Source of the DNA: Salvia splendens
Taxonomy: Eukaryota; Streptophyta; Magnoliopsida; Lamiales; Lamiaceae
Assembly (NCBI RefSeq): GCF_004379255.2
Contig: NC_056045.1
Location: 4,994,560 to 5,058,559 of the forward strand
Direction of reading: 5' to 3'
DNA length: 64,000 nt
A program made the position numbers and the translations under genes. Shown one piece after another: positions 1 through 64,000 of the stretch (its first letter is position 1; each line of letters starts with the position of its first letter). The notes beneath the pieces are model-generated. The model saw only the letters and a program-made list of their open reading frames with translations, ran no database searches and was not told where the DNA came from.

Positions 1-824
1 ATCTCAAAAAATTTAAACTTCATACATCAATTATAAAACGAGATTCCCAATTAAAAGTTCCAAATCTCAAATAATAAAACTTCGATTTTTAAAAATGTAA
101 GCGTTTTCCTTCCAAATCTAAACTTAATTAATACTCTGGCAAAGGAACTTTTGTTTTCTATGTGATGATTGAGTTCTTTTGTGGCCAATCTTGCCATGTA
201 GTAATCTGCATTAATCATTTTAATAAAAGGAAAGTAATTTTGAAAGCCATATAAGTAAAACTTTATACTCCTATTATAAAATTATTTAAAGTTCAGTTTA
301 ATAAAATATCAAATGATCAAATTATTTTTACTGATTATTCAAAATAAGCATAAACTACAAAAATGAACTAAATATTACTGTAAAACTAACATTTTAAATC
401 CAGACAAATCGATCATTCAAAGAGCGATCCCAACAAGAAGATTAATGATAGTCAAAACCGTTTAAAACAAGAGAACAATAATTATACCTGCATATGTAGT
501 AGTAGAACAGTAGTTTAAATATTGGGTTGGGTGTCTTCTCCAATTATTGATTATTGTTAGAGATAAGAGGCAAAAGACTGAAAGAGGAATATAGGAGTAC
601 TACAGTTTTGGAATAGATACATTAATTTATTTATTTATCATCTACTGAAGTGTGTCTCATATTCTGAATTAGGCTGAGAAAACAAAATAAATCTTGCAAT
701 TATAGTGGAATATTTTGATAAAAAAGACATGAGCAAGCTACTCTTGCAAATTTCAATTTGCACACACACACGAACCATACATATATTCCATTCTCTTGAT
801 TAACTACACCAATCTAAGCAAATA
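1..824. other. AT-rich intergenic spacer
   Basis: No convincing reading frame, RNA gene or element end is visible. The stretch is AT-rich and ends at the CTCAG target site of the gypsy element inserted at 830. Confidence 0.6.
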
Positions 825-829
825 CTCAG

Positions 830-1416
830 TGATGATTCCGCGAATTTTCGATGATGATAAATGCTCGTAAAAATAAATTACGACACAGAGAATTTTACGT
901 GGTTCGATTTACTGAGGTAAATCTACGTCCACGGGGAGAAATGGGGGCAGGTTTGTATTGCTTGATCTGCGAATTACAGCTTACAACACAGACTTGCTAT
1001 ATGATTATTTCTCTAGAGAGATTCTAACTCTTTTCTGCCAGATCTAAGTCCTATTTATATATTGAACTAAGATCGTGGCTTGCATCACCACCCTAAGTCG
1101 TGGATGTCGTGTAGGTCATGGCCTAAGATCGTGGCCTGAGTTGACGCCACGTGGTAGTGGGTGTGTTGGAAGTTGTGGAAACCCTGCATGGGTCCACTAA
1201 CTCCTTGTTCGGTCGAATACTGAGACCGAACTGCTTTGGTTGCCGATCTGAGAGTAGAGCTTGATGCCGACCTGAGAGCAGAGCTTGATTGGTTGGCCTT
1301 TACCGAGCTGTAGGCTGAGGCCGAACTCTTTGGTAATGCCGAACTCATACTCTTCCTTGGGCTTTGGGCTGATGGGCCGTCACTGCTGTTGGGCTTGTTT
1401 AGTTCGTACCCCATCA
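830..1416 (-). repeat. 3' LTR of gypsy element (left copy)
   Basis: This 587-bp repeat matches 7399-7985 base for base as far as I could compare. It starts TGATGATT and ends CCCATCA on the plus strand. An AT-rich TATA-like motif lies on the minus strand at about 1052-1063. A 110-codon open frame on the minus strand is present in both LTRs but looks incidental. Confidence 0.95.
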
Positions 1417-1430
1417 CTACCCCCCCCGAA
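1417..1430 (-). other. polypurine tract of gypsy element
   Basis: Read on the minus strand, a run of eight G followed by TAG directly precedes the TGATGGGG start of the 3' LTR. This is the expected position for priming plus-strand DNA synthesis. Confidence 0.75.
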
Positions 1431-1749
1431 AGACGAAGTGCATCACTTCGGCGAAGCGAGTCACTTCGGCATTCTGGATAAAAGTACGGGGGAGGCTGAC
1501 GTCAGGGGACATGCCTTGCATGTGACTGCATTAAATGCGACAGTAAAATCCGGCCGTTGAATCCTGAAAAGGTGGGATTCGAAACGGTGCGACGATTTTG
1601 AAATCTTCGCCGAATCTGATAAATATGCTCTTTCTTCCTCATTTGAACACCTTTGCTGTTGCGTCTTCTATACTCTCTCTTTCTCGAGAAATTTTCTTCC
1701 GCTTTCAAGAGCTTCTTCAGACTTTCTTCACTTTCAAAAAGTAAGAAAA

Positions 1750-3637
1750 ATGTCTTCTTCTTCTTCTTCGATGTCGGGTAGCGGTAGGAAAGGGGATAAG
1801 GGGTCTTCTAGCCGGAAAGAATCCGGGGAGAAGACCGTAGAGTATTTTCACAGTATCTTGAGTAAGGATACTGTGATATCCCTTCACGAGAAATATTTTT
1901 TACCTGGGGGGAAGGCGGTGGTTCCCGACGATGATCATAGGGCTAACGACCCGCCGGAGGGTTATGCCACCGTTTACGAAGCCTGCTTAGAATGCGGGCT
2001 TCGTTTTCCTCTTCCCCCACCTTTTGTAGAGCTTCTTGATTTTTTTTCAACTCCCTTTAGGTCAGGTGACTCCGAACTCTTGGAGGCACTTATCGGCTTT
2101 TGCTGCCGAACTGCGTAGGCTAGATAAGGATCTGTCTCTGAGGGCAATCCTTAATTTTTTCCAGTTTAAAAGGAAGGGATCTTGGTTTTACTTGATCCCC
2201 TTACAGCCTTTTAGGGCCTTCTGCAGAACCAAGTGGCCGAAATGGCAAAACCGTTTCTTTTTTTATAATAGGACTTCGGCTCCGGGCTTTCCTTGGAGAA
2301 GGCCGAAGTCCGTGATTCCCCATCCTCGGTTAGAACCGTTGGCCGAGCTCGAGGGCGAGCTCAATAAGATTCCTATGATTAGGAAACAGTATTCGGAAAC
2401 TGAGCTCGTCAAGGGCGACCTCGTGTTCAATATCTCGTCTTCGGACGAAGAGGCCGAGGGTGAGGATTTCTCTTTATCTTTATGCTCTACTGCTTTAACG
2501 AAGAAAACTAACCTTGTTTTCTTGCTTTTTGGCAGTGTACATGCTGAATAAGGCTATCCGAAAGTCCTCCGAGCTTGAGGAGCCGGAGAAAGAGAAGGCT
2601 ACCAGCTCGGCGCCTGATGCCGAGAAGAATCCGAAGAGGCAAAAGACCTCTTCGGGTCCAAAGAAGCCGGAGTCGACTTCGGCAAGTAGGAAGGGGAGGA
2701 CCCAGAAGCTCCCGAGAGCGCCAGAGAAAGACGTGGTCTTGGCGCCTCCTTCGGAGCATATCTGTGAGCCATTTTTATGGCCCACGGACTTCGCCGAGGT
2801 GAATTGTCTTCTTGATTCTTTGGCCTGGCTTCTGTCCTGTATTTTTGGTGCCCTCTGTTGACTTTTTTCCTTATCCATTTTCAGAGGAACGATATGCTCT
2901 CCAAGCTCGTCGCCGTCGAACTCTCCAAAGCGTCCAACGACTATGCTGAGATGCAGAGGAAATTGGCGGCTGCTTGTCACCGGGCCGAGCAGGCCGAGGC
3001 AAACTTTGAGAAAGCCAGAGCTGCTAGGATTTCGGCCCAGGATGAAGCTCAGTTTGCCAAAAACCAGCTCGTCATCCAGCGAGAGCAGACGAAACGGAGT
3101 GATGCTGCCGCCGTGGTTGCCCAGGGGGAGGCTCTCCGTGTTTACACGGAGAAACTCTTTTTGAGCAGCCAGTTCTCGGCCTTTGTCGGTAGCCTGGTAA
3201 GGCTAATTGCCGATAAGGGCGAGCAGGGGGCCGATGTCGTGCTGCCTCTGTACAGCCGAGAGATAGCAGCTCGGCTTCAGAATCTGCCGCTCCTTGAGGA
3301 GCTCGCTTCCTCCTCGGTCCTGCTTTCTGCAGACCGAGTCCGGAGTTGTCGAGCTGATCGGGACGAGAACCTGGAGGCTATCTTTGCCTCCGTGGGACCC
3401 GTTTCACCCGCTTCGACTTACAACGGAGAGGGTGAGGCCGAGCCGCTGGAGCGGGAGGCCGAAGTCGAGCGAGCCGGGAATCCGGAGAAGGAAGCCGATC
3501 AGGAGACGCAGCAGATCGGCTACGGTGGCGCCGAGCAGGCTGAGGAGAGCAAGGAGGCAGAGGCTGAAGCTGAAGCAGATAAGGAGAAGGAAGCTGGACC
3601 TCACCGAGAAGGTGGAGACGAAGCTAGCGAAGTATGA
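1750..3637 (+). pseudogene. antisense ORF of gypsy element, putative gypsy-type transposon domain plus coiled coil
   Basis: This unit is transcribed opposite to gag. The first segment (from ATG 1750) has a Ser-rich start and then a region resembling the plant 'putative gypsy type transposon' (Transposase_28-like) domain found in antisense ORFs of Tat elements (motif EYFHSILSKDTV, then PPEGYATVYEACLECGLRFPLP). The frame breaks in a T8 run at about 2040-2047; the homologous sequence continues one frame over (LRRLDKDLSLRAILNFFQFKRKGSWFYL). Two short introns fit the frames: 2460-2535 and 2799-2884, both GT...AG. The last exon (from 2885) is a Glu/Ala-rich coiled coil ending at 3637. Seen: frames, splice signals, frameshift. 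Known: such ORFs occur in Tat elements. The function is unknown; a role as a host gene is unlikely because the unit lies inside the LTR pair. Confidence 0.6.
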
Positions 3638-3861
3638 TTTCGTCTCCCTTCTCTTAGTTTAGTTTCTTCCTTTATGTAAAATGGCCTTGAAGCCCTCCTT
3701 GTATAGAAAAATTTTTTTCTTATGAATGAAAAAATTCTTCTTTCTGCTCTTGTGTCTTCGTATAGTCTTTCGTACTCTCTTACTCCTGTTGTGGTTTACT
3801 ACCTGCTCGGTAAGCTGAAATGCCGAACTGACGTAGCTGCTTTGTATTCTTAACTCTCAAG

Positions 3862-4617
3862 GAGCTGGAGGTACTTCACTGGAAGCGGCTGTACTCTTCG
3901 GCTTTAGACGAAGCTGAGAAAAGAGCTATAGCCGATCAGACGAAGAATGACGAGCTTCTGGCTCGTTTAGTGAAGCTGGATGCCGATAATAAGGACTTAG
4001 AGTCCGATAAAAATGATCTGGAGGCCGAGCTGAATACGACCATTGCTGAGAGGACTGCGTACGAGGATTACATCCGTGTGCGCGGGGGAATGACCATATC
4101 AGATGTTCAGAGTCGAGTTGACGAACTGTGGGAGGAATATAATGTACTCCGGAGGAACAATGCGCTGGAGAGCTCGGCTTGCCAACAAGTCGTGACATCA
4201 TTGCGGCGCTGGGCTTCTCGGTACAACATTGTTCTTTCTCGGCGCCCCTCCATAGAAAGATTCCTTCGGCATATCGTGCCAACAGATGCTCGCACTCCAG
4301 ATCAAACCTTTGATTCACTTGCTCAAAACCGTACTCCAAGTCAGCAACGAACTCTGGAACAGCCGGAAACGTCAAGACGAGAACAGGCTGAAGTTCGTAG
4401 AGGAGCTGTGATTATGAGTGAGCAAGATCAACAAATGCTTCGTGAAGAGACTCTTCGCCGCCGAGGTGCTAGGGCTTCCCGGGCTCAGAGAAGAGGTGGC
4501 AGGTCGATTAGAGCATCTCGTCGACCTGCTTATTCTGCAGCTGCCTGGAACGCCCGAACTCAGCTTCACGATGATTTTGTGAATAGATGGCTCAACTTTA
4601 GCAACCCTGGACAGTAG
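3862..4617 (+). CDS. second antisense coding segment of gypsy element, coiled coil with Arg-rich tail
   Basis: An open frame runs from an AG acceptor-like site at 3860-3861 to a stop at 4617. It has no in-frame ATG near its 5' end, so it is probably a 3' exon, of the preceding antisense gene or of a separate one. The N-terminal half is coiled-coil-like (KELEVLHWKRLYSSALDEAE, then DNKDLESDKNDLEAELN); the C-terminal third is rich in Arg and Gln (RRRGARASRAQRRGGRS). It ends about 140 bp before the 39-bp tandem array. I recognise no enzyme motif. In context it belongs to the retrotransposon's antisense gene set. Confidence 0.5.
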   Translation, partial: ELEVLHWKRLYSSALDEAEKRAIADQTKNDELLARLVKLDADNKDLESDKNDLEAELNTTIAERTAYEDYIRVRGGMTISDVQSRVDELWEEYNVLRRNNALESSACQQVVTSLRRWASRYNIVLSRRPSIERFLRHIVPTDARTPDQTFDSLAQNRTPSQQRTLEQPETSRREQAEVRRGAVIMSEQDQQMLREETLRRRGARASRAQRRGGRSIRASRRPAYSAAAWNARTQLHDDFVNRWLNFSNPGQ

Positions 4618-4752
4618 AATAGTCCTTTGTAATAGCGTAACGCCATCTTGTAGGGTAGCGGAGTTGTGTGCCGAACAAGATTTGAAAATGAAATTTTGTT
4701 TTTGTTTTCGCTTCTAACACTGTATTTACAGCTTAGCGAAAAAATTTCATCG

Positions 4753-5114
4753 TACTTGTCCTCGGTCTTATGAAGTAAACTTCTTTGACCGGACTTGTCT
4801 TTGGTCTGATGAAATAAACATCTTTGACCGGACTCGTCTTTGGTCTGATGAAATAAACATCTTTGACCGGACTCGTCTTTGGTCTGATGAAATAAACATC
4901 TTTGACCGGACTCGTCTTTGGTCTGATGAAATAAACATCTTTGACCGGACTCGTCTTTGGTCTGATGAAATAAACATCTTTGACCGGACTCGTCTTTGGT
5001 CTGATGAAATAAACATCTTTGACCGGACTCGTCTTTGGTCTGATGAAATAAACATCTTTGACCGGACTCGTCTTTGGTCTGATGAAATAAACATCTTTGA
5101 CCGGACTCGTCTTT
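4753..5114. repeat. 39-bp tandem repeat array, about nine units
   Basis: A 39-bp unit containing TTTGGTCTGATGAAATAAAC is repeated about eight times almost perfectly. A diverged copy precedes it, and looser copies recur downstream (about 5215-5300). Because the period is divisible by three, the minus strand is open through the array as a 13-residue repeat (MFISSDQRRVRSK), which is probably a by-product. The array lies between the antisense genes and the integrase remnant. Confidence 0.9.
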
Positions 5115-5380
5115 GTGTTCTAATTTGGCGATTTTCGTCGCCGGGATCGAACTTTCCCTTGTCCTAATTCGGCGAGTTTTATCGCGTGGATCGGACTTTC
5201 CCAGTTAACCGAAGTGGTCTTATGCAGTAAACCTCTTTGACTAGACATGGTCGTCCTCGGTCTTATGAGGTAAACTGCTTTGACCGAACTTGGTCGTCCT
5301 AATTCGGCGAGTTTTATCGCGTGGATTGGACTTTCCCTTGTCCTAATTCAGGCAAGTTTTATCGCGAGAATCGGACTTTT

Positions 5381-5563
5381 GTTGCAGTTCGTTTCAGACG
5401 AAGTGCTTGATTCTTAAGCAGAATTGTGGTCTTGTATCCTCTTTAGAAGCTTTGACACACAATCGTGGGCTTGTTGCAGCTCGTTTCAGACGAACTGCTT
5501 GTTTAGGCTGAATTGTGGTCTTGTATCCCCTTTAGAAGCTTTGACGCACAATCGTTGGCTTGT
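5381..5563. repeat. two-copy tandem duplication of about 92 bp
   Basis: Segments starting at 5381 and 5473 (both GTTGCAG followed by TCGTTTCAGACGAA) are homologous over about 90 bp, each ending near an ACACAATCGT-like sequence. They lie inside the gypsy element next to the 39-bp array. A further block with TCCTAATTC and GCGAGTTTTATCGCG occurs three times at 5155-5370. Confidence 0.8.
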
Positions 5564-5835
5564 ATGTTCTAAAAAGGGGATCAGCCTTTGAAGAACGAGA
5601 TACCTCAGTTTTATTTGTAAGAGACGACACTCACATAGACAGACACAACGCACGTAGAGACAAGAACAAGTAAAAAACAAAGAAAACACATAAGACCGAC
5701 TGACCGGACTGTCTCTTACAAATGGAACTTTTTGAGGTTGGAAACGTACCATGTTCGGGGTACTTGTGCTCCTGACGCGTGAGTCAATTTGTAAGACCCT
5801 TTGCCGAGGACTTCTGACACCCGATATGGACCTTC

Positions 5836-6147
5836 CTATGTGGGCTCGAGTTCGCCCAGCTTTTCTGCTCGGCTTACTTCGTTGTTTCTCAAGACGAGAT
5901 CTCCCACTTGAAATTGCAGCTTCTTCACCCTTTGGTTGTAATACCGGGCTACTTGCTCCTTGTACTTGGCTGCTTTTAGGCAGGCCAATTCTCTTCTTTC
6001 TTCGGCAAGATCTAGTTCGGCTCTCAGTCCATCACCATTCATTTCTGAGGAGAAATTGAGTTCGGGGACTGGATATGCCGATCTCAACCGAATCACGGCT
6101 TCAGTGCCGTACACCATCGAGTTCGGCTCCGGTGTGACTTCGGTCAT
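5836..6147 (-). pseudogene. integrase C-terminal remnant of gypsy element
   Basis: The minus-strand frame contains NSMVYGTEAVI, then a charged helix, then YYNQRVKKLQFQVGDLVLR. This is the end-of-integrase region typical of plant gypsy pol. Everything upstream of it in pol is missing: gag-side sequence begins within about 130 bp (6150-6270), with an in-frame stop between. This marks the internal deletion that removed protease, reverse transcriptase, RNase H and the integrase core. Confidence 0.85.
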
Positions 6148-6270
6148 TTCGCCGGCCTCTGATTCCGGCTGCTGTGATTGCTATGCTTGATGGTGCCGAA
6201 CTGATTGCTCGGCACTTTTAAGCGCAATCTGCGAACACACTTGCTCTTTTTCGATCACCTCGGATGACCG

Positions 6271-7323
6271 CTATCTCTCCTTTAGTGGAGAAGGTGTTCG
6301 GCGAGGATGCCTCTGATCGCTATGACCGGGCTTCTTTTTGTCTTCTCTGGATGAGCTGTCTAAAGACCGTTTTCGACGGTCTGCCTCATCGGCACGAGAA
6401 AACTTGTCCGCAATGTCCCACATCTCTTGAGCTGTTTGCGGACCGCACTCCACGAGCTTTCTGTAGAGAGCTCCGGGCAGGATTCCATTTTGGAATGCCG
6501 AAATGACAAGTAGATCATTGAGATTATCTACTTGTAGGCATTCCTTGTGGAATCTCGTCATAAAATCGCTGATCTTTTCGTCGCGACCTTGACGTATAGA
6601 AAGCAGCTGAGCCGAAGTGCTTCTGGCTTCCGCTTTCTGAAAGAACCTCCTGTGGAAAGCATCCATTAGATCTCGGTAGGATCTAATGCTGCCTTGAGGG
6701 AGGCTATCGAACCACCTTCTTGCGTTCCCGATTAGCAGCTCGGGAAACAGCTTGCACATGTGGACCTCATTGAGACCCTGGTTCGCCATGTTATACTGAT
6801 AGCGTCCCAGGAAGTCATGAGGATTCACCAACCCGTCATAAGTCATCGACGGAGTTCGGTAGTTCTGTGGAAGGGGAGTTCGGGTAATATCGTCCGAGAA
6901 CGGAGTCCTCAATGCTCCGTACATGGCGAACCCGACATTTCTTCGGTATGGAGGAGATGGAGTTCTCCTGTGATTCCGGTACCGAGGATTCTTTCTTCTG
7001 GAAGACATGATACTACTGCGGTAGTGACTGTCTCGTATGGAGGGAGAGGGAGAATCCGCCGTTTTCGCCTCCGGCTGCTTTTGGCTTCTCTGCAGGAAGG
7101 TTAAGAATTCCTCCTGCTTTTCAGCCAAAAACAGCTTGACAGCCTCGTTCAAATCGGGCTGCTGGGAAGACTCGGTGTGACGGCTTTTGGAGCGGCTTGT
7201 TCCTCCGCCATGAGAACTGGTGGTGGATTTATCCCTAGGCTGTTTTCCAGACCTATGGGATGGATTGGCTTCCTCCTGGTTCTCACGGGCAGGAATACGG
7301 GTACTCTGCGATCTGGTATGCAT
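6271..7323 (-). CDS. gag: gag polyprotein of gypsy element
   Basis: Encodes a 350-residue capsid-type protein that packages retrotransposon RNA. The first ATG is at 7323 (MHTRSQSTR), 75 bp inside the 5' LTR boundary. The N-terminal third is Ser/Arg-rich and basic. The middle holds the retrotransposon gag domain (GNARRWFDSLPQGSI, then FHRRFFQKAEARSTSAQLLSIRQG). The tail is basic and Lys/Asp-rich; no CCHC zinc knuckle is visible before the stop, probably because the deletion junction follows directly. The frame is intact, in contrast to the missing pol. Confidence 0.9.
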   Translation of the reverse strand: MHTRSQSTRIPARENQEEANPSHRSGKQPRDKSTTSSHGGGTSRSKSRHTESSQQPDLNEAVKLFLAEKQEEFLTFLQRSQKQPEAKTADSPSPSIRDSHYRSSIMSSRRKNPRYRNHRRTPSPPYRRNVGFAMYGALRTPFSDDITRTPLPQNYRTPSMTYDGLVNPHDFLGRYQYNMANQGLNEVHMCKLFPELLIGNARRWFDSLPQGSIRSYRDLMDAFHRRFFQKAEARSTSAQLLSIRQGRDEKISDFMTRFHKECLQVDNLNDLLVISAFQNGILPGALYRKLVECGPQTAQEMWDIADKFSRADEADRRKRSLDSSSREDKKKPGHSDQRHPRRTPSPLKER

Positions 7324-7380
7324 TTTTTGGGTTGAAAAAATGGTCAAAAATTCGCTTTATCACAAATTTGGTTCTTCGTT

Positions 7381-7397
7381 TCCCACAGACGGCGCCA
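7381..7397 (-). other. primer-binding site of gypsy element
   Basis: One base after the 5' LTR, the minus strand reads TGGCGCCGTCTGTGGGA. The first nine bases match the complement of the tRNA-Asp 3' end, as I recall it; the rest matches imperfectly. The position and TGG start fit a tRNA primer site. Confidence 0.75.
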
Positions 7398-7398
7398 G

Positions 7399-7985
7399 TG
7401 ATGATTCCGCGAATTTTCGATGATGATAAATGCTCGTAAAAATAAATTACGACACAGAGAATTTTACGTGGTTCGATTTACTGAGGTAAATCTACGTCCA
7501 CGGGGAGAAATGGGGGCAGGTTTGTATTGCTTGATCTGCGAATTACAGCTTACAACACAGACTTGCTATATGATTATTTCTCTAGAGAGATTCTAACTCT
7601 TTTCTGCCAGATCTAAGTCCTATTTATATATTGAACTAAGATCGTGGCTTGCATCACCACCCTAAGTCGTGGATGTCGTGTAGGTCATGGCCTAAGATCG
7701 TGGCCTGAGTTGACGCCACGTGGTAGTGGGTGTGTTGGAAGTTGTGGAAACCCTGCATGGGTCCACTAACTCCTTGTTCGGTCGAATACTGAGACCGAAC
7801 TGCTTTGGTTGCCGATCTGAGAGTAGAGCTTGATGCCGACCTGAGAGCAGAGCTTGATTGGTTGGCCTTTACCGAGCTGTAGGCTGAGGCCGAACTCTTT
7901 GGTAATGCCGAACTCATACTCTTCCTTGGGCTTTGGGCTGATGGGCCGTCACTGCTGTTGGGCTTGTTTAGTTCGTACCCCATCA
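7399..7985 (-). repeat. 5' LTR of gypsy element (right copy)
   Basis: Partner of 830-1416. A TATA-like motif (TATATAAATAG, minus strand) lies at 7621-7632 and is the probable promoter for gag. Next to it on the plus strand is the target duplication CTCAG at 7986-7990. Confidence 0.95.
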
Positions 7986-7990
7986 CTCAG

Positions 7991-8440
7991 CCACCAAACA
8001 ACTGTGGTTCAGGTCATAATGGAGGCATGTATTTTCTGCCTCCGATTCTTGCTCTTGAGCCTGTTGTATACCTATAAATGGGAGGGCAAATGAAGCGAGA
8101 TACTTACTGTAATGAGCCTAAAAACGTGTTGCCTGTTCGCACAGCGAAGCAAATTGCGCCCAATACCAACTTGTGCTGGTGAAGCAATGGTTCTAGACAG
8201 CGTTGCTCGGTAACACCAGCCAGAACCTGGTATCTGTTGGAGAAAACAAGGTGTTCGCACACATAAAGATTGTGGACAAGAACTATGATCAAACCTCAAC
8301 GGATTATCTGTCACGATCCCATATTATACTTGTGTAGGATATAAGCTCTTAAGATTACAGAATATGAGAGAAGACATTAAAAAAGAGTGTGTATTCTCGT
8401 AACATACCGAAGATTGCTTGATATACACATGTAAACACCA
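7991..8440. other. unassigned flank between gypsy and Harbinger elements
   Basis: Several short frames exist on both strands, none above 80 codons and none recognised. The base composition is less AT-rich than the spacers, so it could be a remnant of an older gene or element. No RNA gene or terminal repeat is visible. Confidence 0.4.
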
Positions 8441-8443
8441 TAA

Positions 8444-8991
8444 GAGCATCCGCCATTAGGCAAGCTCGAGGCGGACGCGGACTTCGCTTGTGGACACCGG
8501 AGTTCCGCTGATTTCCGACGACGTCCGCCATTGCGGGTTCCCGACGTATGTCCCAATTTTTATTTTTATTTTTTAAAAAAAAACTCTATATATACGGCTC
8601 GTTGAACTTCATTTCATTCGCACCACTTGTTTTAACGAGTTTCTTTCTCTATACTTTCATTTCTTTTGAAGATAAATGGAGCACTAAGATAGTAATTCCC
8701 CCGCCACGAGCGAGTTATAAACACCGACGTTTCCCATTAGAGTTGGGGGAAACGCCGGCGGAAGTGCACCGATGTCCGAGATGATGCCCGGAATGACGCC
8801 GATAATGCCCTAACCCCAAATGGCAGGGATGATGCAGAGATACTACAATATGTACCCCCGTGGTGTGCAGGGATGGGTGGGATGATGCCCAAAATGCCCA
8901 GGATGATGCCGCAAATGCCCGGGATGATGATGCCCGAGATGATGCAGGGCATGCCTGCCGCTGCGGGGGGAGCAGGCAGGGGGTCCCCTAA
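8444..8991 (+). mobile_element. PIF/Harbinger element, left fragment
   Basis: Starts with the terminal sequence GAGCATCCGCC after a TAA target site (8441-8443), the usual end type and 3-bp duplication of PIF/Harbinger. A leader resembling that of the element at 47309 follows (shared TCATTCGCACCACTTGTTTTAACGAG near 8618). Then comes a coding remnant rich in Met and Pro (MMPKMPRMMPQMPGMM) with stops and a frame change. The sequence is broken at 8991 by the gypsy-type element and resumes at 21096. Confidence 0.75.
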
Positions 8992-9320
8992 TGTTAAGGC
9001 TCTTCATCCTTAACGTAATCAAGAAACGGAGCCGACGTTGTCGAGCGCCCAATGCAATGGGTCGGCGACTAGTCCGGCGAAGGGGCGGCTGAGCGCGAGG
9101 ATCTCCCGTCGGCAGCCTTAGGGTTGTTTCTTAAAGCACAAGTATTTGAGCCAAAGTATTATTTCATAGATTCATTGACTAATTATTATGGAAGACTCCA
9201 CACATATTTATAATATGTGTGGATACAAAAAAGATATGATAATCCCTAAAATATCTCAACAAACTAATAATAATAGAAGAGGATCTAAACAAAATAATAT
9301 AGTAAAAGAGACTCGTATCA
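8992..9320 (-). repeat. 3' LTR of gene-carrying gypsy-type element
   Basis: Left copy of the 329/343-bp LTR pair. It lacks a 14-bp stretch present in the right copy at about 20782-20795. It is followed by a short tail whose other frame reads HLEDKVDFNRGG, a phrase typical of the end of plant gypsy polyproteins. Confidence 0.9.
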
Positions 9321-9448
9321 ACTCCCCCACGGTTAAAATCCACCTTGTCCTCAAGGTGGAAACCACGAAGCAACGAAAAGTTGAAAGAAGAAGCTTTGGC
9401 GATTTATCTCCACCTGGATCAAACGGACACGATCGTTGTTTCAATCTC

Positions 9449-9622
9449 CAATAACCTACTATTGCATATTCGATGTAAGCATCCTCAACGAACTTCCTCA
9501 TGATCGTAACATGAAATGGCTTGTTATCAAGTTCCCCCATCCTCTTTACACCCATACTAGAGTATATTGACTTGTCTTTCAACTCATCAACCGTATCTTC
9601 GCGAGCATCTTGTAGCTCATTT
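9449..9622 (-). pseudogene. captured XH-domain fragment (FDM/IDN2-like)
   Basis: The minus-strand frame (part of the ORF 9256-9909) reads NELQDAREDTVDEL, then MGVKRMGELDNKPF, then VEDAYIEYAIVGYW. This order (an LQ-AR helix, G-x-KRMGEL-x-x-KPF, then the segment leading to a W) matches the XH domain of plant FACTOR OF DNA METHYLATION / IDN2 proteins, which act in RNA-directed DNA methylation. Only part of the domain is present, and it is joined without a stop to the phosphatase-like segment upstream. Seen: motif and frame continuity. Known: XH domain family. Inferred: captured cDNA or gene piece. A profile search is needed to settle the assignment. Confidence 0.6.
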
Positions 9623-9626
9623 TTAT

Positions 9627-9742
9627 ACCGATTATGGAGCTTCTCTGGTATTGAAGGAGACACGAGGGACCATGTATCTGCATTCACTCCCTTCAGAGAT
9701 GTCTTTTCGAGACAACCGTCGAAATCAAATGTTGCAATTTTA
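9627..9742 (-). pseudogene. captured polynucleotide 3'-phosphatase fragment (ZDP/PNKP-like)
   Basis: In the same frame as the XH piece, the sequence IATFDFDGCLEKTS then WSLVSPSIPEKL matches the start of the DNA 3'-phosphatase domain of plant ZDP/PNKP proteins. D-F-D-G is the nucleophile motif of the HAD-type phosphatase. ZDP acts in base-excision repair and active DNA demethylation. The remaining catalytic motifs (the conserved Thr/Ser, Lys and second acidic pair) are absent, since the frame passes directly into the XH fragment at about 9625. It is not expected to be an active enzyme. Confidence 0.6.
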
Positions 9743-9909
9743 CTTGAATCATGAAGACCTTCATCGTCATCAATTTTATCCACCTCTATTGCAATCCCAT
9801 CAGAATGATCTTTGTTTTGCTGAATGCAATCCATCTTCGGCTGTGCATTACCACTACATGAAGTCTCATCTTCTGCTGTAACTGTCCTCTCTATTTGAGA
9901 GTCTTCCAA
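9743..9909 (-). pseudogene. captured CUE-gene fragment, distal part
   Basis: An acidic, Ser/Asp-rich low-complexity segment (VDKIDDDEGLHDSS; TAEDETSCSGNAQ) continues in frame into the phosphatase-like piece. It is separated from its proximal part (19275-19735) only by the Copia insertion. When one copy of the TCCAA duplication is counted, the frame runs through without shift. It is probably the linker or C-terminal part of the same captured gene as the CUE-like region. Confidence 0.5.
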
Positions 9910-12626
9910 TGAAGGGGTTGGCAGCGGAAGCGTGCATGATTTACCGATCATATAAACTTGATCTATTTAGCAGATTATTTAGACAAATTCTATTCGCGTA
10001 ATTATCACATGTATCATGCTCATAACTTGAATTAAAAACAAGCTTTAGCACATAAAATCCCTAAAGCATGCTTACTACGGAATTAGCCAATTTACCTCGT
10101 AGATTCAATCAAGAATCGATGATGGCTTGCTCCTTCTCCACGTGAAGATCTTCAATACAAGACCTCGGATCTTCTGACTGGTGTCCCGGACTATACGCTG
10201 ATATTTGTGTGGGCAAACCTCACCAACGTACTAGGACTCGAATAATGGAAGACAGAAACTGCTCACGGAGGGAGCACAAATTTCGAGCTCTCTCTTTCTA
10301 GAGGGGGACGAAAATTTTGTATATTAAAAGGTGTATCTTCTGTCTCCTTTATTCTCCTATTTATATAAGTCACATATTGGGCCCAGTCAGGGATCTAAGG
10401 AAGAATTTGGAACAGGCCTCACCCAATTAGCTTTTTACTAATTAAATTGAACCCACAATTTAATATAAGCTTATATTGGAATATTACGAGCAGCCACTAC
10501 ATAAGTAATATTGTACTGCCTTCCAAATCCGAAATTGCAAGTATTCCGGGTTTCCTTTAATTGCATTTGATTTATTTCCCGCGCTTAAGATAGAAACATC
10601 CATTAATTAATTAATGTCTGCTATAGACTTAATTAATTAATATATTTCGAATTCCAAGAGTGGACTTAGCAAGAAACTCTTATTTATTATTCATAGAGTA
10701 ATCAAACTCCAACTAGCTAGGTTCCGAATAATAAAACCTCGTTTCGAGCTCCTCTTGTGGATGTTATCAAACGAGACACTCCTCGCGCACGTTTCAACAT
10801 AATAGCAATCCTAGTACCGCTAGATAATGATCACCACTAGGGATGTCAATGTAACCCGAACCCGCGGGCCGGCCCGAATAACCCGATAAAAATGCAGGGT
10901 TAGGGTTGTAATTTCGCAGCCCGAATTTAAAATCGGGCCATTCGGGCTGACCCGTTCGGGTTGTCGGGTTAGGCGGGCTGACCCGCTCGGGTTACGGGTC
11001 GGCCCGTCGGGTTGAAGGCTTCTGCACAGCGAGCAGTTTTTGTAACGGTCATAGCTTTCTCTACAAATCTCCGATTGAAGCGTGCAATATATCCACGCGA
11101 AGCTCTTTCGAAGACGAAGAGAATGATATGTATTAGAGGTTTATCAGACTTCAAAATCGCGAGAAACATTGACTCAAACAAGGCTGCTGCACATCCACAT
11201 ATTTTGTGTGCATTTTCTAATCAATTTTCTATCATTTCTCAACAAACATGTAAACATACCAAAATATAGAAATATAATCAAAATCATCCAAGACAACCCT
11301 CTAAAACCATGCAAAATCCAAATACGTAAACCGACTATATAAGATCACAAAAAAATCACCATGTGGTTCATGGATTCATAAATACCCGTATATAAAGACT
11401 TTCTTTTAGTATATTTCCAATATAATAGTGCAAAGTGTTTTGACGCCGCTTTGTCATTGAATTATGCGTACTTTGATGATTCTTAAAACAAAGATAAATT
11501 ATTATTTGACTTATTTACAGATGGAATAAATTCATAATTCAAGAAAACTTAGAGTTACTCCAATTAGCTAGCATCTTGATAATTCACTCTTTAACAATTC
11601 AAAATATTTTTGTTACATCTACGATGCACCTCTCACGTTATGAAAATTTTATTTAATTTTCTACGAATTGATTTATGTTTAAATTTTGAAACAAAGTGTT
11701 GATTTATGTTTTAAATACATAAACATAAACATACTATTGATAGATATTTTGTAAATAATTATGTAATGAATAAGTTATTTAAATTTAAATAACTTAATCT
11801 TTTTAAAAAATATTAAAGAAAATTAAAAATACGTATTTCATTGTTGAATGATTAATTAAAAATATGTATATAATTAAAGAAAATTTAAATACGTATTATT
11901 TTTTTGAAAATATTAAAAGAATTAAAAATACGCATTGGCCCGAATAACCCGGTGGGTTAGCCCGAAACCCGAAGGGTTAGGGTTAGGGTCGAACTTTTAT
12001 AACCCGAAAAAATCATAACCCGAATAACCCGTAACCGAATGGCCCGACAACCCGAACGGGTTGGCCCGATTGACATCCCTAATCACCACTACCCAATATA
12101 CCTGGATCGTTGGGTTACGAAAAACCCGCACCTTTGGTAAGTCAAAGTAGTGGATACTCAATGTCGTGTGCTCAACGCTAACGTACATTGATTAAGAAAT
12201 TAATTATCAAGACCTCGTCTTTCAGTAGAGAGCATAAAGACTCGTCTTGCTGTTAGATCCATTCAGTGCTATACCACACCAACGTCATCTTATTTCAATA
12301 AGGCTTAGAAATAATCGGACTGACATTGCAACCTTTCGCGATAGGTAGTCTAGCCCTATCTAGGTTGTGAAATTCTTATTTTTCTTTGTTTAGAACTGAC
12401 CGTGTTACCTTAAATTGGACGACGCCCACAACCGGTCTACTAAAACAAAGACTTAGACTTTGTTAAGTTTGCTTATACATTTAAATATGCAATAAACAAC
12501 CATTAAATGTAAAACATAACAAAATTATGACAAAAATAATCTGTTGCATTTATTAGAAAATAACCATTAGAGTTTTACAGTATGCTATCACTCGAAAGGT
12601 GATTTCTAGTATATAAAACCCTAACA
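9910..12626 (-). repeat. 3' LTR of Copia element (complete, interrupted)
   Basis: From TGAAGGGG to CCCTAACA. Subtracting the nested element and its duplicated 8 bp gives about 1465 bp. It retains a 30-bp stretch (about 10756-10785) missing from the 5' LTR, where deletion occurred between two CTCCT copies. A TATA-like box lies near 10365-10375 (minus strand). Confidence 0.88.
10838..12081. mobile_element. hAT-like non-autonomous element with CCCGAA-rich ends
   Basis: Ends TAGGGATGTCAAT / ATTGACATCCCTA are inverted repeats, and ATCACCAC is duplicated at 10830-10837 and 12082-12089, an 8-bp duplication as in hAT elements. The empty site is present in the other LTR of the host Copia element (about 18726). 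Both ends are packed with ACCCG/CGGGT repeats; the AT-rich centre holds no recognised transposase. Confidence 0.9.
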
Positions 12627-12637
12627 ATCTCCCACTT
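12627..12637 (-). other. polypurine tract of Copia element
   Basis: On the minus strand AAGTGGGAGAT directly precedes the TGTTAGGG start of the 3' LTR, the usual Copia arrangement. Confidence 0.75.
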
Positions 12638-12697
12638 ATACTCAAAACAGCTTTCAAGTATACAAAATGGTAGTGCACACGTCTAAATTTCTCCCAC

Positions 12698-14100
12698 TTA
12701 TACTGAAAGCGAGTTGAGGTCTTGAATGAGCCGAACTCCCATCCCTTCAACGTGGCATTCGAACGGTTTCACCGCCAAAGCCTTTGTAAAAGGATCTGCC
12801 AGGTTGTTCTCTGACGCAATCTTGACCACTTTTATGTCTCCTCTCTGCACTATATCTCTAATGATATGATACTTCCGCTCTATATGTTTGCTCGCTTTGT
12901 GAGCTCTTGGTTCTTTCGAGTTTGCCACAGCACCAGAATTGTCACAATAAATGGTGATGCTCTTGGGCAGATTCGAAACCACACCTAAATCCATAACGAA
13001 GTTCTTGAACCATACCACCTCTTTTGCAGCCTCCGAAGCGGCCACATACTCGGCTTCCATGGTCGAGTCCGCGATGCATTTCTGCTTCACACTCTTCCAA
13101 ATTACGGCTCCACCTCCTAAGGTGAACACATATCCTGAAGTAGATTTTCTCGAGTCCTGATCAGCTTGAAAGTCTGAGTCAGTATATCCCAAAGGACAGA
13201 GCTCGGCTGCATTGTAAACTAGAGCATAGTCCTTAGTCCGTTTAAGGTACTTGAGTATGTTCTTTACGGCAGTCCAATGTCCTTGGCCCGGATTCGACTG
13301 ATATCTTGCCACCATGCCAACAACAAAGCAAATATCAGGTCTAGTACAAAGCATAGCATACATGAGACTTCCAACTGCCGAAGCATATGGAATCCTTCTC
13401 ATTTCCTGTATCTCAGACTGCGTTTTAGGGCACATCTCTTGAGATAAATGGATACCATGTCTAAAAGGTAAGAAACCTTTCTTGGCATCCTGCATGCTAA
13501 AACGACTAAGTACTGTTTCGATGTAAGATTCTTGAGATAAGCACAACATCTTCTTCTCTTGATTCCGAAGAACCTTGATCCCGAGGATGTGTCCCGCGTC
13601 TCCCATATCCTTCATCTCGAACTGGTTCGACAACCATGTTCGAACTGATGACAACATCTTTTTATTGTTTCCAATTAGAAGAATGTCATCTACATATAAA
13701 ACTAAGAACACTACATTCCCCTTATCAACTTTCTTATACACACAACTTTCACTTGGGCACTTTTCGAATCCAATCTTGCAAACAGTTTGATCGAAACATT
13801 GGTTCCACGATCTAGATGCTTGCTTGAGGCCATAAATGGCCTTCTTAAGCTTCCAAACCATGTGTTATTTGCCCTTTATGGCATATCCTTCGGGTTGTTC
13901 CATGTAGATGGTCTCCTCAAGACTGTCGTTGAGAAACGCAGTCTTAACGTCCATCTGCCATACATCCCAATCCATATAAGCTGCAATAGACAACAGTATC
14001 CGGATCGATTTGAGCATGGCCACTGGGGAGAAGGTCTCATCATAATCGATGCCTTCCTTTTGGGTATACCCCTTGGCCACTAGTCTTGCTTTGAAGACTT
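12698..14100 (-). pseudogene. pol: Copia reverse transcriptase and RNase H
   Basis: Reverse transcriptase motifs run from [17 protein letters not shown] and VKTAFLN (ORF to 13865) through YGLKQASRSWNQCFD to the catalytic YVDDILLIG. RNase H follows (YTDSDFQADQDSRKSTSGYVF, MEAEYVAASEA, CDNSGAVANS, HIERKYHIIRDIV). A TAA at about 13862-13864 splits the domain between AIKGK and MVWKLKKAIYG. The end of the frame lies close to the 3' LTR, as expected. Not functional as it stands. Confidence 0.9.
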
Positions 14101-14434
14101 TAACTCATCCATCGGGTCCACGTTTACGTTTATATATCCACTTGCTCTCAATGGCAGTACAACCTTCGGGTAGGACGGACAAATCGTAGACGTCTTTGTC
14201 TATCATAGATTGTAGTTCCGAATCCATTGCTTTCACTCATTCGCAATGATCGACATCTGCCAGAGCTTCCGCAAAGTTCCAGGGATCTAATACATTGCTG
14301 TCCGAGGAGTGATCCATAGATTCCCCAAAATCAATGTATCTGTCGGGCTCATGTGAGACCCTCCCACTGCGGTGCGGCACTATAATATTTTGAGTAGAAG
14401 TTGAAGTTTCGGGAATTGTTTGTACACTTGGTAC

Positions 14435-15376
14435 TTATTCTTGGTTAATGGAACTTGTGACAGAAGTTAGCTCATCAAGAGCCACTTCACTGCTGGGTTT
14501 ATGATTCATTACATAGTCTTCCTCTAAGAATGTCGCGTGAGTGCTCACAATGACTTTCTTATCTCGGAGACTAAAGAATTCATAACCTTTCGTCCCTTTG
14601 GGGTATCCTATAAACAAACATACCTCCGTCCTAGATCCTAGCTTAGTTGGATCCTTTTCCAATACATGAGCCGGGCAACCCCAAACCTTGAGATGTGCTA
14701 GATTGGGCTTACGCCCAGTCCACAACTCATATGGAGTTTTAGGTACGGATTTTGATGGTAAATTGTCTAAAATGTGACTTGCAGAAAGCAAGGCATGTCC
14801 CTAAAACGAAATAGGCAGACGTGCATAACTCATCATCGATCGAACCATGTTTAATAAGGTCATGTTCCTTCTTTCAGCCACGCCGTTCTGCTGGGGCGTG
14901 CCCAGCGCAGTCAGTTGGGATTCAATTCCCACTTCCGATAAGTAGTCCAAAAATTCGGCACTGAGGTATTCGCCTCCCCGATCAGATCGTAGGCATTTGA
15001 TATTCTTCCCATGATACTTCTCCACAAGAGTCTTAAAGTCTTTAAACTTGTCAAAAGACTCTGACTTGTGACGCATCAAGTAGACATATCCAATTTTCGA
15101 GAAGTCATCAATAAAAGTGATGAAGTATCGAAAACCACCTCTTGCCTCAGTTGACATTGGTCCACATACATCGGAATGAACGAGCTCAAGTACTTCCTTG
15201 GCCCTATTGCCCTTAGCCTTAAAAGGCCTCTTGGTCATCTTGCCTTCTAAGCATGACTCACACTTATGAAAAGGTTCCTCCTCTAGACCTTTGATAAGAT
15301 CTTGTTGAACAAGAGAATGGATCCTCCTTTCATTGGCATGACCAAGTCTAAGGTGCCACAAGTACGTTTCGTTCAT
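14435..15376 (-). pseudogene. pol: Copia integrase
   Basis: Contains the HHCC region (WHLRLGHANERRIHSL, CESCLEGK) and the D,D,E core ([29 protein letters not shown]). A stop at about 14798-14800 divides it from the downstream part (LDNLPSKSVPKTPYELWTG and KVWGCPAHVLEKDP). The stretch 14100-14434 continues the linker towards reverse transcriptase with further stops. The domain order confirms Copia. Confidence 0.9.
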
Positions 15377-15394
15377 TGAACTTGAAGGTTCCTT

Positions 15395-16048
15395 TCATTT
15401 CTTTGAAATTTTCGATGTTGTATTGAGTTCTGATTTGCGATTATTAAACTGTGTAGAAGTGATTGTATACAGATTGTTTTCCATGATACCACGACAGATA
15501 TAAGAACCATCTTTCTTAATAACGCAATTGTCATTAAAAGAAATCGAATATCCATCATAAACCAATTTAGAAACTGAAATTAAATTTCTTCTAAAAGAAG
15601 GTATCAACAAAACATTCTTCAAAATAAAAAATCTATCACTACTAAAACGCAAATAAATGTCTCCCACTGCAACGACTGCCACTTTGGTAGCGTCGCCCAG
15701 CTGGACTTCAATCTCACGATCATGTAGCCGTCTTGTCACCTGCATTAAGTCAGGATCAAAATAAATATGATCAGTGGCTCCTGTGTCAATAACCCAAGTG
15801 CAAATTGATGTCGAAGTCAAACAAGACTCGACAACTAGAGCCTGGTGCATACCTGTAGCCTTGCCCCATTTAGGACAGTCTGGCTTCCAATGCCCCTTCT
15901 CTCCACACTTGAAACACTTCCCCGTGGGCTTCTTGTTAGCCCTCTTCTTCTTCTTTCCCTTAGCTATCTTGGCCGGTCCTGAGTTCGGTGCCTGCCTTTT
16001 TCCTTTGCTAGGCTTTAAGCCAGAGGAACGAGGCGCCGAAATCATCAT
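15395..16048 (-). pseudogene. pol: Copia zinc knuckle and aspartic protease
   Basis: Basic N-terminal stretch, CCHC zinc knuckle (CFKCGEKGHWKPDC) and the protease active site WVIDTGATDHI with the expected D-T-G-A. A shift or stop separates it from gag (16085) and from integrase (15376). In an intact element these would form one polyprotein. Confidence 0.88.
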
Positions 16049-16084
16049 GGCGGCCTTATCCTAGACCATAAGGTCCTCTGCCGA

Positions 16085-16657
16085 CTAAAGTTCAGTCAAC
16101 AGCTCTGCCAAGGTGTAATTCCTTTTGTTCATCTCGAAGTTGAGCTTGAACTGTTGGAAGCTAGGGGGAAGACTTTGAAGGATGATAGTAACCTGGGACT
16201 CGGGATCGATCGTCCCTCCCAAGACCTCAATTTGGTTGAGGTGGCCCATCATCTCGAGGACGTGGTCCCTCACAGACGAGCCTTCCTTCATTGTCTTCGA
16301 CATGATACTCCGAAAGGCTTGAGACTTAGCCGTTCGATTCTGAGTACCAAAAAGATTCTTGAGATTCTGCATAATCTCGGCGGCAGTTTCCATAGCAGAA
16401 TGCTGATGCTTGAGTACTGATGACATAGATGCCAACATGTAGCACTTAGCCATCTCATTCGCCTTATGCCACCGTCTGTGTGCATCTCTGACTCCTGCCG
16501 CAGCGTTAGCCGGCGGCACTGGAGGTCGCGGGGTGGTGAGCACAAAGATGTACTCATCTGCTGTGAGAACCATGTCCAAATTTTGTTTCCATTCTATGTA
16601 ATTTTGGCCCTCGAGTTTATTTTCTTTGAGAATTGCAGAAAGAGGATTGAACGACAT
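16085..16657 (-). pseudogene. gag: Copia gag N-terminal part
   Basis: From ATG 16657 (MSFNPLSAILKENKLEG). The GQNYIEWKQNLDMVL segment and the helical region ending NYTLAELLTEL are typical of the Copia UBN2/gag family. A stop at 16085 cuts it from the zinc-knuckle segment downstream. Confidence 0.88.
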
Positions 16658-18121
16658 ATTGACGATTTGATTTGCACTGCAAAACAGAGTATCTTACTAT
16701 TGTCATAAACTTATGTAAAAAGTTTGATTAGATTAACCATAAAACTTTTCAAAATCTTACAACTGTAAAATTAAAATTTTGTACCCTCCAGAGGAAGTCA
16801 ATACGCATTAAAATCTTACAATTTTACTGGTCACAACACCGACGAATAGTCCAGAGACCACAGAGTGGCATGGCCGCCTAATGTTGCCTAAGCAAGACCA
16901 TATCTTTAGCATTACAGAGTCTCATTTCTACAACACACTCCCATAACAATGCTCATGTAATGCTAACAAGATCAACCTATCTCATAAATCCTGTGTGAAC
17001 TTCTAAATCTCGCAGTTTCTTAGGATTATTGTCCCCACAGAGCAGGCGGCGATAATATTGGAAACTACATTCTAGTTCATACTATTTAGATTTGAGAAGT
17101 CCGCCCTCATGAACTTGCTATTTTCTTAGGATTATTGTCCCCACAGAGCAGGTGGCGATAATATTAGAAAAAGGCTTCATAAATTGCAGACCAATTGATG
17201 GAGACCATATACAAACGTTGAGTTCGTAATTATAGCTTAGATATTTTGGGTTATGGTTTTTCTTTAATTATCCTTAGCCTTAGGGCAGAGAAAGACTTTC
17301 ATTAAATTCTGTTGGTATTTAATTTGCTGGATAATTAAATCTTTTATTAATTGGTATCTTCCTTTAGGAAATTATTGTTCTAGAATATAATTCGTATTCA
17401 TGTCTACTATAAGATATGTCTCAAATAAATAAATTATTTAATTCTTAATAAGACATGAAAAATTAAATTCAAATTAATTCCATGTTCAAGATTAGGAAGA
17501 GATATTTCATTATTTAATGTATTCATACATATCTATCCTTTTTAGGATCTTAGATATATAAATATTAGGAAACTATTAAATTATTCTTATCCATATCATC
17601 TAGGAATCAAAATAAAATTATTTATTTCCATAGATATAGAAAATAATAAAAATATTCCTTAAATCTAGACAAATATTAGGAAACTATTAAATTATTCTCA
17701 TCTATATCATCTAGGAATAAAATAATATTATTTATTTCCATAGATATAGATAATAATAAAAATATTCCTAAAATCTAGACAAATCTTCCAAAAAGATTTT
17801 ATTTCCATTAAATAATAATATTTTAATGATATCTTTTAATAAAATAATTAAATAATCATTAAAATAATCCTTCATCGTTATCTCATCGTACGAGGTTCGA
17901 ACGAACGATGAACGACGAAGATCCGATGAATTCGTCGTCGAATCACGACGCACGCAGCGTCTCGGACACTAGCGAGCGCCCGTCTCGGTCGTCTCGACCG
18001 TCGGGTGCCGACGCGTCTCGGCCAGCTGAGCACGTCGGGTGACGCGGTCCTCGGCCAGCGGCGCGCACGACGGTGGCGCTGTTCTCGGCCAGTTGCTGTC
18101 GCCTGTCTCGGCCTATCCGAG
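16658..18121. other. Copia leader region between gag and truncated 5' LTR
   Basis: No gene. Contains two copies of a segment with ATTATTGTCCCCACAGAGCA (about 17026 and 17129) and two copies of an AT-rich segment with AGGAAACTATTAAATTATTC (about 17567 and 17679). A CpG-rich block lies at 17940-18121, where CTCGGCCAG occurs three times. The missing LTR end and primer site would have lain at the right edge. Confidence 0.65.
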
Positions 18122-19269
18122 CGCTGATATTTGTGTGAGCAAATCTCACCAACGTACTAGGACTCGAATAATGGAAGACAGAAACTGCTCACGGAGGGAG
18201 CACAAATTTCGAGCTCTCTCTTTCTAGAGGGGGACGAAAATTTTGTATATTAAAGGTGTATCTTCTGTCTCCTTTATTCTCCTATTTATATAAGTCACAT
18301 ATTGGGCCCAGTCAGGGATCTAAGGAAGAATTTGGAACAAGCCTCACCCAATTAGCTTTTTACTAATTAAATTGAACCCACAATTTAATATAAGCTTATA
18401 TTGGAATATTACGAGCAGCCACTACAGAAGTAATATTGTACTGCCTTCCAAATCCGAAATTGCAAGTATTCCGAGTTTCCTTTAATTGCATTTGATTTAT
18501 TTCCCGCGCTTAAGATAGAAACATCCATTAATTAATTAATATCTGCTATAGACTTAATTAATTAACATATTTCGAATTCCAAGAGTGGACTTAGCAAGAA
18601 ACTCTTATTTATTATTCATAGAGTAATCAAACTCCAACTAGCTAGGTTCCGAATAATAAAACCTCGTTTCGAGCTCCTCGCGCACGTTTCAACATAATAG
18701 CAATCCTAGTACCGCTAGATAATGATCACCACTACCCAATATACCTGGATCGTTGGGTTACGAAAAACCCGCACCTTTGGTAAGTCAAAGTAGTGGATAC
18801 TCAATATCGTGTGCTCAATGCTAACGTACATTGATTAAAAAATTAATTATCAAGACCTCGTCTTTCAGTAGATAGCATAAAGACTCGTCTTGCTGTTAGA
18901 TCCATTCAGTGCTATACCACACCAACGTCATCTTATTTCAATAAGGCTTAGAAATAATCGGACTGACATTGCAACCTTTCGCGATAGGTAGTCTAGCCCT
19001 ATCTAGGTTGTGAAATTCTTATTTTTCTTTGTTTAGAACTGACCGTGTTACCTTAAATTGGACGACGCCCACAACCGGTCTACTAAAACAAAGACTTAGA
19101 CTTTGTTACGTTTGCTTATACATTTAAATATGCAATAAACAACCATTAAATGTAAAACATAACAAAATTATGACAAAAATAATCTGTTGCATTTATTGGA
19201 AAATAACCATTAGAGTTTTACAGTATGCAATCACTCGAAAGGTGATTTCTAGTATACAAAACCCTAACA
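18122..19269 (-). repeat. 5' LTR of Copia element, truncated
   Basis: Homologous to 10196-12626 without the nested hAT element. Its outer end (...CCTAACA then TCCAA) is intact; its inner end is cut at 18122, losing 286 bp. It also has a 30-bp internal deletion at about 18677. Confidence 0.9.
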
Positions 19270-19274
19270 TCCAA

Positions 19275-19735
19275 AACTTCCATACAACAAGTTCCATCTC
19301 TAGTTTCACCTACCACCACCAGTGATTTAGCCTGAGAATGAATGTCATGATGAGTTTCCACATCAAGATGCCCTGAACTTGCATCACCAACAGGTTCACT
19401 TAGCCCAACTTCAGCACAACCGGACGATTCTTTCTTTCCACTAACAAAAATACTATGATCATCATCAGCTTGATCTGCGAACTCTGTTATCACAGACAAG
19501 CTACCGTATGATGATTCGCCCGCAATAGCACTCCAAGTCAAAGGACTAGTTGGTGCAGATCTTTCAGTGAAGAAATGAATTGTCTCCTCAAGCATTGTTT
19601 CAACAGCCGCATCAACATCATTGATATGATCGATGGCAACAGCCCTAAGAGCTCGATCATCAACCAAAGGAAAAAAATCTCGCAGAGAGTCGTAGAATTT
19701 CTGGAAAGTCAGCAGGGGCTGCTTCACAGTAGTGG
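19275..19735 (-). pseudogene. captured CUE-like domain fragment
   Basis: The minus-strand frame reads LTFQKFYDSLRDFFPLVDDR, then ALRAVAIDHINDVDAAVETML. The FP-x-VD...LRAVAIDH...DVDAAVE pattern matches a CUE-type ubiquitin-binding helix bundle as found in several plant proteins. An acidic/Ser-rich tail follows. The segment is joined upstream to the element's own Pro/Trp-rich leader and downstream, across the Copia insertion, to 9743-9909. Seen: motif and open frame. Inferred: host-gene capture. The exact donor gene is not identified. Confidence 0.55.
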
Positions 19736-20724
19736 GCAATTCGAGGCTGGATACAGTCCGATTGAGGTGATTTGAGGGCGAGCGTTGTGGTATAGGTGGC
19801 GGGGCAGCTGCAGGCAGCGGCGCTGCTGATCGTTGGTGACTAGGTGAATCAGACACCGTGCGAGTAGGTTGCCAAGGTTGTGTGCCCGGGCGTGGGCTGC
19901 GCTGCTGCCGGAAGTGATCGGTTTGCCGCATGGGTGTATCCCAACAACTAGGCAGACATGGTGGTGGCTGATCATAATCCGAGTATCCTTGCGATGCACG
20001 GTGAGACGGTGGTTCCCAATAAGAGGGCTGCCATAACCGTGGTGGGTCGTAGGGATGGAAGCTCGGTATTGGTCGGTTACCGGGAGGATCCCAACAGGAG
20101 GGGCAGTTGAAGGGGGGTCCCACGATGTAGGTTGTCGGTCCACGCGAAAGCCCCTATCAAACTCCGTTGTGATGCGAGCTGATGGTCTATCCCAGCTCGT
20201 GCGAGGCCACGAAGCAGTGTGTGCGCGATATGGAATCGTGCCAGAGCCAGACTGTGCGAGCCCTGCCTCTCGCATGTTTAAATCACGACCCGTACCCCTA
20301 CGCCGGCGGACATCCCCACCACGGTCACGCCTACGGTGGTTGAAAATCAGGGGGCCGTCCTCGTCGGTCGGCCAGACGTCTCCCTGGGAACGATACCCAT
20401 CGACGTCCCCGTCGTCCGAAAAATAGGGCTGATCCGGTTCGGGAAGGCGTGTGGCCTTCAAACTATCAACCCTTCTATCCCTCGCATCCAATTTCAATTC
20501 CAATTGATCAAATCTTGTCATATTTTGTCCAGCGCTGACATGGTAGGTACGAACGCCCACGATCCATTGCGCAGCGCGCTGCTTGACTCCGGGTCGTCGC
20601 GTTGTATCCGCTGCCATCCGTTACCGAGGCAGCCACTCGCCGTGAAGCATTGGGGCTGATCGGTTCCCAACTCCTGGGCGTTGCCTCCGATAAGGAGGCC
20701 GGTCGGTGGTGCTTGATCGGCCAT
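19736..20724 (-). pseudogene. gag-like leader ORFs of gene-carrying gypsy-type element
   Basis: Begins at ATG 20724 (MADQAPPTGLL), 28 bp from the 5' LTR, and continues in three overlapping frames (20518-20724, 19724-20617, 19218-20123), so one or more shifts exist. The content is a helix (MTRFDQLELKLDARDRRVDS), an Arg/Asp-rich stretch, then Pro/Trp/Asp repeats (SWDPPSTAPP, PSCWDPPGNR, PSYWEPPSHR). It resembles the N-terminal region of gypsy gag without the capsid core. Confidence 0.5.
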
Positions 20725-20752
20725 GGTTGAGATCACAATGAAAGACACCAGT

Positions 20753-21095
20753 TGTTAAGGATCTTTCTCCTTAACGTCGAATTCCACACGTAATCAAGAA
20801 ACGGAGCCGACGTTATCGAGCGCCCAATGCAATGGGTCGGCGACTAGTCCGGCGAAGGGGCGGCTGAGCGCGAGGATCTCTCGTCGGCAGCCTTAGGGTT
20901 GTTTCTTAAAGCACAAGTATTTGAGCCAAAGTATTATTTCATAGATTCATTGACTAATTATTATGGAAGACTCCACTCATATTTATAATATGTGTGGATA
21001 CAAAAAAGATATGATAGTCCCTAAAATATCTCAACAAACTAATAATAATAGAAGAGGATCTAAACAAAATAATATAGTAAAAGAGACTCGTATCA
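20753..21095 (-). repeat. 5' LTR of gene-carrying gypsy-type element
   Basis: 343-bp copy with TG...CA ends, partner of 8992-9320. On its left, the minus strand reads ACTGGTGTCTTTCATTG, a leader resembling that of many plant gypsy elements, with the first ATG 28 bp in. Confidence 0.9.
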
Positions 21096-22090
21096 CCCAA
21101 TCACCTGGGGACAATGTCTATCGCCCCTACATGGAATTATTGTCGAGTGATTCCCCCAAGAGTACTCCTCTAGAGACTGAGTTCACCGGCATCGAGACTT
21201 TCTCTTTTGAGGAGTTGGGACTATCTCCGGTCAGGGAGTCTCCCACTGAGATGCAACCGGCGGCAGGGAGGACGCAGAAGCAAGGGAGGGGGAAGGGCAA
21301 GGGCACTACCTCGTCTTCGTGTGCGGGGAACGAGGGTGGGTCGGGGGTTGAGGGGGTGAGGGAGGAAGCCGGTGGGAGAAAGATGATCATCTGGAGCATA
21401 GGGGAGTGCGTCGCGCTGGCGAAGGCCCGGGTCGGTGTAGTCGAGGATCCCTACGCCGGGGCTAACCAGCACATCGACAGAATATGGTGGCGCATTAGCC
21501 AAAGCTACCTCCAATTCAAACTGCCAGGTGGGAAGCCTCACGATGGAGAGCAATGCCGGAAGCAGTGGGAGCGGCTGAGGAGGCAGCTCAGCTGATTTTC
21601 CGGTATCTACCAAAACAACCTCCGCACGGCATCAAGCGGCATGTCCGCCGATGATGTGAAGCTTCTGTCTCACCAGCAGTACCCCGACAGTGAATTGGGT
21701 TTCGGGGAGTTCAAATATTGGGAGGTCTATTTTGTGGTGCAAACTTCCGCCAAGTTTAGTGCGTGTGTTGATGCTGGCTGGCCGAAGCGGACGAAGATCA
21801 ACGCCTCCGGAGAGTACAGCAGCATTGCTGTTCCCACGAACTCCCTAACGTCGAGGCAGAGTTCTCGACCCCTCAATCGTCTTTCCTCCGCCGTCGCCCG
21901 GTTGGGCAAAAGACCGCGATGCGGATGGCTAGGGGAAGCGCCAGTGAGTCCCACGAGGTCCAATCGGAATCTCTGTCCCTGGTCACTCCCGAGCTCAACA
22001 ATCTTGCCCGTGTGCAGCTAACGCAGAGTATGCTCGACACCATGAACAAGTGGTATGCAGCGACTGATACCAAGAGAATGCCCGCACCAA
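21096..22090 (+). pseudogene. PIF/Harbinger Myb/trihelix-like accessory ORF, right fragment
   Basis: Resumes the element begun at 8444. The frame 21096-21595 contains PGDNVYRPYMELL, a basic GRGKGKG linker, then a trihelix-like DNA-binding region (IDRIWWRISQSYLQF, CRKQWERLRRQLS). After a stop at 21593 the homology continues in frame at 21641 (DSELGFGEFKYWEVYFVV). In another frame it ends with a NAM-associated C-terminal-like helix (NLARVQLTQSMLDTMNKWY, to about 22060). This is the DNA-binding partner of the PIF/Harbinger transposase; the transposase itself and the right terminal repeat are not found. Confidence 0.65.
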
Positions 22091-22830
22091 GAGACATCTG
22101 AGATATTTGATCCGAGAACACAAGATTTTGTTTGCTGCAGTGATTGAACCACAGAGGACACCACCAGCTTTAGGCCAAAATTTCCAGGGCCTTCGGTTTG
22201 CAGGATCTAATGAAAGTGGTCACATTTGGATTCTTGCCCATGAAGATTGGACAGTGGAAGTGGTAGATGACTCGAGACAGGCTTTACACGTTAAGGTTTC
22301 TGCTGTAATCTTCCCCTTTCCGATCTATATTACCATTGTCTATGGGAGACACACGAGAGAGACGAGACAAGCACTTTGGGAAAAGCTGGGAGATCTCTCG
22401 CTGGTCATGGAGGGCAGACCGTGGCTAGTGGGTGGAGATTTCAACATGTTCCTAACCAATGAAGAGAGACAGGGGAGTAATACAGATAGACACAGAGACA
22501 TGATGGACTTTGCCGATGCTATTGCCGAGTGCCAGCTGATAGACCCGGGTTTTGATGGACCGATATTCACGTGGCACAGGGGGGCTTTGGGAAAGGTTGG
22601 ACCGCATCTTGATTGGAGAGCACTGGACTTCAGTTTTTGCAACTACTCGAGTGACACATTTGGCGAGATTCAGCTCTGATCATGCGCCTCTCTTGGTGAG
22701 ATGCCAATTTTCTGTCCAGACCACGAGACCGGCTTTCAGATTTCAAAATATGTGGGTCAGACATGAGACTTTTAGGGGCGAGATTGCCAGAATATGGGAG
22801 GGAGAGACAGGGTATAATGGCAAGATGAAC
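22091..22830 (+). pseudogene. LINE AP endonuclease domain
   Basis: Contains VGGDFNMF (catalytic D and N), HRDMMDFADAIAE and ERLDRILIGEHW, then FSSDHAPLLV (catalytic S-D-H). A frame change at about 22590 separates the first two thirds from the last. It would nick target DNA during retrotransposition. Confidence 0.85.
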
Positions 22831-23269
22831 CTCCAACTCAAGCTTATCAGGGTCAAGAAGTTCCTCAAGACTTGGAATAGAGAAGTGTTCGGCAACATCC
22901 TCCAGAACCTAAAGGATGCAGAGCAGGCAGTACTTGAGGCGTAGGCCATATATGATAGTGACCCAACACCCGTGCATAGGGCTGATTTCAGTAGAGTGTC
23001 TGCAGAGCTAATCATCACTGCCAAGATGGAGGAAGAGTTTTGGAGGCAAAAGGCGACAATTAAATGGGCTACTGATGGAGAAAAGAATTCCAAATTCTTC
23101 CATGGCTGGGTTAGACAGAAGAGGGTTAAGTCGAGGATACACACAGTTGAGGTTGGGGGGCAAGCACTGACGGAAGAAACAGAAATCAGGGATTCGGGGC
23201 CGCATTCTTCCAGCAGCTTCTGACCTCGGATGTTGGGGACCTAGCACAGCCCGATTTATCTCTTATACA

Positions 23270-24700
23270 TACACTACCGGATTCGGTTGATCGGGAGGCT
23301 CTGTGTTCGCTGCCGCAGGAGAAGGAGGTCAAGGATGCAGTTTTTGGGATCAATGGAGATAGTGTGTCCGGGCCGGATGGGTTCACTTCATTGTTCTTCC
23401 AGCACTGCTGGGACACTGTGGGGCGTAATGTGAGTGCAGCCGTCGGAGACTTCTTCAGTGGGGCGTTTATGCCCAGAAGCTTCACGGCGACCATGATCGT
23501 TCTCATTCTGAAGAAGCCTAACCCGATCACGTGGGGAGATTTTAGACCGATCCGCCTCTGCAATGTTACCAACAAGATCATCACAAAGATCCTGGCTTCG
23601 AGACTCGCACCTCTACTTCCCCTTATCATTGCGCCAAATCAGAGTGGGTTCATCAAGGGCCGTCTGCTTAGCGACAATGCTCTTCTGGCTCAAGAGTTGA
23701 TACATGACCTGGGGAAGGAGCTCTCGAGTAGAGGGAGATCGCCCAACCTGGCTCTCAAGCTGGATATGGCGAAGGCATATGATAGAGTCCAGTGGCAGTT
23801 TCTACTCAAGGTTTTGGACACGATGGGATTCTCACAGACTTGGGTGGATATGATCAGGAGATGCATCTCGTCATGTTGGTTTTCTGTCCTGGTGAACGGT
23901 GGCCCGGCAGGCTTCTTTCAGTCATCCAGGGGGTTGAGGCAAGGAGACCCCTTATCCCCTTCCCTCTTTGTATTGGCGGCAGACTACTTATCGAGATGTC
24001 TTGACAGATTGATCAAGGGGGATAGAGAGATGGTCTATAGATGTCGGAAAAAGGCCCCCGTTATCACTCACCTCTCCTATGCAGATGACATCATCATTTT
24101 CTCGAGGGCTCATAGAGAGGCGGTGGAGAAGTTGGTTGGATGCCTGGATCACTACATAGCTGTTTCTGGTCAGCTGTTGAACAATGGGAAGACACACTTC
24201 TTTTTGGCGAATGAGCACATGGAGTTCGCTGACGTTGTGGAGGAGGTTGGAGGATTTCAGAGAGGGGCGATGCCTTTTACATACCTTGGGGTGCCGATTT
24301 TCCGAGGAGAGAGGAGGGCAGACCATCTGCTGCCCCTTAGGCAGAGGCTGATGGACATGATCCACAGCTGGTCCCACCGACATCTTGCTTTTGGGGGTCA
24401 TCTGACTCTGATTAAGAGCACCCTGGCCGCCATCCCGCTACACATTTTACAGGTTATGAGCCCCCTGCTTGGGTTTCTAGACGAGTTGGAGCAGATTTTG
24501 GCTAGATACTTTTGGGGCACAGTTGGAGAGAAGAGGGAGCTGCATTAGATTTCTTGGAGACAAATTTGATTGCCTTTTGATGAGTGTGGCTTGGGTATTC
24601 GCCGCTTCAGGGAGGTGGCAGTGGCTTTTGGATTCAAGCTGTGGTGGAGACTGCTAGCTCAGGACTCTCTCTGGGCCCAGTTCATGACCCAGAAATACAG
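23270..24700 (+). pseudogene. LINE reverse transcriptase domain
   Basis: Runs from SGPDGFTSLFFQHCW through FRPIRLCNVTNKIITKILA, LKLDMAKAYDRVQW, GLRQGDPLSPSLFVLAADYL to the catalytic YADDIIIFS and LGVPIFRGERR. A stop at 24546 interrupts it and homology continues in the next segments. Typical of plant L1-clade LINEs. Confidence 0.9.
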
Positions 24701-25154
24701 TATCCTTCCTTGTCATTTGGATACATCCCCTTGTTGGTCACATGATAGTCCTACTTGGAGTCGTTTGCGTCGTATTTGGTCATACATGCATGAGTATATT
24801 CGTTGGTCCTTGGGTGAGGGGAAGATCAGCTTCTGGGATGATGTCTGGCTTGGGACTAGCTCCATCCGGAATCTGTGCGTCCCGGGAAATGATCCTCCCC
24901 AATCTCAGGCCGTTGTATCATATTGGCATGAGTATGCATGGGATGAGGATATGCTGCATAGTTTATCTTTCAGGTTTGGCGTACCTCTCAATGTGATAGA
25001 CCAGATCAGAGCCACGCCGATCGAGTTGGGGGCGAAGGATGTGAGGCGGTGGAGTCTGACTAGCCATGGCGAGTTCTATGTAACCTCAGCCTGGGAGAGC
25101 ATCCAGACTAGACTTCCGAAGAAGGAGATTTTTGGTCTTATTTAGAACCAGGGG

Positions 25155-26132
25155 TTGACTCCTACCATGTCGGTGTTCATTTGGAGGTTACTATTTGGTA
25201 GGCTGCCGGTAGATGAAAAATTGCAGAGGAGGGGAATTGAGTTAGCGTCTAGGTGTCAGTGTTGTAGGTCTCCTTGGGTCGAGTCTCTCAGCCATGTCTT
25301 TCTTTCGAGTCAGTCGGCGATTTCTGCATGGGAGTACTTCGATGCCTGGTTTCCTTCCTCGCACACACCGATTCACACGAGCACCGATATTGCACTTAGA
25401 CTAGGTCACTGGCGGAGGTCCTCTTTCCAGAGGGCTCCCGCCATGCATATTAGTTTTCTTATTCCTTGTTTGATTGCTTGGTTTCTTTGGACGGAGAGGA
25501 ACGACTGCAAGCATGGCGGTCGTCCTTTTCGTCATTCACATGTTATTTTGCAGGTCACTCATCATCTGCATGTGCTAGTTTTGGCCGGCAGGATCACCTC
25601 GACTCATTGGAGGGGGTGCTCGCCGTCGGTTGATTTCATGCATTTCTCCCCTAGACAGCGTGTTCTGCGGTCGCTCATGGTCCTATGGCATCCCCCTGAT
25701 GCACCTTGGGTGAAGCTGAACACAGACGGCGCCTTCTCTACATCGACACTGGTGGCGGGGGAGGGAGGACTGGTTCGTGGTTTTGACGGAGGCCTTCTGC
25801 GGGCTTTTTGTGCTCCGATAGCTACATCATCGAGCTTTGAAGCGGAGCTTTTGGCTCTGATTCGGGGTTTGGAGATGGCTATGGAGCTTTCTACTCACAT
25901 TTGGATAGAGCTGGACTCAGCGGCTCTGGTTAGTTTGTTGTCATCTAGACACTTTGGCTCCGCGGATTTTAGACACCATATGGCTTTGATCCGGAGCATG
26001 ACAGCTCAGCGGCATGTTCGATTCTCACACATCTACAGAGAGGGAAACCGGGCTGCTGATTTTCTGGCAGGTAGGGGGTCCAGACCCCTGCCCTTACATA
26101 TTTTGATCCAATCTCTGCGCCTCGGTACCTGA
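25155..26132 (+). pseudogene. LINE zinc-binding and RNase H domains
   Basis: A Cys-rich segment (CQCCRSPWVESLSHVF) is followed by a plant LINE-type RNase H: VKLNTDGAF (first D), FEAELLALIRGL (E), WIELDSAAL (D) and HIYREGNRAADFLA (last D). These catalytic residues are all present. A stop at about 25143 cuts it off from the reverse transcriptase. Confidence 0.87.
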
Positions 26133-26453
26133 AGGCGCTAGTTAGGATGGACCAGCTGGGATATCCTAACTTCCGTTTCCGAAGTAGAGATGTGGGTTGA
26201 TCTAGTTCTTCTAGTGGTTGATTTTGGTCCTTTTTCGACTCTCCCTTTAGTGTATTTAGTCATCTGTTTTCCACTTGATAGAATGGAGGATCCCGGCTTG
26301 TGGAACCCCTATTTTGCATCTCCATGTACTTGTTTAGATCTTAGTCACTTTTGGGCTAAGATCATGCTTTTGAAACATTACATTTTGATCTTATTTACGG
26401 GTTGGGGGTCTGCCTAAACCCCCCGCCCACAAAGGGTGTTTTTTTAAAAAAAA

Positions 26454-26687
26454 ACTAGTTAGAGGTCAATGTTTTTTTTGCAACCTAAGATTGACATCTT
26501 GGATTTTTGAGTAGTGATATTTTAATATCTAAGTGGTGTATAATCAAAAATAGAACTTCAATATTAACATCTTGGATTCTTGAATTTTAGGAGATTTTTG
26601 TTTTGTATGTTAGGTGGAGAGAGAATAAATATAATATTTAATTTAATACGAAAGAGAATTTTTTTCAAAAATAAACATGTAGTGGAG
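26454..26687. other. spacer between LINE and MITE
   Basis: AT-rich; an ACATCTTGGATT sequence occurs twice (about 26494 and 26570). No gene is seen, nor the expected right end of the Harbinger element. Confidence 0.5.
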
Positions 26688-26689
26688 TA

Positions 26690-26928
26690 CTCCTTCCGTT
26701 CCACATTAATAGATACATTTCATTTTGAGTACTCGTTTTGAAAAAATTATAATAAATAGTTAAAGTAGCGAAATAGTAAAGTGAGATAAAGAATATGGTA
26801 GATAATACTCTTTTCTACACTATTTCTATCTTACTTCACTCTTTCTCTACTTTAACCATTTATTATCATTTTTTTAAACGAGTGTTCAAATGAGATGTCT
26901 CTATTACTATGGAATGAAGGGAAGAGAG
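26690..26928. mobile_element. Stowaway-type MITE (Tc1/Mariner)
   Basis: 239 bp between TA dinucleotides (26688-26689, 26929-26930). The terminal sequence CTCCTTCCGTTCCA is mirrored by TGGAATGAAGGGAAGAGAG. Almost the whole element folds back on itself (around ACTCGTTTTGAAAAAA and TTTTTTTAAACGAGT). It sits about 260 bp upstream of the NF-YA promoter region. Confidence 0.88.
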
Positions 26929-27186
26929 TAATATTTTTAGTGGAACCAACTAAAAAAAAGTGAAACATTTTTATGGACGAAAGAAGTAATTTTTATTTAT
27001 CAAAAACGCACATGACATTATGCGTTTTTCCTCTTTCTATACAGTATTAAATAAAGATTCTCATGGAAATCTTTTTCATGAACTAACCAAAAAGTAGAAA
27101 AATACAGTTTATTTTAGCCAACAAATATGTTTTGATGGATTTAATAATGATCGATCCATTTGGTGAAAAGTAAAGAGGATCATGTA

Positions 27187-27194
27187 ACACGTGT
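27187..27194. promoter_or_regulatory. G-box (ACACGTGT) upstream of NF-YA
   Basis: A palindromic ACACGTGT with the CACGTG core, flanked by a TGGCGTGG sequence, lies about 80-100 bp upstream of the likely 5' UTR exon of NF-YA. Such elements bind bZIP or bHLH factors and are often ABA- or light-responsive. Function here is inferred only from position. Confidence 0.4.
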
Positions 27195-27249
27195 GGCGTG
27201 GACACTATGGGTTGTACGCAGAGTCACAGACGGTGACTTTATCAAACCC

Positions 27250-28800
27250 CAACTTCTGCTGTTGTAAAAATTCTGCACTCCACCCTTCACTCTAAATTCT
27301 CTCACATCCCCAAATTCTAGGGTTCTTTTCCCGATCCTCTTCACTCCTCGCCCTAACAGGTCGTTTTCTCTCTTTTCTTTACCTCCAATTTTGTGTATTT
27401 TCTGCTGCATGTGCCCTTTCTACGCATGTTTTCAGCTGTATATTTCTCTATTTGCATATGCATGTGTGTATTTTTCTTATAGAATGAGCTTTCTGATCTG
27501 TGCTTCCTTCTAGTTTTGAATTCTCGCTGGTTTAAGTTTTGTAGCAATTATTTGAGTTGTTTTTTCTGTCCCCCACCATCGTAGTAAGTGCCGGTGTGTT
27601 TTATCTCTCCTTTTCTTTTGGTTTTGAATTTGCAAGGTTGTGTGTTGGCATTCTTTATTTTCAGTTTGTGAGATGTATTTTTTTGGGTGGTTCAATTCAA
27701 TGGAGTTAGCGCAAACAATTGTGAGGTTTCAATAATTGAAGTGTTCATGTCTTATATTAGTATGCCGAAATTACGTTAAAGCCCGTCTTGCTTTAAGAAG
27801 TGGAGACTTTTGATTTCAATTCTATAACCGGGGGTGCTTGCTTAGAAGTACTAGAATGAGGAATTGGAATGGGGATCCTGGAATAAAATCAATTGAGAAT
27901 CTTCAGTTTTCATTGACTCCTCCCTACCGATCAGAATGACCTCTTTTGTGGTTATCCCTAAGTATGAAAAAATAAATGACAATACTTTGAGCTATTTTTA
28001 AATAAAATGTTTTTACAATTTACGCAAAAGATGCTGAATGAAAGATCTGAATCACTTAGAATGGCATGCAAGTATTGTGCAAGCTGTAGGTCTTCTGTAC
28101 ATATCTTCTCATGAATTTTTGCTCGTAATTGTGCTTAAAACATTTTTGCATATATATCTCATTTTCAAAGACGCTTGGCTGTTGGTAATTGCTTGTCATG
28201 AATTCTGGCTGCATAAATTAGAAAATTGCTTGCCTATTGATCAGAGTGTTACAGAAGATCTATCTTCGATACTTTTCTTCATCTCTCTCTTGTGCAATTC
28301 ATTAAATACATGCATTGTTGTGTTTATTGTTTTCCACTCACTGAACTTGGAAACCAAGGTATTCTTTTGTTTGTCTTGATGATCCGATTTAAGTTCGTAG
28401 AGTGGGAATCCCATTGTTACCAATTATGAGAATTTCAATAATTATCTTTACATAATTGCTAAATAATCCAAGCGAGTTTCTATATTGTGATTGGCAGGGT
28501 CTTGGATAGTAACTTGTTATTTATGAGGCCAAATATTAGCATTACTGGGTGTAAGTTTGCGAATTGATTCCCTCACAACTTTGTGTTTCTGGCTCACTTT
28601 TGAGGTACTTAATTGGAAACCATATTTATGGTGGGTGCTTATAGAATCCCTTTTGCAGTATTCTATCCTGGAGTGTGTTGTTTATTTTCAATATTTAAGC
28701 TGTATCCAAAGTTTTAACTTTTTCCTCATTAGGACCAACTTGATCTTCCGTTTTGTGTTAATGTAAGGCCACATCAACCATCTGGAGAAATCAAAGGAGC
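27250..28800 (+). other. NF-YA 5' UTR exon and long leader intron
   Basis: A CT-rich, non-coding stretch ending AACAG at 27359 is followed by GT (27360), a typical donor. Acceptor candidates are CATTAG at about 28733 and GTAAG at about 28768, just before the ATG at 28801. A leader intron of about 1.4 kb is common in plant NF-YA genes. The transcription start is not determined. Confidence 0.5.
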
Positions 28801-31396
28801 ATGCAATCCAAGCCTAAGAGTGTTAACCAAGGACAACCCAACCTTTATAATGTTGCAACCTCTACTGGATATTCTGATCCTTGGTTGAATAATAATGGAT
28901 TTAACTCCTTTTCCCCCATGATGATGCGGGAAAATGCATCAGATTCATCATCGCCGGAACAATCTGTGGATGAGCAGTCACAGTCTGAAGGTGGGATAAA
29001 TGAGGATGATGATACTGCGAAACAGTCACCAAGCACTTCATCTTTGCAGCCTGGTAATGTTTAGTTCTTGCGACTTAGGTTTCAAGATTAGTGTTTATTT
29101 TTGGTTCGGACGGATAGTTGGTTCAACCAGGCTTCTGCCTTCTGGCAAGCCAGACGTTGGTGGTTGTGTTTGATCTTGTTCCAAATTACATTGTCCAGTC
29201 ATTAATATATGATGATGATAATAGTAGTAGTAGTAAAATCTATTACTATTATAAAAGTGTGTATTTGTGAATTTTGTATCCATCCTTAATTTAACAAAAG
29301 TGTGATTGGACATTTGTTGGGACTAGACAGACTAGTTTCCATTTCTCTTTATATTCCTATTAGAAAGGACATTTTTTTGATCGTTTTATGTATTCCATGT
29401 ATAAACAAAAACTAATGCCGGTGAAAGAAGATTAACATTAGCATTCAATTGTGTGCCTGATATTAGTTTCTTCATTTCTTCCAAGCAAAATTTTGTTTAC
29501 CAAATGGGAAACTAAAGGTTGTATTTCTTACTTATAATAGCGTACAGTTTTATGTTAATATGACAACAGAGTATAATACATTTTTGAATTGAATCTGACA
29601 CAAATTTTGATATACCACTTGCAGAAAGAAACTATGAGCGGGAGGGTCCGAAGCATCTGCAAGTTCCACCAACCTTCCATCCAAGACCTGATGTAAGCTT
29701 CAACCAAGCTCCACAAGCCGAGCTCGCTGCACACTCAATTGTAAGAATGCTGCACACTGTCGCAATATCTTGAAGTGTTCAAATCTATTGTTTTTCACAT
29801 GAAAATATGTTTATCTTCAGGCCTGTGGACCTAATCCGTATGATCCATATTATGGAGGAATGATGGCAGCTTATGGTCAACCTTTGGTATGAGTATGGCT
29901 GCAGAACTGTACTGTTGTTGTTTTTATTTTTCACGCCCTTGTAGTAAGAAAGTTGCTTTACTTCCAGGCAGTATTCTAGTCTCTGTTCATGTTGTTTGTG
30001 CTTGTATCTGTGTGCATCCTGCAAGTACCTATGGGCATCTCACAACTTGCCTCTGCATTTGATATGAATTTAATGAAAATGGTGCTATTGGAGGGATCAC
30101 ATGAACTTTAATTGCTTTTACTTTGTGGTATAGGCAGACAGAGTCAGAGAGTGGTGCAGATTCACTAAGTTCATTCAAACTATGAAGTATGTTTGGACAT
30201 TTGAGTTTTAGTTACAGCAAAAACCTATAAAATAATCCTATTGTGTTCTGAAGTTTATTTGTCAAATTTGGTCTTATAAAAGGTTCGTGCTGTAATACAA
30301 TTTAAAACTTAGTAACTGCTGTCTTGAGAGTTGAGATGTTCCTGAAAATAAATTGGATGTTTGAGTTTTAGTTGCAAACTTTCCATAGAAATCTCACCAC
30401 AGTTCTGTTGTGGACTAGAGCTTCTTTGGTCTTTGGTCAACAATGTTCCATATTAACAATTAGTTGTATATGTTGTCTACGATGCTCTTGAAAGTAACAT
30501 GATATCATGACCTAAACAAAGTCTGTCAGTGTGCTTGACAATTCTGATTTCTGAATATTTATAGATTGATTCTAATAGTGGTTTTACTATGTATATGAAT
30601 CTGCACAGTTTTGTGGTCTAGTTATTTGGACAAGATTACTGATTCTTCCATGATTCTCTAAGCTATATATATATATCTTCAATTTGACTTTGTTGTACTG
30701 ATGAGTTATAGTGTGTACTTGCAATCTAGTGCCATGTAATTGAAACCATTATCCTAAAGATCAGTAAATCTTTGACATAAACACCTTGAAAATAGTTTCA
30801 TTTAATTGAATGCCTGCCTTCATGATCATGAAAGATGGGTTTTTGTAAAGGTCCGTCCTCATTTGTACGATATGCACCACACAAGGATGCCTCTACCCTT
30901 GGAGATGGCGCAAGAGCCTGTATATGTTAATGCGAAGCAGTATCATGGTATTCTGCGAAGGCGACAATCCCGTGCTAAAGCAGAGCTAGAGAGGAAACTA
31001 ATAAAAGCCCGAAAGGTGTTTTTTCATTTTCTTGTAATCAATAGATGCATCAAGAATCTTTGGGCTTGGTACTTCTTATACTTCTCTGGTATTACTACTT
31101 AATGTTTTTTTTTGGGTCTCTGATATTTGCAGCCTTATCTCCATGAGTCCCGGCATCAACACGCCTTGCGGAGAGAAAGAGGTTCTGGTGGACGTTTTGC
31201 AAAGAAGTCTGATGCGGACAGCTGTAAGGATACAGAGCCCAGCTCAGGCGGTGTCTTGTCTCACATCAATAGTTCATCACGTGCCAAGTCCTTCCTCTCT
31301 GGAACTATATTGCCTGGGGTTCAGACCAATGCTGGTGCTTGCAATTTTAGGAAGCAAACCAACTTGCAGAAATCTCACCAGCCCCTTTCTCACTAA
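28801..31396 (+). CDS. NF-YA: nuclear transcription factor Y subunit A
   Basis: Five coding exons: 28801-29053, 29625-29740, 29821-29886, 30851-31015 and 31133-31396, all GT...AG with matching phases, giving 287 residues. NF-YA binds the CCAAT box in a trimer with NF-YB and NF-YC in the nucleus. The N-terminal half is Ser/Gln-rich (activation-type). A plant-typical block [18 protein letters not shown] precedes the core. The NF-YB/C interaction helix is [20 protein letters not shown] (167-186); after a linker, the DNA-binding part is [20 protein letters not shown] (203-222). Glu215 replaces the Ala normally found in RRARG. The 3' UTR carries a miR169-type site. The intron at 31016 lies between the two halves of the conserved core. 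Confidence 0.95.
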
Positions 31397-31471
31397 AGAC
31401 AGGAAAGAACTACATATGCAGGTGGTGGTGATTTTCTCGAAGTCTTAAAATCCCGGCTTTTCACTAGCTGG

Positions 31472-31492
31472 GCGGCAATTCATTCTTGGCTT
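31472..31492 (+). promoter_or_regulatory. miR169 target site in NF-YA 3' UTR
   Basis: The 21-nt segment containing GGCAATTCATTCTTGGCTT, 76 bp after the stop codon, pairs with miR169 with few mismatches or G:U pairs. NF-YA mRNAs are the classic miR169 targets and carry the site in this position. Regulation by mRNA cleavage is therefore likely. Confidence 0.85.
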
Positions 31493-32101
31493 GTTTCAAT
31501 GACTATTTGTTACTTTCTGTATAAAATCTTGTGAGCTAGTGGGAAGGAAGCTTGAGTTTTGAGTAGGCGAAACCTACTTTTCCTAGAATTATTGTAAAGT
31601 TGTGCTTCGTGTTTTTAATGCTTGGAGTGGTCGAATTTCCAGATTTAAAAAAATGCACTTGCCATAATATGTTGGATTGAACCAAGCTATGCTACTACAG
31701 TATTGGTTTGATATAAAATGTTTATTGGAACTTGATTAATGTGCTAGTTGGCTGGACTAACTGAGGTTGGAGTTGACAGCATTTGGCTTATCAAATGTCA
31801 ATTTTTGAGCAATTTTAGTGACATTGTCTATTGCATTGTCCCACTTATACTCGCTTGACATTTGAAAGGTTCAATAAAATTATGTGTTTATAAGGCACAC
31901 TTGTAAACTTACTTCCAGCATAACATATCATCTTACTCGCAACAAAATCCACAGACAAATGAGAGGTGAAAACATTATTTGAAAAAAAGAAAAGAAAAAG
32001 AAACCTGAAGATAAAAGAGAATACATAGGGTACGGTGAAGAATACAAATGTAAACTTGGAGTTAGAACTTTCATTACTGTGGTAGCATATCATCCTAATA
32101 T
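31493..32101. other. convergent intergenic region between NF-YA and SEC62
   Basis: Contains the rest of the NF-YA 3' UTR and the SEC62 3' UTR. No further gene is seen. Confidence 0.6.
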
Positions 32102-35100
32102 TTAATAATGGTGATCTGGGGTTTCATCAGCCTCAAATTCCTCTGGAATTGTTTCGCCCTCTATATGATCAGGCTGAGGTGTTGCCTTGACACCATCATC
32201 AGTTGTATTGTTCTCATAATCTGTCTCATTAACCTTGTCCATCATACCTGACAGGGCAAGCCTGGGAGACCATTCGAGAACATCATCTATTATATTGGAC
32301 ACCCGCTTCTGGTACCTATAAACACAGAATAACCACACTTCAGCTTAATGGAATTTATGGTCTCACTAATTAGGCAAGAACACAAAACAAGCAGGGGCAA
32401 TTTACTTTGGTTATATTGAGAATATCGAGATCACATGATCAATAAGCTCAAAATAGTTCAGCCACCAAAGCACGCGGTGAACAAACATATATGCATTTAG
32501 CATATATGATAGTACTAAAGAACAATTCATATAGTTTACTGGTAAAAAATACAGACTTCTTAGAAGCTATCATAAATTTTTACTGGATAGATGAAAGTTC
32601 ATAACCAGTACCTGGCTCTGGCGGCTTCATCCGGAGCATGGTGCCTCAGTAATAGAATGACAAGAACGGCAACAAGTGCAAAAAACAACCGAGCAGTCCA
32701 CTTGGGGCGCTCTCCCTCATCTTTCTGGGGCCAAAACTGGAATAACTCCTGAAGAGTTGCTTCTTCTGCAAGAATATTCGGGAAGAACCATACCCTTTTT
32801 CCAAGAACAATCCATAGAGCTCCGAATACAAGGGCCCTTACTGCAAGTAAATGAAACCTAATATTAGTTCAAGGTAACATACAAATCAAAAAGTACAGCC
32901 AACATAAATACTCATGCAGTGATCTACAAAACATGAAGGAACTACTCAAGTTAGATGTTCTAACAACTAAAAACAGAAATAGTATGATTATACAAGAGAA
33001 AGTGTAACACATAACAAACAGCTCTTCTGTCTTGGATATCAATCAGCCATACATGCTAACATAACTTTCAGTGTATATGAAGTTATTGAGATACTTCAAA
33101 GTGAATACATACATACCTAGAGATCTATTCTATCAGTTAGGCCATGTGGATATAGGTCAGCAGGATGATCCAATGTATAAAAATGACAATAACATCAGCA
33201 CCAAACACTTACATAAAAGCAGGCAGAGTATAAGAAGCAATACACCCGCACAGAAGTAGAGAATAAGTAGCTTGACTTGGTGGGGATAAACAGGAAACAA
33301 GCATATTGCTAGCGTCAAAACAGGCCAGCAAAATGAGAGAAGAGTCTGCCATAATGGTCTTCGGTTGACAAAAGTCCATGCGAAGAATGCGTCATTATCA
33401 GAAAATACTTGGTCCTGCATATCACAAAAAATAAGATATGGAAAGCAAGATATCCATACTAAAAAGATAATAAACCATCAAACTCACTGTCTAATAAGCA
33501 AGGAGAGTCACCCCTCCTGACTCCCAACATTTTTTTCAGTTTATGATAAAAAATTAAAAGAAAGAAGAGCTACACAGCCCAGGTGGAAAAGGGTCACGAT
33601 CAAGGTATATCCATACAAGAAATGTAAATACAAGCAAAGAAGAGAATAACAAATACAACGGCACAATAAAATGTGATCATTCCTATCTGTCAGATGCAAC
33701 CCCACGACCTTCAGCTTATCTTTTTAACACCATGTCCCCAAATAGGTGTTATGTTATTGGAACTTCCATGTAGCATCCATTTCATATTTGTTAACAGGAG
33801 TGATAATCACATTGACAGATCTTAATACACCAATTCTTTATTTTTTACTATTTTTTATTTATAGTGAGAATGACCCAACGAAAAATGATGAAAATGGCCC
33901 TAATTAGCTCTGTCATACCACCATTGCCCCTTCTTCAGATAACATCGAATCATACAAGAACAGCCAGAACAGGATTGCAGATCATGCTGCTGTCAGATCT
34001 CCTGACTGATGCACAAAATTGCTTCTCTGCCACCAATCACCACCTGAAAACACCACCCAGAATAGCTTCACCATCTTTACCAATAACATCACCATTCCAT
34101 CCTAAAACTATCAATAGTTGAAGGTGACACCCACGAGTGCTGCCACTTTAGCTGAAAAGTTTGTGCGAGCTCATGAGCTCACAACACATCAGTCATTCCT
34201 CTATTAAAAACTCCCAATCAACTGCCACTCAATACCAACACCATCAGCTGGTACTTGTATTCATCAATGAAGTAAGTGCAACTCACTGTAGTGGCTATGA
34301 GATGTTGGTAACTTGGTGCCTGGTCATCCCTCAAAAATACCAACATCCAAGGAGTTGTAGACCAGCAGGACAATTATTATGGTTTAGGGCTTTTCTTTCT
34401 AATGTTTGGAAAGACTTGGATACTTGGTCCGTTTTGTTTGTCGAGGAAAGAAATCATGCATGAGAATCCCTCCGTCCTTTTACTGTTTGAGTCCAGTTAG
34501 TGTTGGTAGAATTAAAAGGGTGCAAAAAGCCACACTCTTTTATCAATTTTGAGTCAGTCACATAAAGTTAGAAATGTTGACCAGCACGTCTAGTGAAAGG
34601 AGTAACACAAGTGGTAAATAGAACTTCGACCAGAACACAGAGCACTGAGCAGTACACATTTAATCCTTATTGCACATATGAAAGTTTTGGAAGGAACTTA
34701 CAGGAAAAATCTCCAAATGTGCAGGCCATGTAGATAGTTTTCTCTTTCCAGGTCGAACAGTTTTGACAACACGGTCACATCGCACTATAAGATTCTTTCT
34801 CAACAGCGAGTTTGCAATGTCTTCGATTTCTAAATTCTTATCTGATTCAAGTAAGTCTTTGATTTCGGGATGATTTCTCAAGAAACTAACAAAATCTTTC
34901 CCTCTAAAATATTCAACTCTTGTTTCCTGCAAAACAGCCCACCTAGACTCCAGTTCTTTATGGTCCCTCACTTTCTCAGCAAATGTCTGAAAAACATCCT
35001 TCTTTGCAGCTTGCTTCTGAAATTGAAAGTCCAACGTCAATATGAGAACAAATTTCCTACCACCCTCATTTCATAATTCATACAAATAGGAAACATCATA

Positions 35101-35880
35101 AAAAAATCAATTACTCCTTATTGGACATTCCTTTTATAGGTTAATTCGTTTGTGTGTGCAATAGGATCCAGAGGTTGTGCTGTTATCACCATAACTGGCA
35201 CAGGGGACAAAGTGCGCAGCTGCAATCACATCCGTACAACTCAATCAAACTAACAAGCTAGGGTCAAGGAATGCAAATTCCATTTTCTAAGATAATAAAG
35301 AATTTTACATGTAACGGATTCCATGTTTCCTTTGCGAGTGCCCCTAAATAGAGTCATTTTCTTAATATAATATGTTAAATCAAATAAAAAGAAATGAAGG
35401 AGCACATAAATCATGTTCATCTCTGCAGGAAAAGGGCAGAACAGTGAATGAGAAACAGGAATTTGTTTCACTAACTAAATGAACCATTCACTATCAACTT
35501 GAACTAATTGGAACAGCCGTTGGATTAAGTCTTCCTAATTTCATTGAAGATGACTGTCCTTCTAAATGTACTACTTTTCAACCTAACCAAGATTTAAAGT
35601 TTTAAACAGCAAAAATTCAAATAAACAAGAGATCATCCGTAAATTATAGACTGCAGATATTTCTGTGAAACATAGCTGCACGACCAAACACAAAAATCAA
35701 AGTGCAAACCTTCACAGGGTGAAACGATCACGATCTCAAATGCGGGCACAATTCAACTACAAAATTGAGAATACAACTAACCCTAGGGGGGGTATCGGTA
35801 GATGAGTCCACGTACGAGCGGCGCCCTCTCTTCTTATCGCCAGCTGCTCCTCCGCCTCCGCCTCCACTTGTTTTCTTCAT
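32102..35880 (-). CDS. SEC62: translocation protein SEC62
   Basis: Five coding exons on the minus strand: 35782-35880, 34702-35016, 33213-33414, 32612-32840 and 32102-32315. All introns are GT...AG with consistent phases, giving 352 residues. SEC62 is an ER membrane protein working with SEC61/SEC63 in post-translational protein import, and as an ER-phagy receptor in other eukaryotes. Start MKKTSGGG; cytosolic N-domain with KKDVFQTFAEKVRDHKELES and RVEYFRGKDFVSFLRNHPEI; hydrophobic segments at about 159-182, 186-218 and 257-271; then YQKRVSNIIDDVLEWSP and an acidic C-terminal tail ending DHHY. Three membrane segments suit plant SEC62. The second intron (33415-34701) is 1.3 kb. The first exon lies in a CpG-containing region. 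Confidence 0.95.
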
Positions 35881-36611
35881 TTCAACAACTCTCGGTTCTG
35901 CTTTTCTTGCAGTTACAGTGTCTTATGCTGTGTGTACATTTTTGGGGAAAAAAATAATAAATTTTCTTTACATTTCATAACTGTAGGTGGTATATTGTTG
36001 GGCTGTAAGCCCATTTACATATTTTTAGTTAGCGGCCCATTTCTCTGTTGCGTGTTTGATTCTAGTTGGAAATGGGATTACTACATTTCTTTCTCAACTA
36101 TTGCAAAATTTAATTTTAAACATTTTTTAGTATTTTTAAAATTAGTGTTTATCTAATTCTGATTAGTTTTTATTTGTATTAAGATAGATCCATTTTCCAT
36201 AAACAATTAAACTATATTTAATCTTTATTTTTTTATGCTTTATCAATTTTGTACGTATTAAAATTTGTAGTATAGTTGAAAAACTCCAAGCCTCCAAGTA
36301 GTAGCTTTCAAATATTCTCATAAATCATAATGTTATAATTGACTATTGAGTTTGGATTAGAAAAAAGTAGTTAAAAATATGAGTTGAAACTTGAAAGTAA
36401 TTTGTCAAAAGACATTTTTGTTGGAATTTGAATTATTGTACCATTGTACTAGTAATTTAGATAATTCTATTTCTTGTTCAATTTTTCCATTGACCTTGAG
36501 TCATTTAACAAAAATAAATTGAAATCGTGTTCAATTTTTATTTATTAATCCAAAGGAATTTACCTTCTTTCTCTTTCATCTTTCAATCTTTCATCTCTGT
36601 TGACAGGAGAA
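35881..36611. other. divergent intergenic region upstream of SEC62 and the membrane-protein gene
   Basis: About 730 bp between divergent start codons, presumably holding both promoters. AT-rich, with no recognised element ends. Confidence 0.55.
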
Positions 36612-37226
36612 ATGGCAGCCTCAGCTCTAGCGTCGCTTCTCCTCTTCTCCCTCCTCGCAGCCACCTCCTCCGCCCGCCCCTGCAAAACCATTTTCTATTT
36701 CTCCGCCACAACCACCACCACCACCACCACCACCTATTACCCTTTCCATTCCCACCCTGCAAACCCTAACCCCCAAATTCACCGCCTCAATCCCCGCTAT
36801 GTCACCTTCATCTTCACCTCCACCGCCCCCAAACCCTTCTCAGGCCACCTCCCCTCGCTCAATTTCAAATCCGATCCCTCCTCCGACGCCAATTCTCACT
36901 CATCTCCAGCGATGACGTCATCCGCCTTTTCCCCTCTCAAATTCTATTCCTCCGTCTCCAGCTCAATCCGCGATCGGACCGCTGATATCATGAGCGTCGT
37001 CGGCGCGCTGCTCTTCGGCGTCGGCTGCGGTGCCCTCACCGGTGCCGTGATGTACTTCTTGTACGCCCTCTTCTCCCCCGGCCGATTCGATTTCGACGAT
37101 GCTTCCGACGATGAGGATGAAGACGACGTCGCCGCTATCAAGAGGAAATTAGGGTACGTGTCGATCCCTGCGGTGACCACCGACGACCTCAAGAAACCTG
37201 CGCCGCCTGCCAAGGAGGTGGTTTGA
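36612..37226 (+). CDS. small single-pass membrane protein, function unknown
   Basis: A single-exon gene of 204 residues starting at ATG 36612. Residues 1-21 (MAASALASLLLFSLLAATSSA) look like a signal peptide with a cleavage site after SSA. A run of nine Thr (33-41) is encoded by ACC repeats. A strong hydrophobic segment at about 126-154 (VVGALLFGVGCGALTGAVMYF) is rich in Gly. It is followed by an acidic cluster (DDASDDEDEDD, 162-172) and a Tyr/Pro-containing tail. The arrangement fits a secretory-pathway or plasma-membrane protein with the acidic tail in the cytosol. I recognise it only as a plant-type uncharacterised transmembrane protein. Confidence 0.85.
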   Translation: MAASALASLLLFSLLAATSSARPCKTIFYFSATTTTTTTTTYYPFHSHPANPNPQIHRLNPRYVTFIFTSTAPKPFSGHLPSLNFKSDPSSDANSHSSPAMTSSAFSPLKFYSSVSSSIRDRTADIMSVVGALLFGVGCGALTGAVMYFLYALFSPGRFDFDDASDDEDEDDVAAIKRKLGYVSIPAVTTDDLKKPAPPAKEVV

Positions 37227-38625
37227 TGATTATATCAGTATATATACATATATTTGTGTGTGTGTGTGTGTGTTTTGTGGATTTGATAAGATGCAAAGGG
37301 ATTTGAAATTCAATTGCCTTGAAGTATCTGTCTTGTACTGTTTGATAGTGCTATTGCTATACTTAATATTGGGAATTATGACTTTGATTGAGTATGTGGG
37401 ATTTAGGCTTTTCTGTTTAACTCAAGATGTTGAATAAAGCTGGATTATTTATGTTTGTTATGTGATGTTTGGTTAAGGTTATCTTAGAGAGATTAAAAGC
37501 TTCAGAAGGTATTAGATGTATTGTTAAAAGATTATAAGTTGTCAATATGTTGTGAGCTAGAGATATCAAATTGGAGTGGTGTATAATGCTATGGAGATAA
37601 CAAATCATAGTAGAGTTATTTTAAAAAATGAGTTGGGGTTGTGTAACTTGCTTTTGGGTAGCTTAGGGCTTATAGGCTGTTTTGAGGAGCTCTTCTTTCT
37701 GATTTTTATTGCATTGGCACTGCGTTCTGCCTTTGGTATTCCACGCTACGTGACGTGAATTTCGTGAGTAGGAACCTGTGGAGTGGCCTGTGCTATGAGT
37801 TTAGATGTCCATACCCACTAATAAAGAGATGGAAATCAGATTTTTTTAATTGCAATATATTTGACCTACCACTTCAAGTTTTATCTTTGGTTTTGATTTT
37901 CTGAGCCCTTCTAAGTAGGCATATGTTAGTTGTGATTAGGAAGGTAACTTCTAGGACTCAATTTAGCAAGTTATTGTCTGTAGCTAGGAAGTTTTTGAAT
38001 TGTGCTCTAAGTATTTGAGGAGCATTGCCAATCTGCTTCTTTCTTCTTGGGCATTTTGATCAAGTATCCTAAGTGCAGTGAGAAAGAGAGACTACATTTC
38101 TGCATTATTTCATTCATTAGGCATTTAATGTGTGGCATGTTATCTGAAGTAGTTCAGTTTAACTTGTGGATGATGGTGTAGGGAGGGTAGCTTTCTTCAA
38201 TGAAATACTACTCCTACTACTAGCTAGTATCATTGATTTTTCTGTCTCGAGGCTTCTGGCGTTCCATATCCTTTACGTTATTTAGTTAGCATGAAATATT
38301 ACTCACTCGCAATCTTACCTCGATAAATTATGAATTAGCGCTAGTTTTTAATGATACGCCTATAGGGAATCATGTTTTGTTCATAATTTTCAGTTTTTTT
38401 TTATTATTATGCCTGTGATTTACATTTTCTTTCAAAAACTCTTCAATTTTATGAATTGCTTGATTTATGTCCTATACGAATATTCTAAAGTTAAATAATG
38501 AGTCAGCTCGTTGGGTTCTTAGCTGGATTATATGTTAATGTGTTTAACAAGTTAATCATGCATTGCAACGACAACTTTCTCGTTTTTCTCTTTAAAATTC
38601 ACAATAGTCAGGCACAAAATATGAA
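37227..38625. other. intergenic region
   Basis: Includes a (GT)n tract at about 37255-37273 in the 3' UTR of the preceding gene. Otherwise AT-rich with no convincing gene. Confidence 0.55.
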
Positions 38626-38628
38626 TAA

Positions 38629-39470
38629 GGCCATCTGCAACGCTGTTTCTTATCCGTCTCTTAATCGTATCATCTCTTCACTATTCATGGGCCACACTGT
38701 ACTTTTCATCTCATCTTTTAACTAAGAGACAACACATGCAACCCTCCATCTCTTAACCATCTCATCCCTTAACTATTCATTCAATTTCATTTTTTATTTT
38801 TATTTTCAACAAATTCAATTAATAAAAACATACTTCATTAAATAACCTTGCGGTGGCTTCCTCCCGGTTACGATGGATGTAAGCCCGGGATCGCCTTTGA
38901 GGCGCCGCGGCTTCCTCCTCCCGACGTCGATCTTCTGCTAGCGATTCTTCCATTATTCGATGCATTTGCTCAAATGGATCTATGAATGGATTAAATTTGG
39001 GAGAAGAATAATGTTTTGAGATGAAGAATGTAGAGTGTTTGAGTGAAAATAGAGAGTTTTTTTTTGTGGATTAATTTGTAGGAATGATGATATTTATAGA
39101 AGTGATTGGAGGCTTAAAAAAATTAAAAAAAAAATAAAGAATTTGTAAAAACAGCTATAAACGGCTAGTATAATTTTGGGATTTTTTTTTATTTTTTGAA
39201 TTTTTTCTGAATTTTAAAAAAAATAATAATAAAAAATACATTTTCAACGGAAATAAATAACGTCTACTCGCGGGCCGGCGAGTGGGCGTCACGAACGAAC
39301 CGCAGCTCGCCACGTCGCCAACGCGCGTGGCGAGACAGCTCGCCAAGTGTCTCTCCGCGACGAGTTACAGGACGAGCTGGGGACGAGACGGAGCCCGCAA
39401 CGCTGTCTCGCTGCCGTCTCGTCTCTCCGAGACGAGATAGGGACCGCAACGAGACGCGTTGCGGATGCCC
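38629..39470 (-). mobile_element. PIF/Harbinger deletion derivative
   Basis: 842 bp with ends GGCCATCTGCAACGC and GCGTTGCGGATGCCC, inverted with two mismatches, between TAA target sites (38626-38628, 39471-39473). On the minus strand at about 38836-39000 a remnant of the transposase N-terminus is readable (FEQMHRIMEESLAEDRRR, then RSRAYIHRNREEATARLF); the rest of the transposase is deleted. Both ends are rich in GAGACGAG/CGTCTC. Confidence 0.9.
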
Positions 39471-39473
39471 TAA

Positions 39474-40318
39474 CTCAAAATTAATTTATTTTAATTAAAC
39501 TCCAATACACCAAAGATTTCTCGTTGTTGAGAACGGGGGGTAAATCAAACTTTTTGTCAAACTCTAGGTTTTGGAAAGACACCATAAATTGGATATAGTT
39601 TATGAAAAAACATTAAAATTTGGTTTATAAAAGTGTACTAAGAGTACATTGTAGGGTATTAACAACCTTTAAACAGTGAGGAACATCATTCGCATGCATG
39701 TTTTCTAACTTGTAGCGTTGTGCCAACGAGCACCAAAAAGTAATTGCCCATAAAATGTTAAAGTTAACTAAATACAATACACAAATATCTACATTTTGTT
39801 TTATTGGGTGGAGATAGAAAAGCACACTCTTTTTTGGATTGAAATATAGGCACAAAAGACAATCAATCCAGACAAACACTTGATTTTATTTTATTTTAAA
39901 ACAAGGCAGGCAAATTTATGTAGTGGGCAAATGTGATTGTTTAGCCTCATTTTTTGAATTTTCAAATCCGATATTTCAAACAATTTGATTCGATTTTGAT
40001 TTTCAGTTTTATTGTTGGCAAAAATAAAAATCGAAATCCCTAAATTCAAGCCTATTTGTAGTGGCAAGTAGTCAAGAATTTCTAAAATTAAGTTTACGCG
40101 ACTCGGAGTAATGCCCTAAATCATCAGTCTTGAGGATTTTTTTCATTTTTTACCCTAGCGTGGAGGAAGAATAAAATAAATTCTCCCCACCGTATTTCAA
40201 TTAAAGGAAGAAGAAAAGGAGAAAATAGGAAGTGGTCTGTCGTTGAAATGTTATTATCAACAGCATTTCACTGAATTGGTGGCATCACACACACACAAAC
40301 AGTAGAGTTGGTGTAGTA
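39474..40318. other. intergenic region
   Basis: AT-rich spacer downstream of the coiled-coil gene; no gene seen. Confidence 0.55.
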
Positions 40319-40605
40319 AACAAAATTCATTGAAACAAGAAACAGGAAACAAAATTAAGCAGCATCACTTAGACAAAGAGTAGCTGCATAAAGGAGATGA
40401 AAGCAAAGAGTTGTTACTCATCTACTCACTACCCCTGGCATCAAACTGCCATTAGCATCAAAGCTTTTGCTTATTTTTTCATAAACGAAATCTCTCAACT
40501 ATTATACTACCTCGTCATAGTCTGTTTTCACCTCTAGTTAGCATAACAAAACTCACTTCATGCCTCCAACACTAATCAGAGGAGAGCACCCAAAACAACG
40601 TTGTT

Positions 40606-42489
40606 TCAATGGCCACGAGCAACATATGCAAGGGACAATGCAGCCAAGAGCGTGGTGGCCGATGACAACATAGTCCAAAAGCTCTTCTTCTTCTGCTCGT
40701 CCATCACACTGCTCCGCAGCACCTCCAACTGCCTATTCATCTCCTCCATCTTACCAGCTTTGCTCTTGAAAGCATTCTTTATCGCCTCCATTTCCACTGC
40801 GTGCACCTTCAACGCCTCACCATTAACGTGCACGTTGCCAACTTCGCCCTCACACTTCTCTTTCGAGCAGAAAGCGGATGTGCCCTTCAGCATATTCAAC
40901 ACTAGCTCTGAGTTGGAATCTGCTGTCGCTGCCTTACACTTCATTGAATCAAATTCAGCCTGCAATTTAGCAATGGTTTCTTGTAGAGAAGCAATCTCCT
41001 CCCTCAGCATTCCACATCGGCTTTCCAACTCCACTTTCTCACTCAAGATTGCGGCCTTCTCTGTCTTCACCTCCCCACTAGCCCTGTGGCTTTCCTCGAT
41101 TCTTTTCTCCGTTTCTTCAATCTTAGCCTTCAATTTCAGAGCATTCTGCTTCTCCTCATCGAGGCAACGCTCCACTCCTTCCCTTTCAACATAAACCTTC
41201 TCGAGTTTACTCTTGTACTCACCAACTTGAGATTCTAAGTTCCTTATCTTGTCAACATAAGCCACATTCGATCCCCCCAACTTGACAACAGCATCCCTTA
41301 GTCCATCTACATGGCTTTCCAACTCTCTAACTTGGCCCACCACACTACTTTTTTCCTCCAAAATCGCAATCTTCTCATTAGCCAAGCCCTCCAATTCAAG
41401 ACTCCTCTCAGCTACATTCTTACGCGCATCATTCAATTCCTTTTCAATTACACCTTTCTCCGCAGCCAACTCCTTATACCTCTTCTCACTCAACTTCACC
41501 TCCCCAACCAATCGATCAGTATCCTTCCACATCTCACTAAGCTTCGTCTCACCATCAGCACACTTCTTATCCAATTCGGCCACCATCTTCTGCAGCTTCG
41601 CCTCCTCTTTCTTCAAGCCAGCCACCATCTTGTTGATTCCGGTCACAACATTCTCCAACTCTTGTCTTTTGCCAATCTCCCCATTCTTCTCCTTCTCAAC
41701 CTCTTCTTTTTCCCAAACAATCACACTGATTTCATCCTTCATCTTCTCTATAAGCTTATTCGACTCCATCAAATCCCTCACCGACATATCCTTCTCTTCC
41801 ATCAGAAATTTGATCCGCGTTGCCATTCCTTCTTTCTCACTCACTAGAGCATTGTAGGCAGTTCGTGATTCTTCAATCTCCCTCTCGAAATCCCTAATTT
41901 TTTCACTCAATTCAGCCAGATTCGTCCTCAACACTAAATCCTCCTTAATATGCCGATTCAGGTTAGCTTCAAAAACATCCCTCTCCACACGAACTCGCTT
42001 TGAAGCCTCTCTCTCAGCCCCCAATGCACCTTCACTCTCACTCAACGCTCCATTCAGCCTCGCAATCGTACTCGCTCTATCCCCGACCTCTCTCTCCTTC
42101 TCTCTCAATTCCATCTCCAATCTCTTCATTTCCCTAACAAACTCCTCCCCTTTCACACCAATCTGATTATCTATGTAAACTGCCACAACTCTCCTTTCAA
42201 CTTCGAGCTCCGCCACCCGGTCGACAAGCTGAGCCAACTCGGAGCCCAAAGTCTCCTTCTCCGAGTTCGACTGAGTCAGCTCCGTCTCCAGAGAGCCTTT
42301 GGACTGGAGAAGGGAGTCCACCTGCTGGCGGCGCTCAACCGCCTCCTTGAGCAGCATCTGATTCAGAGATTTGAGGCTCTCGAGCTTCTCCGAATCAACG
42401 GTAGACGGCGGCGGCAAGTCCATCGAGTGAGACTTCACCGTTTCGTCCTGCTTCACGTTGTTGGCATTGGACGCTTTCTTCTTCGCCAT
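40606..42489 (-). CDS. coiled-coil tail-anchored protein, copy 1 (PMD-like)
   Basis: A single-exon gene of 627 residues, MAKKK start at 42489. From about residue 30 to 600 it is almost continuous heptad-rich coiled coil (LESLKSLNQMLLKEAVERRQ; then repeated E/K/L blocks). The end is DEQKKKSFWTMLSSATTL then LAALSLAYVARGH: a basic cluster, one hydrophobic segment and a short tail, the layout of a tail-anchored protein. This resembles plant PEROXISOMAL AND MITOCHONDRIAL DIVISION FACTOR-type proteins, which are shorter, but other tail-anchored coiled-coil families are possible. A tandem paralogue lies at 48936-50822; homology extends about 280 bp into the 3' UTR. Confidence 0.8.
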   Translation of the reverse strand: MAKKKASNANNVKQDETVKSHSMDLPPPSTVDSEKLESLKSLNQMLLKEAVERRQQVDSLLQSKGSLETELTQSNSEKETLGSELAQLVDRVAELEVERRVVAVYIDNQIGVKGEEFVREMKRLEMELREKEREVGDRASTIARLNGALSESEGALGAEREASKRVRVERDVFEANLNRHIKEDLVLRTNLAELSEKIRDFEREIEESRTAYNALVSEKEGMATRIKFLMEEKDMSVRDLMESNKLIEKMKDEISVIVWEKEEVEKEKNGEIGKRQELENVVTGINKMVAGLKKEEAKLQKMVAELDKKCADGETKLSEMWKDTDRLVGEVKLSEKRYKELAAEKGVIEKELNDARKNVAERSLELEGLANEKIAILEEKSSVVGQVRELESHVDGLRDAVVKLGGSNVAYVDKIRNLESQVGEYKSKLEKVYVEREGVERCLDEEKQNALKLKAKIEETEKRIEESHRASGEVKTEKAAILSEKVELESRCGMLREEIASLQETIAKLQAEFDSMKCKAATADSNSELVLNMLKGTSAFCSKEKCEGEVGNVHVNGEALKVHAVEMEAIKNAFKSKAGKMEEMNRQLEVLRSSVMDEQKKKSFWTMLSSATTLLAALSLAYVARGH

Positions 42490-44124
42490 CTGGGTTTTCC
42501 TTTAACGGCAAATAATTTGCCCTAATTTTTGGTGGTGGAAAAAAGGATTGAAGATGAAGGGTTGAGGGTTTTCGTTTAAATTTTGTGATATCGAATATAA
42601 TGCCGCACGAATTGTAACCGCAATAAGAAAAAGGGGGCTGCAGACAGAGATATGAAAGAGATGGGAATCAAATTTAAATTTAAAGTGAGATATTTCTAAA
42701 AATAGAAATATTACGTTTTTCATTTTATTATCTACAGAATATCTCGAGTCGAAAAAAATATTTAGCTCTCAATCAAACTGACTGAGTAATGTTAGTAAAC
42801 CGTATATGTTTTAATATAAAATTAGCAAAAACATTATTTAATAAATGAATAGATAAAAGCAAAGAAAATAGAAGAAAAAGAGAAAATAGTTAGTCATAAC
42901 AAAGAAAAATAATTAAATTTTATGGAAATTAAAATAAAAAATACGACTTCCTTTGTTTCAAATATTAATTTTTTATTAGTCTTGCAAAATTAATTTTTTT
43001 CCTTGGTGAGAATCATTAATGGTCCATAAATGGAGTTAGTAGGAGTATGTACCTCGAATAAAGACGAAGCTTCGTCATTTTTAGTGCCCACCCGTGGTTG
43101 GGTGCCCTAATAAATGCTTCTATGTAATTTGACCAACGCCCTTTTTTTTATTCCCCAATCACAAATTTATTCATTTGAGGCGGTTTGTATCTAAACATTA
43201 CTATAAAATTATCTAATAATTAAATAATGTGACCTCTAATACCGCCAATAGATATATTCATTACATAGGTGTAAATAATTTTTTTTTTAAATATCAAAAT
43301 TCCTTTGTAGAATCTGTGTGTCGAGATTACTTATTTTTCTTAGATAATTTGCCAGTCAGGGCTCACTTGTCTATAGTCGATTTTTAGCTAAGAATACTAC
43401 TAGTAATTTGCTGAAATGAATAAAAGAAAGTGATAATATGGCTATTAATAATAGAAGGAGAAATTTTATAACCACGTCATTTTCATTTTGTACAATTGCT
43501 ACTAATACCAACTATTTTGACTTTGAAGTGCTATTATTATACTGATTTGGATATTGAAGACAAAATACAAATGTTGAAATTGCAGAAAATGCACATGCCA
43601 TAGTATGTACACTACTAAATTTTACTCCGTTCGTCACACTATTAATGATATACTTCTTTTAAACACTTGTTCTAAAAAAATGATACTTCTACTTAAAGTT
43701 GAAAGTAATAGTACAACCCTATCAGGTTATGAATTGATAATTAAATAATAGTACAACCCTATCAGGTTACGGGCTATTCGATTTAGGGTCATATGAATTG
43801 TGATTTTTTTCAGACTCTAAATTTTTATCCATAAACTTATAAAACTAAGATTATTCGGACCAATACGCATGTTTGGAGTTGAATTGACATCCATAATTAT
43901 AGTAGGGAGTACTGAATAAATCTCATGCAATCGAGTGAATATTTGTTATCCTAAACGTTAGGATTATAACAAAGATACAAATATAAAATTGTGAAACTTG
44001 ATAGTATTATATTCAAGACACCATTGTCTAATTAAAATCCAGAGACTGGTGGAGAAAAACAATAAAGAATCAAAGCGAGAAAGGAAAAAAGAAATACCAA
44101 ATGCGAGGAGAGAAAACAAACCTG
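42490..44124. other. intergenic region
   Basis: Upstream region of the first coiled-coil gene. AT-rich; traces of decayed MITE-like ends near 43625. No gene is seen. Confidence 0.55.
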
Positions 44125-44990
44125 CCTAATATTAGACATGCCCACCGGTTCCGGTTCCGGCGGTTAACCGCCGAACCGGAACCGGCGGTTCCGGAACCGG
44201 AACCGGAACCGGCGCAATATTCCCGAACCGGAACCGGCGCAATTCGGTTCGCGGTCCGGTTCAGGTTCAAGATATTTCGAACCGGAACCGTCACCGAACC
44301 GGCGGTTCGGGACAGTTCGGAACCGGCGGTTAACCGTGGAACCGCCGGTTCCGGCGCTTAAATCGAGGCAGGGGGATGGGGGCCGGTGGTGATCTTCAAA
44401 AACGGTCGAAACCGCCGGTTTTTCGGCGGTTAACCGGCGGTTAACCGGAAAAACCGGCGGTTAACCGCCGGTTTAGTGACTTTCGAGGCGGCGCGGAGCA
44501 CGAGGCGACAATGGAGCAGCTTTTGCAGACGGTTCGTTGACCGAACCGGCGGTTTTATTTCGGAAACCGGCGGTTTTGGCCCGGAAACCGGCGGTTCCGC
44601 CGGTTCCGGCGGTTTTCCGCCAAAACCGCCGGTTTTGTGAAAATTCAAATTTTTTTTTTTTTTTTAAATTTCAAATTCGAATTCTTCCATTTTCCCCCTC
44701 ATTTTTTTCTATAAATACCCCCCTCTATCCTCATTTACATTCACCCCACTCTTGTGTTAATAAGAGTTTCTCTCTTCAATCTCTCAATTCTCTCTCTTTG
44801 TCTCCAATTTCTCATTTGTGCTATTGTGCTTCCATTTAATTACGCAATTGCTACTCTTATTACGCATTGTTATACACTTATACAGTTATACTTGTTCCCG
44901 TAGTTCTATAAGTTGTCTTTCTTTCTCAATTACTAAAACAAAAAAAAATATATTATTCCATATTTCTACATTTCTACATACCATTCCAAT

Positions 44991-45986
44991 ATGTCTTCAT
45001 CCCGAGAAGGTCGTGTTGATAAGGGAAAGGGAAAGGCCAAGAGGCCATCTCGGAGATCCGTTATTGATGAAATTTCTCAAATGAACATGGATGAGTGGCA
45101 GGTTAATATTTATTATCTACTAATTTCATTAATTTTGAATTACATTTCATTATTGTTCATAATTTTATTTTGTATTTACAATACAAATATTATTTTGTAG
45201 GCTCGAGAAGAGCAAGATGTGGCACATGCTATTGCTCTCTCTCGCTCTCAATACCAAGGCGATGCTTATGTTGGTACCGGTAGTGGTGCTCCCGGTCGCG
45301 GTGCCTATTCCCAACAAAGTCCAACCCCCGTGAATGTTGATGAAGACGATGATGATGATGATGATGACGACGAGGAGGAGGGGGAGGAGGTAGAAGAGGT
45401 TCAAGAAATGCCACCCCCACCACCACCAAGGAGTCGGCGTGGTCGTGGTCGTGGACGTGGACAACCTCCTCAACCTCCTAGACCAGCTGAAAGGTCTTTA
45501 ACCTCAAACATCTTCGTGAAACATTTCAAGAGGGTACAAGATAGTAACGATCCAAACACTTATAATGTGTATTGCAACTATTGCGAAAACGTATACACAT
45601 TCCGAAAGGGTGGAGGGTACGGTACATTTACCCGTCACCTGGAGAAAGCGCATCCGGTCGAGTTTGGTATCGCTCCAACCCAAACTCAACTCAACTTTCA
45701 ACATGGAGTCGGAAGTGGGACGACGGGTTCATCCCAAACATCAGGTATGTGTAGCAATACTCTTTTGAAATATGATCACAAAAATGCTCTTAATGTGATG
45801 TCTAGATTTGCCGTTATGAAACATTTTCCATTCAATGCTTTTGATAACGATGCTTTTGAGTCGAGTATGCGGCAAGTATATAATGCCGCTGCAAGAAAAT
45901 TGAGTCGAACTTCAATGACGCGAGCTCAAGCCCTTTTCAAATTTTTTTTTCCCCCCTATTTCATAGATCATTCAGGATGCGGCTAA
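44991..45986 (+). pseudogene. hAT transposase N-terminal part (BED zinc finger)
   Basis: Exon 1 44991-45101 (MSSSREGRVDKGKGKAKRPS) and exon 2 from 45201, joined by a GT...AG intron. A poly-Asp/Glu tract and Pro and Arg-Gly stretches precede a BED-type finger (VYCNYCENVYTFRKGGGYG, then FTRHLEKAH; C-x2-C...H-x4-H). The frame continues through MSRFAVMKHFPFNAF and a region before the hAT catalytic core, then runs into the first inverted repeat and stops at 45986. It may still bind DNA if expressed. Confidence 0.85.
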
Positions 45987-46099
45987 GTTGTACTTGAAGA
46001 TCATTAAAATATATTCCCCATTTGATAAATATCAAATGCGGAATATATTTTAATGATCTTCAAGTACAACTTAGCCGCATCCTGAATGATCTATGAAAT
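45958..46099. repeat. inverted repeat 1 in hAT element (about 71-bp arms, no spacer)
   Basis: The left arm (ATTTCATAGATCATTCAGG...) is repeated in reverse complement, ending ...CCTGAATGATCTATGAAAT, with mismatches only near the centre at 46028/46029. In the forward direction the left arm can be read as coding-like sequence (IIQDAAKLYLKIIKIYSPFD). Confidence 0.92.
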
Positions 46100-46490
46100 C
46101 TTACCTTGGAATCAACCTTTTTTTCTTGCAAAATGTTGCCCATTTTCTAAGCAAACACATATCAGCACGCTATATACACATTGCTGCATTTCTAATAGGG
46201 GCAATTTGATCTTCCAAAGCAATCAATGCATCTCGAACACACATAGTCAGAACATTATTCAAGCATCTAGCATGGAAAAAATCAGAACAAACTATCTATT
46301 AGTACTAATTTTTTCCATGCTAGATGCTTGAATAATATTCTGACTATGTGTGTTCGAGATGCATTGATTGCTTTGGAAGATCAAATTGCCCCTATTAGAA
46401 ATGTAGCAATGTGTATATAGCGTGTTGATATGTGTTTGCTTAGAAAATGGGCAACATTTTGCAAGAAAAAAGGGTTGATCCCAAGGTAAG
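46100..46490. repeat. inverted repeat 2 in hAT element (183-bp arms, 25-bp loop)
   Basis: Arms 46100-46282 and 46308-46490 are reverse complements with few mismatches. The right arm read forwards gives LTMCVRDALIALEDQIAPIR, resembling the hAT transposase region around the conserved L-N-L-C-V-R-D segment. A transcript through here would fold into a long hairpin. Confidence 0.92.
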
Positions 46491-47117
46491 AGAACTACGT
46501 GGGCTTTGATTCCTCAATAAAATTGTGGATACGTAGGCAACTCAACTTAAATTTGAAAAGTTTAACTTTGAAAGTTTAAGTTGATCTCAAGCCCTTTTCA
46601 ATTTTTCCTTTTTCCCCCCCATTTCATTTTTTTTTAAATTTACCTTCCGAGTCCGACGAGGCGACGAGCCGACGCCCGACGACACTTGTAAATTATATTA
46701 CATTGTTGTATGTTGTTGTATTGTATACTTATGTATTGTAAATTGTAATGTATCGTTGTCCGTTACAACTCAAAATCAATAAAATTTATTTCATTTTCTC
46801 CTTATTCGTCTTATTTGTGCTTGAATTATGCATTGTCTTGTTCCGATTTGTTGTATAAAGCCAAATTTCAAATTTAAAAAAAAAATAATAATAATAATTG
46901 AACCGGCGAAACCGCCGGTTCAAAAACCGGAACCGCCAAAACCGCCGGAAAACCGGCGGTTCCGAACCGGAACCGGAACCGCCCGGTTTTCGAACCGGAA
47001 CCGGAACCGTGAAATAGCCTCACGGTCCGGTTCCGGTTCCGCTTCCGCCAAAACCGGAACCGGCGGTTCCGAACCGGAACCGCCGGTTTTCGAACCGTGG
47101 GCATCTCTACCTAATAT

Positions 47118-47305
47118 GCGTAATGACTAATGAGCACCAAACGCTCCACCTAATAAGGCATATTTACTATAGTAATTAATTAGATTTTAATGAATCAATT
47201 AATATCGATTTGAATTGTTGTCATTGTTGGAAGTCGCCCACTAGAGTGGTTATTGCCCCATTTTGGGTTCGAGTTCCTTGCAATAAATTTATATTTCAAA
47301 CTGAA
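47118..47305. other. spacer between two transposons
   Basis: Short AT-rich spacer; no gene seen. Confidence 0.5.
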
Positions 47306-47308
47306 TAA

Positions 47309-48047
47309 GACCATCCACAATAGGCGCCCAGCGACCGCCCAGCCGAGCGCCGGCGCTGGGCGGTTCGCTGGGCGGTCTATTGCAGCCACCCAGCGGCTGA
47401 GTGGAGAGAGAAACCGCGCAGCGCTGGGCGGTTATGTGGCGCTGGGCGGTCGGCTGGGCGGTCCGTTCGACGCTATTGCAGCGCCCGGATCGCCCAGCGC
47501 ACCGCCTAGCGCGAAAATTAATTTTTTTTTTCCGAAACACTATATATACGCGCTTTGCTCGTCATTTTCATTCGCACCACTTGTTTTAACGAGTACTCTC
47601 TCTAATGTATTTTTTATTAATGCGAGGAGTGAATTGTCACTCTTTTTTATTAATGTATTTTTTTTTTAAAATTAATGTACTTTTTTTAAATTATTGTACT
47701 TTTTTAAATTTTAATAGTATTATTAAACTTTTCCCGTATATGTCTCGTAAATTAAATTTCGCATATTGTGTGATTGTTAATTATTTCATTTTGTATATAT
47801 TTGTTAATAGTGATGTGGATAGTATTATTAATGTTTCCCGTATATGTCTCGTAAATTAAATTCCGTATATTGTGTGATTGTTAATTATGTCATTTTATAT
47901 AATTGTTATTAGTGATGTGGCTATTGATGTGGCTGGGCTATTTATGATGTGGCTAGGCTATGGCTGGACTATTTATGATGTGGCAGGAGGAGTTTGTGGC
48001 TAGGCTATGGCTGGGTTATTGCTGGGCTATTCCTATTGTGGATGGCC
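47309..48047. mobile_element. PIF/Harbinger-like non-autonomous element
   Basis: 739 bp between TAA target sites (47306-47308, 48048-48050) with near-perfect inverted ends (GACCATCCACAATAGG / CCTATTGTGGATGGCC). GC-rich CGCCCAGCG repeats lie near the left end and GGCTGGGCTA repeats near the right. The leader at about 47565 matches that of the Harbinger element at 8444, so they belong to one family. No transposase is present. Confidence 0.88.
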
Positions 48048-48050
48048 TAA

Positions 48051-48645
48051 AAGAGTTAAAATACGGACTATTTTCCAATTATCTATTGTCCACTTACGTT
48101 TGTAGGAAATGAAATCCAATATCTTATCAATGGATTCTCATAATTAAAAAACAAAACATGCAAACTCTATGTCTTAATGAAACGAAAAACCAGCAAAAAC
48201 AACCATCGCAAGAATTTATTTACTTAATACTAAGAGTGAACTACAAAAATGGTCCATAGACTATGTGTTTATCTCACTCATAGTCCCTGAACTTTAAAAA
48301 TATCGTCATACATCCCTGGACTAAGGGTTTATTTAAAAAATAGTCATTTTGGCTATTTTTATCCGAAAATACCCTTTTGAGCTATTGGGCAATTAGTCTT
48401 TTCTCATTTTTAACTTTTTCAATCTGATATTATTTCAATCTCATTTTTAACTTTCTCATTTCATGTTTGTAGGAAAATTTAATCTAGGAAAATGAAAGCA
48501 ATGTTCTTCCTTCCTTTAAAATATCATTTAGAATTATTATTCACTATTTTTAAAATTCAATACCAAGAATAATTTCTAAAACGAAAGCTGTCGGCTAAAC
48601 AATCAAAAGAAACAGAGTATTTCTTGAACTGAAGACTGAAAAACG
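48051..48645. other. intergenic region
   Basis: AT-rich; a stretch at 48250-48380 with TGGTCCATAGACTATG and TAGTCCCTGAACTT looks like an old repeat of unknown class. No gene is seen. Confidence 0.45.
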
Positions 48646-48935
48646 TAATCAATTTCATTGAAACAAAGAAACAGGAAACGAAATTAAGCAGCATCACTTA
48701 AAAAAAGAGTAACTGCATAAAAGAAGATGATGAAAGCAAAGAGTTGTTACTCATCTACTACTCTGGCAATGGTTTCAAACATTTGCCATTAGCATCAAAA
48801 GCTTTTTCTTATTTCTTCATAAACGAAATTTCTCAACTATTATACTACGTCTCTCTTCACCTCTAGTTAGCATACCAAAATTCAGTTCATGCCTCCAACA
48901 ATAATCGGAGGTGAGCCGCCCAAAACAACGTTTTT

Positions 48936-50822
48936 TCAATGGCCACGAAAAACATATGCAAGGGATAACGCAGCCAAGAGCGTGGTGGCCGATGACAACA
49001 TAGTCCAAAAGCTCTTCTTCTTCTGCTCATCCATCACACTGCTCCGCAGCACCTCCAACTGCCTCTTCATCTCCTCCACCTTACCAGCTTTGCTCTTGAA
49101 AGCATTCTTTATCGTCTCCATTTCCACAACGTGCACCTTCAGCGCCTCACCATTAGCATGCACATTGCCAACTTCGCCCTCACACACCTCTTTAGAGCAG
49201 AAGGCTGATGTCCCCTTCAGCATTTTCAGCACTAGCTTCAAGTTGGCATCTGCAGTCTCTGCCTTACTCTTCATTGAATTGAATTCAGCCCGCGATTTAG
49301 CCATGGTTTCTTGCAGAGAAGCAATCTCCTCTCTCAGCTTTCCACATCGGCTCTCTAACTCCACTTTCTCACTCAAGATTGCAGCCTTCTCTGTCTTCAC
49401 CGCCTTACTAGCCTTGTGGCTTTCCTTGATTCTTTTCTCCATTTCTTCAATCTTAGCCTTTAGTTTCAGTGCATTCTGCTTCTCCTCATCGAGGCAACGC
49501 TCCACTCCTTCCCTTTCAACATAAACCTTCTCGACTTTACTCTTGAACTCACCAACTTGAGTTTCTAAGTTCCTTATCTTGTCAACATAAGCCACATTCG
49601 ATCCCTCCAATTTGACAACAGCATCCCTAAGTTCATGTACATGGCTTCCCAACTCTCTAACTCGGCCCTCCACATTACTTTTCTCCTCCAAAATCACAAT
49701 CTTCTCATTAGCTAAGCCCTCCAATTCAAGACTCCTCTCAGCTAAATTCTTCAGCGCATCATTCAATTCCCTCTCAATCACACCTTTCTCACCAGCCAAC
49801 TCCTTAATCCTCTTCTCACTCAACTTCATCTCCCCAACCAATCGATCAGTCTCCTTCCACATCTCACTAAGCTTCGCCTCACCCTCAGCACACTTCTTAT
49901 CCAACTCGGCCACAATCTTCTGCAGATTCGCCTCTTCATTCTTCAAGCCAGCCACCATCTCATTGATTCCAGTCATAACATTCTCCAACTCTAACCTTTT
50001 GCCTATCTCCCCATTCTTCTCCTTCTCAACCTCTCCTTTCTCCCTAACAATCACACTGATTTCATCCTTCATCTTCTCTAAAAGTTTATTCGACTCCTTC
50101 AAATCCCTCACCGACGATTCCTTCTCTTCCATCAGCAACTTGATCCGGATCGCCATTCCTTCTCTCTCACTCACTAGAGCATTATAGGCAGATCGTGACT
50201 CTTCAATCTCCCTTTCAAAATCCCTAATTTTTTCACTCAATTCAGCCAGATTCGCCCTCAACCCTAAATCCTCCTCAATTTGTCGATTCAGCTTAGCTTC
50301 AAAAACATCCCTCTCCACGCGAACTCGCTTCGAAGCCGCTCTCTCAGCCCCCAATGCACCTTCGCTCTCACTCAACGCTGCATTCAGCCTCGCAATCGTA
50401 CTAGCCCTCTCCTCTACCTCTCTCTCCTTTTCCCTAATTTCCATCTCCAACCCCTTCATTTCCCGAACAATCTCCTCCCCTTCCACACCGACCTGAACAG
50501 CTACATAAACTGCCACAACTCTCCTCTCAAGTTCAAGCTCGGCCACCCGCTCAACAAGCTGAGTCAACTCGGAGCCCAAAGCCTCCTTGTCCGAGTTCGA
50601 GCGAGTCAGCTCCATCTCCAGAGAGCCTTTGGACTGGAGAAGTGAGTCCACCTGCTGGCGGCGCTCGACCGCCTCCTTGAGCAGCATCTGATTCAGAGAT
50701 TTGAGGCTCTCGAGCTTCTCCGAATCTACGGAAGACGGCGGCGGCGAGTCCATCGATTGAGACTTCACCGTTGCGTCCTGCTTCTGCGATGGCTTGACAT
50801 TGGATACTTTCTTCTTCGCCAT
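48936..50822 (-). CDS. coiled-coil tail-anchored protein, copy 2 (PMD-like)
   Basis: A single-exon gene of 628 residues, MAKKKVSN start at 50822, closely similar over its whole length to copy 1 (40606-42489) and in the same orientation. It shares the ERRQQVDSLLQSKGSLE start region, the long coiled coil and the tail KKKSFWTMLSSATTLLAALS. The frame is intact. Differences include the N-terminal linker (SQKQDATVKSQSMDSPPPSS) and scattered substitutions, so the duplication is not very recent. The 3' UTR and a short 5' UTR are also duplicated. Tail-anchored organelle protein is the inferred location; the exact function is unknown. Confidence 0.8.
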   Translation of the reverse strand: MAKKKVSNVKPSQKQDATVKSQSMDSPPPSSVDSEKLESLKSLNQMLLKEAVERRQQVDSLLQSKGSLEMELTRSNSDKEALGSELTQLVERVAELELERRVVAVYVAVQVGVEGEEIVREMKGLEMEIREKEREVEERASTIARLNAALSESEGALGAERAASKRVRVERDVFEAKLNRQIEEDLGLRANLAELSEKIRDFEREIEESRSAYNALVSEREGMAIRIKLLMEEKESSVRDLKESNKLLEKMKDEISVIVREKGEVEKEKNGEIGKRLELENVMTGINEMVAGLKNEEANLQKIVAELDKKCAEGEAKLSEMWKETDRLVGEMKLSEKRIKELAGEKGVIERELNDALKNLAERSLELEGLANEKIVILEEKSNVEGRVRELGSHVHELRDAVVKLEGSNVAYVDKIRNLETQVGEFKSKVEKVYVEREGVERCLDEEKQNALKLKAKIEEMEKRIKESHKASKAVKTEKAAILSEKVELESRCGKLREEIASLQETMAKSRAEFNSMKSKAETADANLKLVLKMLKGTSAFCSKEVCEGEVGNVHANGEALKVHVVEMETIKNAFKSKAGKVEEMKRQLEVLRSSVMDEQKKKSFWTMLSSATTLLAALSLAYVFRGH

Positions 50823-51421
50823 CTCCTTTACTTTAAGCGGAAAAATTTTGACCTAATTTTGGTGGTGGCGAAAGGGAATTTAGGGATTCAAGATGAAGGG
50901 TTGAGGTTTTCAAATGTTTTTTTTTTTTGAATATTTTGTTAGATTTAAACTCGATTATAGGAGTTGGAGATGGGAATCAAATTTGAATTTTGGAGGGCTC
51001 GCAATACGAAGGGGGGATTTTTTTATTGCCACGCCCACTTCGATAAATCTTTTTGTAAATAAAAAGAGAGTAAAATATCATTATTTTAGTGATTTCTTAA
51101 TTTTGTTCATTTTAAATCTCTTTTTTCTCTTTAACATTAATACAGTACATTAATTAGAGAATATTTTTTTTTTATCTTTACTTAACCTAATAAACAACAT
51201 CCCTAAAATCGCGTGTCAATTAATAAATGGATATAATCTTTATAATAGAGGTAGTGTATATTATATTCCTTTCATTCTAGTCTTTTTTATGAGCTATCCT
51301 ATTCAAAATATATTTCTAAAAAATTGAAATACCATTCTCTATTTTATGTTCTAAACTTAACTTAAACAGACTGAATAAAATCTTACGTCAAAAAAGAAAT
51401 GTTTCAATGAGATAGAATGGG
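50823..51421. other. intergenic region upstream of coiled-coil copy 2
   Basis: Promoter side of copy 2; AT-rich, no gene or element ends recognised before 51422. Confidence 0.5.
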
Positions 51422-51424
51422 TAA

Positions 51425-52344
51425 GGCCATCCACATCCACGTCTCAATACCGTCTCATTCATTAACTATTCATGGGTCATACTGCAGTTTTTACCCTATC
51501 TCTTAACTAAGAGACAGCACCTGCAACCCTCATCTCTTAAAATCATCTTATCCCTTAACTATTCATTCAATTTCATTTTTTATTTTTATTTCCAACAAAA
51601 TTCAATTAATAAAAACACACATCCTAAAAAAATAAAAATAAAACACACAATTAAAATCTTAAAAAAAGTTAAAAAAACATAATTTGAAATACTAGAAATT
51701 AAAAATTGCACACTTAAATTATAAAAACTACTCTGCCAGCGAATCATCTCCCGAAGGCGGTGGCGGAATACCATGTTGTCCTGCCAGATACGCAATGCCG
51801 ACAATATGGGCACCCAAAACATTGTACATGCCCCCCAGTCGACAAACGCGTTCAAGTCGTAGCCACCCTCCCCGCCGGAGTTTACGTCACCGGACATTTT
51901 TGCAGAAATTGGAGAGGAAAGAGAGATGATATGATAGTGATGAGAAGAAAAAAAAGGTGAGAGATAGTGTGTTTGTGTAAAATGAAAGAGGTGGGAGTAT
52001 TTATAGAATAAAAAAATTAAAAATTAAAAATTAAAAAATTACCGTTTCAAACTGTGGTATTACCCTTTAAAATTTTTAATTTTTTTTTTCAAAAAATCTA
52101 TTTTTTTTAAAAAAAAATTATTTATTGCTTCAACATGATGACGCCCACTCGCGGGCCCGCGAGTGGGCGTCACGCCGCGCTCCAGAGCTTGCCACGTGGC
52201 ACTGGCGCGTGGCAAGCTGGCTCGCCAGCTTCTTCTCCGGGGCGGGACACGCGACGCGACGGGCACCTTGCATCGCCGTCTCGATGCGGTCTCGTCTCGC
52301 CAAGACGAGACTGAGCCCGCATCTAGACGGCGATGCGGATGCTC
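51425..52344 (-). mobile_element. PIF/Harbinger-like deletion derivative
   Basis: 920 bp between TAA sites (51422-51424, 52345-52347) with ends GGCCATCCACATC and GATGCGGATGCTC, which correspond as imperfect inverted repeats. It contains a minus-strand frame 51586-51897 (MSGDVNSGGEGGYDLNAFVD), probably the N-terminus of the element's DNA-binding accessory protein. Its left third and its CG-rich right end resemble the element at 38629. Confidence 0.85.
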
Positions 52345-52347
52345 TAA

Positions 52348-53453
52348 TTATAGTTGTCCATGACATGTTTTCTGCATATTTTTTAATACTTATATTGATA
52401 AAATAAAAGAGAATAAATTAACTTTTAAATTGAATAAAAAATAGAAAAATGCAAAAAATAATAATTTATTACTAAAAATAAAAATAATACTTTTGCAGAC
52501 GGATTGAATGAGAAAATGACTTGTATCTAAATTAGAAAGATTTTTTATAAATAAATGAATATGAGTTTTAAAATTATATTGGATCAATTACATAATTAGA
52601 TATATTGAAAAAATGTTGTTTTTCTTAAGTACACCAATCCCTTATTTATAGGAGTAGAAATTATGAAAAAGATTAAATTGCAGTATTATATAGGTTTATG
52701 AGTTTATCACTATTCGATATGAACTTATATACTTTTGGGAATTTATTTTTTAAAAAGACTAAACATTAGATTATTAACTAACTAATAAAGTGGAATTAAC
52801 AAGTGTCTATATATATATAGGGATGTAGTGGTTGATATAATGTCATTTGGATTATATTTAAAATTTAAATAATAATTAAATAAAATTAAGGTGTATTAAT
52901 GTCAATTCTCTTTTACTAAAATATTCTAATATTTTAAATTTACAAAACTCTCTCGATTTAAATTATTTTTTCACAAAAAATATATCAAATTAAAGGTAAT
53001 TTTTATAAGGATTCTAACGAGATCTCAATTGCATATGTTCCGACAACGTTCAGATGATGAAATTTGATTATTTTTATTTCAGTTTTCGTATATGTTGATA
53101 AGTTTATTTTTATCAACAAATATATTTAAAAAATTCAATATAATGCATGTAAAATCTCAATAAAACCGTATTGATATTTTCGTGTACTTGTGTTGAAATA
53201 CTCATGTCATTGTGTTCATATTGTAATGCACTATGTTGATATAAAAAACACGAAAATTATGATGTGATAACAGAATGACGATCTTACCCCTTTATTGATA
53301 TTTTGTCTACTATTTATTACAATTCGTAAGATTTAATCTCATCCACTCATTTTAAAATCTAAGGATATAGATTTGGTCTTGATTTTTGATTATGATGCTA
53401 TAAGCAATATAAGAGGACTCTTCCATATGTATCCATTCAGCTGCGACAATGCT
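52348..53453. other. AT-rich intergenic region
   Basis: More than 1 kb of AT-rich sequence with no gene or element boundary that I can support. Confidence 0.55.
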
Positions 53454-53458
53454 CTCAT

Positions 53459-54062
53459 TGTTGGTTTCTGGGGATTACAAGAGATAAAAGCCGGGCGTAA
53501 TACAACCCAAAAGAAGGAATACAAAAGAGGAAACTGAACTAGAATGAGATTACAAATGTAAAAACGAAACAGTAACCGTAAAAATTGTTTGAGCCGAGTC
53601 GAGGAGGCCTCTTCCCGCAAGACGAGATACGCCCCGGTAGTGCTCTTCGGTTTGGCGTGTCGTCCCCAAAGGTAAAACGGCTACGTCCCTATTGATGCAG
53701 CACCGCAATCAGTAGAGCTCCGGCGAACTGGATGTAGGAGAGGGCAGAGCTTCGACAGAAAGACAATGCAGAGAGGGAGAGAGCTTATGCTGTAATGCTT
53801 GTGAATGATATGTTGTAATGCATGGAGTGGCTAGCCTATTTATAGGCTCAGTCCACTGCTGTGGGTCAACAGCCATGAAGGCTCATCATGGCAGATTTGT
53901 AACCGCCGACGGTTACGAGCGTGTGGCAGGAGTGTGCCATCCGTGTGTGGAGCGTGTGGATTTCTCACGTGGCAGTCGTGACTGTGCCTCGCTTGACGAC
54001 GTGTCAAGCCACTTGGATTGCTGACTCGGCGGTGGTCCAAAAAGAATAGTTTGGGCCAAGCC
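53459..54062 (-). repeat. 3' LTR of Copia element, truncated
   Basis: Matches 58859-59462 at all but one position that I could compare; homology stops abruptly at 54062. It contains a TATA-like TATAAATA (minus strand) at 53837-53844. The U3 part is missing. Confidence 0.93.
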
Positions 54063-54523
54063 ACTTTGGATTCATAAGTGCGTTTTTTATGAAGCGACCA
54101 CACTTCGCACTTACATAGGTGATTCTTAGTCAAGTACCTTGCCATACTTGGTCTCTTTGAGAATTCCATCTCTTTGAGATCCTTAAGAACCATTAAAAGT
54201 CATAGACTTAGCCTTTACCACTAGGCAAGCTCTCCAACACTCTATTGCTCTCTAGGGAATAGATATAGTTGAGTGTTTCTCATGAACTCTCATAGCTTAG
54301 TTGTCCCTTTGAACCAAGTTCTTGGGATCTCCAGTCATCATGGTTGGGTTACCACTATGATAGTTCTTTAGTTTGTGGATTTCAAACCCATTCCCTCTAG
54401 CAACTTATTCATTTGATCACGGTTTAACCCTTTGGTTAGCGGATCCGCTAGATTATCTATTGACTTCACATAGTCAATTGTAATCACCCCTGTTGTGATC
54501 AAATGTCTCACGGTGTTATGTCG
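54063..54523 (-). pseudogene. RNase H end and 3' untranslated part of Copia element
   Basis: The minus strand carries the end of the polyprotein after a frame break (ITTGVITIDYVKSIDNLADP then LTKGLNRDQMNKLLEGMG), typical of Copia RNase H tails. About 300 bp of non-coding sequence follow up to the LTR junction. Confidence 0.75.
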
Positions 54524-55690
54524 TCAACGTATATGTCGAGACTTACCGTTATAGAAGCCATTGTTTGCCCTTCCAAAAGCTGCTTGGCTATCGCAGTGGA
54601 TCAGCACTGGTGGCACTGGCTTAGACCAACATGGAATGTCTTCAAGGAAGTTCTTAAGCCACTCGGCTTCCTCACCAGCCTTATCCAAGGCAATGAACTC
54701 CGATTCCATTGTTGATCGGGCTATACATGTCTGTTTTGTGGATTTCCACGATACAGCACCACCCCCAATAGTAAAGACATATCCACTTGTTGAAAGTGAG
54801 TCTCTATTATCGGATATCCAATTGGCATCACAGTACCCTTCAAGTACCGGGGGGTATCTCGAGAAGTGTAGCCCAAGATTTTGAGTGTGTTTTAAATATC
54901 TCAAAACCCTCACAAGAGCTCTCCAATGCTCTTTGCTTGGATTGCTCGTGTAACGACTTAACTTGTTCACGGCACAAGCAATGTCAGGTCGAGTGCAATT
55001 AGTCAAGTACATAATGCACCCGATGACCCGTGCATACTCTTCTTGTGCAACGGGCTCGCCTTTGTTTTTGCTCAAGTGAACATCGAGTTCAATTGGAGTC
55101 TTAACCGGCGTGCCATCATAGGCTTTGAATTTATTCAATATCTTCTCAACATAATGTGATTGTGTTAAGATGATTCCATCATTCGTTCTTAGAATCTTCA
55201 TTCCAAGAATTACATCGGCTAGACCCATGTCTTTCATGTCAAAGTTTCTCTTTAACATGGCCTTTGTATCGTTAATTACTTGAGTGTTACTACCCAAGAT
55301 TAACATATCATCAACGTAGAGACACACTATAATATGACCGTTATTAGTGCTCTTGATGTAGACACATTTGTCGCACTCGTTGATTTTAAACCCATTTGAT
55401 AACATCACATTATCAAACTTCAAGTGCCATTGCAATAGCGCTTGTTTCAATCCATATAGGGACTTTACGAGCTTGCATACCTTTTTCTCTTGTCCAGGTA
55501 CTACAAACCCTTCGGGTTGTTCCATATAGATTTCATCTTCTAGTTCACCATTTAGAAACGCGGTCTTTACATCCATTTGATGAATCTCAAGATTGTGCAA
55601 TGCAGCAATAGCGAGAAGCACTCGTATAGATGTAATCCTTCTTACAGGTGAATAGGTATCGAAGAAGTCATGTCCTTCCTTTTGTTTAAA
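54524..55690 (-). pseudogene. pol: Copia reverse transcriptase and RNase H
   Basis: Contains [35 protein letters not shown], the catalytic [10 protein letters not shown], and RNase H signatures ([51 protein letters not shown]). The upstream end reads [21 protein letters not shown] and is cut from the preceding segment by a TGA at 55706-55708, most simply a CGA-to-TGA change. Confidence 0.9.
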
Positions 55691-55705
55691 ACCCTTTACT
55701 ACTAA

Positions 55706-56374
55706 TCAGGCTTTATACTTATCAACTGTTCCATCGGCCTTAAACTTTCTTTTAAGAACCCATTTGCATCCTAAAGGTTTAGCACCTTCGGGCAAATCAA
55801 CCAACACCCATGTGTGGTTTAGCAAAATTGAATCAATTTCGCTTTGAACAGCTTCTCTCCAATGCAGCCCGTCTGGGCCAGCAAAGGCTACTTTTATCGA
55901 TGTTGGTTCTTCATCCAACATGAAAGCAATGTAGTCAGGACCAAAAGTTTTTGGTGTTCTGACTCTATTACCACGTCTTAGTACTGTATCTTTTGGATCG
56001 GGCCTTGCACGCTTGCGCGATTCAGGTTCCGCATCTGCTGATTTAGAACTAGTGGCTTCTTCTTCCACTTGTTTAGAACTAGTGGCTTCTTCAATTCTTG
56101 TCTCAGAATTGGTTGAGACTTTTTCCTTGTCTTTGCAAGGAAATGTATTTTCGAGAAATACAGCATTCCTCGACTCAATTGGTGTTCCTACTGTGATAGT
56201 CGATATTTCAGACTTGTGAACAACAAATCGATATGCACTACTGTTAAGTGCATATCCAATGAAGATGCAATCAACCGTCTTAGGTCCGATTGTAACTTTT
56301 TTGGGCGGAGGAACCATCACCTTAGCCAAACACCCCCACACTTTGAGGTGTAGGATGGCTTCCTTCCCTTCCAC
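55706..56374 (-). pseudogene. pol: Copia integrase C-terminal linker and start of reverse transcriptase
   Basis: [18 protein letters not shown] and DCIFIGYALNSSAYRF are the post-catalytic integrase region. A Ser/Glu-rich linker follows and then GLHWREAVQSEIDSILLNHT and PLGCKWVLKRKFKADG, the start of Copia reverse transcriptase. A frame shift near 56330-56370 separates it from the catalytic integrase. Confidence 0.88.
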
Positions 56375-57468
56375 AACTCATAAGGAGTGACATCTTTTCC
56401 TTTGAGAGGGATCTTATTCAAGATATAGTTGGCTGTCAAAACAGCTTCCCCCCACATGTTATGTGGTAATCCTGAAGTTAGTAGCAGTGCATTCATCATC
56501 TCTTTTAGAGTTCGATTTTTGCGTTCTGCAACACCATTAGATTGTGGTGAATATGGTGCAGTCGTTTGATGGATTATACCACTTTCGTTGCATAATTCCT
56601 CAAACGGGGCTACATATTCGCCTCCTCTATCACTTCGAATCGATTTGATTTTACAACCAAGTTGATTCTCAACTTCGTTCTTATAATTTTTGAACGCTTC
56701 TATTGCTTCATCTTTACTTCTTAAAGGATAAATGTAGCAATACCTTGTGCAATCATCTATGAAAGTGATAAAGTACTTTTTACCACCTCTTGTTTGCACC
56801 ATCTTTAAATCACATACATCCGTGTGAATTAATTCAAGGGGTTTTGTGCTTCGTTCAACCGAATGAAACGGCAACTTAGTCATTTTTGCTTCAAGACAAA
56901 TTTCACATTTATCTTGGGTATCCAATTCATTAGCCTTTAGTAAATCTAAATTCACTAATCTTTTAATAGCTTTTGAATTCACATGTCCCAATCTACAATG
57001 CCACAAATTTGAAGACTCAATTAAATAAGAGGAAGTAGATGCTTTATTCTTATTAGCCAGTGGCTTTGGAACACGCAGTGTTGCTACACTAAGCTTGAAA
57101 AGTCCGTCGGTTACATAACCTTTTCCGAGGGACTTCCCAAACTTATACAATGCAAACCTATCGGATTCAAATACAAGTTTAAAACTCTTATTCACTAGTA
57201 TTGATCCTGAAACTAGGTTCTTCCGGATGTCCGGAACGTGCAGCGCATCCTTCAAGGTGATTGAGACGCCAGACGTCATCTTGAGGATTACATCACCAAC
57301 TCCGAGGATTTCAGACGAGGCTTGATTCCCCATGTTTATCTTTCTCCCTTCAACGTTGTTGTAGGTGGAGAACATACTCCTATCTGCGCAAACATGTGCA
57401 GTGGCGCTGGTATCAATATACCAGCCACCCTTGTTGTTGTTAACAAGGTTGACCTCTTCAGTGACCAC
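56317..57468 (-). pseudogene. pol: Copia protease and integrase
   Basis: The protease site reads [16 protein letters not shown] in place of the usual D-S/T-G-A, so the Gly of the catalytic loop is lost. Integrase follows with HHCC ([24 protein letters not shown]) and D,D,E ([25 protein letters not shown]). A one-base shift near 57500 separates it from gag. Confidence 0.9.
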
Positions 57469-57497
57469 AGCAATGAGGTCGTTCTCATCCCAGTCCT

Positions 57498-58769
57498 TTA
57501 ACTCCTTCTCAACGACGTGGGCAGCCGGCTTCTTCTTCTGCGGCAGTCTTTAGCAAAGTGGCCTGGTTTGCCACACTTGTAGCAGTCGCCTTCAAACTTC
57601 TTTGAAGGCTGCTTTCCCTTCCCTTTGTCATTTGGACGGTTTGGGCGAGGGCGTTTGTTGGAGGGTCCGCCCCGCTCCAACAGATTGGCCTTGGCTTCAT
57701 TTGGGGCGAATCCCTTAGCCTTTTGATCACTTTTGCGCACGTCGGCCTCGATGCGCAACTTCATGATCAAGTCTTCAAGGGTCATCTGCTTTCGCTTGTG
57801 CTTGAGATAACTCTTGAAGTCCTTCCAATTTGGAGGGAGCTTGTCAATGATCGTGCACCTTAGGAACTTATCGGGCAAGGTCATCCCTTCAGCCACTAAG
57901 GAGTGGATGATCATTTGGAGCTCTTGGACTTGCTCCATGATGGGTCGAGAGTCGACCATCTTGTAGTCCATAAACTTGGATGCTACAACCTGTTCAGTCC
58001 CTGCAGCATTGTCTATGCTATATTTCTTCTCTAGGCTTTCCCACATTTGTTTAGATGTGGTTACATTGGAGTATACATTATAGAGGTTATCATCTAATGC
58101 ACTTAAAATAAAGTTTTTACATAGATAATCCCCTTTTCTCCAAGCCTCATAGTCCGCCATGACTTCGAGCCTAGTCTCTTGGTCGCTTGGCGCGGGCGGC
58201 TCGTTCTCCGTGAGGAAGTTGGCGACGCCCAATGTTGTCAAGTAGAACAACATCTTTTGGTACCATCTCTTGAAGTCTGATCCTCCAAACTTGGGTGGTT
58301 TCTCGGCCGGTGGCATCATTCTTGGTGCCAAAGGTGCCGCAGTTGGTCCTTGGAAGGAACCAATTTCGTTGCCCCCGAAGGAGCCAACAACGTGGTTGGG
58401 CATAGAGCCTCCACCATTCACGTTAGGCATAGAGCCCGCCATGAACGTACTATCCCCGAAGGGACTAGCACTCGCATGAGACCCGAAGGCCCCAGCATTC
58501 GTGTGAGGCCCGAAAGCCCCAACACTCGATCCATTAAAGGATCCGAAGGAACCACTAAAAGTGTAACCAACCGATCCACTCGAGGTGGATCCACCAGTGA
58601 GCCCAAGGGAGTTAACGAACTCCCAAGGGGTTGTTGATGAAGAGGGATAGCGCCCGGGAGTGGGCATCATCGTCGGAATTGACGACGTATTGACCGGTCC
58701 AGTGGTCGCCATGGTGGAGGGAATGGCGGCGGCGGTGGCGGCAGCAGTGGTGTTAGATTCAGTCGACAT
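57498..58769 (-). CDS. gag: Copia gag
   Basis: 423 residues from ATG 58769 ([20 protein letters not shown]), 90 bp inside the 5' LTR boundary. A Ser/Gly/Phe-rich N-terminal third with repeated GSFG/GAFG phrases is followed by the gag helical core ([54 protein letters not shown]). At the end is a CCHC zinc knuckle ([14 protein letters not shown]) for RNA binding. The frame is intact; the C-terminal few residues ([10 protein letters not shown]) are probably out of the original frame. Confidence 0.88.
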
Positions 58770-58858
58770 CTCCAGCAAAGGTTTTAATTGTTTCGAAAGT
58801 TTTAGTTCAGTTTAGGAGGTCCAAATCCCTTCAAAGGCAAGTTATCTCGTCTTGCCAT

Positions 58859-59944
58859 TGTTGGTTTCTGGGGATTACAAGAGATAAAAGCCGGGCGTAA
58901 TACAACCCAAAAGAAGGAATACAAAAGAGGAAACTGAACTAGAATGAGATTACAAATGTAAAAACGAAACAGTAACCGTAAAAATTGTTTGAGCCGAGTC
59001 GAGGAGGCCTCTTCCCGCAAGACGAGATACGCCCCGGTAGTGCTCTTCGGTTTGGCGTGTCGTCCCCAAAGGTAAAACGGCTACGTCCCTATTGATGCAG
59101 CACCGCAATCAGTAGAGCTCCGGCGAACTGGATGTAGGAGAGGGCAGAGCTTCGACAGAAAGACAATGCAGAGAGGGAGAGAGCTTATGCTGTAATGCTT
59201 GTGAATGATATGTTGTAATGCATGGAGTGGCTAGCCTATTTATAGGCTCAGTCCACTGCTGTGGGTCAACAGCCATGAAGGCTCATCATGGCAGATTTGT
59301 AACCGCCGACGGTTACGAGCGTGTGGCAGGAGTGTGCCATCCGTGTGTGGAGCGTGTGGATTTCTCACGTGGCAGTCGTGACTGTGCCTCGCTTGACGAC
59401 GTGTCAAGCCACTTGGATTGCTGACTCGACGGTGGTCCAAAAAGAATAGTTTGGGCCAAGCCCCAAGCCCAAAGACCATCCAAAGACCAATTGCCAAGAT
59501 CCAAGATCAACATCGGGATCGGGCCCGCGGCCCGTGACCGCGAGCGCGAGCACGGGCGGGCGGGCGGGCGGCGGCGGCGCGCGCGTGTGCGCGTGTGGGC
59601 TCTTTCACCCATCTTGGTCCACTATAATTATTAAGTAACATAAAGTCACTTAATTTATACACATTAAAAGATGTGTTAATCCTCCAATGTGGGATAATTA
59701 ACACTAGTTAATTATTCCCTAAGCTCCAACTCCAAGCTTTAATAAAAGCTAATTATGCCCAACTTTAATCCACTATTTCTCACTCACCGGAAATCGGATT
59801 TGAGAAAGTGAATATACTACATTTATCTACGTAAAATGTAGATCGACGCTATGTCATTTAATTTCACAAAATTAAATGTCTCGTCACATTTATTATTTGG
59901 TCAAAATCCATTGACCGGGCATATTTAATACCATGATTTCTACA
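58859..59944 (-). repeat. 5' LTR of Copia element (complete)
   Basis: 1086 bp with TG...CA ends next to CTCAT. It holds a TATA-like box (minus strand, 59237-59244) and, in the half missing from the other LTR, a very GC-rich stretch at 59515-59600 with four GGG runs separated by single C. Confidence 0.92.
59554..59600 (+). repeat. G-quadruplex- and Z-DNA-prone tract in Copia LTR
   Basis: GGG runs at 59554-56, 59558-60, 59562-64 and 59566-68 form a textbook G4 motif with 1-nt loops. They are followed by GGC repeats and an alternating purine-pyrimidine run (GCGCGCGCGTGTGCGCGTGTG) to about 59597. The tract lies upstream of the TATA-like box in element orientation. Confidence 0.8.
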
Positions 59945-59949
59945 CTCAT

Positions 59950-61710
59950 GGACTCCTCGAATCCATGCTACACTGCATCGAGGGTTGGGATCCTTTGCTG
60001 TGTAATTTTACATAGCAGCCCCTATTGTTCCTAATACAGGTATGTTCATAATTTTACACGCATCAAGAACTTAAACAAATTTCGATCGCATTGTATCGTT
60101 TCCACCAACATTATTGTAATCTTATGTCTAATAAAATCATGTTGAAAAATAAAAGATGCACAACAAAATACAAATAACATGAAGATTCAGCAATTTTAGT
60201 TGAGAGTTGAGACTGTTTCCATTCCATCAGCTGAAACAGCTACTAAGTCTTTAGCATATATATAAGGACGTATTCATATCATTTTTCCATTTTTTGTTCT
60301 ATTATCCAACTGAATCTCGGCCCTTCATTTTCAAGATCCGATGGCCGAAAATAATGTCTCTTGAATTTAATTTAAATGATTAAAAAATTTGAAAAGGTCA
60401 AAATTGGGATACACAAATTAGTTTGTTATGGTAACTTCCTTGATTATCTCTATCAAAGATCTCAGCAGTTATTCTCCACGATTTCACGCTGCAATCTGTC
60501 TTCTCTCCCTAAACTTTCAACGTCTCTTCTCCATTGAAAAAGACATGTTTGTCTGTTTTTCTAAATCGAAGAAGACCAGGTGTGTATCGTTGTAGAATCT
60601 GACAGCATGTATTGTTTTGTTGTGTTACACAAATTCATGAGTAATATGAGATTGACAGTTTTTTATTATTTGGCGCACGTTTCGTGTATTGCCCAAGTTT
60701 AGCAATGGAGATTCATTAGTTTTTCATGCAATATGTGTTCTTTGGTTTCCATGCTTCTTGAAAGTGTTTAAGATGATTCCAACAAAAAAAATGTTGCCCA
60801 TTCATTGAAATGATAAAATTGTAAAACTAAACAAGTTACAACATTCAATCTGCCATTCCTTCCGTTTGTGTTATTCTTGAGACTTTGCACTGCTCTGCAA
60901 AGGAGTTATTTTTTCTTTTTCTCCATGCATTTAAAATTCAGAATGTAGATTCATTAGTTTTTCAGTATTTTCTGCATTTGATTTTATGTAGAATGTACAT
61001 ACTCACATCTTATTCCAGTTTTCCATGCAATATGTGTTCTTTGGTTTCCATGCTTCTTGAAATTGTTTAAGATCATTCATGCATAAAAATGTTGCTGCAT
61101 TCGTTCACTGGAATGATAAAATTGTAATATTAAACAAGTCACAACATTAATTAACTACTATGTCCATTAAATCTTGATTGAAAATAATGGAAGCGATTGA
61201 TAATTATATTAGCAAAATCTACTATATCCAGTAAATCTATATTTTAGCTATCTATTTTCCATTTTTGAGATAGTTTGATTCAAATATTTTTCCACTATGA
61301 AGAAATTAAAGAAATTTGCAAAGCTTAAAGGGTGTTTAAGTGTGCAACAGATTACATTTTGCAGTACATGTGATCATAATTTTCGAGCATTAATTTAAAA
61401 AAGTAAGGTCACTTATCTTATTAGGTTTTGAAGTTATTTTACTTGATTATTGCTTTCATTGTTGGTGGACTTCTATTCATAAGGATGTTTTTTATCTGTT
61501 TCTGTAATAGTAAATGAAGTTGGTTAGTATAGTATAAAAATTCTCTAACTGTGTTTGAAACACATTCTAAATACTGAAATTTGCACGGTTTATATCAAGA
61601 ATAATACATCCAAATACATTTAGAAAAGTGTTTATAAGCAATATCTCTATAAACCGTAAGGCTTTTTACAGTACGTTTGTGAAAACATTTTACCTTTTAG
61701 GTCTATAGAT
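59950..61710. other. intergenic region with a partial duplication
   Basis: A repeat containing ATATGTGTTCTTTGGTTTCC, then CATGCTTCTTGAAA and AATGATAAAATTGTAA, occurs at about 60710-60850 and again at about 61018-61155. A possible 5' exon is at 60545-60579 (listed separately). No other gene is supported. Confidence 0.5.
60545..60579 (+). other. possible 5' coding exon of an unseen gene
   Basis: After a CT-rich, leader-like stretch, ATG at 60545 opens MFVCFSKSKKTR and ends at AG|GTGTGT, a good splice donor. No matching downstream exon is found before the hAT element at 61711. It could be the first exon of a gene continuing beyond the window, or chance. Confidence 0.2.
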
Positions 61711-64000
61711 CCAGGCCCGGCCCTGGGGGGGGTCGAGCAGTGCCCCCGCCCCGGGCCCCCAAAACGTTGGGGCCTCCAAAATCCAAATACATACATGAGT
61801 ATATACATGCTACTGGGCCAGGTCCAAGCAAGAAACAAGAGCCCACAGCAGAGAGCCGCAAAGGCAGGCAGCGCTAAAGCCTAAATACAAGCTAATAAGC
61901 CTCACGTACATCTAATTGACGTAACAGGTAGCGCCGCCGGCCACCGGCCATCCGCCATCGCTCCAACTCACAATCGTCTGCTGGCGAGTGGCGATTCATC
62001 TACTTGCCCCGTTGCCCGGATTGGAGGCAAATTGGATTCCAATCTCCCTCACTCCCTGCACTCGTAAGCCCCTTCATTGATCCTCCTTCGTTGAATCAAA
62101 ATTCAACTGTTAGCATCTGCCCTAGTGCCCTCTATTTCAATGTCTTGTCTGATGATTACCTTTCTAAAATTCCAGCGCCCTCATGTCATCTAGAAGGCAT
62201 AGGCACCCATCAGGCAGTGAGAAAAGGAAAAAGAGGAAACGCTTAGATGAGTTGACAGAATCACAAAGAGGATCCATTGATAAATTTTTTAAGCACAATA
62301 CTAGCGCTTCGAGAAATCAAGATGAGTGGGCGATAGTTGCTGTGGAAGAACAACCTAACACTAATCCAGAAGATCAAGACCCTACCGATGACAATGTTGG
62401 CATCAATACAGATGATGATATTAACAATGTGAGTAATCATGTGCCCTCTACCAGTGTAGATGAAGAACCAGTTTTTACTACAAATATGTATGATCCGGTA
62501 AACTGGGACAATCTTGATAATAAAGCAAGGGATACATTAGTGGAGAAAGGACCTATAAGAGAAGAAAATATTATATTTCCTTTGGATGCCAACTCAAGAC
62601 ATTTTTCATACAGTCATTACTCTAGAAAAATGAAAAATGGAGAGCTACGTGACAGAAAATGGTTAGTCTATTCAAAACAAGTTGACAAAGTATTTTGCTT
62701 TTGTTGTAAGCTTTTTGGTTCTCACAACCGCAAGAGCTATTTGGGGCTTGATGGTTTTAGAGATTGGAGGCATACTAGTGAGAGGCTGAGAGAGCATGAA
62801 GCTAGTGTTGATCATATTATCAACATGAACTCTTGGAATGAATTGAGAGCTAGACTAAGCAAAAATAAAACGATTGACAAGGAGTTGCAACAGGAGATTG
62901 CAAAGGAGAAAGAGCGCATAAGGAAAGTCATGCTAAGAATAGTTGCTATTGTGAAATTTCTTGGTAAACGAAGTTTAGCATTCAGAGGATCTAGTGAGCA
63001 ACTTTACAATGATCTTAATGGAAATTTCTTTGCTTGTTGTGAGATGATTGCAGAATTTGACTTTGTAATGGAAGACCACATTAGACGGTTTAAAAACAAA
63101 GAGATTCGGTATCATTATCTTAGTCATAAAATTCAGAATGAGTTGATTTCTCTTATGGCCTCTGACATTACAAATTCTATCATAAAGACTGTTAAAGAAG
63201 CCAAATATTTCTCAGTTATCCTTGATTGCACCCCTGATGTGAGTCACCAAGAACAAATGAGTTTGTTGGTTCGATGTGTTGATATGTCTGATGGAAAAAT
63301 AAAAATTGAAGAGTACTTTCTTGGTTTTTTAAAGGTGGATGACACATCTGGTGAAGGGCTTTTCAATGTTTTGCTTGCTTCTATCAAATCATTTGGTCTC
63401 AATATTGGTGACATTAGGGGCCAAGGCTATGACAACGGCTCTAATATGAAAGGAAAAAATAAGGGAGTACAAAGGAGGTTGCTTGATATAAATCCAAGAG
63501 CTTTGTATATGCCTTGTGCTTGCCACAGTCTTAATCTTACTCTTTGTGATATGGCGAAATCATGTCGTAAGGCTATTTCATTCTTTGGAGTTGTGCAACG
63601 GATATATGTATTATTTGCTAGTTCTACCAAGAGATGGAGTGTTTTGCTTGAACATGTCAAAAATTTAACTGTGAAATCATTGAGCAGTACTCGTTGGGAA
63701 AGTCGAATTAAAAGTATCAAAGCAATTAGATATCAAGCTCCTGAACTAAGATCAGCTTTGCTATCATTGAGTGAAGATAGTGACACTGAAGCCAAGGATA
63801 GGAGTGATGCAAAAAATTTATTTGATATCCTTGGCAGCTTTGAGTTCATACTTGGTATGGTTATTTGGCATGATATTTTGTTTGCTGTAAATACTGTAAG
63901 CAAGAAGCTGCAATCACCATCCATGTACATTGATTCTACCTTACAACAGATAGAAGGAATGCTGAGTTATTTTGACACCTATAGAAATGAAGGATTTGCT
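61711..64000 (+). mobile_element. hAT element with TTF-finger transposase, left part
   Basis: The likely left end is the CCAGGCCCGGCCCTGGGG sequence at 61711, typical of this hAT group. A GC-rich leader and a plus-strand transposase gene that runs off the window follow. The right terminal repeat and the 8-bp duplication lie outside, so the left boundary is provisional. Confidence 0.75.
62183..64000 (+). CDS. hAT transposase with TTF-type zinc finger (zinc finger MYM-type protein 1-like), incomplete
   Basis: From ATG 62183 ([20 protein letters not shown]) the frame is open for 606 codons to the last base of the window. A basic N-terminus and acidic linker precede a TTF-type finger ([19 protein letters not shown], then [19 protein letters not shown]). 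The hAT catalytic region then follows with Asp motifs in [14 protein letters not shown] and [14 protein letters not shown], the CACHSLNL signature and SSTRWESR. The hAT dimerisation region would lie beyond the window. No stop or frame shift is present, so the transposase may be intact. I consider it a transposon gene and not a domesticated one, because terminal-type sequence precedes it. Confidence 0.9.

What the first reader, a model, noticed from the sequence alone, without database searches (positions are those of the whole stretch)
9449..19735. Retrotransposon carrying a three-way fusion of host gene fragments: CUE-like, DNA 3'-phosphatase-like and XH domain
Within one LTR pair (8992-21095), minus-strand open frames contain a CUE-like motif (19570-19700), a ZDP/PNKP-type D-F-D-G phosphatase motif (9710-9730) and an XH-domain motif (9449-9622). 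In plants, ZDP acts in active DNA demethylation, and XH proteins (FDM/IDN2) act in RNA-directed DNA methylation. Seen: motifs and frames. Known: families. Inferred: the element captured host transcripts and made a chimeric ORF. Finding pieces from two opposite DNA-methylation pathways in one transposon is unusual and could be chance or could matter for silencing, by competing as a dominant-negative protein or by producing siRNAs against the donors.
Basis: partly seen in the sequence, partly recalled or inferred. Interest (0 to 1): 0.88.

Follow-up and report, generated by a model that had tools for sequence, protein, structure and literature searches.

The report
Jumping gene stitched from host mRNAs
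In scarlet sage, a short retrotransposon carries intronless pieces of three host genes (a CUE-domain gene, the DNA-repair phosphatase ZDP and an XS/XH gene), likely picked up from spliced host messenger RNAs; the ZDP and XH pieces recur in dozens of genomic copies, show no significant sign of selection as protein, and are likely passengers that could at most feed small RNAs matching their donor genes.

Summary
Inside LTRs 8992-9320/20753-21095 lie pieces of a CUE-domain gene, ZDP and an XS/XH gene, split by a later Ty1/copia insertion (9910-19269, TSD TCCAA). The genome is Salvia splendens; donor genes for all three pieces were found in it. Four donor introns (CUE 2, ZDP 1, XH 1) are absent from the element, so the pieces came from spliced RNA. 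In the wider family ZDP lies between two colinear pieces of one XH gene. The CUE-ZDP-XH fusion occurs in the window copy and four others; three are 2.4-kb units with perfect 5-bp TSDs and nearly identical LTRs, the fourth has a 631-codon open frame but a cut 5' end. The ZDP-XH block occurs in at least 39 further places. The same Gag N-terminal backbone also carries DUF1666 pieces (45+6 places by profile; 3 read). The functional idea is not supported: ZDP and XH domains are truncated, dN/dS is about 1, and the window copy's frame is broken. RNA-level cross-talk stays open: 25 of 30 loci have perfect matches of 21 nt or more to both ZDP and XH donors. The kind is known (maize Bs1, soybean GmaRetroS15); copy number, nested capture and cargo exchange make it a new variant.

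The parts
20753..21095 (-). 5' LTR of the outer element (343 bp)
   Evidence: repeat D3; ends and alignment
8992..9320 (-). 3' LTR of the outer element (329 bp)
8987..8991 (.). left target-site duplication CCTAA (right copy CCCAA 21096-21100; 4 of 5 alike)
20725..20752 (-). leader with a PBS-like start next to the 5' LTR (tRNA not tested)
   Evidence: sequence
9321..9335 (-). polypurine tract GTGGGGGAGT before the 3' LTR
   Evidence: sequence
19712..20724 (-). Gag N-terminal part (ATG at 20724) without capsid; in this copy it lies in three frames
   Evidence: tblastn with the L068 frame; relatives' Gag-N is 45% identical to residues 11-219 of Gag P0016, whose capsid match starts at 236
19275..19711 (-). 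CUE-gene piece, first part (donor SASPL_135174 from codon 2; two donor introns absent)
9780..9909 (-). CUE-gene piece, second part, cut off from the first by the copia insertion (includes the TSD copy 9905-9909)
   Evidence: 93.9% to donor L061 over 9779-9909
9603..9773 (-). ZDP piece, two donor exons joined; holds the D-F-D-G motif
9492..9608 (-). XH piece, two donor exons joined (upper end overlaps the ZDP piece by a few bases)
9336..9491 (-). element 3' tail, read in frame after the XH piece; its first part has no identified donor
   Evidence: tail shared by the copies printed there
9910..19269 (-). later Ty1/copia element inserted in the CUE piece; TSD TCCAA at 9905-9909 and 19270-19274
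10838..12081 (.). still later hAT-like insertion in the copia left LTR (TSD ATCACCAC)

Best explanation
This is a non-autonomous Ty3/gypsy-type LTR retrotransposon whose capsid and pol genes are replaced by intronless pieces of three Salvia splendens genes (CUE-domain, ZDP and XS/XH), likely acquired when reverse transcriptase switched templates onto co-packaged spliced host mRNAs, and it is predicted to be moved by the proteins of an autonomous relative. Shown: LTRs, PPT, a Gag N-terminus that ends before the capsid, donor genes, missing introns, further copies with target-site duplications, and different cargo behind the same Gag-N backbone. Inferred: co-packaging and template switching, the helper, and the order of events (XH first, ZDP between two XH-gene pieces, then CUE replacing the upstream XH piece; DUF1666 pieces on sister lineages). 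The window copy was later split by a Ty1/copia element. At protein level the cargo is most likely a passenger; any effect on the donors would act through RNA.
For: Donors located: CUE gene, ZDP genes on C16 and C15, XS/XH genes on C14 and C13. Introns absent: ZDP 1 and XH 1 (315 bp), joined exactly at their splice sites; CUE about 104 and 204 bp. The CUE-ZDP-XH fusion recurs at four other sites, three with perfect 5-bp TSDs and LTR mismatches 4/326, 0 of 319 aligned bases (plus 20 gap columns) and 1/322; the fourth shows no LTR pair in the fetched stretch. The ZDP-XH block recurs in 39 further places; 5 of the 29 loci read show perfect TSDs in 2.16-2.26 kb units. Backbone and cargo are discordant: the window Gag-N is 93% identical (399 nt) to L068, which carries DUF1666, but 71% (249 nt) to L016, with which it shares the ZDP-XH block at 95%. 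Gag-N aligns to Gag residues 11-219 of P0016, whose capsid match begins at 236.
Against: No autonomous partner was located in this genome (the search with P0016 did not complete). The window copy's TSD is 4 of 5. Of the 29 loci, 8 showed no LTR pair in view, 13 gave no TG..CA-bounded unit within the fetched stretch and 3 gave units whose flanks match at only 2-3 of 5 bases. Template switching itself is not observed; recombination between element copies could also have moved cargo. About 60 nt between the upstream XH piece and ZDP, and the start of the 3' tail, have no identified donor.
Confidence: 0.88

Rival explanations
1. The chimeric frame makes a working protein (Gag-N with a CUE ubiquitin-binding domain and pieces of ZDP and XH) that helps the element or blocks host methylation factors as a dominant negative.
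For: Frames tend to stay open: 24 of 30 ZDP-XH blocks have neither frameshift nor stop, and the indels shared by several copies are of 3, 6 or 9 bases; sibling L057 has 631 open codons stop to stop; 14 DUF1666 places share a frame of exactly 530 aa. The CUE piece covers the stretch in which the relative P0100 matches the CUE profile (residues 8-42).
Against: CUE piece against donors: dN/dS 1.05 and 0.86 for the window copy, 1.32-2.28 for the four siblings. Shared changes among copies 47 nonsynonymous to 16 synonymous against opportunities 1126:367. Codon-model test p about 0.07. Stop-making changes 2 of 173 against 5.8 expected, p 0.07. ZDP and XH domains are truncated. In L057 the first ATG is at residue 107, and its sibling L059 has a frameshift.
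Confidence: 0.07
2. Cargo RNA from many copies feeds siRNAs that tune the donor genes, including an IDN2/FDM-type gene and ZDP.
For: 25 of 30 loci have perfect runs of 21 nt or more to both XH and ZDP donor loci, longest 40 and 37 nt; a control stretch of the window gives 13 at most. [quoted passage not shown]
Against: No small-RNA data here; the matched stretches are short and 82-91% identical overall; nothing shows that donors are affected.
Confidence: 0.12
3. Chance motif resemblance: not real host fragments.
For: Pfam scores of the window frame fall below the curated cut-offs.
Against: Donor DNA matches of 82-97% over stretches of 49-231 nt that follow donor exons.
Confidence: 0.01
4. DNA-level capture by a Helitron or Pack-MULE-like transposon that later joined the LTR element.
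For: Such elements capture gene pieces in plants (passages of PMC13317346, and of PMC4717578).
Against: Introns of all three donors are missing; copies have LTRs and 5-bp TSDs; no inverted repeats of 60 nt or more in 8000-22500.
Confidence: 0.02

Closest known systems
Bs1 retroelement of maize
   Same: LTR element with three transductions from three host genes and a chimeric gene that is transcribed and translated (passages of PMC13317346); exon-only capture (PMC4717578 section 13)
   Different: Different genes. Here the ZDP-XH cargo is in at least 44 places (window, 39 and 4 CUE siblings), one captured gene lies between two pieces of another, and the same Gag-N backbone is found with other cargo. 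Bs1's low copy number is recalled; [quoted passage not shown] No expression was tested here.
GmaRetroS15 and other gene-carrying TRIMs of soybean
   Same: Short LTR element with fragments of three host genes, exons only; most gene-carrying TRIMs there have two or more copies and 5-bp TSDs (PMC4717578 section 13)
   Different: TRIMs there are 1.17-1.45 kb; the units measured here are 2.16-2.45 kb, keep a Gag N-terminus and in some copies join cargo to it in one frame
LTR-captured genes of rice and sorghum
   Same: 672 and 1,343 host genes captured by LTR elements; many rice cases have become pseudogenes under neutral selection (abstract of PMC3726574)
   Different: The abstract reports purifying selection and expression for many sorghum cases, unlike here, and does not describe stepwise multi-gene chimeras in one amplified family

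Membership tests
LTR retrotransposon, Ty3/gypsy type | Paired LTRs with TG..CA ends | tested here: met
LTR retrotransposon, Ty3/gypsy type | 5-bp target-site duplication | tested here: met
   window 4 of 5; perfect in 3 of 4 CUE siblings and in 5 of 29 ZDP-XH loci
LTR retrotransposon, Ty3/gypsy type | PPT and PBS next to the LTRs | tested here: inconclusive
   PPT clear, PBS-like start seen, no tRNA match tested
LTR retrotransposon, Ty3/gypsy type | Own capsid, protease, RT and integrase | tested here: not met
   no such Pfam match in L057 or L068; L069 keeps a partial Ty3_capsid match of 19.1 bits under the 29.1 cut-off: a non-autonomous derivative
Transducing retroelement (Bs1 kind) | Pieces of several host genes without introns | tested here: met
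Transducing retroelement (Bs1 kind) | Chimeric ORF joined to Gag | tested here: met
   in sister copies: L016 464 codons, L068 530 codons, L057 631 codons, all counted stop to stop; the window copy itself is broken
Transducing retroelement (Bs1 kind) | Chimeric protein expressed | not testable with these tools
   no RNA or protein data
ZDP / PNK3P phosphatase | Complete phosphatase domain | tested here: not met
   profile positions 1-45 of 161, 20.1 bits under the 22-bit cut-off
XS/XH (IDN2/FDM) protein | Complete XH domain plus XS domain | tested here: not met
   XH positions 1-25 of 131, 16 bits under 22.2; no XS match
CUE-domain protein | CUE domain by Pfam | tested here: inconclusive
   window piece and S. 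splendens donor no hit; relative P0100 21.1 bits at cut-off 21.1
Pack-MULE / Helitron | Terminal inverted repeats or Helitron ends, introns kept | tested here: not met
   no inverted repeats of 60 nt or more, introns absent; Helitron ends not scanned

The most novel reading that the evidence does not exclude
A Gag-N mini-retrotransposon platform in Salvia splendens repeatedly swaps host mRNA pieces in and out as cassettes, and its ZDP- and IDN2/FDM-matching cargo, carried by dozens of copies, supplies small RNAs that dampen both arms of the host's DNA-methylation control, giving the element a route to escape silencing.
Probability: 0.08. Interest if true: 0.85.

Novelty: new variant of a known kind. 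Interest (0 to 1): 0.56.

Why it matters
Multi-gene capture by plant LTR elements is known from cases such as Bs1 and GmaRetroS15. Here one genome holds a family in which capture, nesting, exchange of cargo and amplification can be ordered from copies that still exist, with donor genes in the same genome and LTRs young enough to date. That makes the mechanism (template switching onto spliced mRNA, helper-driven spread) and the fate of the cargo (neutral passenger or siRNA source) directly testable. The published annotation of this genome retained only LTR candidates with complete Gag-Pol proteins as intact elements (passage of PMC8408255), so elements of this kind would probably have been passed over.

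Tried and rejected
Chance motifs: rejected by donor alignments. Ordinary host gene with three domains: rejected, because the pieces map to three separate multi-exon genes and the fusion recurs between LTRs. Purifying selection on the protein: tests not significant, with a weak, non-significant deficit of stops (a per-site count; one search shows three actual stop codons). A viral-contig scan with the ZDP-XH frame found nothing; a PDB search with it found nothing. The first CUE protein search found nothing, probably because the 755-residue donor is outside the size range allowed for that query; a longer query found it. A count of the ZDP-XH family beyond the 40 scored candidates (of 1740) was not possible. 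The census by Gag-N and the search for the autonomous partner did not complete. In the rows listed by the paper searches I saw no paper on such elements in Salvia (only 36 and 113 had Salvia as a term); that is not proof of absence.
Full report
WHERE IT IS. The window is G000:C14:4994560-5058559 of an 806-Mb genome. Its contig lengths agree with those behind S. splendens proteins, and the longest, 47.13 Mb, agrees with the published assembly V2.0 (passages of PMC8408255). The host is therefore scarlet sage, Salvia splendens.

THE ELEMENT. The outer element runs on the minus strand from a 5' LTR (20753-21095) to a 3' LTR (8992-9320), with TG..CA ends and 7 substitutions in 329 sites; at the rate of 1.3e-8 used in PMC8408255 that is about 0.8 million years. 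Flanking 5-mers are CCTAA and CCCAA. A leader with a PBS-like start follows the 5' LTR, and GTGGGGGAGT precedes the 3' LTR. The coding part starts at 20724 with a Gag-like N-terminus. In sister copies this part is 45% identical to residues 11-219 of P0016, a Gag with a Ty3 capsid match from residue 236 and a protease match; in L057 and L068 neither capsid nor anything of pol is found.

THE INSERTED COPIA. A Ty1/copia element with gag and RT domains fills 9910-19269 with TSD TCCAA on both sides. It split one captured piece: the CUE donor protein reads through the insertion point without a gap, and the rejoined flanks give one open frame of 510 codons. A hAT-like insertion with an 8-bp TSD lies inside the copia's left LTR (10838-12081). 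Order: outer element, then copia, then hAT-like. The window copy's Gag part lies in three frames relative to the frame of L068.

DONORS AND INTRONS. CUE: SASPL_135174, 755 aa, 163 of 192 residues identical, captured from codon 2. Its gene at C13:7105380-7105903 and a near-identical copy on C919 are split into exons; the C13 copy has gaps of about 104 and 204 bp that the element lacks, and the three exon stretches are 88-97% identical. ZDP: two exons of the genes on C16 and C15, 82-91% identical in the window copy, L016 and L013, joined exactly at the splice sites in L016. P0019, on a contig of C16's length, has zf-PARP and PNK3P. XH: a pair of near-identical genes at C14:29341117 and C13:32231817 (homoeologues by inference); two exons at about 85%, joined exactly across a 315-bp intron (L016 against L041). 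The C14 gene has zf-XS, XS and XH matches, and its XS part has one PDB match, 4e8u, which I recall as the Arabidopsis IDN2 XS domain. [quoted passage not shown] Four introns from three genes are thus missing.

NESTING. In L016, a copy of the ZDP-XH family, a 60-nt piece of the same XH gene, 90% identical, lies upstream of the ZDP piece; about 60 nt of unknown origin follow, then ZDP, then the two XH exons. In the window copy the upstream XH piece is replaced by the CUE piece; at the switch point 14 nt are alike in donor, L016 and window with one difference each.

COPIES. The block 9319-9792 occurs in 39 further places at 89-95%, plus one 68-base scrap; 40 of 1740 candidates were scored, so this is a lower bound, and no listed row other than the window shares 9793-9905. 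I fetched 29 of the 39. Of these, 8 showed no LTR pair in view, 13 gave no TG..CA-bounded unit inside the fetched stretch, 8 gave one; of these 8, 5 (2.16-2.26 kb) have perfect TSDs and 3 match at 2-3 of 5 bases (ends chosen by a scan of a few bases). The CUE-ZDP-XH fusion occurs at four more sites (C11, C19, C2, C16). Three are units of 2.43-2.45 kb with perfect TSDs whose LTR pairs differ by 4 of 326, 0 of 319 aligned bases (plus 20 gap columns) and 1 of 322; L057 shows no LTR pair. L057 has a 631-codon frame, stop to stop, but its 5' end is cut and the first ATG is at residue 107; L056 and L058 have Gag and cargo in overlapping frames; L059 has a one-base frameshift. These four lack about 70 nt of the XH piece.

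OTHER CARGO. In the DUF1666 search, 45 of 91 rows cover profile positions 31-34 to 102-121, 42 of them without stops and 14 in a frame of exactly 530 aa; 6 more rows cover positions 18-78 in frames of 635-700 aa without stops (my count from the table). That all of these are elements is inferred; I read three. L068 and L070 have the window-type Gag-N (92-93%) fused to a DUF1666 piece, and L068 has LTRs 99.4% alike. L069 has another Gag with a weak capsid match, fused to a different DUF1666 part. The window's Gag-N is 93% identical (399 nt) to L068 but 71% (249 nt) to L016, while its ZDP-XH block is 95% identical to L016: backbone and cargo have different histories.

SELECTION. In 30 aligned ZDP-XH blocks (window and 29), 3 have frameshifting indels and 3 others a stop; indels shared by several copies are of 3, 6 or 9 bases. 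A codon model on 26 of 30 (dropped: L022, L026, L033 frameshifted; L029 with a different start; 25 distinct) gives lnL -1685.54 free and -1687.18 at omega 1 with the best kappa tried, p about 0.07 by my arithmetic. Counts are neutral for shared (47:16) and single (79:28) changes against 1126:367. The CUE piece of the window against the two donor copies gives dN/dS 1.05 and 0.86; the four siblings against one donor copy 1.32-2.28. Stop-making changes are 2 of 173 against 5.8 expected, p 0.07. So there is no significant constraint on the protein, and perhaps mild constraint on staying open.

RNA-LEVEL POTENTIAL. Perfect runs of 21 nt or more: XH donor loci 26 of 30, ZDP donor loci 29 of 30, both 25 of 30, longest 40 and 37 nt; a control stretch of the window gives 13 at most. 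The 29 fetched loci were compared whole and against genomic donor loci; the run itself was printed for the window copy only. This permits but does not show siRNA cross-talk.

MECHANISM. Best account: Gag-N element RNA and spliced host mRNAs are packaged together, reverse transcriptase switches between them, and the chimeric cDNA integrates and spreads with borrowed proteins. Template switching between unrelated packaged RNAs is described as a route to chimeric elements (passages of PMC13317346). The host pieces, missing introns, copies and cargo differences are shown; packaging, switching and the helper are inferred.

KNOWN KIND. Bs1 of maize and GmaRetroS15 of soybean are direct precedents for three-gene, exon-only capture. 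What differs here is the scale, one captured gene lying between two pieces of another, and exchange of cargo behind a retained Gag N-terminus. PMC2899935 (Bs1) was not held; details of Bs1 beyond the cited passages are recalled.

Noticed in passing
window 10838-12081: hAT-like insertion with inverted ends TAGGGATGTCAAT/ATTGACATCCCTA and 8-bp TSD ATCACCAC inside the copia left LTR (the hAT label is recalled)
   Followed up: partly
window 8741-8991 and 21096-21595: The outer element seems to interrupt a plus-strand open frame that resembles a Myb/SANT-like protein of PIF/Harbinger type (label recalled; no Pfam match over its cut-off)
   Followed up: no
window 22068-22679: Plus-strand frame with a weak Exo_endo_phos match (20.7 bits, cut-off 24.5), LINE-like
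   Followed up: no
proteins P0001, P0003, P0004, P0005, P0007, P0010, P0011: Public gene models join the element's ZDP-XH frame to other exons (for example SDR, isopropylmalate synthase, receptor kinase), leaving the element at the same point after ...IV; prediction artefact or real exonisation
   Followed up: no
G000:C5:12504364, 12506581, 12508515: Three DUF1666-type frames about 2.2 and 1.9 kb apart on one strand: possible tandem array of elements sharing LTRs
   Followed up: partly
L019:2491-3480 minus, L038:2548-3441 plus: Neighbouring Gag-like frames joined to further sequence without Pfam match: maybe more captured genes
   Followed up: partly
window 17609-17803: Two 85-nt AT-rich direct repeats 110 nt apart inside the copia element
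   Followed up: no
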